Shown here piece by piece: positions 1-64,000 of a DNA stretch of 64,000 nucleotides. The DNA comes from Sphingopyxis sp. YR583 (lineage in GTDB: Bacteria > Pseudomonadota > Alphaproteobacteria > Sphingomonadales > Sphingomonadaceae): assembly GCF_900108295.1 (NCBI RefSeq), contig NZ_FNWK01000002.1:310001-374000 (forward strand). Reading direction: 5' to 3'. The first letter of the stretch is position 1. Each line of letters opens with the position of its first letter. The notes below the pieces were generated by a model. The model was given only the letters and a program-made list of their open reading frames with translations, had not been told where the DNA came from and searched no databases. Both the position numbers and the translations under genes were made by a program.

Positions 1-1288
1 GCCGGACGGTCAGCACATGCCCATCGTTCTGTGGCTCGTCGGCGAGAACCTCGCCGCGCGCGTGAAGCCACGCCGCCGCCTCGCCCTCGCCATAGCCCAG
101 ATAGATGCGCTGCACCTTGTGCTGCGCGGTCAATTGCGACGCCATCAGGACGCGCGCCGCCTCGACGCCCTCGCCCGTCACCGCCGAGATGACCGCGACG
201 TCGGGCCGCCGCGCCGCCACCTCCTCGATCGCCGCGCGCCCGTCGGCGTCGGCCGTGTCGATCTTGTTCCAGATTTCGATCTGCGGAACCGCGGCAGGGG
301 CATCGCCCTCCTCGTCGTCCTGCGGACCGTTAACGCCGAGCGAGTCCAATATGGCCCGCACATCGTCATATTGCGCCTCGCTGTCGGGATGAACGATGTC
401 GCGGACATGGACGATCAGGTCCGCGGTCGTCACTTCCTCGAGCGTTGCGCGGAATGCGGCAACCAATTGCGTCGGCAGATCGGAAACGAAACCGACGGTG
501 TCGGACAGGATCGCCTTTTCGATCCCCGGCAATCCGATTTCGCGCATAGTGGGGTCAAGCGTGGCGAAAAGCATATCTTCCGCCATGACGTCACTCCCCG
601 TCAAGCGATTGAAGAATGTGGATTTTCCGGCGTTGGTATAGCCGACGAGCGCGACGACCGGCCACGGCGCGCGCTGGCGCTTCGATCGCTGGAGCTGGCG
701 CGTACGCCGTGCATCATCGAGGCTCCGGCGGATGCGCGCCATGCGGTTGCGGATCATCCGCCTGTCGGCTTCGATCTGCGTTTCCCCGGGGCCGCCGAGA
801 AAACCGAAACCGCCGCGCTGCCGCTCAAGGTGGGTCCAACTGCGCACGAGCCGCCCTGCCTGATAATCGAGATGCGCCAATTCGACCTGTAACCGCCCTT
901 CGGCAGTCGCGGCGCGCTCTCCGAAAATTTCAAGGATCAGGCCGGTTCGGTCGATGACCTTGGTGCCAAAGGCGGTTTCCAGATTGCGTTGCTGGATCGG
1001 ACTGAGCGCTGCATCGACGACGACAAGCTGGACACCCTTCGCGGCGATGTCGGGCGCGATCGCCTCGATCTGGCCGACGCCGAGTAGGGTCGCCGCGCGG
1101 GTCTGGCGCAGCCGCAGCGTATGAACCGCGACGACATCGAGCCCAATCGCAAGCGCCAGCCCCCTCGCCTCCTCGGCGCGGGCGTCGAGATCGCGGGCAA
1201 GCCGCTGGCTATGCCATTCGGGCACGACAATAAGCGCGGGGGCACCGCGCGTTACCTCGTCTTCATTGTCGGCTATCGGGTCGATCAG
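1..1288 (-). CDS. hflX: GTPase HflX (C-terminus cut by window edge)
   Basis: HflX is a ribosome-associated GTPase that splits stalled or heat-damaged 70S particles. The frame stays open to the window edge, giving about 429 codons. Visible are the HflX-specific [13 protein letters not shown] stretch, the G1 loop GYTNAGKST, a DTVGF G3 motif and an NKID G4 motif. No ATG lies near the N-terminus. The first possible start is a CTG whose last two bases overlap the TGA of hfq, and a GTG follows about 21 codons later, so translation is probably coupled to hfq. Order hfq-hflX is conserved in proteobacteria. Identity is firm; the start is uncertain. Confidence 0.9.
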
Positions 1289-1785
1289 CCGTTGTCCGCT
1301 TCTGCGTCAGGCTCGCTGTCGGTCAGATTGATCGGCCCATTCGGCTGAACGGTCGAAATCGCGTGCTTGTAGACGAGCTGCACCTGCCGCTCGCGCTCGA
1401 GCAGCATGCAGAACAGGTCGAAGGCAACGATATCGCCCTGCAGCATCACGCCATTGACGAGGAACATCGTCACCGACTCGTCGGAACGGCGGACTGCGTT
1501 CAGAAACACGTCCTGCAGGGCCTTGCCCTTGCTCGCTGGCGCATCGCGCAAATTGTCGCCCAATAGCGCGAGATCGAAATCATGCGACGGCATCACCGTC
1601 GAGATCGCATGCTTGTAGACAAGTTGCGACTGTCCATCGCGGCGAAGAAGCAGCGAAAAGTTATCGAACCAGGTGATGATGCCCTGCAGCTTCACGCCCT
1701 TGACCAGAAACATGGTCACCGGGGTCTTGCTCTTGCGAAGGGCGTTTAGGAAAATATCCTGGAGATTCTGATTTTTATCGGACAC
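1285..1785 (-). CDS. hfq: Tandem-domain RNA chaperone Hfq
   Basis: Hfq pairs small RNAs with mRNAs. This 166-residue protein holds two complete Hfq Sm repeats, at about residues 6-66 and 89-148. Each has a QDxFLNA-type helix, an LQG strand and a YKHAISTV ending (residues 57-64 and 139-146), joined by a roughly 20-residue linker. Ordinary Hfq has one repeat in about 80-100 residues. The repeats differ: the GVKLQG lysine of repeat 1 is Met in repeat 2, and the helix-1 rim residues are LRKSK versus VRRSD. If the usual six-fold ring is kept, three chains would build it. The start has an AGGAGG Shine-Dalgarno 5 bases upstream. It follows ntrX and precedes hflX. Confidence 0.96.
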
Positions 1786-1843
1786 ATTTGCCTCCTGTTT
1801 TTGGCGGTATAACCGCGGGTATGGTACCGGTTTTCCGGATTTA

Positions 1844-1890
1844 AGACCTTCTTCGCACCCGCAATATGCGGCAAAGGGCCCCGAAGGTCT
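1844..1890. other. Stem-loop between ntrX and hfq
   Basis: Arms AGACCTTC (1844-1851) and GAAGGTCT (1883-1890) are perfectly complementary and enclose a second small stem, CCGC/GCGG at 1859-1871. It lies just downstream of the ntrX stop and about 60 bases before the hfq start. It could be a weak terminator, a processing site or part of the hfq leader. No U-run follows on either strand, so a simple intrinsic terminator is unlikely. Confidence 0.4.
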
Positions 1891-1902
1891 AGCGCAAAGC
1901 CG

Positions 1903-3282
1903 CTATCCCTCGCCTTCCGAACTCTCGGTAAGGCCCAAAAGTTTCAGTTTGCGGTGCAGCGCCGACCGTTCCATTCCGATGAAGGTCGCGGTGCGCGAGA
2001 TATTGCCCGAAAAACGGTTGATCTGGATACGCAGATACTCGCGCTCGAAATTCTCCCGCGCCTCTTTCAGAGGGATCGCGGTGATCGATTCCGAATTGGG
2101 CAGGATATCGGCCCCGCCGCGCACCAGCTCGGCGGGCAGCATATCAGCATCTATGCGGTTCAACCGGTCGCTCGGCGCAAGGATCATCACACGCTCTATC
2201 ACGTTACGCAGTTCGCGAACATTGCCCGGCCACTCATGTGCCTGGAGTGCCGCCATCGCTTCCGAGCTGATCTCGGGCGGCGGAACGCGGCGGTCGGCGG
2301 CGTAGCGGCGGATATAATGGTCGCAAAGGCTGGCGATATCGTCGCGACGCTCGCGCAGCGGCGGGATATGCACGGGCACGACATTCAGCCGGTAATAGAG
2401 ATCCTCGCGAAACCGGTTTTCCGCGATTTCGGTCATCAGGTCGCGCGCGGATCCCGAAATGATGCGCACATCGACGCGGATCATCGTGCGGCCGCCTACG
2501 CGGGCAAAGCTTTGATCGGTCAGGACGCGCAGGATCTTGCCCTGCGTCGTCAGCGGCATGTCGGCGACCTCGTCGAGGAACAGCGTCCCCCCATGCGCCT
2601 GTTCGAGCAGTCCGACGCGGATCGAACCGTCCTCAGCTTCGGACCCGAACAACTCAGTCTCTACCGTTTCGGGGTCCATCCGTGCCGATGAAATGACGCG
2701 GAACGGTGCATTCTGGCGCCCGCTCCAGCCGTGCAGCACGCGCGCCGCGACCTCCTTGCCGACGCCGGGAGCGCCCGTGATCAGGACGCGGCTTCCCGTC
2801 CCCGCGACGCGCTTCAGCGTCGCGCGGACATTGTTGATAGCCGCACTCGTTCCGGTTAGCTCGTCCGACGGCCCGGCCTTTTCTCGCAGCTGCTCATATT
2901 CGAACTTGAGCCGCTCATTCTCGGTCGCGCGCGCGACGAGATGGAGCAGGCGCGATGCCTCGAACGGCTTTTCGATGAAATCGAACGCGCCGCGGCGGAT
3001 GGCGGCGACCGCCGTATCGAGCCCGCCATGGCCCGAAATGACGATGATCGGCAGCGTCGGATCGAACGCCTTGATCGCCTCGACCAGTCCGAGCCCGTCA
3101 AGCCGCGAGCCCTGCAGCCAGACATCGATCAGCGCGAGCGACGGACGTCGCTGGCGGATCGCTTCGAGCGCGGAATCGCTGTCGGAGGCGGTGCGCGCCT
3201 CATAGCCTTCGTCTTCCATGACGCCGGCGACGAGGTCGCAAATGTCACGTTCGTCGTCGACGATCAAAATATCAAGCGCCAT
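1903..3282 (-). CDS. ntrX: Response regulator NtrX (no GAFTGA loop)
   Basis: NtrX is the response regulator of the NtrY/NtrX pair for nitrogen and redox or envelope signals. The receiver has acidic residues D9-D10 and the phosphoacceptor D53 (LIDVW). An AAA+ domain follows with Walker A GAPGVGKE and a GGTLFLDEVADMP Walker B, then a Fis-type HTH (ERSALHRKLK). Where sigma-54 activators carry GAFTGA after ELFG, this protein reads ELFGSEAEDGSIRVG, so it probably cannot remodel sigma-54 and acts as a conventional DNA-binding regulator. I chose the ATG giving MALDILIVDD (459 aa); the frame extends upstream into ntrY. The gene overlaps the ntrY end. Confidence 0.93.
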   Translation of the reverse strand: MALDILIVDDERDICDLVAGVMEDEGYEARTASDSDSALEAIRQRRPSLALIDVWLQGSRLDGLGLVEAIKAFDPTLPIIVISGHGGLDTAVAAIRRGAFDFIEKPFEASRLLHLVARATENERLKFEYEQLREKAGPSDELTGTSAAINNVRATLKRVAGTGSRVLITGAPGVGKEVAARVLHGWSGRQNAPFRVISSARMDPETVETELFGSEAEDGSIRVGLLEQAHGGTLFLDEVADMPLTTQGKILRVLTDQSFARVGGRTMIRVDVRIISGSARDLMTEIAENRFREDLYYRLNVVPVHIPPLRERRDDIASLCDHYIRRYAADRRVPPPEISSEAMAALQAHEWPGNVRELRNVIERVMILAPSDRLNRIDADMLPAELVRGGADILPNSESITAIPLKEARENFEREYLRIQINRFSGNISRTATFIGMERSALHRKLKLLGLTESSEGEG

Positions 3283-5563
3283 GATCTTCTCTGTCCTGCC
3301 GGTTCCGGATGCGTCCGGGAACCGATTCACTTTGCCCCATCCCCTGTTCGCCGCCCTTGCCGGCCAATGGCCTGAGCCGTTCGGGATGGAGCGTCAGGGT
3401 CACGCATGTCCCCTGCCCCGCCGGATTGTCCGAAAATTCGAGCTCGCCATAATGTTGCTCGACGATCTTCTTCACGATCGCGAGCCCCAGCCCGGTCCCG
3501 CCCTGCCGGGTCGTCATATAGGGTTCGGCGATCGCCTCGCGCGCCTCGGGCAGCCCGATGCCATCGTCGGACACCCGGATGACGAACTCGCCCTCCACGC
3601 CGACAGCAAGTTCGGCGGAGATGTAACCAGTGGCGACGGCATCGGAATTTTTATATTTCTCTTCAATTGCTTCGACTGCGTTTTTGACGATATTGGTGAC
3701 TGCCTGCGACAGCAGTCGGCGGTCGCAAACGAGCGGCTCGATCTCGGCAGGCGTTTTGACGGCAAAGGCGATGTCGGGCTTTGCCACTTCGAACAGGAAC
3801 ACCGCCTGACGCACGATGTCGCGAACGTCCTCTACCCCGAAGGTCGGTTTCGGCATTCGGGCGAAGCTCGAAAATTCATCGACCATACGCCGCATGTCGT
3901 GCACCTGGCGGATTACCGTATCGGTCAGCTTCCGGAAGGTGGCGCTATCGCCCTCGACCTTGTCGCCGAACCGCCGCTGGAGCCGTTCGGCCGCGAGTTG
4001 AATCGGGGTCAGCGGATTCTTGATCTCATGCGCGATGCGCCGCGCGACGTCGGACCAGGCCGCACGGCGCTGATCGAGTAATTGCTGCGTGATATCCTCG
4101 AAGCTCAGGACAAAGCCGTCGCCCTGCGCCACGGCTTTTGCCGCGAGCGTCGCGGGTTCCGCGTCTTTGCGCGAGAGCTGGACGATGGCTTCGCGTTCGT
4201 CGCCGGTCAGCAAGCGCGCAAGTTCGGGCGCGACGTCGTCGAGCGGCTGGCCGGTCAGGCACTCGGCGGACTGGCAGATCAGCCGCTCGGCCGCGGCGTT
4301 GGCGAGCAGAATGCGGCGATCGGCGTCGACCGAAACGACAGCCGATGACACGCCGCTGAGCACGGCCTCGATAAAGCTGCGCCGCGCCTCGAGTTGCTCG
4401 TTCACGCTGACGAGCGCGCCGGTTTGCCCCTGCAATTGCTCGGTCATTCGGTTGAAGGCGCGGGTGAGTACCGAAATCTCGTCATCGCGCGCCGGCGGCG
4501 TGACCCGCACCGACAGGTCGCCTCCGGCGGCAGTCCGCGTTGCACCGATCAGCGTGCCGAGCGGGCGGACGATCCGGTCGGCCACGAGGATTGCCGCTAT
4601 AACGGCGAGCGCGAGAAGCAGAAGCGACCCAAGATAGAGCGCGCCGTTGAATTGAAGCTGGAGCTGCTGCGAGCGTTCGAACAAGCCATTATAGTCGGCG
4701 AGAACTGCACTCGCGCGCGCGGACTGCTGAAAGCCCGGGACATTTGTATCGCGCGAAGCATAGACGTACGCGCGGCCCGTGCCGGGCAGCCGTGCAGCGG
4801 CTTCGATCCGGTTGGGCTGGCGAACGACGACGACATCCTCGCCCGCGTCGAGGCGGCCGACCATCGCGGAACTCAAACGGTTCTCAGCCGCCCTGTTGTC
4901 GGGATTGATCGCCGTGGCCGTCCGCGCCACGCCGTCCCTGCCGATCTCGATAATCGCCGACTCATTCAGGCTCCGAACGACGACCTGTTGCAGATAATAG
5001 TTGCTGAAGACCGGGCTATCGATCGGGACGAGGCTCAATTGCTTGCCGAGGTCGTTTGCCATGGCAAAGGTATTCGCACCGACTTGCCGCTGGTTTTCCT
5101 GGTAATAACCCTCGGCCAGATTGGCGGCGTTTTCGAACATGCCGCGCGAACGATCGGAGAACCAGAAATCGACACCGAACTGGAATAGAAGTGAAGCGAA
5201 GATCACCACGAGCAGGGTCGGCGCTGCGGCAATCAGCGAAAAAAGCGCAACAAGCCGGACGTGGAGGCGGCCGTTGCCGCCCGCCATCGAGCGCACCGCG
5301 CGTGCGCGCGCAACGCGGCTGCCGATAAGCACGATCAGAGCCATCGCTGGCACCAGATTGACGACCATGATCGCGGCGACGAGCGCCGGGGTCAGCAGCC
5401 GCTCGCTCTGCGCATCGCCGGTCACGAAGATATAGGTCGCGATGGCAACGCTGATGATCAGGGCGAGTGTATAATATTCGGGCGCCGCGAAACGCCAGAA
5501 GCCCGAGCGCATCACCTGGTCGTCCGAATCCGTGTGGGTAGCCAGAGGGGACGGGAGCGTCAT
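3272..5563 (-). CDS. ntrY: Sensor histidine kinase NtrY
   Basis: Membrane sensor kinase paired with NtrX. Three hydrophobic segments occupy roughly residues 25-125. An extracytoplasmic domain follows, then a fourth membrane segment near 310, a HAMP linker (VRPLGTLIGATR), a PAS-like domain, a HisKA box with [13 protein letters not shown] and a HATPase domain with DDGIGLP and GGTGLGLAIV. About 763 residues fits the NtrY family. I took the ATG of MTLPSPLATH; an in-frame ATG 13 codons upstream is possible. The end overlaps ntrX by a few bases, so the pair is translationally coupled. It sits directly downstream of ntrC. Confidence 0.93.
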   Translation of the reverse strand: MTLPSPLATHTDSDDQVMRSGFWRFAAPEYYTLALIISVAIATYIFVTGDAQSERLLTPALVAAIMVVNLVPAMALIVLIGSRVARARAVRSMAGGNGRLHVRLVALFSLIAAAPTLLVVIFASLLFQFGVDFWFSDRSRGMFENAANLAEGYYQENQRQVGANTFAMANDLGKQLSLVPIDSPVFSNYYLQQVVVRSLNESAIIEIGRDGVARTATAINPDNRAAENRLSSAMVGRLDAGEDVVVVRQPNRIEAAARLPGTGRAYVYASRDTNVPGFQQSARASAVLADYNGLFERSQQLQLQFNGALYLGSLLLLALAVIAAILVADRIVRPLGTLIGATRTAAGGDLSVRVTPPARDDEISVLTRAFNRMTEQLQGQTGALVSVNEQLEARRSFIEAVLSGVSSAVVSVDADRRILLANAAAERLICQSAECLTGQPLDDVAPELARLLTGDEREAIVQLSRKDAEPATLAAKAVAQGDGFVLSFEDITQQLLDQRRAAWSDVARRIAHEIKNPLTPIQLAAERLQRRFGDKVEGDSATFRKLTDTVIRQVHDMRRMVDEFSSFARMPKPTFGVEDVRDIVRQAVFLFEVAKPDIAFAVKTPAEIEPLVCDRRLLSQAVTNIVKNAVEAIEEKYKNSDAVATGYISAELAVGVEGEFVIRVSDDGIGLPEAREAIAEPYMTTRQGGTGLGLAIVKKIVEQHYGELEFSDNPAGQGTCVTLTLHPERLRPLAGKGGEQGMGQSESVPGRIRNRQDREDHGA

Positions 5564-5656
5564 TGTTGCTACGTTACGACAATCCTGTTGCATAGAAAAC
5601 ACACAAACTGCGCAACTGTCGCCCGATTGCGCCGATTGTCGGATAGCTCGCCCCGA

Positions 5657-7084
5657 TCAGGGATGCGCGGGGTCGATATCGAGCTGACCGAGGCGCTTGC
5701 GCAGCGTATTGCGATTAATGCCAAGCCGCCGTGCGGCCTCGAGCTGGTTTCCGCGAACATCGCGCAGTATTCGCCGGAAAAGCGCCGCTTCGACGATCGC
5801 TTCGAGCTGTTCGTGGATATTTCCGTCGCTTGTTACATCTGCCATCTGCTCGCGCGCCCAGTCGTCGACCGCGCGGGCGATCAATGCCGCAGGCTCTACC
5901 ACGCCCCCAGCCTCGGCATTGTCCTGCAGGACGGTTTCGACGTCTCGCACGGTCACGACGACGTCGCGCGACAGGACCGCGAGTCGCTGGACGACGTTGC
6001 CGAGTTCGCGGACGTTGCCCGGCCAGTCATACCGTTCGAGCCATTGCATCGCAGCGGGCGCGAACTGGCGATCGGGCAATCCCGAACCGCGTCCGGCCTC
6101 GACGAAATGTCGGACGAGCGCGGCGATGTCGCTGCGACGGTCGCGCAGCGGCGGAAGGGTCACCGGAATGACGTTGAGACGATAGAAGAGGTCTTCGCGG
6201 AAGCGCCCGTCGGCGACGAGCGTGCGCATGTCGCGATGCGTCGCTGCGATGACGCGCACATCGGCCCGAAGCGCCTGATTGCCGCCGACGGTCGAATATT
6301 CGTTGCTCTGAAGCACCCGCAGCAGGCGCGTCTGCGCTTCGAGCGGCATATCGCCGATTTCGTCGAGAAAAAGCGTACCACCCGCAGCTTGTTCGAAGCG
6401 GCCCGCGTTGCGGCTGTGCGCGCCGGTGAAGGCGCCTTTTTCGTGCCCGAACAGCTCGGCCTCGATCAATTCGCGCGGGATCGCGGCCATATTTATCGCA
6501 ACGAACGGCCCGCCCCGGCGAAGGCCCGTCGCATGGACCGCGCGCGCGACGACCTCCTTGCCCGTTCCAGATTCGCCGAGGATCAGCACGGCAAGATCGT
6601 TCGACGCCAGCCGCGCGATCGTGCGGTACACCGCCTGCATCGCCGGCGCGCGGCCGACGAGACCGTGGCTGTCGGCCGGAACTGCAGCATCCCTCGCGGC
6701 GGGCTCCGCCCGCCGCTGCAATGCTGCGCGGACGCTCGCGGTCAGCTCGTCGAGATCGAACGGTTTGGGCAGATAATCATAACTGCCGATCCCCGTCGCG
6801 CGGACCGCGGTGTCGAGCGTATTCTGCGCCGACAGCACGATCACCGGCGTCGCGGAGTCGATACTCGAACGCGATAACGAATCGATGCCGTCGCCATCGG
6901 GCAGCACGACGTCGGTAATGACGAGGTCGGGGCGATTGCCCTCGAGCCAGGCGTTGCGCTCGGCGAGGCTCGCGACCGATGCGAAATGGGCGCATTCGCC
7001 GACGAGCGTTTCGCGGATGATCATCGCGATCGCGGGGTCGTCCTCGACCAGCAGGATCGTCTTGCCCTTGCTCACTTCGTTCAT
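5657..7084 (-). CDS. ntrC: Nitrogen regulation response regulator NtrC
   Basis: Sigma-54-dependent activator of nitrogen-assimilation genes. The receiver carries acidic residues in VEDD and the phosphoacceptor D58 (VITDVVLP). The AAA+ domain has Walker A GESGTGKE, an intact GAFTGA in HEKGAFTGAHSRNAGRF, and LFLDEIGDMP as Walker B. A C-terminal Fis HTH ends in GINRNTLRKRL. The ATG at MNEVSKG overlaps the ntrB stop as ATGA, supporting this start over an upstream in-frame ATG. About 475 residues is normal. The intact GAFTGA contrasts with NtrX next door, so within this block only NtrC looks like a sigma-54 partner. Confidence 0.96.
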   Translation of the reverse strand: MNEVSKGKTILLVEDDPAIAMIIRETLVGECAHFASVASLAERNAWLEGNRPDLVITDVVLPDGDGIDSLSRSSIDSATPVIVLSAQNTLDTAVRATGIGSYDYLPKPFDLDELTASVRAALQRRAEPAARDAAVPADSHGLVGRAPAMQAVYRTIARLASNDLAVLILGESGTGKEVVARAVHATGLRRGGPFVAINMAAIPRELIEAELFGHEKGAFTGAHSRNAGRFEQAAGGTLFLDEIGDMPLEAQTRLLRVLQSNEYSTVGGNQALRADVRVIAATHRDMRTLVADGRFREDLFYRLNVIPVTLPPLRDRRSDIAALVRHFVEAGRGSGLPDRQFAPAAMQWLERYDWPGNVRELGNVVQRLAVLSRDVVVTVRDVETVLQDNAEAGGVVEPAALIARAVDDWAREQMADVTSDGNIHEQLEAIVEAALFRRILRDVRGNQLEAARRLGINRNTLRKRLGQLDIDPAHP

Positions 7085-8163
7085 CCCTTTTGCGCGACGG
7101 GCAAATGGACGCGAAAGCGCGTCCATTCGCCGTCGCGGATATGCTGAACCGTGCCACCCATGTCGCGCGCAAGCTTGGCGACAAGCGCGAGGCCAAGCCC
7201 CCTTCCCTCGCGTTTGGTCGTCACGAACGGATCGAAAAGGTCGCCGCGAATATCGGCGGGAACGCCGGGGCCATTATCGCTGACGCTGACCTCGATCGGA
7301 AGCGCGATCCGCCCGCGCCCGTCGCCATTGTCGATCGACAGGCCGTGGCGATAGGCGGTTGTCAGACGGACGACGCCATCGTCGCGCCCGCCGAGCGCCT
7401 CGCAGCCGTTGGTCAGCAGATTGAGCAATATCTGAACCATGGCGTCATGGTTTCCATAAACCAGCGGCAGCGACGGATCGAAATCCTCGGCGAACCGCAC
7501 ACCCGGAAACTGGCGCGCACGTGCCGTTTCCATCGCCTGATGGATCGGCTGATAGAGGTTGATGGGGCCGCAGGCGATAGGCTGCCCGCGTGAGAAATGT
7601 TCCATCTGGTCGATCAGCGTCGCGATGCGGTCGACCTCGGCACAGATCAGTGTGGTGAACCGCTCGCCCCCTGCGTCGGTCTTGCGCGCGAGAAGCTGCG
7701 CAGCGCCCTTGATCCCGGCGAGCGGATTCTTGATCTCATGCGCCAGCATCGACGCTGCCGCCCCCGCCGCGCGCCCCGAACGCCCGATCGCACCGCCCAT
7801 CAGTTCGGCGTCGCTTTGCGACGGCACGAGCGCAAGGATGCGGTGGCCGCTCTGGCCATAGGGGACCATCTGCATATCGACGAAGAAGGCACGCCTGCCA
7901 CCCGCCGAAATCTCCGTGCGGTGCGCGAACAGCGCCGACGTCGCGGCGTCGCTCATCCGTTGGCGATAGTTGCGATCCATCTCGATGACGTCATAGATGA
8001 CACGCCCGATCATCGCCGACCGGCTGATGTTGCAGAGCTGTTCGGCGGCGGAATTCACGAAGAGCACGACCCCGCCGCCGTCAATCAGCAGCGTCGGGAC
8101 AGGATGCGACTGGATCAGCTCGTCATGGTCGAAAACGGGGATGCTCGACGTGAGCGCGGTCAC
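7081..8163 (-). CDS. ntrB: Nitrogen regulation histidine kinase NtrB
   Basis: Cytoplasmic two-component kinase/phosphatase that controls NtrC in response to PII. No membrane segment is seen. A PAS domain fills about residues 15-120, then comes the H-box [19 protein letters not shown], followed by N, G1 (SDNGPGVP) and G2 ([14 protein letters not shown]) boxes of the HATPase. The start is GTG and overlaps the dusB stop as GTGA; the stop overlaps ntrC as ATGA. The tight dusB-ntrB-ntrC overlaps argue for one transcript. Length of 360 residues is typical. Confidence 0.95.
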
Positions 8164-9158
8164 GCGGCCGCCCGGGTCAAATGCGGGCCGTAAAAGGCTT
8201 CGAGCGCATCGAGCACGCCCTTGCTGTCGGGGATCTGGTTGACCTTGTTGCGGAACTCGGCCGACCCGTGAAGGCCTTTAACATACCAACCGAGATGCTT
8301 GCGCGCCATATTGACGCCGGTCATCTCTCCATAATGTTCGATCATCGCGCGGTAATGCGATGTAATGACATCATATTGTTCGTCGAGGCCGGGATCGGGC
8401 CGATCGGGCTCGCCGCGCAACGCTGCCATCACCTGCCCGAGCAACCAAGGGCGGCCATAAGCGCCCCGGCCGATCATGACGCCATCGGCGCCGCTTTGCG
8501 CCAGCGCGGTTTTCGCATCGTCGGCCGAGCAGATATCGCCGTTGACGATGACGGGGATCGAGACTGCATCCTTGACCGAGCGGACGAAGGCCCAGTCCGC
8601 TTCGCCACGATACATCTGATTGCGCGTGCGGCCGTGTACGGTGACAAGTTTTGCGCCGAGATTCTCTGCTATATGCGCGAGTTCGGGCGCATTCAGGCTG
8701 TCGTGGCACCAGCCCATACGCATTTTCACCGTAACCGGAACCGAGACAGCCTTCACACAGCTCTCGATCAGCGCCGCCGCGAGCTTCAGGTCACGCATCA
8801 GCGCCGAACCCGCGTCGCCGTTGGTGACCTTGCGCACCGGGCAGCCCATGTTGATGTCGATGATCGAAGCGCCACGGTCCTCGTTGAGTTTCGCCGCCTC
8901 GCCCATTTCATAAGGGGTGCAGCCGACGAGCTGCATGGACACCGGCTCTTCGACCGGATCCCACGCCGCCTTCTGGATCGACTGGCGCGTCTCGCGGATC
9001 GCGGCCTGGCTCGCGATCATTTCGGTGACGTTGAGCCCCGAACCATAATAGCGCACCAGCTTGCGGAACGGCAGGTCGGTGACGCCTGTCATCGGCGCGA
9101 GGATCACGGGATCCGCGATGGTGATGTTGCCGATCTGGATGGGCCTGAGCGGCGCCAT
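8160..9158 (-). CDS. dusB: tRNA-dihydrouridine synthase (DusB/NifR3)
   Basis: FMN enzyme that reduces a uridine in tRNA to dihydrouridine. The N-terminus [19 protein letters not shown] and the active-site segment [20 protein letters not shown], with the catalytic Cys, are classic. Later, [17 protein letters not shown] binds the FMN phosphate. I chose the ATG at [10 protein letters not shown] (332 aa), although the frame extends upstream. It leads the ntr operon, as nifR3 does in Rhodobacter and relatives, and is divergent from ispDF. Confidence 0.94.
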
Positions 9159-9255
9159 GGCGGGGAGCTTTCGTCTAAATTGCCTAAATTTTGAGCAGTC
9201 CGTACACGTTAAGCCGCTTTCCCGCAAGGCGCGGCTGCGCTAACCGGCGCGCACG

Positions 9256-10434
9256 ATGGCCGAGTCCGCCCCCTCCTTTACTCCGCGCTTCGTGGTCATC
9301 CTGCTTGCGGGCGGCCAGGGAACGCGTGCGGGTCTCGACGTTCCGAAGCAACTCGCGCTGCTGGGAGGCAAGCCCGTGTTGCGATGGAGCCTCGACGCTT
9401 TCGTCACTCATCCGTCGATTGCGGACGGTGTGCTGGTCGCGAATGATGACGTCATAGCTGCGCTTGGCAGCCTTCCAGACGGTTGGATTTCTGCCGAACC
9501 CGGCTCCGAACGACAGCAATCGGTTGCGAACGCGCTCGCCGTGATCGCCGATCGGGACGATGATATGATCGTTCTCGTTCATGACGCCGCACGCCCCGGC
9601 GTGACTAGCGACGTGATTGCCCGTCTGCTCCTCGCGCTCGGGAATACCGAGGCCGCCATCCCGACGATGCCGGTTCCCGACACGCTCGTCGAGCAAAGCG
9701 CGGATCTAGCAGGCGACGTCGTAGACCGCAGCGCACTCGCGCGCGTCCAGACGCCGCAAGCCTTCCGTCTGGGCACATTGCGCCGCGCCCATGCCGACGC
9801 GATGGATGCGTTCGCGACCGACGATGCGCAACTGGTGCGCCGGCTGGGACTGGCCGTCGCGGCGGTTCCGGGCGACGCGCGGCTTCACAAACTGACATAT
9901 GCCGAGGATATTGCGATCCTCTCCGGGCTTTTGGGAATGGGCAAAATGACGCGAACCGCGGTCGGCATGGGTTATGATGTCCACCGCCTCGTGGCGGGTA
10001 AGCCGATGTGGATTGGCGGGATAGAAATCCCGTATAGTCATGGACTTGAAGGACATAGCGATGCCGATGTCGCGCTTCACGCGCTGACCGATGCAATCCT
10101 CGGCGCACTCGCGGACGGCGATATCGGCGATCATTTTCCGCCAAGCGATCCGCGATGGCGCGGCGCGGCGTCGCACCGTTTTCTCGCTTTCGCCGGCGAA
10201 CGCGTTGCGGCACGCGGCGGGCGCATCGATCATATCGACCTGACGATCATCGCAGAAGCGCCGAAAATCGGTCCGCATCGGGATGCGATCCGTGCGCGTA
10301 TATCCGAAATCCTTGCGCTTCCGCTCGGGCGGGTTAGTGTGAAGGCCACAACGACAGAGCGGCTGGGCTTTGCCGGCCGCCGCGAGGGGATAGCGGCGCA
10401 AGCCGTCGCAACCCTGCAACTTCCGGAGAATTGA
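9256..10434 (+). CDS. ispDF: Bifunctional IspD/IspF, MEP isoprenoid pathway
   Basis: Fusion of the third and fifth MEP-pathway enzymes. The N-terminal half (about 1-225) is a CTP:2-C-methyl-erythritol-4-phosphate cytidylyltransferase, with LLAGGQGTRAG and SERQQSVANAL. The C-terminal half (about 230-392) is 2-C-methyl-erythritol-2,4-cyclodiphosphate synthase, with the metal-binding GYDVHRL, GHSDADVALHALTDA and a KATTTERLGF substrate loop. IspDF fusions are well known in alphaproteobacteria. The ATG follows a short divergent intergenic region shared with dusB. The CinA-type gene begins 3 bases after the stop. Confidence 0.96.
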   Translation: MAESAPSFTPRFVVILLAGGQGTRAGLDVPKQLALLGGKPVLRWSLDAFVTHPSIADGVLVANDDVIAALGSLPDGWISAEPGSERQQSVANALAVIADRDDDMIVLVHDAARPGVTSDVIARLLLALGNTEAAIPTMPVPDTLVEQSADLAGDVVDRSALARVQTPQAFRLGTLRRAHADAMDAFATDDAQLVRRLGLAVAAVPGDARLHKLTYAEDIAILSGLLGMGKMTRTAVGMGYDVHRLVAGKPMWIGGIEIPYSHGLEGHSDADVALHALTDAILGALADGDIGDHFPPSDPRWRGAASHRFLAFAGERVAARGGRIDHIDLTIIAEAPKIGPHRDAIRARISEILALPLGRVSVKATTTERLGFAGRREGIAAQAVATLQLPEN

Positions 10435-10437
10435 ACC

Positions 10438-10995
10438 TTGCAGTCTGTCGAAAAAGCGCGCCTCGCCGCGCGTGGCGAACTCGCTACGAGCGTCCTCGCA
10501 AACAACCGCGCCGCGGGGCGGAAAATCGCCGCGGCCGAAAGCTGCACCGGCGGCATGGTGTCGGTCGCGCTGACTGACATCGCCGGCAGTTCGGACGTGT
10601 TCAGCGCCGGCTTCGTGACCTATTCGGGCCATGCGAAGCAGAGCCAACTCGACGTCAGCAGCGAAATCCTCGAAACCTTCGGCGAAGTCTCGCTCGCGAC
10701 CGCGTGGGCGATGGCGGCGGGTGCGCTGGCGAACAGCGACGCCGACGTCGCGGTCGCGATCACCGGAATCGCGGGGCCCGGTGGCGGGTCGGAGAAGAAG
10801 CCGGTGGGCCAGGTCGTCTTTGCCCGCGCGCTGCGCGGACAGGATCCCGACGATTATTTTACGCAGCGCGTCCAGTTTGAATCGACCGACCGCGCAGCGA
10901 TCCGTCACCATGCGACTCTGTTTGCACTCGACCTGCTTCAGCCCGAAAAGGACGGGCTGCGTCCGTCCGAGGATATTGCACTGCCGGCGCCGTAA
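10438..10995 (+). CDS. CinA C-terminal family amidase (PncC-like)
   Basis: A 185-residue protein made only of the CinA C-terminal domain, a family that includes nicotinamide-nucleotide amidase, which recycles NMN from the NAD cycle. Motifs are KIAAAESCTGGM with the catalytic Ser, FSAGFVTYSGHAK, and AITGIAGPGGGSEKKPVG. The start is TTG, 3 bases after the ispDF stop, so it should be co-translated with ispDF. Its last 58 bases overlap the end of the convergent START-domain gene. The full-length CinA N-terminal domain is absent. Confidence 0.9.
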   Translation: MQSVEKARLAARGELATSVLANNRAAGRKIAAAESCTGGMVSVALTDIAGSSDVFSAGFVTYSGHAKQSQLDVSSEILETFGEVSLATAWAMAAGALANSDADVAVAITGIAGPGGGSEKKPVGQVVFARALRGQDPDDYFTQRVQFESTDRAAIRHHATLFALDLLQPEKDGLRPSEDIALPAP

Positions 10996-11417
10996 AGTTC
11001 GCCGGCGCGCGCTTCGAATGCCGCGATCATCTTCCGCAAAGCCTTGTCGAACATTTGTCCCGCAAGTGCTTCGAACATGCGGCTGCGGAACGAGAAATCG
11101 ACCATGAAATCGACGCGGCAGCCCCCGCCCTCCACAGGCTGGAAATGCCATTCGTTGCTGAGGTGCTTCATCGGCCCGTCGATATAGCTCACGATGACTT
11201 CGCGCGGCCGCTGCTTGTGGACGCGGCACGAAAAGCTTTCGCGCAGCCCCTTGAAGCCGACGATCAAATCCGCGACCGCTTCATGCTCGCTGTCGCTGCG
11301 CAGGCGCAATGCGACGACCCACGGCAGGAATTCGGGGTAACGCGTGATATCGGTAACCAGCGCGAACATCTGTTCGTCGCTGTAGAGAAGCTCGCGCGTT
11401 TCGTGATGCCTCGGCAA
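10938..11417 (-). CDS. RatA/COQ10-like START-domain protein
   Basis: Polyketide-cyclase/START-fold protein of about 159 residues. Proteins of this family bind hydrophobic ligands. COQ10 members bind coenzyme Q, while the name RatA comes from a proposed anti-ribosome activity. The pattern DEQMFALVTDITRYPEFLPW and the C-terminal FDKALRKMIAAFEARA are typical. No ATG is placed well. A TTG preceded by TGAGGGG starts 8 bases after the lipA stop, giving a protein of family length, so I use it. It is co-transcribed with lipA and ends inside the convergent CinA-type gene. Confidence 0.85.
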   Translation of the reverse strand: MPRHHETRELLYSDEQMFALVTDITRYPEFLPWVVALRLRSDSEHEAVADLIVGFKGLRESFSCRVHKQRPREVIVSYIDGPMKHLSNEWHFQPVEGGGCRVDFMVDFSFRSRMFEALAGQMFDKALRKMIAAFEARAGELYGAGSAISSDGRSPSFSG

Positions 11418-11424
11418 AGGCCCC

Positions 11425-12390
11425 TCAGCCTGCCTTGACGCGCGCCAGTTGCGCTTCACGCGCCGCGCGCATCCGCTCGAAATCGTCACCCGCATGATAG
11501 CTGGAACGTGTCAGAGGCGACGAAGCGACCTGCAGGAACCCCTTGGCGCGCGCGATCTGTGCATAAGCATCGAACGCCTGCGGGGTGACGAATTCGGCGA
11601 CCTTTGCGTGTTTCGGCGTCGGTTGAAGATACTGGCCCATCGTCATGAAATCGATGTCGGCGCTGCGCATGTCGTCCATCACCTGATGCACTTCCATCCG
11701 CTCCTCACCGAGCCCGAGCATGATGCCCGACTTGGTGAAGATCGATGGGTCACGACGCTTGACGCTTTCGAGCAGGCGCAGCGACGCATAATAGCGCGCG
11801 CCTGGACGGATCGTCGGATAGAGCCGCGGAACGGTCTCTAGATTATGGTTATAGACGTCGGGACGCGCATCGACGATCGCGGCAACCGCGGTTTCGGGCT
11901 TGTTGCGGAAATCGGGCGTGAGAATCTCGATCGTCGTCTGCGGCGTCTCACGGCGCAGCGCGTTGATGACCTTCACGAACTGACTCGCGCCGCCATCGGG
12001 CAAGTCGTCGCGATCGACCGAGGTGATGACGATATGGCTGAGCCCCATCTTCGCTGCGGCGATCGCGGTATGCTCGGGTTCGAGCAGGTCGACCGGGCGG
12101 GGCATGCCGGTCTTGACGTTGCAGAAGGCGCAGGCACGCGTGCAGGTGTCGCCGAGGATCATCACCGTCGCATGCTTTTTCGTCCAGCATTCGCCGATGT
12201 TCGGACACGCGGCTTCCTCGCACACCGTATGCAGATTGAGTTCGCGCATCAGCTTGCGGGTTTCGGCGTAACCGGGGCTCGTCGGCGCCTTGACGCGAAT
12301 CCAGTCGGGCTTGCGCGCGCGCTGGCTGGGAGTCGGCGCGGGCTGTACGGGCGATGCGGGAGCGTTCATTTCGACCACATAGTCGTGCAC
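11425..12390 (-). CDS. lipA: Lipoyl synthase
   Basis: Radical-SAM enzyme that inserts two sulfurs into octanoyl-E2 or octanoyl-H protein to make lipoate. The auxiliary-cluster motif [12 protein letters not shown] and the radical-SAM motif CTRACAFC are both present, and the C-terminal RSSYHAG provides the Ser cluster ligand. Its 321 residues are normal. The frame begins with GTG preceded by an AGAGG box; an ATG 7 codons in (MNAPASP) is an alternative without an obvious ribosome site. Divergent from the carbonic anhydrase gene and upstream of the START-domain gene. Confidence 0.96.
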
Positions 12391-12431
12391 GCGCCTCTTC
12401 TCAACCTCTCTACCTATGCTAAGGCGCCTCC

Positions 12432-13070
12432 ATGACTCACTTTACAGACATGATCGAGGGATACCGCCGTTTCCGTAACGGCGGTTGGGCGCAGCAACGC
12501 GAACGCTGGGAACAACTTGCTGTTGGCCAGTCGCCGAAGGTGATGGTGATTGCCTGTTCGGACAGCCGATCCGAACCTTCGCAGATTTTCGATACCAATC
12601 CGGGCGAAATCTTCGTCGTCCGCAATGTCGCCGCGCTGGTTCCGCCGTTCGAGACCACACCGGGGCGTCACGGCGTCTCGGCGGCGCTGGAATTCGCCGT
12701 CCAGTTCCTGAAGGTCGAGGAAATCGTCGTCATGGGTCACGGCCTTTGCGGCGGCTGCCACGCCGCGCTTCATAAATCGATGGAAGGGGCTGAACCTGGG
12801 CGCGGCGGCTTCATAGCCGACTGGATCGCGATGCTTGATGATGCGAGCGAAAAGGTGCGGAGCAGCTACGAGAATCTCGACACGCGCGAAGCGGGACGCG
12901 CGATGGAGATGGCGGCTGTGCGAGTAAGCATTGACAATCTCAGAACTTTTCCCTGCATTCAGGAAAAGGAGCGGCGCGGAACACTAAAGTTGCGCGGGGC
13001 ATTCTTCGCGATCGGCGACGGGGTGCTGCATCTGATGGACGACGCGACGGGGGAATTTTCCCCCGCCTGA
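12432..13070 (+). CDS. Beta-class carbonic anhydrase
   Basis: Zinc enzyme interconverting CO2 and bicarbonate. The zinc ligands are C42 in ACSDSR, H103 and C106 in MGHGLCGGC, and the catalytic dyad D44/R46 is present. Length of 212 residues matches the beta class. The ATG lies in a short divergent gap with lipA. A small membrane-protein gene begins 12 bases downstream and may be co-transcribed. Confidence 0.94.
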
Positions 13071-13082
13071 ACAGGAGGCGGT

Positions 13083-13661
13083 ATGAGCAAGAATACATTC
13101 TGGGTCACCATGATCTTCGTCGCGGCAATCGTCGGCGCGTTTCTGGGGCCCGCTCTTGCCCAATCGCTTTCGACCGGTGCGATGCTGACCTTTTCGGTCG
13201 TCACCCTGGTGGCGATCGTCGGGCTGATCGTCTGGTCGCTGTCGAACAATAAATCGGGCGAGAAGGCCGATACCGCGACGCTTGCCGATGCGCGCGCGAT
13301 GCGCGCGCCCGAGGGCAAGGCGCGTATTTACGTTACCCGGCGCGGCTTCGTCGCCGCGCTGCAGGGCATGAATGTGACGCTCGACGATACGGCGCAGGGC
13401 CAAATCAAGTCGGGCCAGATGCTGATGGCCGATGTAGCAGCCGGCACGCACCGGCTGCACGCGGCGATGGCCAAGGGCATCATGGCCAATGCGGGCACGC
13501 TGGAAATCGAGGTCGGTGCGGGAGAGGTGGTCGTTATTGACGCAATGTTCGAAATGAGCGCGCTGAAGGGCGATGCCAAGCTCACGCGGCTTGAGGGCGC
13601 CAAGGCGCGCGAGAATGTTCACGCGACGAAGCTCATTCTGTGGGAAGTCGAACCCACCTGA
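13083..13661 (+). CDS. Membrane-anchored protein of unknown function
   Basis: Unrecognised 192-residue protein. Two hydrophobic segments at about residues 6-28 and 35-55 form a hairpin anchor. A soluble domain of about 130 residues follows, rich in beta-strand-like stretches (ARIYVTRRGFVAALQGMNVTL, GTLEIEVGAGEVVVIDAMF). An AGGAGG box precedes the ATG by 5 bases. The domain resembles carbohydrate-binding or PEGA/DUF2846-like exported domains in pattern only. It probably shares a transcript with the carbonic anhydrase 12 bases upstream. Confidence 0.7.
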   Translation: MSKNTFWVTMIFVAAIVGAFLGPALAQSLSTGAMLTFSVVTLVAIVGLIVWSLSNNKSGEKADTATLADARAMRAPEGKARIYVTRRGFVAALQGMNVTLDDTAQGQIKSGQMLMADVAAGTHRLHAAMAKGIMANAGTLEIEVGAGEVVVIDAMFEMSALKGDAKLTRLEGAKARENVHATKLILWEVEPT

Positions 13662-13754
13662 CGGACTACAAAGCGGGGCCCGGCTGCGGGCAGTTGTGAA
13701 GCGGCCCTGCAACAATTGCATGAATCGCACGTTCTCCCGGAAAAGGAGAATTGG

Positions 13755-14456
13755 ATGGCCCTTCGCCAAACCCTGTCGGCTGCGCCGGCGCTTGCTTCCC
13801 GTAGACGTGCATTTCCCGGCGAAGATGAATCCTATACCAAAGCAAGAAAATCGCTGCTGGCCGAAGAGATCGACCTGCGCCGCAAGATGACGCGGATCGC
13901 CGAGCAGCGCCGCGCGCTGCCGCCAGGGCCGGCGATGAAGGATTACCGGTTCAAGGATTCCGATGGCGCCGAGCTCGGCCTCGCCGACCTGTTCGGCGGG
14001 CACGACACCCTCGTCAGCTATTTCTGGATGTACGGCCCCGAGCGCGAACGTCCTTGCCCGATGTGTACTAATTGGCTCGGCTCGGTCGACGGCAATGCGA
14101 ATGACCTGAAACAGCGCGTCGCGTTCAAGATATTCGGTCGCAGTCCGGTCGAGCGTCAAAAGGCCTTCGCGCTCGAACGCAGCTGGCAGGCGCTCGATTT
14201 CCTGCAGACCGTCGGCGAAGACTATGCTCGCGACTTTCGCTTGCTCAATGGCGACGGCAGCGAGAATCCCGCGCTGGCGGTGTTCAGGAAGAGCGGTAAT
14301 GAAGTGCGCCTGTTCTGGAAGAGCGAGATGACCGCCGAAATGGCGGATCCGGGTCAAGACCCGCGCGATGCGCCCGACATCGCGAGTCTCTGGAACATCC
14401 TCGACCTGACGCCGTCGGGCCGCGGAACGAACTGGTATCCGTCGCTGGAATATTGA
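13755..14456 (+). CDS. DUF899 thioredoxin-fold protein
   Basis: Member of the DUF899 family, predicted to have a thioredoxin-like fold and of unknown reaction. Seen are RKSLLAEEIDLRRKMTRIAEQRRALPPG, typical of the family N-terminus, and a CPMC pair after YFWMYGPERERP where a redox CxxC would sit. About 233 residues are encoded from the ATG of MALRQTL, which has an AAGGAG box 7 bases upstream; an in-frame ATG 13 codons earlier lacks one. The ending GTNWYPSLEY is also characteristic. Confidence 0.8.
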   Translation: MALRQTLSAAPALASRRRAFPGEDESYTKARKSLLAEEIDLRRKMTRIAEQRRALPPGPAMKDYRFKDSDGAELGLADLFGGHDTLVSYFWMYGPERERPCPMCTNWLGSVDGNANDLKQRVAFKIFGRSPVERQKAFALERSWQALDFLQTVGEDYARDFRLLNGDGSENPALAVFRKSGNEVRLFWKSEMTAEMADPGQDPRDAPDIASLWNILDLTPSGRGTNWYPSLEY

Positions 14457-14565
14457 GCGCGAAAAGCTGCTCCCATTGATGCGTGGACGTTCTGTGCGCC
14501 CCACCTCGCGTGCGTATCCCCGCCCGCCCCTTATCTCTTGCGCTAGCCCTGCTAATGCGCCACAT

Positions 14566-14583
14566 CTTTACGTGAACGTAAAG
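14566..14583. promoter_or_regulatory. LiuR-like palindromic operator
   Basis: A perfect inverted repeat, CTTTACG-TGAA-CGTAAAG, lies 29 bases upstream of the enoyl-CoA hydratase start. From memory, it closely matches the TTTACGT/ACGTAAA sites of LiuR-type MerR regulators that control branched-chain amino acid and fatty-acid degradation genes. No MerR gene lies in the window, so the regulator would be encoded elsewhere. Confidence 0.6.
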
Positions 14584-14611
14584 GTAAAGCGCTCCCGAGA
14601 GGATATTCCCC

Positions 14612-15415
14612 ATGACCCTTCCCACCTTCGACACGATCAAGCTCGAAATCGCCGACAATGTCGCCACGATCACTCTGAACCGGCCCGAACGGCTCAACTC
14701 GATGCCGCCCGCAATGGCCGATGACATTCGCGAGGCGCTCGACCATCTGCCGGGCATCGGCGCGCGTGCGCTGCTCATTACCGGCGAAGGCCGCGGTTTC
14801 TGTTCGGGGGCCGATCTGGCCGGCGACCGGTCTGCGGGCGGTGCCGTCAGCGGCGGTGCGCGGAGCCGCAACGCCCTGCGCGGTCATTATAATCCGATGC
14901 TGCTTTCGCTCGCCAACCTCGACATTCCCGTCGTCGTCGCAGTCAACGGCCCGGCAGCGGGCGTCGGGTGCAGCTTTGCGCTGTCAGGCGACTTCACGAT
15001 CGCCGGCAAGAGCGCCTATTTCCTCCAGGCTTTCGTCAACATCGGGCTCGTGCCCGACGGCGGTTCGTCGTGGCTGCTGCCGCGCCTGATCGGCGTGCCG
15101 CGCGCGCTGCAGATGATGATGCTGGGCGAGAAGATTTCGGCCGATCAGGCGGCAGACTGGGGCATGATCTACAAGAGCGTCGAAGACGCCGATTTGATGA
15201 GCGAGGCCAAGGCGCTTGCCACCCGCCTCGCCAACGGCCCGACGATCGCACTTGGCACGATGCGCAAGGTGCTGCGCGACGGGCTGACTCAGGATTTCGC
15301 GACCACGCTCGACGCAGAAGCCAAGGGCCAGTTCATCGCGGGCGGTACCGCCGACGCGTTGGAAGGCATCATGGCCTTCCAGCAGAAGCGCAAGACCGAG
15401 TTCAAGGGCAAGTAA
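14612..15415 (+). CDS. Enoyl-CoA hydratase/isomerase family protein
   Basis: Crotonase-fold enzyme of 267 residues, likely acting in beta-oxidation or a related acyl-CoA pathway. Seen are the N-terminal NVATITLNRPERLNSM, the oxyanion-hole segment GEGRGFCSGADLAG and FVNIGLVPDGGSSWLLPRLIG, where a Glu is usual in hydratases and this protein has Asp. That change is common among isomerase-type or PaaG-like members, so the exact reaction is open. A GAGAGGA box precedes the ATG. The upstream palindrome suggests control with acyl-CoA catabolism. Confidence 0.88.
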   Translation: MTLPTFDTIKLEIADNVATITLNRPERLNSMPPAMADDIREALDHLPGIGARALLITGEGRGFCSGADLAGDRSAGGAVSGGARSRNALRGHYNPMLLSLANLDIPVVVAVNGPAAGVGCSFALSGDFTIAGKSAYFLQAFVNIGLVPDGGSSWLLPRLIGVPRALQMMMLGEKISADQAADWGMIYKSVEDADLMSEAKALATRLANGPTIALGTMRKVLRDGLTQDFATTLDAEAKGQFIAGGTADALEGIMAFQQKRKTEFKGK

Positions 15416-15429
15416 GCCCATAAATGCGA

Positions 15430-15449
15430 ACCCCGGCGAAAGCCGGGGT
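15430..15449. repeat. REP-like intergenic palindrome
   Basis: ACCCCGGCGAAAGCCGGGGT is an 8-bp stem closed by a GAAA-type loop, just after the enoyl-CoA hydratase stop. Similar GC-rich hairpins occur at 15468, 27015, 50765 and 53650 in this window, suggesting a dispersed family. It may also stop transcription, although no U-run follows. Confidence 0.6.
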
Positions 15450-15467
15450 CCAATTCCATTCTATGAG

Positions 15468-15484
15468 CCCCGGTTTTGCCGGGG
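15468..15484. terminator. Hairpin between convergent genes
   Basis: CCCCGG-TTTTG-CCGGGG followed on the plus strand by TATTTTG. It sits between the convergent enoyl-CoA hydratase and HD-domain genes and fits a terminator for the former. It follows the palindrome at 15430 after 18 bases. Confidence 0.55.
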
Positions 15485-15492
15485 TATTTTGC

Positions 15493-16095
15493 CTACTCGG
15501 CCGCTTCCTCGACCATCACCTTCTTGTAGATGCTCGTGCGCGGATAGGAGCAGAGGCGCATCACCATCGGCTCGAAGAATTCGAGCGGCTCGCTGTCGTA
15601 ATCGGGGTCGAACGCCGGCGCGTCATATTTCTCGCAGAATTCGGCGCACGCCGCGTAGTAGGGGCTATCGCTGAACTGATCGCGCATATCGCGGTCGAGC
15701 CCGAGATAGTGGAAGAAATAATGCCCCTGGAAAATGCCATGATGCTGCACGATCCAGAGATTTTCTTCTGAAAGAAAGGGTTTGAGGATCGCCGCCGCGA
15801 CGTCGGGGTGATTGAACGCGCCGAGCGTATCGCCGATGTCGTGGAGCAGCGCCATCACGACATATTCCTCGTCGCGGCCATCCCTGTGCGCCCGGGTCGC
15901 GGTCTGCAGGCAATGTTCGAGCCGGTCGACCGGAAAGCCGCCATAATCGCCGCCGAGCAGTTTCAGATGATCGAGGATGCGCTTGCCATTGTTCGGCGCG
16001 AACTCCTTCTGCTCGCGCGCGATAATGTCCCAGTCTTCCTGTGTTCCGTCGATCATCGACCGGAATGCGGCGTGATCGTGCGTCATCTCGTTCAT
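15493..16095 (-). CDS. HD-domain protein, PhnZ/MIOX-like
   Basis: A 200-residue HD-domain protein. Likely metal ligands are H61 (EHCLQTA), H85-D86 (ALLHDIGD), H96 (NHPD), H118 or H119 (VQHHG) and an Asp near 163-167. From memory, the Tyr-10-His-24-His-Asp spacing (Y51, H61, H85) equals that of PhnZ, a mixed-valence di-iron oxygenase that cleaves a hydroxyphosphonate, though the PhnZ Glu three residues after the Tyr is Phe here. It could be an oxygenase or an ordinary phosphohydrolase. A GGAGAGG box precedes the ATG. It lies 33 bases downstream of an exported-protein gene on the same strand. Confidence 0.8.
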   Translation of the reverse strand: MNEMTHDHAAFRSMIDGTQEDWDIIAREQKEFAPNNGKRILDHLKLLGGDYGGFPVDRLEHCLQTATRAHRDGRDEEYVVMALLHDIGDTLGAFNHPDVAAAILKPFLSEENLWIVQHHGIFQGHYFFHYLGLDRDMRDQFSDSPYYAACAEFCEKYDAPAFDPDYDSEPLEFFEPMVMRLCSYPRTSIYKKVMVEEAAE

Positions 16096-16128
16096 GGCAG
16101 CCTCTCCTATTTTACGGAGCAGCCTATC

Positions 16129-16845
16129 CTATTCGTTGTTATTTGCAACGTTATAGGTCTTGACCTCGACCTGCGTCAGGCAGCGCCGCGTCGATTTGTC
16201 CTCGGCATTCGCCAGCGCTTTTTGCTGGTACATGACCTCGGTCAGCAGCTTGCGCGACACCCCCATGCGGATCAGGAAATCATTGTCCTCGCTTGCAAGC
16301 AGCGCAGCGTCCTGTTCGATGTCGCCGATCAGTTCCTTGGTTGCGTCGGTGCCCATCGCAACACTCATGTCGATCGCGCTGCGGTCGCCGGTGCGCGTGA
16401 ACATATGGACGATGAACAGCCCGCCGGGATCGATCACGCGCGGCTGCCCTCCCATGAAGATGAAGTTGCACGCGCTGAAGCAGGCCCAGCCCGCCGGGAT
16501 CCGCGTCGTCAGCCCGAAATTCGAGCGGATGATCCGACCTGCGGCATTGCCAGCGCGCGCGTCGCCGCCGGGCGAGCGGAGCCATACCTCGCTGACGTCG
16601 GGGTTTGCGGCGAGCGCAGCCTTCAGCCGATCGGGCAGTCCGGTATCGATACGCCCTTCGGCCAGCAGCACCTTACCGCCCTTCTTGGCGACGGGTGTCA
16701 GCTTCATCGTCGCATTTCCCGACCAATCGGGGCTGAGGGGACAGGTCGGGTTCGACGGATCCATCGCGGGTTTGGCGGCACCGGTCAGGCATGTGACCAG
16801 CCCAGCCGCCGCAGCAATCCGGAAGGCTTTACGCGGCAATGACAT
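16129..16845 (-). CDS. Exported ClpP-like fold protein
   Basis: A 238-residue protein with a signal-peptide-like N-terminus (about residues 7-24) and a ClpP/crotonase-like layout: RSPGGDARAGNAAGRIIR near 90-107, WACFSACNFIFMGG with a candidate Ser124, and FIVHMF with H147. This matches predicted periplasmic ClpP-like proteins (COG3904 type), whose activity is unproven. Its start overlaps the end of the upstream exported-protein gene by 17 bases, so the two are probably made together. It may be a serine protease or a degenerate binding protein. Confidence 0.75.
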   Translation of the reverse strand: MSLPRKAFRIAAAAGLVTCLTGAAKPAMDPSNPTCPLSPDWSGNATMKLTPVAKKGGKVLLAEGRIDTGLPDRLKAALAANPDVSEVWLRSPGGDARAGNAAGRIIRSNFGLTTRIPAGWACFSACNFIFMGGQPRVIDPGGLFIVHMFTRTGDRSAIDMSVAMGTDATKELIGDIEQDAALLASEDNDFLIRMGVSRKLLTEVMYQQKALANAEDKSTRRCLTQVEVKTYNVANNNE

Positions 16846-17389
16846 AGCGTGCCTGGCCCGGCCCCTTGCACATCCGCTTGGATACTCGTGTTTCCTCGCC
16901 CTCGACGATGACGATATCGGTGACGTTCATGCACTGCGTCCCGTCGGCGAGTTCGTTCTTGGCCGCAACGGTCGATGACCCGCTGACATTTTCGCGCGTT
17001 TCACTCGTCCAGTTCGCCGTCGCGCCGACCTCTTCGCCGCGCGTCACCTCTTCGGTCGCCGCCGCGGCCTGAACCTGTTCGGCCGGGTCGAGGCGGCAGG
17101 CGATCGCGTCGGTAAGCGTGCCGCTGACCTCACCGATCGGGACATAGCTATAGACGCCAGCCTTGCTCGCCGCGTCGCCGACCGCGTCGTTGATCACATT
17201 GCCCAGAATGTTGCGGCCGATACTGTTGCCCTTCTTGCCTTTGGGACAGCCGCCGTTTTCATCTTCGCTGGGCTTCGGAGCCGGCGTCGTCACCTTGCGA
17301 AGCAGCCCGCCGAACTGCGCCTGAGCCGGCGCAACGGCGAGCAGGCAGGCCGCAAGCACGGCCGGGGTCGCCAATAATCCACGCATCAT
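16829..17389 (-). CDS. Exported protein of unknown function
   Basis: Unrecognised 186-residue protein with a clear signal peptide ending near APAQAQ (residues 19-24). The mature part has a charged, Gly-rich stretch (ENGGCPKGKKGNS), a helix-prone middle and four Cys (two near 48-97, then C151 and C170 roughly), consistent with disulfides in the periplasm. Its end overlaps the start of the ClpP-like gene by 17 bases, pointing to a shared role. An ATGATG pair leaves the start one codon ambiguous. Confidence 0.75.
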   Translation of the reverse strand: MMRGLLATPAVLAACLLAVAPAQAQFGGLLRKVTTPAPKPSEDENGGCPKGKKGNSIGRNILGNVINDAVGDAASKAGVYSYVPIGEVSGTLTDAIACRLDPAEQVQAAAATEEVTRGEEVGATANWTSETRENVSGSSTVAAKNELADGTQCMNVTDIVIVEGEETRVSKRMCKGPGQARYVIAA

Positions 17390-17539
17390 TCAGTCCACCC
17401 TTGTCGCGCCCGATCCCGGGCAACCATGCGACCTTTTATAGGAGTGGTTCATGCCACCCGCTGTGATTTTCATCAACCTTGCAACTTATGTCATCCAGAC
17501 AGGTTGAATTAAGGCTGAATATGTCACAGTAACGCCGTC

Positions 17540-17986
17540 ATGCTCTCGCAAAAAACCCGCTATACGATCCGCGCGTTCCAGCACCTTGCCGACCATTGGG
17601 GCAAAGGGCAGGTCCAGCTCGCGGACATCGCGGATGCGCAGAATATCCCGCCCAAATTCCTGACCGTGATCCTGTCGGAAATGGCGCGTGAGGGCCTCCT
17701 CATTTCGCAGCGCGGGCGCGACGGCGGCTATCAGCTCGCGCTACCCCCGCTCGATATCAGCTATGGCGACCTTGTCCGGCTGACACGGGGTTCGCTCGCG
17801 CTTGTTCCGTGCGCCGCGCGCAACGCGCACGAACATTGCAAGAATTGCCTTCCCGAGGCGGAATGTCGCCTGCGTAGCCTGATGCTCAAGGTCCGCGACG
17901 ATACCGCCTCTATCCTCGACCGTATCACGCTCGCCGACCCGATCGCGCTGGAACCGGTGTTCGAAAAGGAAGAAGCCGCCGAATAG
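17540..17986 (+). CDS. Rrf2-family regulator with four-cysteine cluster
   Basis: Winged-helix Rrf2 regulator of 148 residues. The DNA-binding half includes LADIADAQNIPPKFLTVILS and GRDGGYQLALP. Cysteines C91, C100, C103 and C109 form a C-x8-C-x2-C-x5-C pattern in the region where IscR, NsrR and RirA hold an iron-sulfur cluster, but the spacing differs from those proteins as I remember them. It may therefore sense iron, oxygen or nitric oxide. It is divergent from the exported-protein gene at 17389 with a 150-base shared gap, a possible target region. Confidence 0.88.
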   Translation: MLSQKTRYTIRAFQHLADHWGKGQVQLADIADAQNIPPKFLTVILSEMAREGLLISQRGRDGGYQLALPPLDISYGDLVRLTRGSLALVPCAARNAHEHCKNCLPEAECRLRSLMLKVRDDTASILDRITLADPIALEPVFEKEEAAE

Positions 17987-18011
17987 CTGCGGCCGCCAGC
18001 GACATGCGCTC

Positions 18012-20630
18012 CTATGATGTTCGCTGATATTCGATCAGCTTCAGGCCAAGCGTAGCGGCGTTCGCAACAGCTTCCTCCCGGCTACCCGCCCGCAGCTTGC
18101 GCATGACATTCTTGAGATGCCACTTCACCGTTTCGGGAGCGAGGTGCAGCGTGCGCGCGATCTCCTTGTTCGACTCGCCGGCGTTGAGCGCGCTCAATAT
18201 CTCGATCTCCCGCTCGGTCAGGAAGGAAAATGCTTCACCCGGCGCCACCGCATGCGTGCCTTCGAGCACCGGATTGCGGCGCGACGGCTCGGCGAGCTTC
18301 AGCAAGGCGAGGAAACAGTCGGACGCATAGGCCTCACTGCAGAAGTTCTGCACCGCACGAACCCCGGTAACATCGAGAACGTCGACGATCGTGCGCCGGA
18401 ACCCGGCACTCGCGGCATGGTTTAGAAAGCGCACCGTTTCCAGCTCGACCATCTTGTCGCAGCGGCCGCTGAGTTGCGGCAGAATGTTGAACAGCGTCGC
18501 GGTCGCACGCAACTCGGCATCGTCGCCGTTCGACGCAAGCCGCAACAAGCGTTCGGCCACTGCTGTCAGGCGTGGCCGGTCGCCATTTGCAATCGCCTCA
18601 TAGGCCCGAATCTCCGATAACAGCGCGAAGGCTCTGCCCTGCGACGACAGCGGATCGAGCACCGCGCGCTCCTCGTCACCGACCGCCACCACCGTTTCAG
18701 CGTCGATCGTCTGCGGCAGCCGCAGCCGCGCGCGCTCGACGATGCACAGTGCCTTCAGCGGTGCCCAGTCGCGAGCATAGGCGACCAGTTCGGCCCGGTC
18801 GATCAGCGAGGCCGCCGCGTCGCTCTGGCCGGCTGCCGCCGCGCTACGTATTGAGACGAGGAAGGCATCGATCAACGCATCCTGAAAGATGCTGCGTTCC
18901 AGATACGGCAGCGCATCGGTGGCAAGCACTACCGCAGCGTCTACCGCATCGCGCTCGTAGCAAGCGCGTGCCAGCGCCGCGTCGATCAGGGCTGCTGCCA
19001 GCCCCGGCTCAGTTTGCCGCGCTTTCGCCTCGCGCAGCAACCGCTCGGCCTCGCCCAATTGCCCCTGCGCGCGCGCTACGCCCGCCTTTGCAATAAACGC
19101 GAGCGCGCACGGCAACCCGAGCGCCCCTTTCGCATTGCGCAACATCAACGGGCGCACTGCATCGTGCACCAATCCGAAGAGCCCGCGTCCCAGCGCGCCG
19201 CGTGCGAGCGTTGCTCGGACCATATCGGCTGCCAGACCGGACAGCCCTTCGGGTTCCGCCAGAATGCGATCGCAGGTTTCGACGATATCGTCCGCCCGAT
19301 CTTCGCCAAGCGCACGGCGTAGCAGGTCGATAGCGCGCGCTTCGTCCGTATCTACGGAGATGCTCGCGCGGCTCCTGCCGAGCAACAGGTCCAGCCAGGC
19401 ACGGGCACGGGCGAGATCGGGCGCTGCTGCAGCGGTTTCCGGCGGCAGGCGATCGATCCAGCCCGCGACGGGGTCGATCTCCCCACGCTCTATCATCGGC
19501 ATCGCAGTTTCAGCGACCAGTCTGGCTGATTCGTTAAGATCGCCACATGCAATCGTCTGATCGATGGCGTCGACCACTCGGCCCCGGCTTGCATAATATC
19601 GTCCGACGATGCGGTGCAGCTGCTTCGCTTCGTCGGGATCGAGACCGTGCGCCAGCACCGCGCGAACCGCAGGATGCAGGCAATATTCGCCGCCGTCGAT
19701 ACTATCGATAACGGCATCCCGGGCTGCGAGCTCCCGCAATATCGCCTCGCCATCCTCTCCGCCGCCGAGCAACCGCGAGAGATCGCCGTCGAGCCATGGC
19801 GCCACCGCCGACCGTCGCAGCAAATGCCGCGCGGGTTCGGCGAGAGCGTCCATTTGCGGGGCGACGAGCGGCGTCAGGCTGACTGCGAGACCGGTCCAGT
19901 CGTTCGTCGCTGCCATGGCACGCAACCGCTCCGGCCGGCGCACCGCGAGCCGCAACGCGGCAGGCCAGCCTGCAAGCATGCGATTGAGGCCCACCGTCGC
20001 TCGCGCGTCCAGCGAGACGCCGGCATGCTTCAGGAAGCGATGCACTTCGCCGTCACCCAGCGCCAGATCCCCACGACCGATGTCGAGCAGCATGCCGCGG
20101 CTTTCGATGTCGTCCAGCGCGATCAGCGGCGGCGCGCGTCCCGCAAGCACCAGCCGGAGGTGAACCGGGGGATGCAGCATCAAGCGATCAAGAAGCGCGA
20201 TCGCTGCCGGATCATTCAACCGATCGGCATTGTCGACAACGAACAGGAACGGCCGGCCAGCCCCGTCGATATATTCCGCCAGTGCCTCCGCATTCTCGCC
20301 GTTATGGGGAATGCCGATCGCGGCACCCAACATCGCGGCGCCCTCACCGCTTTCGTCGACCGACCACCAGGCGGTGCGCCAGCCCGCCGCTTGCGCCGCG
20401 GTGAACAGCGCGCCGCACCATGCGGTCTTGCCATAGCCTGCGGGCGCATGGACGACGCCGACCTCGCGTTCAGCCAGCCGGACAATCCATTCGCCTTGCG
20501 CATCAAGCCCGACCAGATCGGACGGAAATCGCGGCGGCATGAATTTTCGATGCGCAGGCGGTGCGCTTTCGCTCGGTATGGCGCGCAAATACGCCCTGTC
20601 CTCGTTCCTCGATCCCGATTGGACGGTCAT
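18012..20630 (-). CDS. MalT-type LuxR transcriptional regulator
   Basis: Large ATP-dependent regulator of about 872 residues. A STAND/AAA NTPase has Walker A HAPAGYGKTA at 61-70 and a PFLFVVDNAD Walker B near 118. A long helical TPR-like sensor region follows, and a C-terminal LuxR HTH (LTEREIEILSALNAGESNKE ... VKWHLKNVMRKL). I chose the ATG at MTVQSGSRNE; the frame extends about 105 codons upstream across the receptor promoter and start, with low-quality sequence. Divergent from the TonB receptor, so it probably controls that locus upon binding a pathway metabolite. Confidence 0.9.
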   Translation of the reverse strand: MTVQSGSRNEDRAYLRAIPSESAPPAHRKFMPPRFPSDLVGLDAQGEWIVRLAEREVGVVHAPAGYGKTAWCGALFTAAQAAGWRTAWWSVDESGEGAAMLGAAIGIPHNGENAEALAEYIDGAGRPFLFVVDNADRLNDPAAIALLDRLMLHPPVHLRLVLAGRAPPLIALDDIESRGMLLDIGRGDLALGDGEVHRFLKHAGVSLDARATVGLNRMLAGWPAALRLAVRRPERLRAMAATNDWTGLAVSLTPLVAPQMDALAEPARHLLRRSAVAPWLDGDLSRLLGGGEDGEAILRELAARDAVIDSIDGGEYCLHPAVRAVLAHGLDPDEAKQLHRIVGRYYASRGRVVDAIDQTIACGDLNESARLVAETAMPMIERGEIDPVAGWIDRLPPETAAAAPDLARARAWLDLLLGRSRASISVDTDEARAIDLLRRALGEDRADDIVETCDRILAEPEGLSGLAADMVRATLARGALGRGLFGLVHDAVRPLMLRNAKGALGLPCALAFIAKAGVARAQGQLGEAERLLREAKARQTEPGLAAALIDAALARACYERDAVDAAVVLATDALPYLERSIFQDALIDAFLVSIRSAAAAGQSDAAASLIDRAELVAYARDWAPLKALCIVERARLRLPQTIDAETVVAVGDEERAVLDPLSSQGRAFALLSEIRAYEAIANGDRPRLTAVAERLLRLASNGDDAELRATATLFNILPQLSGRCDKMVELETVRFLNHAASAGFRRTIVDVLDVTGVRAVQNFCSEAYASDCFLALLKLAEPSRRNPVLEGTHAVAPGEAFSFLTEREIEILSALNAGESNKEIARTLHLAPETVKWHLKNVMRKLRAGSREEAVANAATLGLKLIEYQRTS

Positions 20631-20811
20631 TGGCTGCCCCCCATCTATTGAACCGAAGCTATCTCCATGCCGATGCAAGGGCAAGCGATTGCCCTTCACC
20701 CCCCCATCGCTCCCCCCGCCGCATCGTCTGTCGCGAACCCCGACCGCACCATAGCCTCTCTCCCATCGAAGGCACCGCACAGAACGGGGCCAAAGCGACG
20801 GGAGACAAAGC

Positions 20812-23400
20812 GTGACCCAAAAGGCTGTCCTGGCAACCTGCCTGTCCACCACCATGCTCATCGGATGGCACCCCGCCGCCACTGCCCAGGAAACGGCGCC
20901 GCCCGCCGAAGAGTCCAGCGGCGGGATCGCCGAGATCGTCGTCACCGCGCAGAAACGAGCGCAGAATCTGCAGGACGTGCCCGTTGCGGTGTCGGCGATT
21001 GGCGGCGACGCGCTCGAGAGTCGCGGGATTACCGAAACCTCAGACCTGATGGGTGTGGTTCCCAGCCTTCAGGTCACGAGCCCTTATGGCAACACCCAGC
21101 CGAATTTTGCGCTGCGCGGAATTTCCGTCGCAAACGAATTTTCGGCTTCGACGGCGTCGCCGGTCGGCGTCTATGTCGACGAAGTCTATCAGAGCTTCCG
21201 TGCGAGCCATGGCCAGCAACTCTATGACATCGACCGCGTCGAGGTGCTGCGCGGACCGCAAGGCACCTTGTACGGCCGCAACACCACCGGCGGCGCCGTC
21301 AGCTTCTTCACGCGGAGACCCGAACTCGACGGGACCAACGGTTATCTGACGCTGGGCTATGGCAATTACGATACCAAGACTGTGCAGGGCGCTGCCGAAT
21401 TCACGCTGGTCCCCGATGTGCTCGGTATCCGCTTTGCCGGCACGCGCTCAAAGGGTGACGGCTGGCAGTATAACCCCGCGCAGGACCGGCATGTCGGCAC
21501 CACCGACACGATCGGCGGGCGCGTCGCGATCCGCTGGAAGCCAACCGACCGCCTCGACATCAACCTCAAATTCTATGCCGCGAAGGACGACCCACTCGGT
21601 GCCAACGCCTATGCGATCGGCCAATTGGAAGGAAATCGCGACGCGCTCGGCTATTCGCGTTTCGACCCCGCGCAAAATGGCGGGCGTGCATTGCGCCGCA
21701 ACGAAGTATCGGCCGACACCGGCGGTACCTATTACACCCGCTCCGAAGGCGTCGCGCTCAACATCGATTACGAGCTTAGCGACAATGTAACGCTGACTTC
21801 GATCACCGGATTCGACAGAGGTCGTTATGCAATCGATCCGAACGATTGCGACGGGTCGCCGAACGACCTGTGCGCGATCCGTTTCCGGTCGCGCAGCAAG
21901 AATTTCAATCAGGATTTCCGGATCGCCTATTCGGACGACAAGCTCGATATCATCGGTGGCCTCTATTATGGCAAGGATACCGTCAAGACGTCGAACGAGC
22001 CCGACTTCTTCGGCGTCATCCGCCCGTTGCTGCTCGGCGCGGGCCTTCCGGGAAGCTATAACAATGCGGCGGTCGCGACGCCGGACTCGATCGGCATCGT
22101 GCCGGCCTTCGCAGCCGATCCGACGCTCGATCCGACCAACCCGGCAAGCTGCGCACCCGTTGCGGTCAATCCGAACGGATTCCTCGACGCGCGTTCGCTC
22201 ATAGCGCTGCTCACCGACATCCAGCTCAACAATTCTGGCGGGGGAGGTTTCGGCGGAGCGTTCTCGGCTGCGTGCCGCGCCGCAGGCGCCCCGCCTTTCA
22301 CGCCGATCCTTGGGTCGCAGAAATTCGATATCCAGCGGCCGTCAAAAGCCATCTATGGCGATGTGACATGGAAGGCGACCGATGCGCTTACCGTTGCGAT
22401 GGGCCTGCGTTATACGATGGACAAGGTGAAATTCCGCAACGGCAGCACGATCCTCTACAGCCTCGACGGCACGACGCCGGTGGTCAACCTGATCCCGTAC
22501 AGCAATCCCTACAACCCGAACCTGCCGACGATGAACCTCGGCAGCAAGGCCAACCGCCTGACCGGGCGCGTCAATGTAAGCTATAAATTCGCCGACGATG
22601 TGATGGGCTATATCCAGTACAGCCGCGGTTATCGCAGCGGCAGCTACAACGGCCTCGCCTATCAGGGCACGAACCAGGTCTATTATATCAAGCCCGAACA
22701 GGTGAACGCCTATGAAGGCGGGCTCAAGACGCGCTTTTTCGATCGCCGGGTCCAGCTCAACCTCGCGGGCTTCTATTACGATTATTCGAACCAGCAGACG
22801 ACGCAGGTGGTCGGCGCGACGACCTTTACCCGCAGCGCCAACGGGCGCGTTTATGGCGGCGAAGCAGAATTGACGGTGCAGGCCGCGGACTCGCTGCGGC
22901 TCGATGCGACGCTGGGCCTGCTTAATAGCAAATATAAGGGCAATGTTGTCGATCCGGCCGACCCTGCGACGCAATTCACGCGCAACGTCAACGGCAACAG
23001 CTTCCCCAATGCGCCGAAGACGACCTTCACCGCTGGCTTCGAATGGGATGTGTTCGACGGCAAGGCCGGCAAGCTGACGTTGCGCGGCGATGCCAATTAT
23101 ATGGGTCGATATTATTTCGACTCGTTCGGCGATTACGGCCAGCAGCCATGCGACCGGGTCGGGACGCCCGGCGCGATCCGGCCGGCGGGGACGGCCTTCA
23201 CCTGCGGCAATCCGTCCTACTGGCTGCTCAACAGCCGGCTGACTTACCAAAAGGACGATTTCTCCGTCAGCGCGTGGGTCAAGAACCTGACCAACAAATA
23301 TTATTTCACCTACGGGCTCAACATCGACGTGTTCGGGCTCGACTATCTGAACCGGGGCATGCCCCGCACTTACGGCGTCGAAGCGACGATGAAGTTCTGA
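20812..23400 (+). CDS. TonB-dependent outer-membrane receptor
   Basis: Outer-membrane active transporter of 862 residues. The signal peptide ends near ATAQ (residue 26), a TonB-box-like EIVVTAQKR follows, then the plug domain (VPVAVSAIGGDAL ... VEVLRGPQGTLYGRNTTGGAVS, about 45-165) and a long beta-barrel ending in the C-terminal Phe of VEATMKF. The start is GTG with a GGGAGA box. The ligand cannot be read from sequence. The downstream SDR, saccharopine-dehydrogenase-like enzyme and acyl-CoA ligase suggest a hydrophobic carbon source rather than a siderophore. Confidence 0.94.
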   Translation: MTQKAVLATCLSTTMLIGWHPAATAQETAPPAEESSGGIAEIVVTAQKRAQNLQDVPVAVSAIGGDALESRGITETSDLMGVVPSLQVTSPYGNTQPNFALRGISVANEFSASTASPVGVYVDEVYQSFRASHGQQLYDIDRVEVLRGPQGTLYGRNTTGGAVSFFTRRPELDGTNGYLTLGYGNYDTKTVQGAAEFTLVPDVLGIRFAGTRSKGDGWQYNPAQDRHVGTTDTIGGRVAIRWKPTDRLDINLKFYAAKDDPLGANAYAIGQLEGNRDALGYSRFDPAQNGGRALRRNEVSADTGGTYYTRSEGVALNIDYELSDNVTLTSITGFDRGRYAIDPNDCDGSPNDLCAIRFRSRSKNFNQDFRIAYSDDKLDIIGGLYYGKDTVKTSNEPDFFGVIRPLLLGAGLPGSYNNAAVATPDSIGIVPAFAADPTLDPTNPASCAPVAVNPNGFLDARSLIALLTDIQLNNSGGGGFGGAFSAACRAAGAPPFTPILGSQKFDIQRPSKAIYGDVTWKATDALTVAMGLRYTMDKVKFRNGSTILYSLDGTTPVVNLIPYSNPYNPNLPTMNLGSKANRLTGRVNVSYKFADDVMGYIQYSRGYRSGSYNGLAYQGTNQVYYIKPEQVNAYEGGLKTRFFDRRVQLNLAGFYYDYSNQQTTQVVGATTFTRSANGRVYGGEAELTVQAADSLRLDATLGLLNSKYKGNVVDPADPATQFTRNVNGNSFPNAPKTTFTAGFEWDVFDGKAGKLTLRGDANYMGRYYFDSFGDYGQQPCDRVGTPGAIRPAGTAFTCGNPSYWLLNSRLTYQKDDFSVSAWVKNLTNKYYFTYGLNIDVFGLDYLNRGMPRTYGVEATMKF

Positions 23401-23485
23401 CCGCCGACGCCCGGGGAACGGCGGGCACCCCCTCCCTCGCCCGCCGTCCCCGCTTTGTTGCCGATCCAATCAAGGGGAGCATCCG

Positions 23486-24256
23486 ATGATGCGGTTTACA
23501 GGTAAAAGCGTGCTGATTACCGGCGCCGCGCGAGGCATCGGCCTTGCCGCTGCGCAGGAGTTTGCACGCGAGGGTGCGTCGGTGACGATCACCGATATCG
23601 ATCTCGATGAGGCTGAGGCAGCGGCTGCGTCGATCCGCAGTGAAGGACATAAGGCACAGGCTCGGCGCCAGGACGTTACCGATGAAGCGGCCTGGGCCGC
23701 GCTGATCGCCGATGTCGTGGCGCGTGACGGCAGACTCGACATCCTCGTCAACAACGCCGGCATGGGCTTCCTGAAATCGGTCGTCGATACCGACCTCGCG
23801 GAATGGCAGCGGCTGATGGCGGTCAACCTGGAGAGCGTCTTCCTCGGCGTTCGCGCCGGCATCGAGGCGATGAAGGATAAAGGCGGCGTGATCGTCAACG
23901 TCGCCTCGATCGCCGCGAACGTCGCCGAGCCGCTCTTCCCCGCCTACAACGCCAGCAAGGCGGGGGTCGCTATGCTGACCAAGGCGGTTGCGGTCGACTG
24001 CGCGCGCAAGGGCTGGCCGGTGCGGATCAACTCGCTGCACCCCGGCTATTGCGAGACCAAGCTCGTCGCCGATGCGGTCGGTTCGCTGGGCGACGCAGCG
24101 GGCGATTTTGCCACCGCCACGGTCGGCGCGATCCCCTTGGGTCGCATGGCGACGACGCGCGAGATCGCGCGGCCGCTGCTTTTCCTCGCCAGCGACGATG
24201 CCGCGTATATGTGCGGCAGCGAACTCATCGTCGACGGCGGCTACACGGCCGTCTGA
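23486..24256 (+). CDS. Short-chain dehydrogenase/reductase
   Basis: Classical SDR of 256 residues: TGAARGIG nucleotide loop, NNAG at about 91-94, the catalytic Ser in NVASIA and YNASK (Tyr-x3-Lys), and a GSELIVDGGYTAV ending. The Asp after the second strand (TDIDLDEA) favours NAD(H) over NADP(H). An AAGGGGAG box precedes an ATGATG start. It lies 85 bases after the receptor gene and is likely in the same catabolic operon, oxidising a hydroxyl of the imported substrate. Confidence 0.9.
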   Translation: MMRFTGKSVLITGAARGIGLAAAQEFAREGASVTITDIDLDEAEAAAASIRSEGHKAQARRQDVTDEAAWAALIADVVARDGRLDILVNNAGMGFLKSVVDTDLAEWQRLMAVNLESVFLGVRAGIEAMKDKGGVIVNVASIAANVAEPLFPAYNASKAGVAMLTKAVAVDCARKGWPVRINSLHPGYCETKLVADAVGSLGDAAGDFATATVGAIPLGRMATTREIARPLLFLASDDAAYMCGSELIVDGGYTAV

Positions 24257-24289
24257 AGGCCAGATCATTCAAAAAAGGGATTTGGGGAT

Positions 24290-25414
24290 ATGAGCGAGAA
24301 GAAACCGGTCATCGTCTATGGCGCCTCGGGCTACACCGGCCGCCTCGTCTGCGAATATCTGCGCGAACTCGGTATCCCGTTCATCGCTGCAGGACGCGAC
24401 AAGAAGCGCGTGCAGGAGGTGATGGACAAGGTTCCCGGCATCGAGACCGCCGATTATGAAGTCGTAGAGGTCGAGCACAGCGTCGCGGCGCTGACCAAGC
24501 TGTTCAAGGGCGCAAAGGTCGTGTGCAACATGGTTGGCCCCTTCATCAAATATGGTCCCGAAACGGTCGAGGCCGCGCTGGCCGCCGGATGCCATTATCT
24601 CGACACCACCGGCGAGCAGGACTGGATGATGCTGGCGCAGGAGAAATGGGGCGAGGCCTTCGCCACGAAGGGCCTGCTCCTTTCGCCGTGCGTCGCGCAT
24701 ATGTATACGACAGGCGAGATCGCCGCGAACATCGCGCTTGAAACCATGCCCGGGCTCGATACGCTCGATATGCTGGTGCTGTGGAAGGGCTTTCCGACCT
24801 ATGCCTCGGTCCAGACGATCTTCACCATTCTCAAGGCCGATTGGTACTATCTTGAAAACAATCAATATGTGCAATGGCCGACGCTGACGACGACCGAATG
24901 CAATGTCCCCGGCCAGCACGCGACGGCGCTGACGCTGCCTTGGGGCGGCACATCGCACCCTTTATGGTTCAAGGATGATCCGCGCGTGTCGACGGTCAAG
25001 GTCTATGGCGGCGTCTTCGCGCGCGAGGTGATGGACAATGTCGTCGCGATGACCAAGATGGTCGACACCGACATCAAGCCGTTGCCGTTCGAGGAACAGG
25101 AGGCCGCGCTTTCAAAGATGGCCGAGTCCATTCAGGGCGACATGCCGCCGCGCGAGAACCCGCGGCTCAACACCAGCATCGACTCGGTCTATGCCTCCGG
25201 CCCGCTCGGCCGCGTCCATGTGCTACTCCACGGCAATTGCAACTATAAGCAGACCGGGCTGATGCAGGCCTGGGCTGCCGCGAACCTGCTCCAGCAACCG
25301 CCGCGCCGCACCGGCTTCGCTTCGGCATGCCAGGCCTTCGGGCACCGCGAAATATTCGGTGCATTGCGACAGTTCGGGCTGGTGTTGAAGCCGATCGTCA
25401 CAGTCAACGACTGA
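24290..25414 (+). CDS. Saccharopine-dehydrogenase-like oxidoreductase
   Basis: A 374-residue protein with an N-terminal Rossmann domain (VIVYGASGYTGRLVCEYL) and the GPFIKYGPETVEAALAAGCHYLDTTGE stretch typical of saccharopine-dehydrogenase-like and trans-acting enoyl-reductase families. The remainder corresponds to the DUF5938-type C-terminal domain as I recall it. It is not a lysine-pathway enzyme by context. It sits 33 bases after the SDR and 12 before the acyl-CoA ligase, so a reductase or dehydrogenase step in the same pathway is the likely role. Confidence 0.8.
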   Translation: MSEKKPVIVYGASGYTGRLVCEYLRELGIPFIAAGRDKKRVQEVMDKVPGIETADYEVVEVEHSVAALTKLFKGAKVVCNMVGPFIKYGPETVEAALAAGCHYLDTTGEQDWMMLAQEKWGEAFATKGLLLSPCVAHMYTTGEIAANIALETMPGLDTLDMLVLWKGFPTYASVQTIFTILKADWYYLENNQYVQWPTLTTTECNVPGQHATALTLPWGGTSHPLWFKDDPRVSTVKVYGGVFAREVMDNVVAMTKMVDTDIKPLPFEEQEAALSKMAESIQGDMPPRENPRLNTSIDSVYASGPLGRVHVLLHGNCNYKQTGLMQAWAAANLLQQPPRRTGFASACQAFGHREIFGALRQFGLVLKPIVTVND

Positions 25415-25426
25415 GGAGTGGGACTG

Positions 25427-26965
25427 ATGCGGCTGGTCGACTGGCTCGACAAGGGGGCGTCGCTCGGCGCCGATGCCCCCTGCCTGACGATGGACGGACG
25501 GAGCCTGTCCTATGCCGAGGTGCAGGCGCTGACGCACCGCGTCGCACGTGGGCTGAACACGTCGGGCATATTACCGGGTCAGCATGTCGCAATCCTGTCG
25601 GGCAACGACCCAATAGCTTTCGCCTGCGTCTTCGCCATCTCGCGCGCTGCGGCGGTGTGGTGCCCGATCAACCCGCGTAACGAAGCTGCCGAGAATGCCT
25701 ATGTTCTCGACAATTTCGACTGCTCCGCGCTGATCTTTCACAGCAAGTTCGCGGACCTCGTCGATGAGTTGCGCAGCCAACTGCCCAAGCTGACCCTGCT
25801 CGTCTGCGTTGACGCCGAACAGCCGTTTGCACCCTCACTCGACAAGTGGCTGAACGGCATAGACGGGGCGCCCTTCACTGCCGCTCCGGTCAGCGACCTC
25901 GCCATGCTCCCCGGCACCGGAGGCACGACCGGCCACCCCAAGGGCGTGATGCTCACGAACCGCAATCTCGAGGCCATGACCGCGCTCACCTTGATGGGCT
26001 ATCCCTTCGAAGGGCGCCCGGTCTATCTCGCGATGGCGCCACTCACCCATGCGGCGGGCGTACTCGCCTTTCCGATCATGGCGCATGGCGGCGAGGTCGT
26101 GATCATGCCGCACCCAGATATCGGCGAGTTCCTGACGCTGGCGTCAAGGCACCACGCGACGCACAGCTTCCTGCCGCCGACTTTGATCTACATGCTGCTC
26201 GACCATCCCGCGTTGCCCGCGACCGACCTCTCGGCGATGCAGTGCTTCTGGTATGGCGCGGCGCCGATCTCGCCCGCGCGGCTCGAAGAGGCGATCGGCA
26301 AACTCGGCCCAGTGATGGCACAGCTTTTCGGGCAGACCGAGGCACCGATGATGATTTCGATGATGGCGCCGAAAGATCATCTAAATCCCGACGGATCGGT
26401 CGCGCGCCATCGCCTTTCATCGGCGGGCAAACCCGGCCCGCTCGTCCGCGTCGCGATCGTGGGTGAGGATGGCGGGGAATTGCCGCAGGGCGAGCGCGGG
26501 GAGATCGTCGTGCGCGGCTCGTTGGTCATGGACGGCTATTACAAGAATGCCGAAGCTACGACCGAGGCGACGTTGAACGGCTGGCACCGCACCGGCGACA
26601 TCGGCTATGTCGACGCCGACAACTTCCTCTTCATCGTCGACCGCGCCAAGGACATGATCATCACGGGCGGCTTCAACGTCTATTCGGCAGAGGTCGAGGC
26701 GGCACTACTCGCCCATCCCGCCGTGCAGGACGGCGCTGTGTTCGGCCTGCCCGACGACAAATGGGGCGAGCGCGTGTGTGCGGTGGTCCAGCTCCGCGCC
26801 GGACAGAAGGCCGATCCGCAGGATATCATCGCCTCGGTGAAGGCCGCGATCGGTAGCGTCAAAGCTCCCAAGGAGCTGGAAATCTGGGCCGACCTGCCCC
26901 GGTCCAAGGTTGGGAAAGTCCTGAAACGAGAAATTCGGGCGCTGCGACTGGCCAATAATCTCTGA
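25427..26965 (+). CDS. AMP-forming acyl-CoA synthetase
   Basis: ANL-superfamily ligase of about 512 residues that activates a carboxylic acid via an acyl-adenylate. Motifs: LPGTGGTTGHPKGVMLTNRN (P-loop-like), YGAAPISPARLEEAI, GQTEAP, GWHRTGDIGYVD and the C-terminal PRSKVGKVLKREIR with the catalytic Lys. The ATG has GGAG 8 bases upstream; a GTG 9 bases earlier is in frame but too close to its ribosome site. Last gene of the receptor-SDR-oxidoreductase run; it gives the best hint that the substrate has a free carboxyl group. Confidence 0.92.
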   Translation: MRLVDWLDKGASLGADAPCLTMDGRSLSYAEVQALTHRVARGLNTSGILPGQHVAILSGNDPIAFACVFAISRAAAVWCPINPRNEAAENAYVLDNFDCSALIFHSKFADLVDELRSQLPKLTLLVCVDAEQPFAPSLDKWLNGIDGAPFTAAPVSDLAMLPGTGGTTGHPKGVMLTNRNLEAMTALTLMGYPFEGRPVYLAMAPLTHAAGVLAFPIMAHGGEVVIMPHPDIGEFLTLASRHHATHSFLPPTLIYMLLDHPALPATDLSAMQCFWYGAAPISPARLEEAIGKLGPVMAQLFGQTEAPMMISMMAPKDHLNPDGSVARHRLSSAGKPGPLVRVAIVGEDGGELPQGERGEIVVRGSLVMDGYYKNAEATTEATLNGWHRTGDIGYVDADNFLFIVDRAKDMIITGGFNVYSAEVEAALLAHPAVQDGAVFGLPDDKWGERVCAVVQLRAGQKADPQDIIASVKAAIGSVKAPKELEIWADLPRSKVGKVLKREIRALRLANNL

Positions 26966-27014
26966 CTTATTAGCGCATGACCGGTTGGACGCGGTTAACG
27001 GCACAGCACACCGC

Positions 27015-27031
27015 CCCGGCGCGAAGCCGGG
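27015..27031. repeat. GC-rich palindrome
   Basis: CCCGGC-GCGAA-GCCGGG between the convergent acyl-CoA synthetase and Yip1 genes. It belongs with the hairpins at 15430, 50765 and 53650 and may help end transcription on both strands, though no U-run follows. Confidence 0.5.
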
Positions 27032-27049
27032 ACGGTTGCAGGGCCCATC

Positions 27050-27673
27050 TCATCTGATGGTAACGAGGGACGGCGCGGCAAGCGCCCCGACGACAGCACC
27101 GACGATCAGGAACAACACGATATAAACGACGATTACGACCACTGTGTAACCAAGCGCCTTGTCCTGCGGCGCCTTCATCAGCACGGGGAGGCCAAGATAC
27201 AGCAGGTAGAGGCCGTAGAGCGCAAACAAGAGGCCGATGACCGACAGCGCCGGCAATATGGCGAAAATTCCGCCGACCCATCCCGCCGTCGCCGAATAGG
27301 CCGCAACCTTCAATGCCTGGACCTGGCCCTTTTGTCCGCCGAAATTCGGCGCGAGAGCGTCGATGACGAGCGCGAGAATGAAGATCGTTGCCAGCGACAA
27401 GCCATATGAGACAATCGCCGATACCAGCGCGCCCGCCAGCGGCGGATGATAGGTCACGCCGAGCATGGTGAAACCGAACACCTGGCCGCCAACAAATCCG
27501 GCAATCGGACCGATCGCCGCCAACAGCAGCACATAGGGCACATAGATCGACTGTATGGTTGCCGGCTCGGCGGCAATGATTGGCCAAGTCTCCTTCGGCT
27601 TGAGCAAGATGTCCTTCGCGCGCTGGACAATACCCGACGCCGGGCTGGAGTTGTTGGGTGGTACGTCCGTCAT
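27050..27673 (-). CDS. Yip1-family integral membrane protein
   Basis: Protein of 207 residues with a short soluble N-terminus containing RAKDILLKPKETWPIIAAEPAT, a typical Yip1-family opening, followed by five or so membrane segments (for example VPYVLLLAAIGPIAGFVGG and ALGYTVVVIVVYIVLFLIVG). The function of bacterial Yip1 proteins is unknown. The ATG at MTDVPPNN has a GGGGAGA box and is preferred over an in-frame ATG 21 codons upstream. Divergent from hspQ. Confidence 0.85.
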   Translation of the reverse strand: MTDVPPNNSSPASGIVQRAKDILLKPKETWPIIAAEPATIQSIYVPYVLLLAAIGPIAGFVGGQVFGFTMLGVTYHPPLAGALVSAIVSYGLSLATIFILALVIDALAPNFGGQKGQVQALKVAAYSATAGWVGGIFAILPALSVIGLLFALYGLYLLYLGLPVLMKAPQDKALGYTVVVIVVYIVLFLIVGAVVGALAAPSLVTIR

Positions 27674-27819
27674 AATGCGTCTCCCCTGATCGTGCGGCCC
27701 AAAACCCGAATGGGAAATGCAAATGCCAAAGCGCACTATCTAGCCCGCATGACCGCTGCATCTGTAACGCTGATCACAGCCCGATTCGGTAAACCACAGC
27801 CAGATCGGAATGTAACGGA

Positions 27820-27847
27820 CTTGAAACGCGCGTAAACTGCCATAGAT
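27820..27847 (+). promoter_or_regulatory. RpoH-type promoter of hspQ
   Basis: CTTGAAA (27820-27826), a 13-base spacer and CCATAGAT (27840-27847) resemble the sigma-32 consensus CTTGAAA / CCCCATNT. The gene that follows encodes a heat-shock protein, which supports the reading. The predicted transcription start falls within a few bases of the ATG at 27855. Confidence 0.65.
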
Positions 27848-27854
27848 TGACCAT

Positions 27855-28229
27855 ATGACGCTCGACTCTTCATCCGAACTCCCTGCTGCCGTTACTGCGC
27901 CGCTCATCGGCCGCGCCCGTTTTGCACCCGGCGACATCGTGCGTCACCGCATGTTCGACTTTCGAGGCGTCGTATTCGACATCGATCCTGTCTTTGCGAA
28001 CAGCGACGAATGGTATGAGGCGATCCCCGAGGACATCCGTCCGGCGAAGGAGCAGCCCTATTATCATCTGCTCGCCGAAAACGGCGATTCATCATACATC
28101 GCCTATGTCAGCCAGCAGAATCTGGTCGCCGACGGCGATGGCGGACCGATCGATCATCCGCAGGTCGACGCGATGTTCGACGGCTTGGATCACGGGCGCT
28201 ATCGCGTCCGCGCGATTCACCGCCACTGA
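27855..28229 (+). CDS. hspQ: Heat shock protein HspQ
   Basis: YccV/HspQ-like protein of 124 residues, an adaptor or specificity factor for Lon that was first described as a hemimethylated-DNA-binding protein. The core RFAPGDIVRHRMFDFRGVV, DIDPVF, and PYYHLLAEN/AYVSQQNL segments match the family, and an N-terminal extension of about 20 residues precedes it. No Shine-Dalgarno is visible, and the heat-shock-type promoter ends about 7 bases before the ATG, so the mRNA may be leaderless. Confidence 0.92.
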   Translation: MTLDSSSELPAAVTAPLIGRARFAPGDIVRHRMFDFRGVVFDIDPVFANSDEWYEAIPEDIRPAKEQPYYHLLAENGDSSYIAYVSQQNLVADGDGGPIDHPQVDAMFDGLDHGRYRVRAIHRH

Positions 28230-28236
28230 GCGAGCG

Positions 28237-29109
28237 TCAGGCTTTCAGTTTCCAGCCCGATGCGAGCAGCCGATAGGTAATGACGCCAAGCGCGATATTG
28301 ACCGCGACGAGCATCAGCACCGCAGTCAGCACGGGATTGGCGATGGTCGAATCGACCGTTCCGATGAAACCGTAGCGAAAGCCCATGATCGCATAATAGA
28401 CGGGATTGCCGTGCGCGATCGTCTGAAACCACGGCGCAAGCTTGTCGACCGAATAGAAGGTGCCGGAAAGCAGCGCGAGCGGGGTGACGACGAAATTGGT
28501 GACCGCAGCCGCATGATCGAATTTTTCGGCCCATACCGACGTGATGAGACCAAGGAAACCGAGCATCATCGCGCCAAGTACACCGAAAACCGCGACCGCC
28601 CACAAATGATCCGCGCCGACGTGAACGCCCGGCCACAGCAGCATCGCAAGCCACAGCGCCAGTCCGACAAGTATCGCGCGCGTCACGGCCGCGCCGATCA
28701 GCGCGATGATCAGCTCGCCAACGGCGAGCGGCGGCATCAGATAGTCGACGATCGTCCCCTGGATCTTTCCGACGAGCAGCGAAAAGCTCGAATTGGCGAA
28801 ACTGTTCTGCAGCATCGCCATCATGATCAGCCCCGGCGCGATGAAATCGGCGAACGGCACGCCGATGACCGTGCGACCCGCGCCGCCCAATGCGACGGTG
28901 AAAATGACGAGAAAAAGAAGGGTTGTGATCGCCGGAGCCCAGATTGTTTGGAGCTGGACCTTGAAAAACCGCCGGACCTCCTTGACATATAGGGCCTGCA
29001 TGCCCGGCACGTTCAGCGTGCGGATGTGCGGGACGCCTGGTTCGGCGAAAGCCGGAACCGTGCGGATATTTGCTGAGTCGGGGTTCGAAATTTGGGGCTG
29101 GTCGTTCAT
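28237..29109 (-). CDS. ABC-2 type transporter permease
   Basis: Integral membrane permease of 290 residues with about six membrane helices in its C-terminal 230 residues (ITTLLFLVIFTVALGGAG, ALIGAAVTRAILVGLALWLA, VVTPLALLSGTFYSVDKLAPW). The layout fits the ABC-2 family of lipid, polysaccharide or drug exporters. No ATP-binding subunit is encoded nearby on either side, so its partner lies elsewhere. It is convergent with hspQ (7-base gap) and divergent from gcrA. Confidence 0.88.
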   Translation of the reverse strand: MNDQPQISNPDSANIRTVPAFAEPGVPHIRTLNVPGMQALYVKEVRRFFKVQLQTIWAPAITTLLFLVIFTVALGGAGRTVIGVPFADFIAPGLIMMAMLQNSFANSSFSLLVGKIQGTIVDYLMPPLAVGELIIALIGAAVTRAILVGLALWLAMLLWPGVHVGADHLWAVAVFGVLGAMMLGFLGLITSVWAEKFDHAAAVTNFVVTPLALLSGTFYSVDKLAPWFQTIAHGNPVYYAIMGFRYGFIGTVDSTIANPVLTAVLMLVAVNIALGVITYRLLASGWKLKA

Positions 29110-29232
29110 GGCGTTCTCGCCTATCGCCTCCCCGATCTTACCGCAAGCTGGGCCGTCGAAACACCGATCCGCAAGGACCGTTCGAGAGACGATATTGTCG
29201 CCCGCTGCGTGGAATGATGAGGAATATAGAGC

Positions 29233-29922
29233 ATGTCATGGACTGACGAGCGCATCGAACAGCTGCGCAGCATGTGGGAAAAGGGCCTGACCGCCAGCCA
29301 GATCGCCGACGAACTCGGCGGAGTCAGCCGCAATGCGGTAATCGGCAAGGCGCATCGCCTGGGCCTGAAGTCGCGCCCCTCGCCCGTCAAGGCGACCGAA
29401 AAGGTGGCGAAGCCCGCGAAGCCCGCTGTCCCAACCGCGCCGAAACCGGCAGCACCCGTTGCGGCCGCGCGCCCCGCGGCTCCCGTCGCGCCGCGTCCGG
29501 TCGCCGCGGCGCCGAGGCCCGAACCCAAGCCGCCCGTCGAGGCGTCTGATGACAATGGCGTCGAAGCCGCACCGAAGCCCGATGCACCGCGCATCGTTTC
29601 GATCGGCCCCGGCGGCTTCATCCGTCAGGGCCCCGGCGACCAGCAGGCTCCGATCCCGCCTGCACCGCCGCGCCGGCTGGTGCCCGCAAAGCCGAGCCCC
29701 GAAATCGCAGACAAGACGAGCCTGCTCGACCTCAACGACCGCATCTGCCGCTGGCCGATGGGACACCCCGGTGAGCCCGACTTTCATTTCTGTGGCGAAG
29801 CGGTAAACCCCGGTTTTCCCTATTGCGTCGAGCATTGCGGCCGCGCCTATCAGGCACAGTTGCCGCGCGGCACGCGCCGCCCGCCCCCGCCCCCGCCATT
29901 TGGTGGTCCCCGGGTCCGTTAA
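29233..29922 (+). CDS. gcrA: Cell cycle regulator GcrA
   Basis: GcrA binds the housekeeping sigma factor and activates promoters that carry methylated GANTC sites. The N-terminal helix-turn-helix, SWTDERIEQLRSMWEKGLTA and GVSRNAVIGKAHRLGL, and the C-terminal Cys-rich CRWPMGHPG ... CGEAVNPGFPYCVEHC are diagnostic. A middle linker of about 100 residues rich in Ala and Pro (about 50-150) makes it 229 residues, longer than the roughly 170 I recall for Caulobacter. GAGGA precedes the ATG. The CcrM methylase is not in the window. Confidence 0.96.
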   Translation: MSWTDERIEQLRSMWEKGLTASQIADELGGVSRNAVIGKAHRLGLKSRPSPVKATEKVAKPAKPAVPTAPKPAAPVAAARPAAPVAPRPVAAAPRPEPKPPVEASDDNGVEAAPKPDAPRIVSIGPGGFIRQGPGDQQAPIPPAPPRRLVPAKPSPEIADKTSLLDLNDRICRWPMGHPGEPDFHFCGEAVNPGFPYCVEHCGRAYQAQLPRGTRRPPPPPPFGGPRVR

Positions 29923-29932
29923 GGCACGGCCC

Positions 29933-30337
29933 GTGAGGCCCTTCGCGCAGGATTTCGAGTTCGCGCGCGCGCTCGGCCTGCAAATGGTCGAGCGCGGCGA
30001 CGGGCGCTGCACGATGGCGATCGATATCGAGCCACATAAGCATTTCAGTCCGCAGGGCGCCGCGCACGGCGGCGTTGCCTATTCGCTCGCCGATACCGCG
30101 ATGGGCGGCGCGCTGACCAGCGTGCTGGGCGATGATCAATGGTGCGCGACGCTGGAAATCAAGTTCAACTATCACGTCCGCGTTGGCGAAGGCCGGCTGA
30201 CCTGCGAAGCCGAAGTCTTGCATCGCGGCAAGCGCGTCGCAAACATCGACGCGCGCCTGTACCAGGATGGCCGCCTTGTCAGCAGCGCGAACGGCAATTT
30301 CGCGATATTCGCTGCGCCGCACGCGCGGCAGGCATAG
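29933..30337 (+). CDS. PaaI-family hotdog thioesterase
   Basis: Hotdog-fold acyl-CoA thioesterase of about 134 residues with the motif FSPQGAAHGGVAYSLADTAMGGAL, where the HGG segment and the following Asp form the usual active site, and a FNYHVRVGEGRLTCEAEVLHRG strand region. The GTG at MRPFAQDFEF lies 10 bases after gcrA with an AAGG box; in-frame TTG and GTG codons inside the gcrA end are less likely starts. Natural substrate unknown. Confidence 0.87.
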   Translation: MRPFAQDFEFARALGLQMVERGDGRCTMAIDIEPHKHFSPQGAAHGGVAYSLADTAMGGALTSVLGDDQWCATLEIKFNYHVRVGEGRLTCEAEVLHRGKRVANIDARLYQDGRLVSSANGNFAIFAAPHARQA

Positions 30338-30341
30338 GTAA

Positions 30342-30368
30342 GGCGCCGGATCGCATGGACCCGGCGCC
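30342..30368. terminator. Bidirectional terminator hairpin
   Basis: GGCGCCGG (30342-30349) and CCGGCGCC (30361-30368) form an 8-bp stem between the convergent thioesterase and outer-membrane protein genes, followed on the plus strand by TCCCTTTCC. No long U-run, so efficiency is uncertain. Confidence 0.55.
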
Positions 30369-30389
30369 TCCCTTTCCGCTCCCAAGAGG

Positions 30390-31217
30390 TCAGAAGCGGT
30401 AACTCAACGTCCCGCGCACGCTGTGCGTCCGGAAATTCGGGTCGCTGCGGCGGATATCGGTCCCGCCGCCGTTCAGCAGGAACGGGTTCGTCGCGGGAGC
30501 CGTACCGGCGCCGACATTCACGACATAATCCTTGTCCTTGACGTCGGTGTACAGATACTCGAGCCCGAGCCCGATATTGTTCGTGACCATCACTTCGGCA
30601 CCCCCGCCGACGGTGTAGCCCCAAGCGTTGGTTTTGCCATTGTCGGCAAAGCTGTTCACCGTATTCGACGTCGCAAACTTGTTGTCGAGCCGCGCATAGG
30701 CGCCGCCGCCAGTCACATAGAAGAGCGCGCCGCCAGGCGTATAGCCGGCACGGAGACGAGCATTCGCCTGATAGTCGGCCTCGCGGCTCATCGTATAGCT
30801 GGCAGGGGTGGTCGAAAAGCCGCTGACGCTGTCGCGAGCAACGCTGCGACCACCTTCGACAACCGCGCCGAGTACGAAATTGCCCATTCGCTTGTCATAG
30901 CCGAAACGACCGAAAAATTCGGCGCCGTCCTTGTCGTTGCGACAGCTGATATTGGCGGTTCCGGTCGCTGCGCCGTTACAGAAACCGGGCGAGAAAGCAT
31001 CGGTGCCGCCGGCGGTATTGACAGTATCGCCATAGGTACCGTCGCGGTTCGTATCGAAGATCAGGGTTTCGCCGCGATCGCTTCCCTGAAGCGATGCGCC
31101 ACCGCCGACCGAGATATAGGGACCGTTAAAGTCTTGCGACGGATCGCGGTCCTGCGCGAAAGCCGGAACGGCGAGCAAAGGCACCGCCGAAACGGCGAGG
31201 AGAGCAGTAAATTTCAT
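30390..31217 (-). CDS. Outer-membrane beta-barrel protein
   Basis: Exported protein of 275 residues. The signal peptide is at about 1-21 (AVPAFAQ). Alternating-hydrophobicity strands follow, with loops rich in Gly, Asn and Asp, for example NARLRAGYTPGGALFYVTGG and NNIGLGLEYLYTDV. It ends RGTLSYRF with the terminal Phe recognised by the Bam complex. The pattern matches the small OmpA-barrel/porin-like family (OMP_b-brl). Role is probably structural or immunogenic; no specific substrate is evident. Divergent from parE. Confidence 0.85.
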   Translation of the reverse strand: MKFTALLAVSAVPLLAVPAFAQDRDPSQDFNGPYISVGGGASLQGSDRGETLIFDTNRDGTYGDTVNTAGGTDAFSPGFCNGAATGTANISCRNDKDGAEFFGRFGYDKRMGNFVLGAVVEGGRSVARDSVSGFSTTPASYTMSREADYQANARLRAGYTPGGALFYVTGGGAYARLDNKFATSNTVNSFADNGKTNAWGYTVGGGAEVMVTNNIGLGLEYLYTDVKDKDYVVNVGAGTAPATNPFLLNGGGTDIRRSDPNFRTHSVRGTLSYRF

Positions 31218-31351
31218 TGTTATTACTCCACTTTTTGTCGACCTTGCGGTCCCCAGCCCAACCCGGGGCTATCCACCAAAGTTCCATCCAGTGGCCGAAA
31301 CGGGATGAGCCGAGCTCACGTCGGAGGCGTGTCCCGCCTTGAAAACCGCGC

Positions 31352-31381
31352 TTGCCAGCGCCCTTCCCCGCCCCGTATAGC
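31352..31381 (+). promoter_or_regulatory. Possible parE promoter
   Basis: TTGCCA (31352-31357), an 18-base spacer and TATAGC (31376-31381). The expected transcription start, six to seven bases downstream, coincides with the parE ATG at 31388, and no Shine-Dalgarno precedes that ATG, so parE mRNA may be leaderless. Confidence 0.4.
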
Positions 31382-31387
31382 CGATGC

Positions 31388-33367
31388 ATGAGTCACGATT
31401 TGTTCGACAGCAACCAGCCCGCGACCGACAGCTATAATGCCTCGCAGATCGAGGTGCTCGAAGGGCTCGAACCCGTCCGCCGCCGCCCCGGCATGTATAT
31501 CGGCGGCACCGACGAACGCGCGCTGCACCATCTAGCCGCCGAGGTGATCGACAACAGCATGGACGAAGCCGTCGCGGGTCACGCGACGCGCATCGAAGTC
31601 ACTCTCGACGTCGGCAACCGCCTTACCGTCGTGGACAATGGCCGCGGCATGCCCGTCGACCCGCACCCGAAATTCCCCGGCAAATCGGCGCTCGAAGTCA
31701 TCATGACGATGCTCCACTCGGGCGGCAAGTTCGAGGGAAAGGCCTATGCGACCTCGGGCGGACTTCACGGTGTCGGCGTCAGTGTCGTCAATGCGCTGTC
31801 GACCGAGACCGAAATCGAGGTCGCACGCGGCAAGCAGCTTTACCGCCAGCGTTTCTCGCGCGGCACACCGCTTGGCGGGCTAGAGGAACTCGGCCCGACG
31901 CCGAACCGGCGCGGCACAAGCGTTTCATTCATCCCCGATCCTGAAATTTTCGGCGAACATGGACGTTTCAAGCCCCAGCGTCTCTATCGCATGGCCCGCT
32001 CGAAGGCGTATCTCTTTGCCGGCGTCGAAATCCGCTGGAAATGCGCCCCCGAGCTGATCGGCGACGATACGCCTGCCGAAGCCGTGTTCCAGTTCCCGGG
32101 TGGCCTTGCCGATCACCTCAAGGAGCAGATCGGTACGCGCGAGTGCGCAACCGCCGAGCCGTTCGTGGGACGGCAGGAGTTTCCTGGCGAACAGGGGCGC
32201 GCCGAATGGGCGATCGCCTGGCCTTTGTGGTCAGACGGATCGTATAGCTGGTATTGCAACACGATCCCGACCCCGGCGGGCGGCACGCATGAAGCAGGAC
32301 TGCGCGCCGCACTTACCAAAGGGTTGCGCGCGTTCGGCGAGCTGATCGGGCAGAAGAAGGCGGCGCAAATCACCGCGGAGGATGTGTTCAACGGCGGCGA
32401 GATGATGCTGTCGGTCTTCATCCGCGATCCGCAGTTCCAGAGCCAGACCAAGGACCGACTTTCGAGCCCGGAGGCTGCGCGCTTAACCGAAAACGCAGTG
32501 CGCGATCATTTCGATCATTTTCTGTCGGACAATATGGATCGCGGCCGCGCCTTGCTCGGCCTTGTCCTCGACAGGATGGACGAACGGCTGAAACGCAAGG
32601 CCGAGCGCGAGGTCAAGCGCAAGACGGCGACGAGCGGACGCAAGCTGCGCCTGCCGGGCAAGCTCACCGATTGTGCGAACGACGGCCCCGAAGGTACCGA
32701 ATTGTTTATCGTCGAAGGCGACAGCGCCGGTGGCAGCGCCAAGCAGGCGCGCGATCGCAAGACGCAGGCTATCCTGCCGATTCGCGGCAAGATTTTGAAC
32801 GTCGCGAGCGCCAGCGCTGACAAGATCCGCGCCAATCAGGAAATCGCCGATCTCGCGCTCGCGCTCGGCTGCGGGATGCGCAAGGATTGCGACGCTGACC
32901 GGCTACGCTACGAGAAGATCGTGATCATGACGGACGCCGACGTCGACGGCGCGCATATCGCGACGCTGTTGATGACTTTTTTCTTTCAGGAGATGCCCGA
33001 TATCGTCCGGAACGGGCATGTGTATCTGGCCCAGCCGCCGCTTTATCGCCTGACTGCCGGAAATCTGTCCGCCTATGCCCGCGACGACGCGCATCGCGCC
33101 GAGCTTGAGTCCACGATGTTCAAGGGCAAGAAGGTCGAAGTCGGACGTTTCAAGGGGCTGGGCGAAATGAACCCGAACCAGCTCAAGGAAACGACGATGG
33201 ATCCGGCAACGCGCTCGATGTTGCGCGTTACGCTGCCGCAGGAATATGAAGAGCGGCATCAGGTCAAAGATCTGGTGGACCGGTTGATGGGGAAGCATCC
33301 CGAGCACCGCTTCCAGTTCATTCAGGCCAATGCCGCGAGCCTCGATGAGGCTGCGATCGACGCTTGA
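31388..33367 (+). CDS. parE: DNA topoisomerase IV subunit B
   Basis: ATPase subunit of topoisomerase IV, which unlinks daughter chromosomes. The GHKL ATPase has VRRRPGMYIGG, EVIDNSMDEA and SGGLHGVGVSVVNALS; the TOPRIM domain has IVEGDSAGGSAKQARDRKTQ and IMTDADVDGAHI. Length of 659 residues and the GRFKGLGEMNPNQLKETTM C-terminus fit ParE rather than the longer GyrB. I chose the ATG at MSHDLFDSNQ; the frame extends 12 codons upstream. ParC is not in the window. Confidence 0.95.
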   Translation: MSHDLFDSNQPATDSYNASQIEVLEGLEPVRRRPGMYIGGTDERALHHLAAEVIDNSMDEAVAGHATRIEVTLDVGNRLTVVDNGRGMPVDPHPKFPGKSALEVIMTMLHSGGKFEGKAYATSGGLHGVGVSVVNALSTETEIEVARGKQLYRQRFSRGTPLGGLEELGPTPNRRGTSVSFIPDPEIFGEHGRFKPQRLYRMARSKAYLFAGVEIRWKCAPELIGDDTPAEAVFQFPGGLADHLKEQIGTRECATAEPFVGRQEFPGEQGRAEWAIAWPLWSDGSYSWYCNTIPTPAGGTHEAGLRAALTKGLRAFGELIGQKKAAQITAEDVFNGGEMMLSVFIRDPQFQSQTKDRLSSPEAARLTENAVRDHFDHFLSDNMDRGRALLGLVLDRMDERLKRKAEREVKRKTATSGRKLRLPGKLTDCANDGPEGTELFIVEGDSAGGSAKQARDRKTQAILPIRGKILNVASASADKIRANQEIADLALALGCGMRKDCDADRLRYEKIVIMTDADVDGAHIATLLMTFFFQEMPDIVRNGHVYLAQPPLYRLTAGNLSAYARDDAHRAELESTMFKGKKVEVGRFKGLGEMNPNQLKETTMDPATRSMLRVTLPQEYEERHQVKDLVDRLMGKHPEHRFQFIQANAASLDEAAIDA

Positions 33368-33377
33368 GGAGGCTTTC

Positions 33378-34745
33378 ATGGCGAGATTCTGCATGGGAGC
33401 GATAGCAGCGGCGATGCTGGCCGCGCTTCTGCCGCAATCTGCCGTCGCCCAGGAGATCGAGGGATCGACCTCGGTAGCGCAAACGGCTTTCGATCGCCGC
33501 GCCGTGCAACTCGTCGACCTGTTCGCGGGCAGGATTGCCTATTCCGACTATTTCGACCCGCATTTCCAGACCGCGGTTCCTGAGGCGCAGTTCGGTGCCT
33601 TCAGCGCGGGCCTTGTCGCGCAATATGGCAAACCGGTCGGTATCGACAGCGTGACGCCCACCGGCGATCGTTCGGGAGCCGTCCTGTTGCGCTTTGAAAG
33701 GGGCGTTGCGACCGTCCTGCTCGATGTCGGCGTCGCGGCCGACGAACGCGTGACCGGGCTGCGCGTGACGGGCGTGACGGTCGCGAACGACAGCTTCGAA
33801 AAAGTCGCGGCCGAGATCTCCAAATTGCCCGGACAGACGGGTTTCCTCGTTGCCGAGCTTGACGTCACGGCCATCCGGCCCCTCGCCTCCGCCAACGTCG
33901 ACCAGCAATTCGCGACGGGCTCGACCTTCAAACTCTATATTCTCGACGAACTCGCGGCGCAGGTCGCGGCAGGCAAGCGCCGCTGGTCCGATGTCGTGCC
34001 GCTGTCGCATTTCAGCTTTTCTTCCGCCGGCACCGCGAACTGGCCCGCGAATACACCCGTGACGCTCCAGACACTCGCCAACTGGATGATCTCGGTCAGC
34101 GACAATGGCGCGACCGACACGCTGATCCACCTGCTGGGACGCAAACCGATCGAGGCGCGGATGAAGAGCGCCGGTCACAGCGATCCGTCGCGCAACATCC
34201 CGCTGCTCACAACCGTCGAGGCGTTCGCGATGAAAGGAAGTAATTTCAATGATATGCGCGCGCTTTTTATCAAGGGTGATGATGATGCGCAGCGCAAGCT
34301 GATCGAGAGCAACCGCGACCGGCTGACGCTCGCCAACGTTGATGGGGTGAGTTTCACGGCGGGCCCGCGCTTTATCGACAGCCTCGAATGGTTCGCGAGT
34401 CCGAACGATATCGCCCGGCTGATGGTCGATCTGCGCGCACGCCAGTCGAAGACCTTGCTCGAAGCGATGGCGATCAACAATGGCGTCGGCCCCGTGGCCG
34501 CCAGCGACTGGACATATCTGGGCTATAAGGGCGGGTCGGAGAATGGCGTCCTGTCGATGAGCCTTCTCGGGCAGCGCAAGACGGACGGCAAATGGCTCGT
34601 CGTCACGGCAAGCTGGAACAATGATGCAGCCAATGTCGACACCGGACCACTGATCGGGTTGGTCACGCGCCTTCTCGCGCTCGCAGCGCATGAGCGGAAT
34701 GCAACGCCAGCGTCAGGCAAGCCGCTAGCAACACAGCGTCCTTGA
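33378..34745 (+). CDS. Exported serine beta-lactamase-like hydrolase
   Basis: A 455-residue exported protein. The signal peptide is about 1-25 (QSAVAQ). An N-terminal domain of about 120 residues precedes a class-A beta-lactamase-like domain with S182-T-F-K185, S241-D-N and a KGG triad near 390. The canonical KTG is KGG here. Length and two-domain layout are unlike ordinary class-A enzymes of about 290 residues, so resistance is not implied; a peptidase or esterase role is possible. GAGGAGG precedes the ATG, 11 bases after parE. Its last 83 bases overlap the convergent DUF417 gene. Confidence 0.85.
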   Translation: MARFCMGAIAAAMLAALLPQSAVAQEIEGSTSVAQTAFDRRAVQLVDLFAGRIAYSDYFDPHFQTAVPEAQFGAFSAGLVAQYGKPVGIDSVTPTGDRSGAVLLRFERGVATVLLDVGVAADERVTGLRVTGVTVANDSFEKVAAEISKLPGQTGFLVAELDVTAIRPLASANVDQQFATGSTFKLYILDELAAQVAAGKRRWSDVVPLSHFSFSSAGTANWPANTPVTLQTLANWMISVSDNGATDTLIHLLGRKPIEARMKSAGHSDPSRNIPLLTTVEAFAMKGSNFNDMRALFIKGDDDAQRKLIESNRDRLTLANVDGVSFTAGPRFIDSLEWFASPNDIARLMVDLRARQSKTLLEAMAINNGVGPVAASDWTYLGYKGGSENGVLSMSLLGQRKTDGKWLVVTASWNNDAANVDTGPLIGLVTRLLALAAHERNATPASGKPLATQRP

Positions 34746-35133
34746 ACAGGAACTGGGCCGTCGATCCCATGAAGGGAAATCCATATCCCTCCTTCCATAA
34801 TTGCGCGCCGAAGCTGAAGCTGAGCGTTATGAGAAACGTGCAAATCCCCATCAGGCCGCCAATCAGCCCCGCTCGATGCGACCATGCGCCAAGCGCGACG
34901 AAGGCGCCGGTCAGCAGCTCGATCGTCCCGATGACGTTGCTTGTCCCCTGGACGCCTATCAAGGGATACATCCACGCAAACAGCGGATAGTGCATTGCGG
35001 TCCGCGCAACACCCTCGGCTTCATAGAGCGCGAATTTCGCCACGCCGAAGAAGCCGAATATGAATACGATCGACCATCGCAATGCAGCAATTGCCACGAG
35101 ATGCGACGGCAGCCTGTTCGGAATCTTGATCAT
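34663..35133 (-). CDS. DUF417-family membrane protein (RclC/YkgB-like)
   Basis: Four-helix membrane protein of 156 residues. The stretch LRWSIVFIFGFFGVAKFALYEAEGV, the PLFAWMYPL segment and SNVIGTIELLTGAFVALG match the DUF417 family, whose E. coli member RclC belongs to the reactive-chlorine response. Function here is inferred only from family. GGGGG precedes the ATG. The end overlaps the convergent hydrolase gene by 83 bases. A LysR regulator ends 56 bases upstream on the same strand but belongs to another operon. Confidence 0.85.
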   Translation of the reverse strand: MIKIPNRLPSHLVAIAALRWSIVFIFGFFGVAKFALYEAEGVARTAMHYPLFAWMYPLIGVQGTSNVIGTIELLTGAFVALGAWSHRAGLIGGLMGICTFLITLSFSFGAQLWKEGYGFPFMGSTAQFLFKDAVLLAACLTLALHSAHALRAREGA

Positions 35134-35189
35134 GACACCCCCGATGAATGGTTTCGGGGTTATTCGGGCGTCGGTACTGCCCGGTTACA

Positions 35190-35981
35190 TCAGGCGGTCA
35201 GCGCGGCGACCAACGCCTTAACCTTTGCCTGACGCCATTGCGGCGTCGGCGCGACGAGCCAATAGCCGCGCTTCACGGCAACGCTGTCGCCGATCTGCCG
35301 CACCCGGCCCGCCGCGATGTCGGCCTCCGCGAGCATCGCCGGCACATTGGCCTGCCCCAGACCGTTCGCCGCCGCATCGATCGCCAGCCCGGCATCGCCA
35401 AGGCGCAGCGCCGGTTCGCCGTCGCTTGCGGGGCAGCCCGGCCACGCAATGCGCGTATCGCTGTTGCTGCCGGGCCCGGCGACGGTAACCATCAATGCGT
35501 CGGCGAGCGCCACGCCCTCATGCTCGCCTGCACCGTCGGTCCAGAAGATCGCTATATCGAGATTGGCTTCGGTAAAATCGATCCCCGTATCGGCCGACAC
35601 GAGCGTGAAGCGTACATCGGGTGCCTGCTGGCTGTAACGCGCGAGTCGCGGCGCCAACCATTTGGCGGTCAGGTCACGCGGCGCCGCTATCGTCAACGAT
35701 TGCGACGATTGCCCCGCCTGCATGGCACGAACCGATTCCTCGAATTGCAGAAAGCCCTGCCGCAGCGCGTCCAGCCCCGCGTCGGCTTCGCCGGTGAGTT
35801 CGAGCCCCTTGGGCGTACGGCGGAACAGCACGACGCCGAGCATATCCTCGAGCGCCCGGATCTGCTGCCCGACCGCGGCGGGGGTCACCGCGAGTTCGTC
35901 TGCAGCGCGCGTGAAGCTTAAATGCCGTGCAGCGGCGTCGAAGACGCGTAGCGCGTTCAGCGGCAGGTGCGTGCGCTTCAT
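35190..35981 (-). CDS. LysR-family transcriptional regulator
   Basis: A 263-residue LysR regulator of the GcvA/AmpR-like subgroup. The N-terminal HTH is LNALRVFDAAARHLSFTRAADELAVTPAAVGQQIRALED; the effector domain follows and is somewhat short. The ATG overlaps the apaG stop as ATGA, so it is expressed with metZ and apaG, unusual for a LysR protein, which is more often divergent from its target. Ligand and targets unknown. Confidence 0.9.
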   Translation of the reverse strand: MKRTHLPLNALRVFDAAARHLSFTRAADELAVTPAAVGQQIRALEDMLGVVLFRRTPKGLELTGEADAGLDALRQGFLQFEESVRAMQAGQSSQSLTIAAPRDLTAKWLAPRLARYSQQAPDVRFTLVSADTGIDFTEANLDIAIFWTDGAGEHEGVALADALMVTVAGPGSNSDTRIAWPGCPASDGEPALRLGDAGLAIDAAANGLGQANVPAMLAEADIAAGRVRQIGDSVAVKRGYWLVAPTPQWRQAKVKALVAALTA

Positions 35982-36388
35982 GGCGCGGTCGCAGGCGCCA
36001 CGAGCGGGAAATGCGGAATCGCGACGAGCAATTGCGATCCGTCACCCAATTCCATCGCATAGCTGCCGACCATCGACCCTTCGGGGGTCGGAAGCGGGCA
36101 GCCCGAGACATAGTCGTACGCTCCGCCGGGAAGGATCAGCGGCTGTTCGCCGACGACGCCCTCACCCTCGACTTCACTGATCTGGCCGCGACCGTCGCTG
36201 ATCCGCCAATGGCGGCTGATCAGTTGCACCGCACCCTCGCCATGATTTTCGACGCGAACATGATAGGCCCAGAACCAGCGGCCGAGCGCCGGATGCGACT
36301 GTTCGGGCAGATAGCTGACCGCCACGCGCACGGTGATCGAACCGGTGGTCGCCGCAAAGGGGAAGAAGGAGTCGATCATCGTGCTCAT
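35978..36388 (-). CDS. apaG: ApaG protein
   Basis: Fibronectin-III-like ApaG of about 136 residues. Key segments are ITVRVAVSYLPEQSHPALGRWFWAYHVRVEN, LISRHWRISDGRGQISEVEGEGVVGEQP and the Gly-rich GSMVGSYAM. ApaG is linked to cobalt/magnesium resistance and Ap4A levels in enterobacteria, but its biochemical role is unsettled. I chose the ATG of MSTMIDSFF; a TTG overlapping the metZ stop is an alternative. It overlaps the LysR gene by ATGA. Confidence 0.93.
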   Translation of the reverse strand: MSTMIDSFFPFAATTGSITVRVAVSYLPEQSHPALGRWFWAYHVRVENHGEGAVQLISRHWRISDGRGQISEVEGEGVVGEQPLILPGGAYDYVSGCPLPTPEGSMVGSYAMELGDGSQLLVAIPHFPLVAPATAP

Positions 36389-36402
36389 GGCGCCAGCGTC
36401 GC

Positions 36403-37611
36403 TCAAAGCCCGACCTTGGTCAATGCCTGGTCCAGATCGGCGATTACATCGCGCGGATCCTCAAGCCCGATATTGATGCGAAGCATTCCCTCGACGACAC
36501 CCATATCGGCGCGTGCCTCGGCGCTGACGCCGTAGTGCGTCGTCGACGCGGGGTGACAGCAGAGACTGCGTGAGTCCCCGATGTTGTTCGAAATATCGAC
36601 GAGTTCGAGCGCGTTGAGCAGGCCCATGGCCTGTTCGCGGCCGCCATCGAGAATGAAGGAAAAGATCGGCCCGCAAGCCTCCATCTGGCTCATAGCCAGA
36701 TTATGCTGCGGATGGCTCGCAAGCCCGGGGTGGAGCATACGCGCGACGCGGCTCTCGATCGCCTTGCCGACCGCGAGTGCGTTTTCCGACTGGCGGCGCG
36801 CGCGCAGATCGAGCGTTTCGAGTCCCTTGAGCACGACCCAGGCGTTGAACGGCGATAGGTTCGGTCCGGTGTTGCGCTGAAACGGCAAAAGCACGTCGTT
36901 AATGAACTTCTCCGAACCGCAGACCGCACCCGCGAGCACGCGCCCCTGCCCGTCCATCAGCTTGGTAGCCGAATAGGCCACGACATCGGCGCCGAAGTCC
37001 ATCGGACGCTGAAGCACCGAGGTTGCAAAGGCGTTATCGACCACGGTCGTGATTCCATGCGCTTTCGCCAGCCCGCAGACATGCTTCATGTCGACGATGT
37101 CCATCGTCGGGTTCGCCGGCGTTTCGAAGAAAAAGACCTTGGTATTGGTCTTGATCGCCTTTTCCCAAGCGTCGTTATCGCGGCCGTCGACGACGGTCGT
37201 TTCGATCCCGAAGCGCGGGCAGAGATGATCGACGAGCCAGCGGCACGAACCGAATGCGGCCTTCGCCGCGACAATATGGTCGCCCGCCGAAAGCTGGCAA
37301 AGCAGGGCGGTCGTCATCGCCGCCATGCCTGTCGCCTGCGCGCGGCACGCCTCGGCGCCTTCCATCAGCGCGATGCGTTCTTCGAGCATGGCGACGGTCG
37401 GGTTCTGCAGGCGCGAATAGGTCATGCCCTGTTCTTCGCCGGCAAAGCGCGCCGCGACTTCCTCCGCGCTGTCATAGGTGTAGCCCGACGAAAGGAAGAG
37501 TGCTTCCGACGTCTCGCCATGTTCGCTGCGCCATGTCCCCCCGCGCACCGCCTGCGTCGCGGGATGCCAGCCGCGTGTCTTATTCCGGTCGAGGCCCGTA
37601 TCTTTTTTCAT
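36403..37611 (-). CDS. metZ: O-succinylhomoserine sulfhydrylase
   Basis: PLP-dependent enzyme that makes homocysteine from O-succinylhomoserine and sulfide in methionine synthesis. Its 402 residues include YSRLQNPTVAMLEERIALMEG, ANPTMDIVDMKHV, the PLP Lys in VAYSATKLMDGQGRVLAG, and the C-terminal SLCCHPASTTH. These features fit MetZ; cystathionine gamma-synthase or beta-lyase is less likely. It starts 4 bases after leuB and leads into apaG and the LysR gene, giving a leuB-metZ-apaG-lysR run. Confidence 0.92.
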   Translation of the reverse strand: MKKDTGLDRNKTRGWHPATQAVRGGTWRSEHGETSEALFLSSGYTYDSAEEVAARFAGEEQGMTYSRLQNPTVAMLEERIALMEGAEACRAQATGMAAMTTALLCQLSAGDHIVAAKAAFGSCRWLVDHLCPRFGIETTVVDGRDNDAWEKAIKTNTKVFFFETPANPTMDIVDMKHVCGLAKAHGITTVVDNAFATSVLQRPMDFGADVVAYSATKLMDGQGRVLAGAVCGSEKFINDVLLPFQRNTGPNLSPFNAWVVLKGLETLDLRARRQSENALAVGKAIESRVARMLHPGLASHPQHNLAMSQMEACGPIFSFILDGGREQAMGLLNALELVDISNNIGDSRSLCCHPASTTHYGVSAEARADMGVVEGMLRINIGLEDPRDVIADLDQALTKVGL

Positions 37612-37615
37612 CTTG

Positions 37616-38662
37616 TTATCCGTTCAAAGCTGAAACGACCGCATCGCCCAATGCCGCCGTTCCCATTTTGCCCCCCAGATCGGCGCCACGGCAACCATCG
37701 GCCAGCACCTGTGCCACTGCTGCCTCGATCCGCGCCGCGCTCGCTTCATCGCCGCCCGAATGGCGGAGCAGCATCGCAAGCGACAGGATCATCGCCAGCG
37801 GATTGGCAACGCCCTTGCCCGCGATATCGGGCGCGCTGCCGTGAATCGGCTCGTACAGTCCCCGCTTGCCCTCGCTGAGCGATGCCGATGCGAGCAGCCC
37901 GATCGATCCGACGCACATCGACGCCTGATCCGACAGGATGTCGCCGAACAGATTGCCGGTAACGACGACGTCGAACTGGCCGGGATTGCGCACAAGCTGC
38001 ATCGCGGCATTGTCGACATACATGTGGCTGAGCGTCACGTCGGGATATTCGGCGGCGACTTCGATCACCACATCGCGCCACAGCTGCGAGGTTTCGAGCA
38101 CATTCGCCTTGTCGACCGAGCACAGCCGCTTCCGCCGGCCCTGCGCCGCGCGGAAGGCGACGTGGGCGATGCGCCGCACTTCGCTCTCACTGTACGACAT
38201 GATGTCATAGCCTTCGCGCTCACCGCTGTCGGTCGTGCGCATGCCCTTCTCGCCGAAATAGACGTCGCCGTTGAGCTCGCGGACGATCAGCAGGTCGATT
38301 GCCGATGCGACTTCGGGACGAAGCGCCGAGCTGTCTTCGAGCCCCGCGAACAGCTTGGCCGGGCGCAGATTCGCGAACAGACCAAGCGCCGAGCGAAGGC
38401 CGAGGATCGCCTGTTCCGGACGCAGATGACGCTCGACACTATCGAAGCGGGGATCCCCGACCGCACCGAACAGGATAGCATCGGCCGCCTTTGCCTTGGC
38501 AAGCGTTTCGGGCGGTAGCGGATGGCCAGTCGCTTCATAGGCGGCCCCGCCGACGAGCGCGCGGTCGAGTGTGACGGGAAGCGCAAGCGCGCCGAGGACC
38601 TTTTGGGGCTCTGCCATGATTTCCGGACCGATACCGTCGCCAGCCAGCAGCAGGATTTTCAA
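37616..38662 (-). CDS. leuB: 3-isopropylmalate dehydrogenase
   Basis: NAD-dependent oxidative decarboxylase of leucine synthesis, 348 residues. [15 protein letters not shown] opens the fold; [35 protein letters not shown] and [21 protein letters not shown] are LeuB signatures that separate it from isocitrate dehydrogenase. It starts a four-gene run with metZ 4 bases downstream. The leuCD genes are not in the window. Confidence 0.95.
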
Positions 38663-38710
38663 TGCGTCGCCCTTTCGTGTCTCGCCAGCCGCTTAGACAG
38701 CGGCGGCGCG

Positions 38711-39448
38711 TCACGCAACCGCTCTGCCTAGCCGATCGACCAATCTTTCCCTTACGGTGAGCAAGTCGCGGTTGGGCCCGTCGAGGAGGTCGCGGTCGAG
38801 GAAATGGCCGGTGATGACGAGGCTGTCGAGGACATCGCCCATCGTCGGGCCGCCGTCCTGTCCGCGCAGAAAGGGCGGCAGGCGGAACAGGCGCTCCTCA
38901 TACCCCGCCGCAGCGCCGATACTGACCGCACCGCCCGATTTGGGGCTGACGAACGCCAGATCGGTTGAAACCCCCGTCGCCACACACTCTTCGAGATTGA
39001 GGCCGAAACCGAGTTCGGCAAGCAGCAGCAGCTCGTAACGGGCCAGCGCCGCCGCCCATTGCCGCGCGGACGATGCGACCCCGATCGCATCCAGAACGGC
39101 CGACAATGCCGTATAGAGCGCCGGATAGGGCTGGCTCTCGGGTAACGTTGCCGCCGACAGGCTCGTTACCCAGTCGATCGCCGCTGCCGGCAGGGGTTCG
39201 GCGAACAGCGGTGCGCGGCTTTCCAGCAATTCGACCGTGGCAGCGCCAAGCTGTTCTTCGGTGCGCGCCCGCAATTCGAGTGCCACGAGATTTCCCGGTA
39301 TCAGGATCGGCCGCAGTCGGCGCGAGCGCCCGCCGCGCACATAGCCGGCGACCAACCCCGCTTCCTGCGTCAGTACGCGCAGGATTGCGCCATGCTCACC
39401 GTGCGCGCGGACCGCGCAGACGATTGCGTCGGCGGTCAGGCTGGCCAA
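38711..39448 (-). CDS. recO: DNA repair protein RecO
   Basis: RecFOR-pathway protein that helps load RecA at single-stranded gaps. The N-terminal OB fold reads [39 protein letters not shown], and the C-terminal helical region follows. No ATG exists near this N-terminus. The TTG that overlaps the thioesterase end gives 245 residues, close to the 242 of E. coli RecO. Longer readings run into the overlapping thioesterase gene and are improbable. It follows uvrC and the thioesterase on the same strand. Confidence 0.87.
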
Positions 39449-39828
39449 AGCACCATCTGCGTCTGTGTCACCAGCGCAACCTCGGCACCGTCCTCGGTAC
39501 GGATGCGCGTTTGCCAGACCGACAGCCGCTTGCCGATCTTCACGGGGGTCGCTTCGCCAACGAGTATGGACCCGACCGCCCCGGCGCCGAGGAAGTTGGT
39601 CTTGCTCTCGATCGTCGTCGTGCCGCTCGCGCCTTCGGGCAGCGTCAGGAATGCGCCCACGGCGCCGAGACAATCGGCAAAGGCCATGATCGCGCCGCCA
39701 TGGACGATATTGCCAGCGGTACAAATGTCCGGACGAACCGGAAGCTTGCCCGCGACGCGATCCTTGCCGCCTTCATGAATCGTGACCCCAAGCGTTCCCG
39801 CGAGCGGCATGGCTGCTGCAAAATCCAT
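39436..39828 (-). CDS. PaaI-family hotdog thioesterase
   Basis: Hotdog-fold thioesterase of 130 residues with [23 protein letters not shown] (the HGG and downstream Asp of the active site), [14 protein letters not shown] and a [11 protein letters not shown] strand. GGGGAG precedes the ATG of [10 protein letters not shown]. It lies 10 bases after uvrC and overlaps recO by 13 bases, so it is embedded in a DNA-repair operon with no obvious functional tie. Substrate unknown. Confidence 0.9.
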
Positions 39829-39838
39829 AAAACTCCCC

Positions 39839-41773
39839 TCACCGTCCCGAATGATAGAAATCATGCACTGCCTGCGCGACCGCCGCACTGACGCCGGGCG
39901 CTTTCTGCAAATCCTCCAGGCTCGCACCGCGCACCGCGCGCGCGGTACCGAAATGCATCAGCAGCGCCTTCTTGCGCGACGGGCCGATGCCTGGGACCTC
40001 GTCGAGTGGCGACGAACCCATCGCTTTCGCCCGCTTCTGTCGGTGCGCGCCGATTGCGAAGCGGTGCGCCTCGTCGCGCAGCCGCTGGATATAGAAGAGC
40101 ACCGCATTGTTCGGCGGCAGCGTGAATTCGCGCCCATCGGGGTGATAGAAGGTCTCGCGTCCGGCATTGCGATCGGGGCCTTTGGCGACGCCAACATAGG
40201 TCAGGTCGTCGATGCCGAGCTCGGCGAGCACCGCGCCCGCCGCCGACACCTGGCCCTTGCCGCCGTCGATGAGCACCAGATCGGGCCACTCGCCCTTCGT
40301 TCGCTCGGGATCTTCCTCGATCGCGCGTGCAAAGCGGCGCTCGAATACCTCGCGCATCATCGCGAAATCGTCGCCCGGCTGCGTTTCGGGGCGCTTGATG
40401 TTGAACTTGCGGTACGCGCCCTTGATCCAGCCTTCTGGGCCTGCGACCACCATCGCGCCCAAAGCATTGGTACCCTGAATGTGGCTGTTGTCGTAGATTT
40501 CGATCCTCTGCGGCGGATTTTCGAGATCGAACAATTCGGCGAGTTCGCGGCCGAGCTTGGCCTGCGAGCTGCCCTCGGCCAGGCGCCGGTCGAGCTCCTC
40601 GCCGGCGTTGCGCACCGCCTGCTCAAGCAAACGGCGACGGTTGCCGCGCTGGGGCACGCTGATCTCGACCTTTCGGGCTCCGCTCTCGCCCAAAGCCTCG
40701 GCGAGCAAGGCGCTCTCCTCGGGCTCGCGGTCGACGAGGATCAGCTTCGGTGGAGGCACACCTTCGTAGAATTGCATGAGGAAGCTGGCCATCACCTCGC
40801 TTTCGGGCACGCCCGCCACATGGACGGGGAAGAAGCTGCGGTGCCCCCAATTCTGCCCGCCACGAATGAAGAAGCCCGCGATGCAAAGCTGCCCGCCCTT
40901 TGCAGCGAGCGCGAACACATCGGCGTCACCCAGTCCGTCGGCATGCACGGACTGGCTGCCCTGGATGAAGGTAAGCGATTTGAGCCGGTCGCGGATCACC
41001 GCCGCCTGCTCATAATCCATCGCGTCGGCGGCCTTGGTCATCGCATCGCCCAGCCGCTTTTGCACCGCTGTCGAACGGCCTTCGAGGAAATCCTGCGCGT
41101 CGCCCACCAGCCCCGCATAGTCTTCCTTCGAGATGCGATCGACGCATGGCGCGCTGCACCGCTTGATCTGATAGAGCAGACAGGGCCGCGAGCGGTTGGC
41201 GAAGAAGCTGTCGGTGCAACTTCTGAGCAAGAAGGTCTTTTGCAGCGCATTGAGTGTCTGGCCCACCGATCCCGCGCTCGCGAACGGGCCATAATAACGT
41301 CCCTTGGCGCGCCGCGCGCCGCGATGCTTCTGCACGCGGGGGAAATCATGGTCTGTGCGCAGCAGGATGAACGGAAAGCTTTTGTCGTCGCGCAGCAGGA
41401 CATTGTATGGCGGGCGGTATCGCTTGATCAGCTGCGCTTCGAGCAGCAGCGCTTCGGCCTCGCTCGTCGTCGTGACGATCTCCATCGCGCGCGTCTGCGA
41501 CACCATGCGCTGCAACCGCTGCGGAAGCCGCGCGACCTGCGTATAATTGGTTACACGGTTCTTCAGCGCGCGCGCCTTGCCGACGTACAGCACGTCGCCG
41601 CGCGCATCGAGCATGCGGTAGACACCCGGGCGCGTCGGCAATTTGCGTACGACGCTGCGGATCGCCTCGGCACCGCGTTCGAGGTCGGGCTGGTCGCCTT
41701 CCGCGTCGCCACCGCGGATCACATAGGTCGCTTTTTCTTCATTGAATCGGTCGGGAGCGTTCGGACGGGCCAT
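39839..41773 (-). CDS. uvrC: Excinuclease ABC subunit C
   Basis: Nuclease subunit of UvrABC nucleotide-excision repair, 644 residues. In order: GIY-YIG domain (RPGVYRMLDARGDVLYVGKARALKNRV, about 48-75), a Cys-rich segment (CLLYQIKRCSAPC), the UVR motif (MDYEQAAVIRDRLKSL), the RNase-H-like domain (IEIYDNSHIQGTNALGAMVV), and tandem helix-hairpin-helix motifs at the end (VPGIGPSRKKALL, APGVSAAVAQAV). Divergent from an SDR gene. Confidence 0.96.
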   Translation of the reverse strand: MARPNAPDRFNEEKATYVIRGGDAEGDQPDLERGAEAIRSVVRKLPTRPGVYRMLDARGDVLYVGKARALKNRVTNYTQVARLPQRLQRMVSQTRAMEIVTTTSEAEALLLEAQLIKRYRPPYNVLLRDDKSFPFILLRTDHDFPRVQKHRGARRAKGRYYGPFASAGSVGQTLNALQKTFLLRSCTDSFFANRSRPCLLYQIKRCSAPCVDRISKEDYAGLVGDAQDFLEGRSTAVQKRLGDAMTKAADAMDYEQAAVIRDRLKSLTFIQGSQSVHADGLGDADVFALAAKGGQLCIAGFFIRGGQNWGHRSFFPVHVAGVPESEVMASFLMQFYEGVPPPKLILVDREPEESALLAEALGESGARKVEISVPQRGNRRRLLEQAVRNAGEELDRRLAEGSSQAKLGRELAELFDLENPPQRIEIYDNSHIQGTNALGAMVVAGPEGWIKGAYRKFNIKRPETQPGDDFAMMREVFERRFARAIEEDPERTKGEWPDLVLIDGGKGQVSAAGAVLAELGIDDLTYVGVAKGPDRNAGRETFYHPDGREFTLPPNNAVLFYIQRLRDEAHRFAIGAHRQKRAKAMGSSPLDEVPGIGPSRKKALLMHFGTARAVRGASLEDLQKAPGVSAAVAQAVHDFYHSGR

Positions 41774-41841
41774 GATTTTGCATGTAGGCGATGGCGGTGC
41801 GACCCGCCATAGTGCGCGAGGTAAAACATAGGAGGGGTCTT

Positions 41842-42561
41842 ATGGAAATTCGCGGAAAACTGGCTCTCGTCACAGGTGGTAGCGACGGGATCGGACGCGA
41901 GATCGCGCTGCAACTGCAAGGCGCGGGAGCCGACGTCATCGTCACGGGCCGGTCGTCCGAGAAGCTGCAAGCGATGGCAGCGCTCGGTTTCGGTACGATT
42001 TCGGGTGACTTGTCGACCACCGCGGGTGTCGATGCAATCATCGGCGACGTTGCGGGAAAGCCGATTGCAATCCTCGTAAACAATGCCGGCGTCGGAAGCG
42101 AATATGAACTGGATCAACCCGCCACGCTGGAAAGCGCAGCGCATTGCATCCGCACCAATCTCGACGCGCCCATCGCGCTCTGCACGCAACTGCTCCCCGC
42201 GCTCCGCACACAGCCCGAAGCAGCAATCGTCAACGTCACGTCAGGCCTCGCGATTGCGCCGCGCGCGGGCGGATCGATCTATTGCGCGACCAAGGCAGGG
42301 CTCCGCAGCTATACACAGGCGATCCGCCATTTGCTGAAGGACAGCAATGTTCGCGTGATCGAGGCGCTGCCACCTGTTGTCGAAACGAACATGACGGCTG
42401 GCCGATCGGGCAAGAAGATGAGCGCACACGACTGCGCAGCGGAGATCGTGCGCGGCATTCGCACGGGCAAGAGCGAAGTCAACGCCGGCATGGTGAAGAT
42501 ACTCCGGCTCGTCCACAGCATCTCGCCCGCGCTTGCGCGGCGGATCATGATCCAGTTCTGA
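41842..42561 (+). CDS. Short-chain dehydrogenase/reductase (DltE-like)
   Basis: SDR of about 239 residues with TGGSDGIGREIA, NNAGVG, NVTSGLAIAPRAGG and YCATK (Tyr-x3-Lys). The final segment ending SPALARRIMIQF resembles the DltE-like subgroup. GGAGGGG precedes the ATG of MEIRGKLALV, so an in-frame ATG 17 codons upstream is not used. A GST gene begins 13 bases downstream, suggesting a shared transcript. Substrate unknown. Confidence 0.88.
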   Translation: MEIRGKLALVTGGSDGIGREIALQLQGAGADVIVTGRSSEKLQAMAALGFGTISGDLSTTAGVDAIIGDVAGKPIAILVNNAGVGSEYELDQPATLESAAHCIRTNLDAPIALCTQLLPALRTQPEAAIVNVTSGLAIAPRAGGSIYCATKAGLRSYTQAIRHLLKDSNVRVIEALPPVVETNMTAGRSGKKMSAHDCAAEIVRGIRTGKSEVNAGMVKILRLVHSISPALARRIMIQF

Positions 42562-42574
42562 GGACCGCGACAAA

Positions 42575-43222
42575 ATGATCACGCTCTACGGTGAAGGTCG
42601 CGGCTTTCGCGTCGCGTGGCTGCTCGAGGAGATGGGGCTGCCCTACCGGCTGCGGCAGGTCGATCTGCTCGCTGGCGTCGAACAGGATGCCGAATTCCTG
42701 TCGATCAATCCGGCAGGCTTCATTCCGGCGATCGTCGATGGCGATACGGTAATGGTCGAGTCGATCGCGATCCTGCAATATCTGCTCGCACGGCATGGGC
42801 CGAGCCCGCTGGTTCCGGCGTCCGACGATCCTGCCTATCCCGTCTATCTGCAGTTTCTTCACATGGGCGAAGCGGGGCTGGCGGGGCCGGTAAACGCCAT
42901 CGTCGCGACCAACATCCTCGCACCCGAGACCGAACGGCAGAATTGGACCGTGGACTGGGCGCTCGACATTTTCAGAAGCAGGCTCGATCTCGTGCGGCGC
43001 CAGCTTGCGAAGTATCCCTATGTTGCGGGCGACAATTTCACCGCTGCCGATATTTCGGTGACCTACGCTCTCCAGTTTGCGCAACGTACGATCGGCTTCG
43101 TCTTTGACGCGGCGGAGCTCGATTACATTGGGCGGACGACCACACGGCGAGCCTATGGACGCGCAATGGACAATTGCCCCGCCACAAAGGCGTGGGTCGC
43201 CGGGTGGACAGAAACCAGGTAG
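42575..43222 (+). CDS. Glutathione S-transferase family protein
   Basis: GST of 215 residues. The thioredoxin-like N-domain includes GRGFRVAWLLEEMGLPYRLRQVDLL, NPAGFIPAIVDGD and VESIAILQYLLARHG (the glutathione-contact ES pair), followed by an all-helical C-domain with AGDNFTAADISVTYALQF. It sits 13 bases after the SDR. Role could be detoxification or a step in aromatic catabolism; not decidable here. Confidence 0.9.
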   Translation: MITLYGEGRGFRVAWLLEEMGLPYRLRQVDLLAGVEQDAEFLSINPAGFIPAIVDGDTVMVESIAILQYLLARHGPSPLVPASDDPAYPVYLQFLHMGEAGLAGPVNAIVATNILAPETERQNWTVDWALDIFRSRLDLVRRQLAKYPYVAGDNFTAADISVTYALQFAQRTIGFVFDAAELDYIGRTTTRRAYGRAMDNCPATKAWVAGWTETR

Positions 43223-43234
43223 CACAAAACGAAA

Positions 43235-43256
43235 CGCCCGCGGAAATCCGCGGGCG
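43235..43256. terminator. Strong terminator of the atp operon
   Basis: CGCCCGCGGA and TCCGCGGGCG form a perfect 10-bp stem with a 2-base AA gap. On the minus strand it is followed by TTTCGTTTTG, a good U-run, 26 bases after the atpF stop. It also lies 12 bases after the GST gene on the plus strand (CTCTGTTTC follows), so it probably serves both. Confidence 0.88.
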
Positions 43257-43281
43257 CTCTGTTTCGGCGATGTCGAAGGGA

Positions 43282-43815
43282 TCAGCCCTTGACGACGCCA
43301 GCGATGGCCTGATCAACCAGCGCTTTGTCGGCGGCGGCGTCATGCTTGTCGGCGATCAGCTTTGCCGCAGCCTCGGTCGCTGCCTTGGCAGCCGCGGTGC
43401 GGACTTCGGCGAGCGCGCCGGCTTCGGCCGCAGCGATGCGGTCTTCGGCCATCTGCTTACGACGGGCGATCAGCGCGGTCGCATCGGCCTTGGCCTTAGC
43501 GACGAGCGCCTCCGCCTCGGCATCGGCGCGAGCGCGCATTTCGTCGGCTTCCTTCGCCGCGTGAGTGAGCTTCGCTTCATATTCGGCCTTCAGCGATTCG
43601 GCGTCGAGACGCAGCGCTTCGGCTTCGTTGAGCTGCTTCGAAATCTCGGCAATCTTGTTGTCGAGCATGCCTGCAATCATCGCCGGCACCTTCTTCCAAA
43701 GAAGGATCAGGATGAAGATCGCCATCGCGATCGAAACCCATACAGTTGCCGTAATGACACCGAAGGATGCGGGCTCCGCTACGCCTTCCGACAGGATCAG
43801 AGCAAAATTAGCCAT
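43282..43815 (-). CDS. atpF: F0 ATP synthase subunit b
   Basis: One of the two peripheral-stalk subunits, 177 residues. A single N-terminal membrane helix (FGVITATVWVSIAMAIFILILLWKKV, about 18-43) leads into a long Ala/Glu/Lys-rich coiled coil. It overlaps the b-prime gene by 8 bases and is the last gene of the F0 operon. By position it is the b subunit, with b-prime upstream. Confidence 0.92.
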   Translation of the reverse strand: MANFALILSEGVAEPASFGVITATVWVSIAMAIFILILLWKKVPAMIAGMLDNKIAEISKQLNEAEALRLDAESLKAEYEAKLTHAAKEADEMRARADAEAEALVAKAKADATALIARRKQMAEDRIAAAEAGALAEVRTAAAKAATEAAAKLIADKHDAAADKALVDQAIAGVVKG

Positions 43816-44305
43816 GGAGCACCGCCTTCACCGCCGCTTTGGCATCCGCCGCACCGACTTTCACGCCCGACAGCTTTGCGACGAGCTCGCCAGCCGCTTC
43901 GGCCGCGACCGATTCAATTTCCGCCATCGCCGAAGTGCGTGCGGCGCTGACATCGGCTTCGGCCGCCGACAGCTTGTCGGCGAGTTCGGCGTCGATCTTC
44001 GCAAGACGCTTTTCGGCGTCTTTTGCCGCCTTGTCCTTGGCGTCGGTTACCGCCTTCTGCGCGGCGGCGCGGCTCGCGTCGCTCTGCTGGCGATAGCTTT
44101 CTTCAAGGTTGTCGGCGGCGGCATGCGCGGCCTTCGCCGCTGCCAGATCGTCGGCAACCTTGCGGTCGCGCGCGTCCACCGTCGCCTCGATCTTCGGCAG
44201 CATGCCGCGGCCGATGACGAAAAAGACGAAGCCGAAGGTCAGCAGCACCCAGAAAATCTGCGATGCGGCGTACCAGCTTTCAGCGAATTGGCTGATTTGA
44301 GGCAT
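43808..44305 (-). CDS. atpF2: F0 ATP synthase subunit b-prime
   Basis: Second peripheral-stalk subunit, 165 residues. An N-terminal membrane helix (ASQIFWVLLTFGFVFFVIGRGMLPKI) precedes a charged coiled coil. Phototrophs and alphaproteobacteria commonly have b and b-prime in place of a b homodimer. It lies between atpE and atpF; a hairpin separates it from atpE. Confidence 0.92.
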   Translation of the reverse strand: MPQISQFAESWYAASQIFWVLLTFGFVFFVIGRGMLPKIEATVDARDRKVADDLAAAKAAHAAADNLEESYRQQSDASRAAAQKAVTDAKDKAAKDAEKRLAKIDAELADKLSAAEADVSAARTSAMAEIESVAAEAAGELVAKLSGVKVGAADAKAAVKAVLHG

Positions 44306-44340
44306 GGATTTACTCGACCGACAAAAGAAAAGCAGTCGCA

Positions 44341-44365
44341 GGGCCGGCTTTTAGCGAGCCGGCCC
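44341..44365. other. Intercistronic hairpin after atpE
   Basis: GGGCCGGCT (44341-44349) and AGCCGGCCC (44357-44365) form a 9-bp stem in the 71-base gap between the c-subunit stop and the b-prime start. On the minus strand it can protect the atpE message or partly stop transcription, which would help set the high c-subunit stoichiometry. Confidence 0.7.
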
Positions 44366-44376
44366 CGCAAACGAAA

Positions 44377-44607
44377 TCAGGCTGCCTTCAGGTACAGCAG
44401 GATCGCGATAAGGAACGACAGCAGGCCGAGAAGTTCTGCAGCCGCGAAGCCGATGAACAGGCGGCCCTGCTGGCCGTCGGCAGCAGCCGGGTTGCGCAGC
44501 GCGCTTTCGAGGAAGCTACCGAACACGTTGCCCACACCGATGGCAGCCATACCGGCACCGATGGCTGCCAGACCGGCGCCGATGAGCGAAGCAGCTTGAA
44601 CGTCCAT
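44377..44607 (-). CDS. atpE: F0 ATP synthase subunit c
   Basis: Rotor-ring subunit of 76 residues, a helical hairpin. Helix 1 carries the [17 protein letters not shown] glycine/alanine motif, the polar loop is [13 protein letters not shown], and helix 2 has the ion-binding carboxylate E58 in [12 protein letters not shown]. No sodium-type ligand set is seen, so protons are the likely coupling ion. Located between atpB and the hairpin. Confidence 0.96.
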
Positions 44608-44649
44608 TTTATACTCCTTGGGAAAAACGTTGATTATACAGTTGAAATG

Positions 44650-45429
44650 TCAGTGCAGATTGACCGCGTCGTTCAGATAGAGCGACGTGAGCAGCGCGAA
44701 CACATAAGCTTGGATGCCCGCGACCAGCAGCTCAAGTCCGCTGATGCCGACCATCAGCGCCATGCTGGGGATGCCGACGCCAAGGCCGACAGCCGGACCG
44801 GCGGCGATCCCGTCGATGATGAACGATGCGAACACCTTCATCAGCACGTGGCCTGCGGTCATCGCGACGAACAGTCGGAGAGCAAGGCTGAACGGGCGGA
44901 CGAGGAACGACACCAGCTCGATCACGGGGATCAGCCACAGCAGCCACCAGGGCGTGCCGTGCGGGACGAACAGCGAGAAGAAATGCAGGCCATGGCGCCA
45001 GAAACCAACAATCAACACGATCGAGAAGCTCAGGATCGCGAGAAAACCGGTGATCGTGAAGTGGCTCGTCACGGTAAAGGGATGCACGCCGAACAGGCCG
45101 AGCGGCATCAGGCCGAGCACGTTCAGCATCAGGATGAACATGAAGAGCGAGAAGACATAGGGCGTATATTTACGGCCTTCAGGGCCGATATTGGCATTCA
45201 TCATGCCCGAAATGAAACCAGTGAAGCCCTCGACGGCGACCTGCCAGCGACCCGGAACGAGCTGGCGCTTCATCCCGCCGATCATGAAAACCCACAGAAG
45301 CAGGCCGGCGATCACCATCCACATCGCGCTGGTGGTAAAGGCAACCTCATGATTGCCGACATGGAACATGTCGAACATCTTCTGCACCTCGAACTGGTGC
45401 ATCGGGTCCACTTTGCCTTGATCCGCCAC
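44650..45429 (-). CDS. atpB: F0 ATP synthase subunit a
   Basis: Membrane stator subunit of 259 residues forming the proton half-channels. FIISGMMNANIGPEG, the essential Arg in SLALRLFVAMTAGH, and the terminal AGIQAYVFALLTSLYLNDAVN are conserved family segments. It follows atpI by 23 bases and precedes atpE by 42. Confidence 0.96.
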   Translation of the reverse strand: MADQGKVDPMHQFEVQKMFDMFHVGNHEVAFTTSAMWMVIAGLLLWVFMIGGMKRQLVPGRWQVAVEGFTGFISGMMNANIGPEGRKYTPYVFSLFMFILMLNVLGLMPLGLFGVHPFTVTSHFTITGFLAILSFSIVLIVGFWRHGLHFFSLFVPHGTPWWLLWLIPVIELVSFLVRPFSLALRLFVAMTAGHVLMKVFASFIIDGIAAGPAVGLGVGIPSMALMVGISGLELLVAGIQAYVFALLTSLYLNDAVNLH

Positions 45430-45452
45430 GCGATACCTCGCCTAAATTAATA

Positions 45453-45791
45453 TCAGTCCGGCTTTGCGGGCCGAACGTTCGCGATCCGAAATATATTCCT
45501 GAAGGCGACGACTATTCCGAGGAACAACACCACCAACAGGCCCCAGGGTGCCGTGCCCGCGAAATGGTCGATTGTCCAACCAACCAGCGCGCCGCCACCG
45601 ATCCCGCCCAGCAGTTCGGCCAAAACGCGGTTCCCGAGCTTGTAATTCGCATCGGTTTCCGGTCCGGCGTTCACTGCGGTCCGTTTCGCTTCTGCGGCTT
45701 CGGCCCGGTCCAATCGCTCTTCGAGCGAGACCAGGCGCGAATCCTCCGAAGCTGGTTCCGGATCGCTGCCATTCCCCGTCATTCCCGCCAT
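45453..45791 (-). CDS. atpI: ATP synthase protein I
   Basis: AtpI-type assembly factor of 112 residues that heads the F0 operon, thought to help build the c-ring. A charged N-terminal half is followed by two membrane segments (ELLGGIGGGALVGWTIDHF and WGLLVVLFLGIVVAFRNIF). The ATG is preceded by a CAGGAGG-like box. The F1 genes are absent, consistent with the split F0 and F1 operons of alphaproteobacteria. Confidence 0.92.
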   Translation of the reverse strand: MAGMTGNGSDPEPASEDSRLVSLEERLDRAEAAEAKRTAVNAGPETDANYKLGNRVLAELLGGIGGGALVGWTIDHFAGTAPWGLLVVLFLGIVVAFRNIFRIANVRPAKPD

Positions 45792-45831
45792 CCTCCTGAA
45801 ACAGAGCCGATATCCATCGATTCCGCCTGCG

Positions 45832-45853
45832 AAAAAAGGCCCGAAAATTCGGG
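45832..45853 (-). terminator. Terminator-like hairpin in the atp leader
   Basis: On the minus strand CCCGAA-TT-TTCGGG is followed by CC and six Ts. It lies between the predicted promoter (45873-45901) and the atpI start at 45791, so it would act as an attenuator of the whole F0 operon. The stem is short and the activity unproven. Confidence 0.55.
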
Positions 45854-45872
45854 GGACCCCTAAGGCGCGGTC

Positions 45873-45901
45873 CGTTTAGGAACGACGCCCGATTAAGTCA
45901 A
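45873..45901 (-). promoter_or_regulatory. Predicted promoter of the F0 operon
   Basis: On the minus strand, TTGACT (45901-45896), a 17-base spacer and TAAACG (45878-45873). The minus-35 element is near-consensus for the housekeeping sigma; the minus-10 element is weaker. It is 82 bases before atpI. Confidence 0.55.
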
Positions 45902-45948
45902 TGCTTGTGCGCAGGTGCACAAATTTGCCTGCCTTGCGGCCTACAAAA

Positions 45949-45978
45949 ATGCCGCCGCGTTTAGGGGCGCGGCGGCAT
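45949..45978 (-). terminator. Strong terminator of the ydbH operon
   Basis: ATGCCGCCGCG and CGCGGCGGCAT form a perfect 11-bp stem with an 8-base loop, followed on the minus strand by TTTTG. It lies 38 bases after the ydbL stop and separates this operon from atpI. Confidence 0.88.
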
Positions 45979-46015
45979 CTGAGGGCCCGCAGGCCCCGTT
46001 GTTCGATTGAACCGC

Positions 46016-46432
46016 TTACGGGCAGCGCGAGTCACGCTCCGGCGGGCTGCCGTCGCGGGTTTTCCATGCGCCGCCGGGCGTCTGGTACTTTTCGCCCGGC
46101 TTGGTGTTCGCGATCAGGTTGCAACCGCTGGTAAAGGCGAATTGCTGCACCGTGCTGCCGGTTGACTGCGCGCTCGCGGTATAGGCAGCCTTGCGCTTGA
46201 TGTTCAGATCCTCAACGAGCGCCCGGATCGCCGGCGTCGGCGCCGTTGCAAAGCCCAGATAGCCATCAACCTGCTCACCGATCTGGCCTGCGGCACGCGC
46301 GGCGGCATAGGCCGGATCGCGCTGCGCCATCGCCGACGGCACGGCCAGCGCAACGGCAGCGGTCGCTGCGATTGCGGCAAGTGCCAGTCCGGTCGGTTTC
46401 CACATCGTCTTCGTCATCTTCATGTTCCCCAT
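46016..46432 (-). CDS. ydbL: YdbL-family (DUF1318) exported protein
   Basis: Periplasmic protein of 138 residues. The signal peptide is about 10-36 (ALAVPSAMAQ). The mature part has AYAAARAAGQIGEQVDGYLGF and NIKRKAAYTASAQ, matching DUF1318. In E. coli YdbL works with the YdbH-YnbE lipid bridge, apparently as a modulator. The ATG overlaps the ynbE stop by one base. Its first codons closely resemble those of ynbE (MKMTKT in both), suggesting a local start-site duplication or convergence. Confidence 0.88.
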   Translation of the reverse strand: MGNMKMTKTMWKPTGLALAAIAATAAVALAVPSAMAQRDPAYAAARAAGQIGEQVDGYLGFATAPTPAIRALVEDLNIKRKAAYTASAQSTGSTVQQFAFTSGCNLIANTKPGEKYQTPGGAWKTRDGSPPERDSRCP

Positions 46433-46647
46433 CAGAATATCTCGCTATTCTGCTCGATGAGCTTCTTGGCGTCGCCATCCAGCCTATACACCACTTCCTG
46501 ACGGATGTTGATGTTCAGATTGATCTCGATCGGTTTGTCGGGCGTATCGATCTGAACGCAGCCCGCAAGGACCGACGCGCCCATCACTACGGCAACAACC
46601 CGGCCATCGATGGCCTGCCTCCTTGCTCCAGTCTTGGTCATCTTCAT
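46432..46647 (-). CDS. ynbE: YnbE-family outer-membrane lipoprotein
   Basis: Small lipoprotein of 71 residues with a lipobox at ASVLAGC (Cys30) and a short mature beta-strand segment IEINLNINIRQEVVYRLD. YnbE anchors in the outer membrane and pairs by strand stacking with the C-terminus of YdbH, forming a bridge that moves phospholipids. It overlaps ydbH by ATGA and is followed immediately by ydbL, preserving the E. coli order. Confidence 0.9.
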   Translation of the reverse strand: MKMTKTGARRQAIDGRVVAVVMGASVLAGCVQIDTPDKPIEINLNINIRQEVVYRLDGDAKKLIEQNSEIF

Positions 46648-49600
46648 CGCATGGTCTCGCTTTCTGGAGGCTGAACGGGTGATGGCGCGCCTTTTTCGGC
46701 GGCTTCGGCTTCTTCCTGTGCACGCATCAACGCGGGCAAATTTTGTTCGATGAGCAGCGACGGGTCGTAGAAGCCCTTCGCCGATGTGAGCAACTGACGG
46801 AATGGTGCGCGAATCTTCACATTGAAGATCAGCGGCAGTTTCGCGACCTGGTTGGTCAGGAAATTACGCGTCGCCCCCTCGCCCTGCCCCACGCCGCCAA
46901 AGCGGATATCGGTCACCATTTCGCCGTCGAGATCCCCGTTCAATATGATCGTGAGATCGTCATATTTGAGGCTGCGCAACGCGCCAAAGGCAAAATTGGC
47001 GATCGTCCCGAGATTGCGGTTCGACAATTCGCCGACATAGGCGAGCGTCCCGCCGCCTCCGCGCGAATCGATACGGCCATTGACAATGCGCCCGCCGAGC
47101 CCGTCGAACTCTACCGGCAGCGTCCCGTCGAACACCCCCGTTGCGTTGATATTTTCGAAGCCGAAGCTTTGCAGGAATACCGCCGCATCAACGCCGACGA
47201 TATCGAAGGACAGCCGACGCGCATTTTCTGTACCGAAGTCGAGCGTTGTCGGATGCAGGAGCAGCTTGCCGCCGCCGAAGGGCCAGCTGCCGCCCTCAAC
47301 CCGCACCTGATTGTCGCCGAGCAGTCGATATTCGATCTCACCGTCGAGGACAGGAATGCCGGGATTGATTTCCTTGATCTTGGCAATCTGGCCGGGTGCG
47401 GTCCTGAGCCCGATCAGGTCGTCGAAGCTGATCGTCGTCGTCAGCCCGGTGACCGGACCGAACGCCGCCGCCAGACTGGCATCGGCGGTCGCGAAAGTGC
47501 CGCGGCTCGTGACACCATCGGCGGTCCATTCTATGCGCCCGTCGCCGACGACCGATCCGCGGACGTTCGCAACGACGCCAAGCGCGAGGCTGGTGAGCTG
47601 GTCGGGCTGGAACGCCTCGTTAAAGCGCAGTTCCTTGACGCTCAGGTCCGCCGAACCGCTGCTGTCGGCCAGCCGGTGCCGGATCAGCGTGTCGAGGATC
47701 TTCGTTCCCGTCTTCCGTTCGCTGAAGCCCGCTTTCGCTTCGATGACGCCGTTTGCAAAGCGCAGATTCGCATCCTTGCTGACGAGCGGAAAGAAGCGCG
47801 GATCGGGCGCGGTGTCGGTGAGCAGCAATCCGCCGTCGAGCGTCAATGCGCCATCGGCAAAGCGCCATTGCCCCGCGATTTCGCTCATGTCGAGCGGCAC
47901 CGCCCCGATCTTTCCGCTCGCGCCGCGAAGGTCGCCTGCCATTCCCTGAGCAGTCGCACGCCCGTTCAGGTTTTGCGCGCTGAAGCGGGTAACGCTTTCA
48001 CCCTCCCCAAGCCGAATATCGGCCAGCGCCAGCGCCCAACGCATCGCGGACAAGTCGATATCCGCAGGCCCGCTCTTCAGGCTGAACGGCGAACGGCCGC
48101 TCGTCCCGCGCAGCGCGATGCCGGGAATGCGGATATCGCCGCGCACCCCTTCGGGGCCCGCGCTCAGCAGCGGTGCGCCGGGGCGGCTGCACAGGTCGAT
48201 CGCGCTGCGCCCGAACCGAAATCCGCTGACGTCGATCCGTTCCGCCGCGACGCGGCTGCACCCACCGTCGAAAGCAAGCGCGCCCGTCGGGGCCAGATAA
48301 CCGTTCAGCGGCACCGTCAACCGCTCGACGCGCCCGCCCGCCAGCGGCCCCGACAGCGTCGCCGCAGTAGCGAAGCGCATCAAACCGCCGGCGCCACCCG
48401 AGAACCGAACCGGCGTCAGCGCCAGCCGCGCGCCTTCGGCGCTGTAAGCATCAAGGCTAGCGAGCCCCGTCACCCGCCCCTCAGCACTACGGTCTAGGCG
48501 CAACGTTCCCGAGGGCAGGCCGCCGCCCTCGATACTCCAGTTCCCCGTCGCAATCACCGCCGGCTCGTCGGCGCCATAAAGATATCCGATGCGGCTGTCC
48601 GCGCTGCCGGCGAAGCGTGCTCCGCTCACGCTCGTCAACTCGGGTGCAATCAGATCAATACGCGCCGTCGGCCCTTCGCCGGCTATCGCGAAACCCGCGC
48701 TGGCGCTGGCGTCGGCGAGTACGCGGCTGAACGCCGCCATCGCCTTCGCCGCCAGCGGGCCGACCGGCGTCCCCGCCAGTCCGCGCGCGCTTTCGGCGAG
48801 CGAGCGGCGCAAATCGGCGGTGCTGCTTGCACGGGCGAAACTCACTTCCCCATCGAATGTCGGTGCTGCGCTGCCGACGCTACCCCTCGCCTCCAGCTTC
48901 ACAGCGTCGGCCGTAAAATCGGCCCCGCGCAACCGCGCCATCTCGGCGTCGGCATCAATTTTCGTCAGCAAGGCCGTTCCGTCGAACCGTGCGAGCAATC
49001 CCATGCGGTCGGCGGAGAGCGGGCCCGCGACCAATTTCGCGATGCTCGCGTCCACGTTGCCCTTCCAGCTTTGCAGATCTTCCGACAACGACAGGTCGAG
49101 CGCAATCTGCGGCGATGCTGCACGCACATTGCCGTCGGCGCACTGCAGAGAGCGCCCGCGCAAAGGACCGACAAGCTGCGGACGGACGCTGCGAACGCGG
49201 ACCGCGCCATAAAAGCTGATGTCGTCGCCACGGCATCCCGCCCCGGCAATCGTCGGCGCGACCAGTGCCAGCCTGCCGGCGAAATCGTCGCGCAAATTGC
49301 CACCCCCATTGAGCGCAGCGCCGATATTGCCCCACGGTGTTTCGACCCGTGCCCGCGCGTCGCGCAGGACGACCGACAGGTCCGGCAAGGCAAAGGGGTC
49401 CTTGCTTTCCGGATCGCGAAACTTGTCAAGCGAGCCGAACGACAGACGCCCGTTGACGAAACGCCCGTAAAGCTTGACGCCGTCGGCGTTGATCCCCGAA
49501 ACATAAGGACCGCGCCAGCCATAGCCGAGCAGCACTTCGATCCGCTTCGCGGTCAGGTCGGGGTGTTTCGGATCGCCGATGACGATGTTCGACAATATCT

Positions 49601-49811
49601 CGCTACGAAATCCGATGCGGTCGATCCTATAGCGCGCCGGAACGCCGCGGCTGTCGAACTGATCGCGAATGAACTCGTCGGCGATTGGCTCTCGCGCGAT
49701 CCAGACCCCGGCGATCAGGATTACGACCGCACCGGCGGTCAGCCAGCGCTTCTTGAAGAGAAGCGTCCGATATTTGAACCGCCGCTCCGGAGCCGCTTCC
49801 GCGTCAGTCAT
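46644..49811 (-). CDS. ydbH: AsmA-like intermembrane lipid transporter YdbH
   Basis: A 1055-residue AsmA-like protein with a single N-terminal membrane helix (LTAGAVVILIAGVWIA, about 24-40) and a long beta-rich periplasmic body predicted to form a hydrophobic groove. The C-terminal stretch GTIANFAFGALRSLKYDDLTIILNGDLDG ... RAPFRQLLTSAKGFYDPS is characteristic. With TamB and YhdP it is one of the redundant phospholipid carriers in E. coli. It heads a three-gene overlapping operon; divergent from radC. Confidence 0.9.
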   Translation of the reverse strand: MTDAEAAPERRFKYRTLLFKKRWLTAGAVVILIAGVWIAREPIADEFIRDQFDSRGVPARYRIDRIGFRSEILSNIVIGDPKHPDLTAKRIEVLLGYGWRGPYVSGINADGVKLYGRFVNGRLSFGSLDKFRDPESKDPFALPDLSVVLRDARARVETPWGNIGAALNGGGNLRDDFAGRLALVAPTIAGAGCRGDDISFYGAVRVRSVRPQLVGPLRGRSLQCADGNVRAASPQIALDLSLSEDLQSWKGNVDASIAKLVAGPLSADRMGLLARFDGTALLTKIDADAEMARLRGADFTADAVKLEARGSVGSAAPTFDGEVSFARASSTADLRRSLAESARGLAGTPVGPLAAKAMAAFSRVLADASASAGFAIAGEGPTARIDLIAPELTSVSGARFAGSADSRIGYLYGADEPAVIATGNWSIEGGGLPSGTLRLDRSAEGRVTGLASLDAYSAEGARLALTPVRFSGGAGGLMRFATAATLSGPLAGGRVERLTVPLNGYLAPTGALAFDGGCSRVAAERIDVSGFRFGRSAIDLCSRPGAPLLSAGPEGVRGDIRIPGIALRGTSGRSPFSLKSGPADIDLSAMRWALALADIRLGEGESVTRFSAQNLNGRATAQGMAGDLRGASGKIGAVPLDMSEIAGQWRFADGALTLDGGLLLTDTAPDPRFFPLVSKDANLRFANGVIEAKAGFSERKTGTKILDTLIRHRLADSSGSADLSVKELRFNEAFQPDQLTSLALGVVANVRGSVVGDGRIEWTADGVTSRGTFATADASLAAAFGPVTGLTTTISFDDLIGLRTAPGQIAKIKEINPGIPVLDGEIEYRLLGDNQVRVEGGSWPFGGGKLLLHPTTLDFGTENARRLSFDIVGVDAAVFLQSFGFENINATGVFDGTLPVEFDGLGGRIVNGRIDSRGGGGTLAYVGELSNRNLGTIANFAFGALRSLKYDDLTIILNGDLDGEMVTDIRFGGVGQGEGATRNFLTNQVAKLPLIFNVKIRAPFRQLLTSAKGFYDPSLLIEQNLPALMRAQEEAEAAEKGAPSPVQPPESETMR

Positions 49812-49980
49812 GGAATGCGGCCAATGACGTCATGGCGGATAAATTTCGTCCTCCTGCCCCAGACCTGTTCAAGGCAGAAACGCCGGAAATCCCGTTTCGA
49901 TGCAGGAAATTGATCCGGTTCGCCATCTTCCGTTCCCTATGCCCGTTGAGTGCGCGTCACAAGGCGGTTATTGCCGCTTC

Positions 49981-50658
49981 ATGGGGGATACGCCGGATCA
50001 TGTCGGTCACCGTTCGCGGCTGCGCGCTCGCCTGCTCGACGACGCGGAAGGCCTCGCCGATTACGAGCTGGTCGAATATCTGCTCGCACTCGCAATTCCC
50101 CGCCGCGATACCAAGCCACTCGCAAAGACCCTGCTGCGCGAATTCGGTTCGCTGGCGCAGCTGGTCAGTGCCGATCCCGAGTCGTTGCGCCGGGTCGACG
50201 GGCTTGGCGACACCGGCATAGCTGCGCTCAAGATCGTTCAGGCAACGGCGCTGCGCCTGCTGAAAGGCGAATTTCGCGACAAGCCCCTTCTCTCCAGCTG
50301 GGATGCGCTACTCGACTGGCTGCGCGCCGACATGGGACCGATCGATATCGAACGCGTGCGCGTCCTCTATCTCAATTCGCGCAATATGCTCATCCGCGAC
50401 GAACTGGCGAGCGAGGGCTCGATCGACCAGTCGGCAATCTATGTCCGCGAGGTGATCAAGCGCGCGCTCGAACTTGGCGCGTCCGCGATCATCCTCGTCC
50501 ACAACCATCCGAGCGGTAGCCCCGAACCGAGCCGGCAGGATATCGCAATTACTAGGGACATTGCATCTGCGGCGGCAAAGCTCGGTATTGCGCTTCACGA
50601 TCATATCATCATCGGTGGTTCCGACTATCGCAGCTTTCGGGCGATGGGGCTCATCTAG
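49981..50658 (+). CDS. radC: RadC-family JAB-domain protein
   Basis: RadC/UPF0758 protein of about 225 residues. A helix-hairpin-helix-like N-terminal part (ALAIPRRDTKPLAKTLLREFG ... LRRVDGLGDTGIAALKIV) precedes the MPN/JAB domain with VHNHPSGSPEPSRQD, the metal-binding motif. The name comes from a mutant that maps elsewhere; its true function is unsettled. In-frame ATGs at 49900 and 49939 exist; I chose MGDTPDHVGHRSRLR because family homology begins there. Confidence 0.88.
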   Translation: MGDTPDHVGHRSRLRARLLDDAEGLADYELVEYLLALAIPRRDTKPLAKTLLREFGSLAQLVSADPESLRRVDGLGDTGIAALKIVQATALRLLKGEFRDKPLLSSWDALLDWLRADMGPIDIERVRVLYLNSRNMLIRDELASEGSIDQSAIYVREVIKRALELGASAIILVHNHPSGSPEPSRQDIAITRDIASAAAKLGIALHDHIIIGGSDYRSFRAMGLI

Positions 50659-50764
50659 CCGATTTGACTTCCCCCTTCCGCCACGACATCATCATAGCCA
50701 TGCAGATTCGGCGCAGCCTTCTTCGTTTCCGCCATCAAGGGGGACAGCTTCTCGCGGGCATCTA

Positions 50765-50801
50765 GCCCCGGGTTCCGGTGCGACCGCCCCGAGCCCGGGG
50801 C
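50765..50801. repeat. GC-rich palindrome
   Basis: GCCCCGGG (50765-50772) and CCCGGGGC (50794-50801) pair across a 21-base loop in the 208-base gap between radC and rnk. It resembles the hairpins at 15430, 27015 and 53650. The rest of the gap holds only a short minus-strand reading frame of doubtful status. Confidence 0.5.
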
Positions 50802-50866
50802 ACCTTCCGTCAAAAGATATTGCCGCGCGTGGCGAAACGTCACGCGCCAGCCGGAAAGTCCGCGCC

Positions 50867-51271
50867 ATGAACAAGAAAAACGGGGCAGCGATGCCTCATA
50901 TCCGTATGATCGACAGCGAAGCCGATGCCTTGACCGAACTGACGCTGCAGCAGCAACGCGATTCGGTACGCTTCTATGAATTGCTGCTCGATGAAATCGA
51001 CCGCGCTGCGATCTGCGATCGCTCTGACATCCCTTCGGATGTCGTCACAATGGGTTCGAGCGTCACCTTCGTCGATGACAAGAATGGTGCCGAACGAACG
51101 ATACGCCTCGTATATCCTGCCGAAGCGGACATAGCCGCGGGACGGATGTCGATCCTGACCCCTGTCGGCGCAGGATTAATCGGCCTTAGCGTCGGTCAGT
51201 CGATCAATTGGCCCGATCGCGGCGGCATCGAGCACCGGCTGACAATCGTTGCGGTCGAACAGCCACAATAA
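50867..51271 (+). CDS. rnk: Rnk-like nucleoside diphosphate kinase regulator
   Basis: GreA/GreB-family protein of 134 residues, close to E. coli Rnk. The N-terminal coiled-coil is short and the C-terminal FKBP-like domain reads VTMGSSVTFVDDKNGAERTIRLVYPAEADIAAGRMSILTPVGAGLIGLSVGQSI. Rnk binds RNA polymerase in the secondary channel in E. coli. The ATG at MNKKNGAAMPHI is the sensible start; the frame runs on upstream through the gap and into radC without homology. Confidence 0.88.
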   Translation: MNKKNGAAMPHIRMIDSEADALTELTLQQQRDSVRFYELLLDEIDRAAICDRSDIPSDVVTMGSSVTFVDDKNGAERTIRLVYPAEADIAAGRMSILTPVGAGLIGLSVGQSINWPDRGGIEHRLTIVAVEQPQ

Positions 51272-51289
51272 TCTGCGTCAAACAGCGAT

Positions 51290-51319
51290 GCAGCCGCCGG
51301 ATCTCTCCGACGGCTGCAC
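51290..51319. terminator. Hairpin between rnk and EF-hand gene
   Basis: TGCAGCCG and CGGCTGCA form an 8-bp stem, extended by CGGA/TCCG after a C-A mismatch with a TCTC loop. It lies between convergent genes and is the probable transcription end for both, although no strong U-run follows. Confidence 0.55.
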
Positions 51320-51337
51320 CACTCCGCGGGACGCCGA

Positions 51338-51814
51338 TTAGGCGCCGCGCGACAAGAAACCGGTAAGCTCGGCCTTGTTCACACCGCCCGACTTGTCGCC
51401 GTCTGCAGATGCGAATGCCTGACCGATCCAGGTCTTTACCTCGCCCGATTCAACATCGGCGCTCGGGTCGGTCGCGGCACGCAGCTTCTTCATCCACGCG
51501 CCGAATTCTGCTTCGTTCAGGTCGCCATTCTTGTCGCCGTCATAGGTAGGAAATTCCTGTTCGACGATCTGTGCGATCTGGGTCGGCGTTGCGGCTGCTC
51601 CCGAAGGAGCAGGTTTGCTAGCCGATGCCGGCGGCGTTGAAGCGCCGGGCGCGGGAGCCGTTGCCGGATCAGCCGGCGCGGGCGCCGTCGTCCCCGGACC
51701 GGGAGCCGGTTCGGCTGCCGTCGGCGGCGAGGCCGGCTCGGCAGGCGGGGTCGATTGCGCAAGAGCCGGGAAACTGATCGCGGCAGCGCCAATCAAAAGC
51801 ATCTGTTTCAACAT
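51338..51814 (-). CDS. Exported EF-hand protein
   Basis: A 158-residue exported protein. The signal peptide (LLIGAAAISFPALAQ) is followed by a Pro/Ala-rich linker of about 60 residues and two EF hands, YDGDKNGDLNEAEF and ADGDKSGGVNKAEL, with good calcium ligands. It is probably periplasmic or surface calcium-binding; no enzyme is apparent. Its signal peptide is nearly identical to that of the next gene upstream, which has no EF hands. Confidence 0.85.
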   Translation of the reverse strand: MLKQMLLIGAAAISFPALAQSTPPAEPASPPTAAEPAPGPGTTAPAPADPATAPAPGASTPPASASKPAPSGAAATPTQIAQIVEQEFPTYDGDKNGDLNEAEFGAWMKKLRAATDPSADVESGEVKTWIGQAFASADGDKSGGVNKAELTGFLSRGA

Positions 51815-51841
51815 GATCCATCTCCTGTTGTCTGAAAGATA

Positions 51842-52132
51842 TTACTGCGGTTCCGGTTTGGGTTCTTCCTCGGAGTCCGGAGCCGGCTGGTCAGCCGGAG
51901 GGGTCGGCTCGGCCGCAGGGGGCGTGTCGCTCGGGGTCGCATCCTCGGACGGGGCCTGATCGGTCGGCGTCGTTCCATCCGTGGGCTGGCTATCCGGCGC
52001 GGGGGCCGTGGTATCGGTCGGTGCCGGCTGCGACTGCGTCGTCGGAGCCGGTTCTTCGGCCGGAGCGGTCGTTTGAGCCAAAGCGGGAAAGCTGATTGCC
52101 GCCGCGCCGATCAAAAGCACTTGTTTAATCAC
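51842..52132 (-). CDS. Small exported Pro-rich protein, EF-hand gene paralog
   Basis: A 96-residue protein whose first 20 residues differ from the neighbouring EF-hand protein at only two positions (L2I, M5V). The remainder is low-complexity Pro, Thr, Ala and Asp with no EF hand, ending EEEPKPEPQ. It looks like a tandem duplicate that lost its calcium-binding domain or never had one. The two genes are 27 bases apart on the same strand. Confidence 0.75.
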   Translation of the reverse strand: MIKQVLLIGAAAISFPALAQTTAPAEEPAPTTQSQPAPTDTTAPAPDSQPTDGTTPTDQAPSEDATPSDTPPAAEPTPPADQPAPDSEEEPKPEPQ

Positions 52133-52250
52133 ACTAATTCTCCTCTAGCGGCGACTTCGATGGCCGTTGCGACCCGTCGCCTTATTGATGGGGCATAGGA
52201 GCAACCCACCGTCTTTCCGCAAAGTTGCGCGACCTCGGCATTTGGCGAAA

Positions 52251-52273
52251 CGCCCCGTCCCTGCTACGGGGCG
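52251..52273 (+). other. Hairpin in the purB leader
   Basis: CGCCCCGT and ACGGGGCG form a perfect 8-bp stem with a 7-base loop, 58 bases before the purB ATG. It may be a leader structure or a terminator for read-through. No purine-riboswitch core is recognisable. Confidence 0.45.
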
Positions 52274-52331
52274 GCCCGTCGTGGTTCCGCAGGGATTCCG
52301 CGACAAGGCGCCAAAAAAGGAAGGAAAATCA

Positions 52332-53648
52332 ATGGTTCCGCGTTACGCACGGCCGGAAATGACCGCAATCTGGTCGGCCGAGAATCGGTTTCGTATCTGG
52401 TTCGAGATCGAAGCGCACGCGACCGACGCCCTTGCCGAACTCGGCACCGTGCCCAAATCCGCCGCCAAGGCGCTCTGGGATTGGTGGGCCACGAACCCCG
52501 TCATCGACGTCCCCGCGATCGACGCGATCGAGGCGGTGACCAAGCACGACGTCATCGCCTTCCTGACTTGGGTTGCCGAGAATGTCGGCGACGAAGCGCG
52601 CTTCATGCATCAGGGCATGACGTCGAGCGACGTGCTCGACACCTGCCTCGCCGTCCAGCTCGCCCAAGCGGCCGACATATTGCTCGCCGACGTCGATGCC
52701 CTGCTCGAAGCGATCAAGCGTCGCGCCTATGAGCATAAACTCACACCGACGATCGGCCGCAGCCACGGCATCCATGCCGAACCCGTCACCTTCGGGCTCA
52801 AGCTCGCCGAAGCCTATGCCGAATTCTCGCGCTGCAAACTGCGCCTTCAGGCGGCGCGCGCCGAAATCGCGACCTGCGCCATCTCGGGCGCGGTCGGCAC
52901 CTTCGCCAATATCGATCCGCGCGTCGAGGCGCATGTCGCGGCCAAGCTCGGCCTCGCGATCGAGCCCGTCTCGACGCAAGTCATCCCGCGCGACCGCCAT
53001 GCGATGTTCTTCGCCGTGCTCGGCGTCGTCGCCTCGTCGATCGAACGGCTGTCGGTCGAGGTTCGCCATCTCCAGCGCACCGAAGTGCTCGAGGCCGAGG
53101 AATATTTCTCGCCGGGCCAAAAGGGTTCGTCGGCAATGCCGCACAAGCGCAACCCGATCCTGACCGAAAATCTCACCGGCCTCGCGCGCGTAGTGCGCAG
53201 CGCCGTAACCCCCGCGATGGAGAATGTCGCGCTGTGGCATGAGCGCGACATCAGCCATTCGTCAGTCGAGCGCTTCATCGGCCCCGACGCGACGATCACG
53301 CTCGACTTCGCGCTCGGCCGCCTGACCGGCGTCATCGACAAGCTGCTCGTCTATCCCGCGCGGATGCAGAAAAATCTCGACCGTATGGGAGGTCTCGTCC
53401 ATTCGCAGCGCGTGTTGCTGGCACTGACGCAGGCGGGCGCGAGCCGCGAGGAAAGCTATGTCCTCGTTCAGCGCAACGCGATGAAGGTGTGGGAATCGGA
53501 CGGACAGCTTTCGCTGCTCGAACTGCTCAAGGGCGATGCCGATGTCACCGCCAAGCTGTCGGCCGACGAACTGACCGCGCTGTTCGATCTTGGCTATCAT
53601 ATGAAGCATGTCGACACGATCTTCAACCGGGTGTTCGGGGCGGCATAG
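52332..53648 (+). CDS. purB: Adenylosuccinate lyase
   Basis: Fumarase-superfamily lyase used twice in purine synthesis (SAICAR to AICAR, adenylosuccinate to AMP). Its 438 residues carry HQGMTSSDVLDTCLA, GRSHGIHAEPVTFGLK (catalytic His) and GQKGSSAMPHKRNPI, the superfamily signature loop. AAGGAAAA precedes the ATG; the frame extends upstream without homology. A hairpin lies in its leader and another after its stop. Confidence 0.96.
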   Translation: MVPRYARPEMTAIWSAENRFRIWFEIEAHATDALAELGTVPKSAAKALWDWWATNPVIDVPAIDAIEAVTKHDVIAFLTWVAENVGDEARFMHQGMTSSDVLDTCLAVQLAQAADILLADVDALLEAIKRRAYEHKLTPTIGRSHGIHAEPVTFGLKLAEAYAEFSRCKLRLQAARAEIATCAISGAVGTFANIDPRVEAHVAAKLGLAIEPVSTQVIPRDRHAMFFAVLGVVASSIERLSVEVRHLQRTEVLEAEEYFSPGQKGSSAMPHKRNPILTENLTGLARVVRSAVTPAMENVALWHERDISHSSVERFIGPDATITLDFALGRLTGVIDKLLVYPARMQKNLDRMGGLVHSQRVLLALTQAGASREESYVLVQRNAMKVWESDGQLSLLELLKGDADVTAKLSADELTALFDLGYHMKHVDTIFNRVFGAA

Positions 53649-53649
53649 C

Positions 53650-53668
53650 CCCGGGCTGGAAACCCGGG
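53650..53668. terminator. Palindrome after purB
   Basis: CCCGGG-CTGGAAA-CCCGGG begins 2 bases after the purB stop. It has the form of the GC-rich hairpins at 15430 and 50765 and probably ends purB transcription before the lapA-like gene, though the U-run is weak (ATTCTGTC). Confidence 0.5.
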
Positions 53669-53715
53669 CCATTCTGTCATAGGGTCGGCGTCAGACCGAC
53701 AGAGGAGCAAGACGA

Positions 53716-54057
53716 GTGGGTATCCTGCGAACGATCATCTGGGTCTTGTTGACCGCCATTCTGGTTATCTTTGCGATGGCGAACTGGATTCCGGTGACCG
53801 TCACGATCTGGCCGGGTCAGGTGCTCGACACCAAATTGCCCGTGCTGATCTTTGCCGCCTTCCTTATCGGCAGCGTGCCGATGTGGGTCGCGCTGCGCAC
53901 GACGCGCTGGTCGATGAAACGCCGCCTCGATGCCAGCGAGCGGCAAGCCTCCGACCTGCGCGCGCTCGCCAACCGGCCTGTCGAAGTCACACCCGCCGCG
54001 CCGGTCAACGACATTCCCCCCGCCCCCACCGATCTCTTCGCCACGGACAAACCATGA
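53716..54057 (+). CDS. LapA-domain (DUF1049) inner-membrane protein
   Basis: Small membrane protein of 113 residues with two hydrophobic segments (IIWVLLTAILVIFAMANWI and LPVLIFAAFLIGSVPMWVAL) and a cytoplasmic coiled-coil-like tail rich in Arg and Glu, the LapA/DUF1049 pattern. In E. coli LapA acts with LapB on LPS regulation, but LapB is not here. Start is GTG with a GAGGAG box. It overlaps pyrF by ATGA, heading a long overlapping run. Confidence 0.85.
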   Translation: MGILRTIIWVLLTAILVIFAMANWIPVTVTIWPGQVLDTKLPVLIFAAFLIGSVPMWVALRTTRWSMKRRLDASERQASDLRALANRPVEVTPAAPVNDIPPAPTDLFATDKP

Positions 54058-54728
54058 CCTCACCGCTTTATCTCGCCATCGACACCACGCACCTCGACGC
54101 CGCGCTGACGCTGGCGCAGAAGGTGCGGCGCCATGTCGGCGGGCTGAAGCTCGGTCTCGAATTTTTTTGCGCCAACGGGCATCATGGCGTGCATGAAATG
54201 GCAAAGCTCGGCTTGCCAATCTTCCTCGACCTCAAACTCCACGACATTCCCAACACCGTCGCGAAGGCCATTCAAGCGCTTCGCACGCTCGAGCCGGCGG
54301 TGCTGACGGTCCACGCCGCAGGCGGCCGCGCGATGCTCGAAGAGGCGAAGGCGGCAGCCGGTCTGAATACGAAAGTTGTCGCGGTGACCGTGCTCACCAG
54401 CCTCGACGCGCCCGACCTCGAAGACATTGGCGTCGGCGGAACGCCGCATGATCAGGTCGTGCGCCTGACCACGCTGGCGCGCGAAGCCGGGCTTGATGGC
54501 ATCGTCTGCTCGGGGCAGGAAGTGAAAGCGGCGCGCAAGGCTTGGCCGGGCGGCTTCTTCGTCGTCCCCGGCGTCCGTCCGGCAAACGGCAAAGCGGGCG
54601 ATCAGAAACGGATCGTCACGCCCGCGCAGGCGATGAGCGACGGCGCCTCGATCCTTGTCGTCGGCCGCCCGATCAGCCAATCGGCCGACCCCGATCTCGC
54701 CGCGCGCGAGATCGAAGCCACACTTTGA
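54054..54728 (+). CDS. pyrF: Orotidine 5-phosphate decarboxylase
   Basis: TIM-barrel enzyme converting OMP to UMP, 224 residues. It has LYLAIDTTHLDAALTLAQKV, the catalytic FLDLKLHDIPNTVAKA with Lys and Asp, and a GVRPANGKAGDQKR phosphate loop. ATG overlaps the lapA-like stop. trpF starts 10 bases after its stop. Confidence 0.95.
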   Translation: MTSPLYLAIDTTHLDAALTLAQKVRRHVGGLKLGLEFFCANGHHGVHEMAKLGLPIFLDLKLHDIPNTVAKAIQALRTLEPAVLTVHAAGGRAMLEEAKAAAGLNTKVVAVTVLTSLDAPDLEDIGVGGTPHDQVVRLTTLAREAGLDGIVCSGQEVKAARKAWPGGFFVVPGVRPANGKAGDQKRIVTPAQAMSDGASILVVGRPISQSADPDLAAREIEATL

Positions 54729-54738
54729 CGAGGTTTTC

Positions 54739-55368
54739 ATGCCCCCCTTGGTGAAGATTTGCGGGCTCACGACGCCCCAAGCCGTCGATGACGCCATCCG
54801 GCTGGGCGCAACGCACATCGGTCTTGTCCACTATGAGCCGAGCCAGCGCCACGTCGACCTCAAGACCGCGGCGGAACTGCGCAAGCGCGCCGGGTCGCGG
54901 GCGAAGGTTGCGCTATTGCTTGTCAACGCCTCGCAAAAGCTGACCGGCGACGCGCTGGGCATGGTGCGCCCCGACATAATCCAGTTTCACGGTAATGAGA
55001 CACCCGAATGGCTCGCCGTAGTAAAACGCCTTGTGCCTGCCGAAATCTGGAAGGCCGTCGGCCTTAAGGACGCAGGAACGCTTGAGCGCATGCAGAAATA
55101 TCACGGCATCGCCGACCGCATCCTGTTCGATGCGCCCGCCGCTGCCTTGCCCGGCGGGACGGGCACGCGCTTCGACTGGTCGCTGCTCAAAAATCATCGC
55201 CACACGATGGATTGGGGCATCGCAGGCGGGCTCACCCCGGACAATGTTGCCGAAGCAATCGCTGCAACCGGCGCGCCGCTCGTCGACGTTTCGTCGGGGG
55301 TTGAGAGCGCTCCGGGCGTCAAGGATGTGGACAAGATCGCTGCTTTCCTTAAAGCCGCCGGTCGATGA
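54739..55368 (+). CDS. trpF: Phosphoribosylanthranilate isomerase
   Basis: TIM-barrel isomerase of tryptophan synthesis, 209 residues. [24 protein letters not shown] carries the catalytic Cys, [13 protein letters not shown] and the C-terminal [26 protein letters not shown] phosphate-binding segments follow. The start is ATG; the stop overlaps trpB as ATGA. It lies in a run of pyrimidine, tryptophan, fatty-acid and folate genes. Confidence 0.95.
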
Positions 55369-56576
55369 CCCAGCTTCCCAACAGTCTTCGCACCGGCCCC
55401 GACGAACGAGGCCATTTCGGCCAGTTCGGCGGCCGCTATGTCGCCGAAACGCTGATGCCGTTGATCCTCGACCTCGAGCGTCACTATCGCGCGGCGCAAG
55501 CCGACCCGGCGTTCAAGTCCGAATTCGACTATCTGCTCAAACATTATGTCGGCCGCCCCAGCCCGCTCTGGTTCGCCGAGCGACTGACCGCGCATCTCGG
55601 CGGCGCCAAGATTTACTTGAAGCGCGAAGACCTCAATCACACCGGCGCGCACAAGATCAACAATTGCATTGGCCAGATCCTGCTCGCCAAACGCATGGGC
55701 AAGACGAAGATCATCGCCGAAACCGGCGCCGGCCAGCATGGTGTTGCGACCGCGACCGTGGCTGCGCTCTTCGGTCTGCCCTGCACCATCTTCATGGGCG
55801 CAGTCGACGTCGCGCGGCAGCAGCCGAATGTGTTCCGCATGAAGCTGCTCGGCGCGGAAGTCGTTGCGGTGGAGAGCGGCGCAAAGACGCTGAAGGACGC
55901 GATGAACGAGGCGCTACGCCATTGGGTCGCGAATGTTCACGACACTTTCTACATCATCGGTACCGTAGCGGGGCCACACCCCTATCCTGAGTTGGTCCGC
56001 GATTTCCAGTCGGTGATTGGCGACGAAGCGAAGGCGCAAATTCTCGAAGCCGAAGGCCGCCTTCCCGATATGCTGATCGCTCCCGTCGGTGGAGGATCGA
56101 ACGCCATCGGCCTGTTCCATCCCTTCCTCGACGACGCCGATGTCGAGATCGTCGGGGTCGAAGCTGCGGGCGAAGGTCTGGACGGCAAGCACGCCGCCAG
56201 TCTCGCGGGCGGACGCCCCGGCATCCTCCACGGCAACAAGACCTATCTGCTGCAGGACGAGGACGGCCAGATTACCGAGGCGCACAGCATCTCGGCAGGC
56301 CTCGACTATCCGGGCATCGGCCCGGAGCATAGCTGGCTCCACGAAATCAGCCGCGTCCGCTACGAACCCGTCACCGACGCCGAAGCGCTGGCGAGCTTCC
56401 AGAAGCTGACCAAGCTCGAAGGCATCATTCCCGCGCTCGAAAGTGCGCACGCGATCGCCGCCGCCGAACGGATTGCGCCGACATTGGGCAAGGACAAGAT
56501 CATCATCGTCAATTGCTCGGGCCGGGGGGACAAGGACATTTTCACTGTCGCGGATGCGCTGGGGGTTGCGCTATGA
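55365..56576 (+). CDS. trpB: Tryptophan synthase beta chain
   Basis: PLP enzyme condensing indole and serine, 403 residues. The PLP Lys is in [39 protein letters not shown] and the PLP-phosphate loop [13 protein letters not shown] are intact. ATGA overlaps occur at both ends, with trpF before and a 71-codon gene after it. Confidence 0.97.
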
Positions 56577-56788
56577 ATTGGAAACAGTTTGCGCAGTTAT
56601 TTGCGATCACACTTCCTTTGACAGTCATTATAACGGTCATCTTGCGCGTGTTGCTGCAATGGTCCGGAGATTTTTCACAGTGGCAAGCCACGCTCACCCC
56701 AAGCAACGTCCTACTGTCCGTCGTGATTGCGGCGATAATTGCCCGTTCGATCGTGCGTCATAAGGCACTTTACGGTGAAGACCAATGA
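56573..56788 (+). CDS. Small two-helix membrane protein between trpB and trpA
   Basis: Unrecognised 71-residue protein with two likely membrane helices ([20 protein letters not shown] and [18 protein letters not shown]) and a charged tail. Its ATG overlaps the trpB stop and its stop overlaps trpA by ATGA, so it is translated in the same coupled chain. trpB and trpA are almost always adjacent, so an insertion here is unusual. Base composition is lower in GC than its neighbours (for example TTATTTGCGATCACACTTCC), a possible sign of later acquisition. Confidence 0.75.
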
Positions 56789-57576
56789 CCCGCTTCGCCG
56801 CCGCCTTCGCCAAGCCGCATCCCGCTCTCGTTGCCTTCATCACCGGCGGTGACGGCGATACCGCCGCGAACCTCGACGCGCTCGTTGCAGGCGGCGCCGA
56901 TGTGATCGAGCTTGGCATGCCCTTCACCGACCCGATGGCGGACGGCCCCGCAATCCAGGCGGCGAACCTGCGCAGTCTCGGCAAGGGTACGACGACCGCA
57001 GACCTGTTCGCAATCGCCGCCGCCTTTCGCCAGCGCCATCCGGACACCCCGCTAGTCCTCATGGGCTATGCCAACCCGATGACGATCCGCGGCGCCGACT
57101 GGTTCGCCGCCGGATGCGCAAAAGCCGGAGTAGACGGCGTCATCTGCGTCGACATCCCGTCCGAAGAAGATGCCGAACTCGGCCCGGCGCTCCGCGCCGT
57201 CGGCGTCGACCTGATCCGCCTCGCGACGCCTACGACCGATGCCGCACGGCTACCCGATGTGCTAAACGGCGCGGGCGGCTTCCTCTATTATGTCTCGGTC
57301 GCCGGGATCACCGGCCAGCAACAGGCCGCGCAGGCGAGCATCGACGAAGCCGTCGCGCGCCTCAAGGCCGCGACCGACCTTCCCGTCGCGGTGGGCTTCG
57401 GCGTTCGCACCCCAGAACAGGCGGCTGCAATCGCGCGCGTTGCCGACGGCGTTGTCGTCGGATCGGCGTTCATCGACATCATTGCCGAACATGGCAACGC
57501 TGCGGCGTCGCATGTCGAGGCTTTCACCCGCACCCTCACCGATGCTATCCACGGCGCAAAGGAGATCGCCGCATGA
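56785..57576 (+). CDS. trpA: Tryptophan synthase alpha chain
   Basis: TIM-barrel lyase giving indole from indole-glycerol phosphate, 263 residues. [11 protein letters not shown], the catalytic acids in [31 protein letters not shown] and [11 protein letters not shown] are as expected. Its stop overlaps accD by ATGA, keeping the coupled chain. Confidence 0.96.
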
Positions 57577-58424
57577 GCTGGCTCGACCGCGTTCGCAACG
57601 CGCTGCCCTTCGGGGCGAAACGCGATACCGCCGACAATCTCTGGCACAAATGCCGCCAGTGCCAGCAGATGGTGTTCGTCAAGGAATGGGAAGACAATCT
57701 GAACGTCTGCCCGCGCTGCGACCATCATGATCGCATCGGCGCGAAGGAGCGTTTCGCGCAGCTTTTCGACGGCGGCATCCACGAGATGATCGCTGCGCCG
57801 CCAGCCCCCGAAGATCCGCTGAAATTCCGCGATACCAAGAAATATGTCGACCGCATTAAGGCCGCGCGTGCACAGACCGGCGACCGCGATGCCTATCAGA
57901 ATGCGTTTGGCCGTATCTCGGGCCAAGGCGCAGTCATTGGCGTGCAGGATTTCGCCTTCATGGGCGGATCGATGGGGGTCGCGGTGGGCGAGGCCTTTGT
58001 CGCCGGGGTCGAGCAGGCCATCAAGCGCGGCGTTCCTTATATCGCGATCACTGCGGCGGGCGGTGCCCGGATGCAGGAAGGCACGCTATCGCTGATGCAG
58101 ATGCCGCGCGCCACGGTGGCGCTCGCGCGCCTGCGCCGCGCTGGCTTGCCCTATATCGTTCTGCTTACTGATCCGACCACTGGCGGCGTCACCGCCAGCT
58201 ATGCGATGCTCGGCGATATCCAGATCAGCGAACCCAAGGCGCTGATCGGCTTCGCGGGCCAGCGCGTGATCGAGAACACGATCCGCGAAAAGCTGCCCGA
58301 AGGGTTCCAGCGCGCCGAATATCTGCTCGATCACGGCATGGTCGACATGGTCGTGCACCGCAAGGAACTGCCCGAAACGCTCGGCCGCCTGATTGGCTAT
58401 CTGGCGCCCGAAAAGGCGGCCTGA
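57573..58424 (+). CDS. accD: Acetyl-CoA carboxylase carboxyltransferase beta
   Basis: Carboxyltransferase subunit that makes malonyl-CoA with AccA, 283 residues. An N-terminal zinc ribbon (CRQCQQ ... CPRC) precedes the crotonase-like domain with [12 protein letters not shown] and [12 protein letters not shown]. The ATG overlaps the trpA stop. trpA-accD-folC is a familiar order in alphaproteobacteria. Confidence 0.96.
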
Positions 58425-58444
58425 GCCGAACCAAAGCGCCCCCC

Positions 58445-59761
58445 ATGGCCGACCACGCGCACAGTTCCGACCCTGCGGTGCAGGCCCAGCTTGATCGCCT
58501 CGCCGCTTTGTCTCCGGGCCGCGACATCCTCGGGCTCGAGCGCATTGCCGAACTATGCGCGCGACTCGGCAACCCGCAACTGCAACTTCCGCGCACCTTT
58601 CATGTCGCGGGTACCAACGGCAAGGGTTCGACCTGCGCCTATCTCCGAGCGATCCTCGAAGCGCAGGGGCGCAGGGTTCACAGCTATACCAGTCCGCATC
58701 TCGTGCGCTTCAACGAACGTATCCGCCTCGCCGGAACGCTGATCGACGACGCGTTGCTCGCTGCATTGCTCGAGGAAGTCCTCGACGAAGCCGCCGACCT
58801 TCAGGCAAGCTTTTTCGAAGTCACGACAGCCGCCGCCTTCCTCGCCTTCGCACGCATCGCCGCCGACGACTGCATCATCGAGGTCGGGCTCGGCGGCCGC
58901 CTCGACGCGACGAATATCATCCCGCCGCCTGCCGTCTGCGGCATTGCATCGCTCGGCATCGATCACGAAGCATTCCTCCTCGCCCCCGAAGCCGGGACGC
59001 CCTCCGATCCCGCGATGCGGATCGCGTGGGAAAAGGCGGGGATCATCAAGCCCGATACGCCCGCCGCCACCCTCGCCTACCCGCCCCATATCCAGGGCAC
59101 CATCGCCGCCAAGGTCGCCGACGTCGGCGCGACACTCTTTCCGCAGAGCGAGGGCTGGACGGTTGAGCCCGAAGGCGACACGTTCCGCTGGACGTCGAAA
59201 CTGGGTTCGATCGCCCAGCCACTACGTCCCCGCATGACGGGCGCGCATCAGATGGCGAATGCCGGGCTCGCGATAGCGATGCTGCGCCTCGTCCCCGATC
59301 CGCAGCCGAGCGATGCCGACATCGCGGCGGGCGTGGCAGCCGCCTTCTGGCCTGCACGGATGCAGCGCCTCGGCGCAGGCCCGCTCACCGCGCTGCTCCC
59401 CGAGCAAACCCAAATCTGGCTCGACGGCGCCCATAATGTCGATGCGGGTCTCGCTCTCGCCCGAAAATTCGAGGACGAACCGCGGCGTATCCATCTCGTC
59501 ACCGGGATGCTGGCGAACAAGGACCCCGCGGCGATTATCGCGCCGCTCGCCAGCCAACTAGCCAGCCTGACCGTCGTCCCCGTGCCGGGACACGAGCATC
59601 ATGACGCCCAAGCCTTCGGCGCTGGCGCCAGAGCGGCCGCCTCCGTCACCGACGCGCTGCACGACCTCGACGTCGATCCCGAACGCGAACTGGTCCTGAT
59701 CGCCGGCTCGCTCTATCTCGCCGGCATCGTTCTCGACCTCAACAACGAGTGGCCGGTCTAG
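58445..59761 (+). CDS. folC: Bifunctional folylpolyglutamate/dihydrofolate synthase
   Basis: Mur-ligase-like enzyme of 438 residues that adds glutamate to folates. It has the P-loop HVAGTNGKGSTCAYLR, SYTSPHLVRFNERIR, a TNIIPPPAVCGIASLGIDH stretch and WLDGAHNVDAGLALA. Ends at a TAG that shares the palindrome CTAG with the stop of the convergent TPR gene (a 4-base overlap). It is 20 bases after accD. Confidence 0.94.
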   Translation: MADHAHSSDPAVQAQLDRLAALSPGRDILGLERIAELCARLGNPQLQLPRTFHVAGTNGKGSTCAYLRAILEAQGRRVHSYTSPHLVRFNERIRLAGTLIDDALLAALLEEVLDEAADLQASFFEVTTAAAFLAFARIAADDCIIEVGLGGRLDATNIIPPPAVCGIASLGIDHEAFLLAPEAGTPSDPAMRIAWEKAGIIKPDTPAATLAYPPHIQGTIAAKVADVGATLFPQSEGWTVEPEGDTFRWTSKLGSIAQPLRPRMTGAHQMANAGLAIAMLRLVPDPQPSDADIAAGVAAAFWPARMQRLGAGPLTALLPEQTQIWLDGAHNVDAGLALARKFEDEPRRIHLVTGMLANKDPAAIIAPLASQLASLTVVPVPGHEHHDAQAFGAGARAAASVTDALHDLDVDPERELVLIAGSLYLAGIVLDLNNEWPV

Positions 59762-60501
59762 CGCAGCTCCGCGAGCGTCCGTTTGACCCAGTCGTACATT
59801 TCGGCTTCAGCCTTCAATGTTACTGGTGGTGTGCGTTTCATTCGCTGCTCGACTTCCTTGAGCACCGTCCGCGCACCCGCTTTGTCGCCCTTGGCAATCA
59901 GGATACCCGCGATCCGGCAGCGGATTTCATCGCCCGGCACGCGGTTGACGATCTCACGATAGATCGCAAGCGCGTCGGCCGTCCGCCCATCGGCTTCGGC
60001 AACCTTAGCGCGGAGGAGCGCACGCCGGTCGATCTCGGTCCGCGAAATCGTCTCGGGCAGGGCGTCGATTGCCGTGAGCGCCTCGGCTGATCGACCTGCT
60101 AGATAGGCCGCTTCGGCGATCCGCATCCCGATTGTCCGGTCGGCGTGGGGTGACAATCGCTCAGCCGCGCGAAACTGGTCGAGCGCTTCGTCATAACGCC
60201 CACGTTCCATCAGCGCGTCGCCCAATTCGATCCGGTTCCCTGCGGTATCGCTGAACTCAGCGGTATCGCGCGCTTCGCGAATGCGACGTTCGGGATCCAT
60301 CTTGTCGGCGATCTTGGTCCGCGCCTCGCGCACTCGCCGATCGCGCGGTAGACCGGGCAGTATCTCGACGATGAAATAAGCGAGGATGCCGACCATCGGC
60401 AGAAAGGCGATCGCCATGATCCATGCGGTGTTCCGTCCGGTCCGGAAGACATGGACGATGCAGAGTATCTGCAGCACGAGCGAGATCAGGAAGAAATGCA
60501 T
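59758..60501 (-). CDS. TPR-repeat membrane protein
   Basis: A 247-residue protein. Two N-terminal hydrophobic segments (FLISLVLQILCIVHVF and AWIMAIAFLPMVGILAYFIVEILPG) resemble the phospholipase-D-like N-terminal helices, and a cytoplasmic array of about four TPR-like repeats follows (GDALMERGRYDEALDQFRAA, AEAAYLAGRSAEALTAID). It begins 3 bases after the MFS gene and is probably co-transcribed with it. Function unknown; a scaffold role is possible. Confidence 0.8.
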   Translation of the reverse strand: MHFFLISLVLQILCIVHVFRTGRNTAWIMAIAFLPMVGILAYFIVEILPGLPRDRRVREARTKIADKMDPERRIREARDTAEFSDTAGNRIELGDALMERGRYDEALDQFRAAERLSPHADRTIGMRIAEAAYLAGRSAEALTAIDALPETISRTEIDRRALLRAKVAEADGRTADALAIYREIVNRVPGDEIRCRIAGILIAKGDKAGARTVLKEVEQRMKRTPPVTLKAEAEMYDWVKRTLAELR

Positions 60502-60504
60502 TGG

Positions 60505-62064
60505 TTAAACCGTCGCCGCCGATGCCTTGCCCTTCCACGCCAGCAAAACGCCGACGACTAAGGCGGCGAGCGAAGCGTACATGACATGCGAGGCCAGTTC
60601 GAGTTGATTGGCCAGTAGCAGCCCGACCACCCCCGCGACGATCAGCGCGAAGCCGGCGATGCGCAGGGCACCGACGGGCTTGCGCAGCTTAGTCTCGTCG
60701 ACCGCGCCGCTCTGGCGAATGGATTGCACGACATAGCCCTTGCGCCACATCATCCACAGCAGGATCATGCCGGGTATCGCGGCAACGACGGTGAGGCCCC
60801 AAAAACCGGTCCATCCCAGCTTCTCCGCGGCATAGCCCGCGGGTCCGGCCATGAAGGTCCGCCCGATCACCGCAACCGACGACAGCAAGGCGAACTGCGT
60901 TGCGGTATATGCGATGTTCGCCAAGCCCGAGAGATAGACGGCGACGACAGTCAGGCCGATCCCGCTGGTGATATTCTCGGTCACGATCGCCGCGACCAGC
61001 ATCCAGTAATCATTGCCCGCGATCGACAGCGCCATGAACATGAGGTTCGAGAACATCATCAGCAGGACCGAAACGAGCAGCGCCCGGCCCATGCCGAGCC
61101 ATAGCACGAACGGTCCGCCCAGCGCGGAGCCGACAAGGACCGCAGCGAAGCCCCAGATCTTGTTCGCGGAAATATAGTCGAGGTCGGCAAAACCGAGGTC
61201 GACGATCATCGGGCTGAGCATCGCCTGCCCCATCGCGTCGCCAACCTTGTAGACCAAGATGAACAGCAGGATCATCAACGCGCCGTCGCGGGTCAGGAAT
61301 TCGCGGAACGGATTGACCACGGTCTCGACGAGCCATTGCCCCGGTCTCATCCCCGATGCACTGCCGAAGCGGTCGACGAACTTGCCTTCACCGGCCCAGA
61401 AGGCGCCAAGGATGGCGGGAACTACACAAAGGGTGGTGAGCGCATAGGCGACCGCCCAGCCCAGCCCCAGCCCTTCCTGCGAGGCGAAGTAGATCGTCCC
61501 AGCGCCCGCGATCAGATTGCCCGTACGATAGCCGAACTGGTTGGTGGCGGTGCCGTGGGCGAACTCGTCCTCTTCCAATATCTCGATGCGATAGGCGTCG
61601 ATGATGATATCCTGCGTCGCCGAGAAAAAGGCCGTGGCGACCGCCCAGAAAAGGAACCAGCCATAATCGCCCGGCTGCGGGTTACTCGCCCCCATCTGCC
61701 AGATCGAAAGAACGAGGAAGAACTGGACGAAGAACAGCCAGCTGCGGCGTTGGCCGAGAGCCTTCGTCAGACCGGGCAAGGGAATCTTGTCGACCAGCGG
61801 CGCCCACAGGAATTTGATCGTGTAAGGAATGCCGACCATCACTGCGAAGCCGATGGTCGTCGGCGTAAAGCCGACCTTGGCGAGCCAGAAGGTCATGGTG
61901 GCGGCGACCAGCGTAAACGGGAAACCGCTCGAAATGCCGAGGAGGAAGGCCACCGCCGGATTCTTGCGGAGATAGGGGCGGAACGCCGGTATCGCGAGCG
62001 CGACGACCACCAACCCGCCGAGCACGGCAACGAAAATGATAAACCGAATCAGATCAACCGACAT
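60505..62064 (-). CDS. AmpG-family MFS permease
   Basis: Major-facilitator permease of about 519 residues with 12-14 membrane segments. The opening LLGISSGFPFTLVAATMTFWLAKVGFTPTTIGFAVMVGIPYTIKFLWAP and QDIIIDAYRIEILEEDEFAHGTA match AmpG, which imports anhydro-muropeptides for peptidoglycan recycling. No ampC or ampD gene is nearby. I chose the ATG of MSVDLIRFI; the frame extends 14 codons upstream. Confidence 0.87.
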   Translation of the reverse strand: MSVDLIRFIIFVAVLGGLVVVALAIPAFRPYLRKNPAVAFLLGISSGFPFTLVAATMTFWLAKVGFTPTTIGFAVMVGIPYTIKFLWAPLVDKIPLPGLTKALGQRRSWLFFVQFFLVLSIWQMGASNPQPGDYGWFLFWAVATAFFSATQDIIIDAYRIEILEEDEFAHGTATNQFGYRTGNLIAGAGTIYFASQEGLGLGWAVAYALTTLCVVPAILGAFWAGEGKFVDRFGSASGMRPGQWLVETVVNPFREFLTRDGALMILLFILVYKVGDAMGQAMLSPMIVDLGFADLDYISANKIWGFAAVLVGSALGGPFVLWLGMGRALLVSVLLMMFSNLMFMALSIAGNDYWMLVAAIVTENITSGIGLTVVAVYLSGLANIAYTATQFALLSSVAVIGRTFMAGPAGYAAEKLGWTGFWGLTVVAAIPGMILLWMMWRKGYVVQSIRQSGAVDETKLRKPVGALRIAGFALIVAGVVGLLLANQLELASHVMYASLAALVVGVLLAWKGKASAATV

Positions 62065-62165
62065 GCCGACGCTCCCCGCGCGCCCGCATCGCGGACGCCT
62101 TGTCATACGAGGGGCCTAAAGGCTTGGTCCCAAATTGGAAGCGGCTATTTATCGGATCGCCGCGC

Positions 62166-62603
62166 TCAGGCAGCAGCAGGCCGCCAGAAGGTCGTCAGGC
62201 CGCTAACCTTCCGCGGCGCCTGATTCTTGCACGCCATCGACTCGACCGCCTTCAGCGCTGATACGAGTGCCGACGCGCTGTGCGGCTTGCCGAGACAGGC
62301 GATGGCAATCTCTTCGGCGTCGGCGGGGCATTGTCCCGTCACCAGCAGCACCGCGATGCCGCGGTCGCGCGCCAGTCGCGCAACTTCGCGCCCCGTCATA
62401 TTTCCTGCAAGACCAAGGTCGAGAACGACCGCATCCAACGGTTCGGCTGCCATGATCGCCACCGCAGCCTCGCCCGAATCGACCGTCGCGACAATGTCGT
62501 ACCCGCCGATTTTCAGCGTGTGCTCATTGTCGAACGCGGTCAGCGGATCATCCTCGATGATCAGCAATCGCTTGATGCAGGTCGGGCGGTGGCCAAAGAG
62601 CAT
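62166..62603 (-). CDS. Single-domain response regulator
   Basis: A receiver-only protein of 145 residues with acidic pocket D18-D19, phosphoacceptor D62 (VVLDLGLAG), T89 and K106 (LGKP). There is no output domain. Such stand-alone receivers are common in sphingomonads, often in phosphorelays. ATG of MLFGHRPTCIK chosen; two in-frame upstream codons add 16 residues without homology. No cognate kinase is adjacent. Confidence 0.87.
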   Translation of the reverse strand: MLFGHRPTCIKRLLIIEDDPLTAFDNEHTLKIGGYDIVATVDSGEAAVAIMAAEPLDAVVLDLGLAGNMTGREVARLARDRGIAVLLVTGQCPADAEEIAIACLGKPHSASALVSALKAVESMACKNQAPRKVSGLTTFWRPAAA

Positions 62604-62758
62604 GATGACTCCCTCAAACAACGCCATGACCCTCTCCGTGCCGTCCTGCAAGATCGCTTCTGCTCACCATCGACGAAGCGGGTCTTTTCCGGCTATGAGC
62701 GTGCTCACAACGCAACACATTTTCCGACAATAACGACAAGAAAGTCGCATCTGTTCCT

Positions 62759-63619
62759 ATGAACACACGCCGCCCACCCCGCCCCGCAACCCGCTCGGCG
62801 CCGAAAGCTTCTGGCGATCGCGAAGCACCCAAGGGTCGTCGCGCCGCGCGCGGCGCCGCCTCCGCGCTCAAAACCAAACCCGCCGAGGCAGAGCGCGAGG
62901 ATGGGCCGCAGCGCATCGCCAAGCTGCTCGCGCGCGCCGGCGTCGGTTCGCGTCGCGACGTCGAACGCATGGTCGAGGAAGGGCGCATTGCGCTCAACGG
63001 CCAGGTCGTCGTTCACCCCGCGCCTTTGCTCACATCGCTCGAAGGGCTGACCGTCGACGGCAACCCGGTCGCCAAGCCCGTCTCGACGCGCCTCTATCGC
63101 TTCAACAAGCCCGCAGGCTGCATCACCGCGGCCCGCGATCCCAAGGGGCGCAAGACGATCTATGACCTGCTGCCCAAGGATCTGCCGCGCCTGATGCCGG
63201 TCGGCCGCCTCGATTATAATACCGAGGGGCTTTTGCTCCTCACCAACGACGGCGAATTCAAGCGCCAGCTTGAACTGCCCGCGAGCGGCGTCGAACGCAC
63301 CTATCGTGCCCGTGCGTTCGGCGACATCAGCCAGGCGCAGCTCGAGGAGCTCGCGCTGGGGATCGAGATCGACGGCGTCCGCTATGGCAAGATCGACGCC
63401 AACCTCGAACGGCGCACGGGCCGCAACCAATGGGTCGAAATGACGCTGACCGAGGGCAAGAACCGCGAAGTCCGCAAAGTGCTCGAACATTTCGGGCTGC
63501 AGGTCAGCCGCCTGATCCGCACGCGCTACGGCGCGTTCGAGCTTGGCGGCATGCCGCTCGGCGCGGTCGACGTCGTTCCGCGCGACGAGTTGTTCAAATT
63601 CCGCCGGCAAATGGGTTGA
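62759..63619 (+). CDS. rluB: RluB-type 23S rRNA pseudouridine synthase
   Basis: Pseudouridine synthase of 286 residues. A basic N-terminal tail is followed by an S4 RNA-binding domain (RIAKLLARAGVGSRRDVERMVEEGRI) and the RsuA/RluB/E/F catalytic domain with VGRLDYNTEGLLLLTNDG, whose Asp is the nucleophile. The size favours RluB over RsuA; the exact target is by family. rsmD starts 4 bases later, so both rRNA-modifying genes are together. Confidence 0.9.
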   Translation: MNTRRPPRPATRSAPKASGDREAPKGRRAARGAASALKTKPAEAEREDGPQRIAKLLARAGVGSRRDVERMVEEGRIALNGQVVVHPAPLLTSLEGLTVDGNPVAKPVSTRLYRFNKPAGCITAARDPKGRKTIYDLLPKDLPRLMPVGRLDYNTEGLLLLTNDGEFKRQLELPASGVERTYRARAFGDISQAQLEELALGIEIDGVRYGKIDANLERRTGRNQWVEMTLTEGKNREVRKVLEHFGLQVSRLIRTRYGAFELGGMPLGAVDVVPRDELFKFRRQMG

Positions 63620-63623
63620 TCGG

Positions 63624-64000
63624 ATGCGCGTGATTTCAGGCGAATGGCGCGGCCGCAAGCTGCTCGCGCCCAGGAATAACGCGACGCGTCCGACTGGGGA
63701 CCGCACGCGCGAAACGCTCTTCTCGATGCTCACCAGCCGCGTCGGCAGCTTCGAGGGGCTGGTCGTCGCCGACCTGTTCGCCGGATCGGGCGCACTCGGG
63801 ATCGAAGCGCTGTCGCGCGGAGCAGAACAATGCCTGTTCGCCGAGCAGGATCGCGACGCACTTGACGTGCTGCGAAAGAATCTGGGCACGCTGGACGCCA
63901 CCGCACGCGCCGATATCCGCGCCGGGTCGGTGCTCGCACTCGGCCCGGCGCGCCGCACCTACGACCTGATCCTGATCGACGCGCCCTACGATACCGGCGC
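63624..64000 (+). CDS. rsmD: 16S rRNA (guanine966-N2)-methyltransferase, start only
   Basis: N-terminal part of RsmD, about 125 codons before the window ends. MRVISGEWRGRKL, RPTGDRTRETLFSML and the SAM-binding DLFAGSGALGIEALSRGAEQ followed by LILIDAPYD are RsmD signatures; the Asn-Pro-Pro-Phe-type motif is not yet clear before the cut. It begins 4 bases after rluB. Confidence 0.92.
   Translation, partial: MRVISGEWRGRKLLAPRNNATRPTGDRTRETLFSMLTSRVGSFEGLVVADLFAGSGALGIEALSRGAEQCLFAEQDRDALDVLRKNLGTLDATARADIRAGSVLALGPARRTYDLILIDAPYDTG

Follow-up and report, generated by a model that had tools for sequence, protein, structure and literature searches.

The window, a stretch of 64,000 nucleotides of Sphingopyxis sp. 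YR583 DNA, carries hfq between ntrX and hflX near its start (Table 1). In the translated window the hfq start codon GTG lies at 1785-1783 and the TGA stop codon at 1287-1285 on the minus strand. The open frame of hflX runs as far as the last hfq codon (window 1285-1288, minus strand); the two genes thus abut or overlap and may be coupled. Further upstream are a kinase gene with an NtrY N-terminal domain and dusB, together with a regulator scoring slightly below the ntrC cut-off (552.6 versus 558.6 bits) and a PAS histidine kinase taken as NtrB from its position. A scan of window positions 1-2300 found no consensus promoter, and the two terminator-like sites in this segment equal the number found in shuffled sequence. 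Rfam gave no match within the window. Within the stretch compared across genomes, an NtrX match stands beside hfq in 77/77 tandem loci versus 29/72 single-domain loci.

Table 1. Features of the hfq locus, in window coordinates.
Feature	Position	Strand	Basis
hflX, downstream neighbour of hfq, cut by window start	2..1288	-	TIGR03156 GTPase HflX, 429.7 bits, cut-off 216.75
hfq, RNA chaperone Hfq of 166 aa with two Sm domains in tandem, GTG start	1285..1785	-	Pfam, NCBIfam
Acidic C-terminal tail, residues 151-166	1288..1335	-	Translation, tail charge counts
Sm domain 2 (D2), residues 87-150	1336..1527	-	Proximal pocket kept
Linker D1-D2, residues 69-86	1528..1581	-	Spacer between domain matches
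Sm domain 1 (D1), residues 6-68	1582..1770	-	Canonical alphaproteobacterial Hfq core
Putative ribosome-binding site AGGAGG, 5 nt before hfq GTG	1791..1796	-	Read from sequence
ntrX, upstream neighbour of hfq	1903..3330	-	NF051870 NtrX, 705.4 bits, cut-off 600

The original prediction had read hfq as encoding two complete Sm domains in one chain and one frame, and profile searches bear this out. Pfam Hfq (PF17209) matches the product in two stretches (whole-protein E = 9.5e-57), which score 103.8 and 88.9 bits in the genome profile search against a cut-off of 27 and are therefore not chance matches. Residues 1-161 are also matched by the 176-position NCBIfam model NF010691 (RNA chaperone Hfq), with 305.6 bits against a curated cut-off of 270. 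The repeats are also intact as claimed, with YKHAIST and LQG complete in each half. The nearest named relatives, among the best 80 of at least 594 related stretches, are four Sphingopyxis proteins with 95-98% identity in the best segment.

Residues are given here in E. coli Hfq numbering, anchored on LQD at 7-9 and YKH at 55-57. The proximal uridine pocket of Hfq is formed by Q8, F42, K56 and H57, and each half of the window protein has all four. Distal Y/F25, Q33, Q52 and T61 are likewise present in both; D2 is without Lys31. D1 combines a basic rim (R16, K17, K19; +3) with a derived Lys28. D2 carries derived Met31, Leu41, Glu47 and Gln63, and its rim positions 16/17/19 read R, R, D.

Both Hfq matches in the 4.3-Mb assembly (5 contigs) fall in this one frame, and the profile search of that assembly found no further Hfq. 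A second, ordinary Hfq in the genome, the single-domain protein that the original prediction named as one of its refuting cases, is accordingly rejected. Among 296 sampled genomes of the order, 213 belong to the family of the window, with two Hfq matches in 202 of them and one in 11; a third match was found in none of the 213. The other 83 genomes comprise 76 with one match, six with none and one (G001) with two. These counts uphold the expectation that the tandem form is a lineage trait. We read 67 of the 202 two-match genomes as DNA (the window's own plus 28, 14 and 24), the remaining 135 being match counts, and found both domains in one frame in 67/67. Across all tandem loci compared, the two domains share a frame in 115, one of which is cut by a contig end. 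The family is probably Sphingomonadaceae in the broad sense, judging by the named tandem loci, which include Sphingopyxis, Sphingobium, Sphingomonas, Sphingorhabdus, Novosphingobium, Erythrobacter, Tsuneonella and Blastomonas.

We rejected G001, a member of a second family (f2), as a tandem outside the family of the window, its two matches being a single-domain gene and, apart from it, a frame of 51 codons (L123, L171). This partial hfq frame lies on another contig and may be contamination or a fragment. In a class sample of 385 genomes at least 5, and in a phylum sample of 398 at least 17, match NF010691 above its cut-off (the two samples overlap); all of these belong to the family of the window. 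A true tandem of the family, in G071, falls below this cut-off at 261 bits. Among the matches listed we found no tandem outside the family, where a tandem of independent origin could, like that of G071, score below the NF010691 cut-off.

To place the change to the tandem state we used a tree of the neighbouring HflX, built from 123 of 149 loci (74 tandem and 49 single-domain rows). Left out were loci with short HflX matches (tandem L040, L043 and L081; single-domain L025, L083 and L100) and, by choice, further distant single-domain loci. A branch with support 98 sets the 74 tandem rows apart from the single-domain rows, and on this tree the tandem state arose by one change and has one origin. 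The 11 single-domain genomes of the family (11/11) and two more named single-domain loci fall outside the tandem branch; thus no tandem loss is seen among the 213 family genomes. The tree is to be read with the limits that hflX adjoins hfq and may share its history, that the chosen outgroup does not form one side of a branch, and that part of the deeper branching is open and some branches are long. A tree of the domains themselves (64 columns; 289 rows kept from 302 after 13 cut, near-copy or duplicate rows were dropped) gathers D2 into one clade (94) and requires two changes for D1, with most forks unresolved. As all tandems form one clade, the tandem counts given below are not independent events.

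The original prediction had also held that the two halves differ in rim and distal residues; this difference is real and is seen across the lineage. We compared 115 tandem loci (108 distinct cores) with 72 single-domain loci (49 distinct). The loci are a non-random set, as two of the searches favoured high scorers, one aimed at g12, the lowest-scoring genus, and one at unsampled genera. Without g12, a fast-evolving genus of 14 tandems, 101 tandem loci (94 distinct cores) remain, and the counts that follow refer to these. Position 28 is Lys in 101/101 D1 and Asn in 101/101 D2 and 72/72 single-domain proteins. Position 31 is Lys in 101/101 D1 and 72/72 single-domain proteins and Met in 101/101 D2. 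Position 63 is Gln in 100/100 readable D2 and Met in 72/72 single-domain proteins and 99/101 D1. No other position has one residue throughout the single-domain proteins and a different one throughout D1 or throughout the readable D2. Of 100 D1 codons read at position 28, 71 are AAG and 29 AAA; the amino acid thus stays constant despite variation in the DNA. The summed charge at 28 and 31 is +2 in D1, 0 in D2 and +1 in single-domain proteins. At position 47 every D1 has Arg, and 83/101 D2 have Glu.

Residues of the RNA-binding faces are otherwise shared. Proximal Q8, Y55, K56 and H57 and distal Q33, Q52 and T61 do not vary across D1, readable D2 and single-domain proteins, and F42 is replaced, by Tyr, in 1/101 D2. 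Mean pairwise identity over 77 loci is 0.727 for D2 versus 0.856 for D1. Among the matches listed in the open-access literature we did not find this fixed partition of residues between D1 and D2, which we read from the sequence comparison.

The rim, tail and linker are partitioned as well. The rim charge at 16/17/19 is +3 in 101/101 D1 and 72/72 single-domain proteins; in D2 the sum runs from -2 to +3 and reaches +3 in 2/101. The tail after D2 has a net charge of -2 or lower in 100/101 tandems, the exception being L081, which is cut by a contig end, and 70/72 single-domain tails have similar charge. The D1-D2 spacer measures 14-22 residues in 77 tandem loci, most commonly 18 (28/77). Over a linker of about 20 residues in the same loci, the start is mildly acidic (mean -1.34) and the end basic (+1.77), per eight residues.

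The pattern is loosened in g12, yet the tandem is retained in all 14 loci. D1 Lys28 is present in 14/14, and D2 position 31 is Met in 7/14, Ala in three, Arg in two, and Leu and Ser in one each. In D1, Arg31 occurs in 9/14, His57 is replaced by Gln in 4/14 and the rim falls below +3 in 6/14. Summed rim charge in D2 lies between 0 and +2 and is on average higher than in the remaining tandems, although the D2 helices are short there and the rim columns unsure. Nine of the 14 tails have at most seven residues and a net charge of -2 to +2. The D1 rim is below +3 in 6/9 of these short-tail tandems, whereas all five tandems with longer acidic tails have a D1 rim of +3. This joint loss of tail and D1 rim, counted among close relatives, fits a pairing of tail with rim. 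The loci L157-L165 (g12, genomes of 2.1-2.6 Mb) have short, weakly charged tails and D1 Arg31, with His57 replaced by Gln in four of the nine; their D2 helix region looks eroded, yet both domains are retained.

An AlphaFold model of the chain (31-row alignment) reached a mean pLDDT of 86.6 and a pTM of 0.82, one of the five models being poor (pLDDT 52.0), and shows a helix and five strands, twice. The 50 listed of 1089 PDB fold matches are all single Hfq domains, with query-normalised TM values of 0.36-0.40 to the chain model. Comparison of the pTM of 0.82 with these single-domain values points to a confident relative placing of D1 and D2; the model thus suggests that the two domains, which are predicted to pack together, do so in a defined way.

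Taken together, these observations indicate that the protein is probably the ordinary Hfq of the organism in the tandem form found in one sphingomonad lineage, three chains of which would build one ring of six Sm domains with D1 and D2 alternating. In such a ring every D2 would have a D1 on both sides, and all six proximal pockets could still hold the U-rich 3' ends of sRNAs. The full annealing-promoting basic rim would be offered by the three D1 subunits only, and the acidic C-terminal tail by D2 only, each tail being flanked by D1 rims, so that tail-rim autoinhibition would act at three sites rather than six. Distally, loss of the lysine at D2 position 31 would be offset by the gain of one at D1 position 28; with charges of +2 and 0, a three-chain ring would therefore keep the +6 of a homo-hexamer, arranged as three pairs. 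The partition in the sequences, with tail on D2, full rim on D1, D1 tail-less and the D2 rim decayed, fits such alternation. We infer the stoichiometry of three chains, the docking of the tail and the effects on RNA from this pattern. The original prediction of a ring with alternating faces calls for refinement: rim and distal charges would alternate, but the proximal face likely remains six-fold because Q8, F42, K56 and H57 are kept in both domains.

Published work on Hfq gives these positions a context. In the available text on Pseudomonas Hfq, the distal R site is common to neighbouring subunits and the Lys31 backbone amide contacts phosphate (PMC6422490). A review, in the part available, describes a water-mediated contact by Asn28 and an annealing rate that increases with rim arginines (PMC10628458). 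In Caulobacter Hfq the acidic tip of an adjacent monomer touches the basic rim (PMC6561178, available text), whose residues correspond to positions 16, 17 and 19 by alignment to PDB 6gwk.

Other explanations cover parts of the pattern. The linker could tie two homo-rings, of six D1 and six D2 domains, into a six-chain double ring, given that sequence and model alike show a complete Sm fold in each domain and that paired Hfq hexamers are seen in crystals. A D2 ring, however, would put the acidic tails beside rims mostly stripped of charge, the rims of a D1 ring would lack a C-terminal tail, and the reciprocal change at 28 and 31 would have no obvious reason unless D1 and D2 were neighbours. On these indirect arguments we regard the double ring as improbable, and the alternating three-chain ring appears to fit better than separate D1 and D2 rings; the spacer of 14-22 residues would be compatible with other packings too. 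An error of sequencing or assembly, or a duplication confined to this genome, has nothing found in its favour and would have to contend with two matches in 202 of 213 genomes of the family and with a one-frame tandem at 115 loci, one of them contig-cut. We give this practically no credence and reject it, the tandem being found across the family.

A different view is that D2 is a slowly decaying copy, retained just to complete the ring, so that its differences from D1 are functionless. The lower identity of D2, its variable rim and the further loss in g12 speak for decay. Outside g12, however, D2 keeps its proximal and distal core residues, and the new Met31 and Gln63 of D2 are fixed, as is the new Lys28 of D1; fixed new residues are not readily produced by relaxed selection. 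We judge simple decay unlikely, while allowing it some weight.

A stronger form of the alternating three-chain ring would make it obligate, with functionally unlike Sm units in alternation, six uridine pockets, three tail-policed rims and three charged plus three uncharged distal repeats, so that A-rich RNA would be bound in a fixed register. We advance this stronger form tentatively, as a possibility. If true, it would be a bacterial step from a homo- to a hetero-Sm ring by way of gene fusion.

The stoichiometry of a homo-hexameric ring is hard to vary, and a natural fused pair makes exactly three of six subunits changeable, so that the number of rims, tails and distal sites required by Hfq becomes accessible to experiment. 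From the fixed partition of residues follow exact predictions, testable in harmless, genetically workable bacteria. The tandem clade with its single-domain sisters dates, to one branch of a tree, the step from an RNA-binding homo-ring to an unequal one. In Sphingopyxis granuli the action of the SuhB sRNA on thnR is Hfq-dependent, according to the available part of a review (PMC6563040). The present genome has one suhB match over cut-off (L211, G000:C1:1599703-1599776), where a hairpin precedes a run of eight T; another match (L212, G000:C2:192778-192858) scores below cut-off. Both lie outside the window.

The tandem architecture itself is already known, as both NF010691 and Yang et al. (2010) attest. 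In the available text, Yang et al. reported two Sm-like domains in the Hfq of Zymomonas mobilis and six other Sphingomonadales, found this form restricted to these Sphingomonadales among the proteins compared there, and raised the question of whether three chains are enough for a ring (PMC2877685). Another paper, in the part available, names Novosphingobium aromaticivorans as one of the bacteria that carry two hfq-like copies, citing its reference 43 (PMC3474761). The available text of a study of hfq and ethanol tolerance in Z. mobilis does not contain the terms 'two Sm', 'trimer' or 'hexamer' (PMC9797736), and in that of PMC10725011 Hfq appears in the reference list only. Among the matches listed in the open-access literature searched, we found no structure, oligomer state or RNA-binding measurement for a tandem Hfq, in keeping with the earlier view that its RNA-binding consequences are little studied.

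The window protein resembles Z. mobilis ZMO0347 and the six other Sphingomonadales proteins in coming from the same order and having the same two Sm-like domains per chain; in its available text the 2010 study compared domain content, and the residue-level comparison of D1 with D2 is that of the present analysis. It is a member of NF010691 (PRK14091), over the cut-off at full length, and we saw no difference from that model. Among solved chains the best sequence match, to D1 residues 2-71, is Caulobacter crescentus Hfq (PDB 6gwk), which shares the basic rim and, in the available description, the acidic tail. It differs in having one Sm domain per chain and in carrying Asn28 with Lys31. Eukaryotic Sm/LSm hetero-rings resemble the proposed ring in setting unlike Sm subunits in a fixed order, but are assembled from separate polypeptides and have seven subunits.
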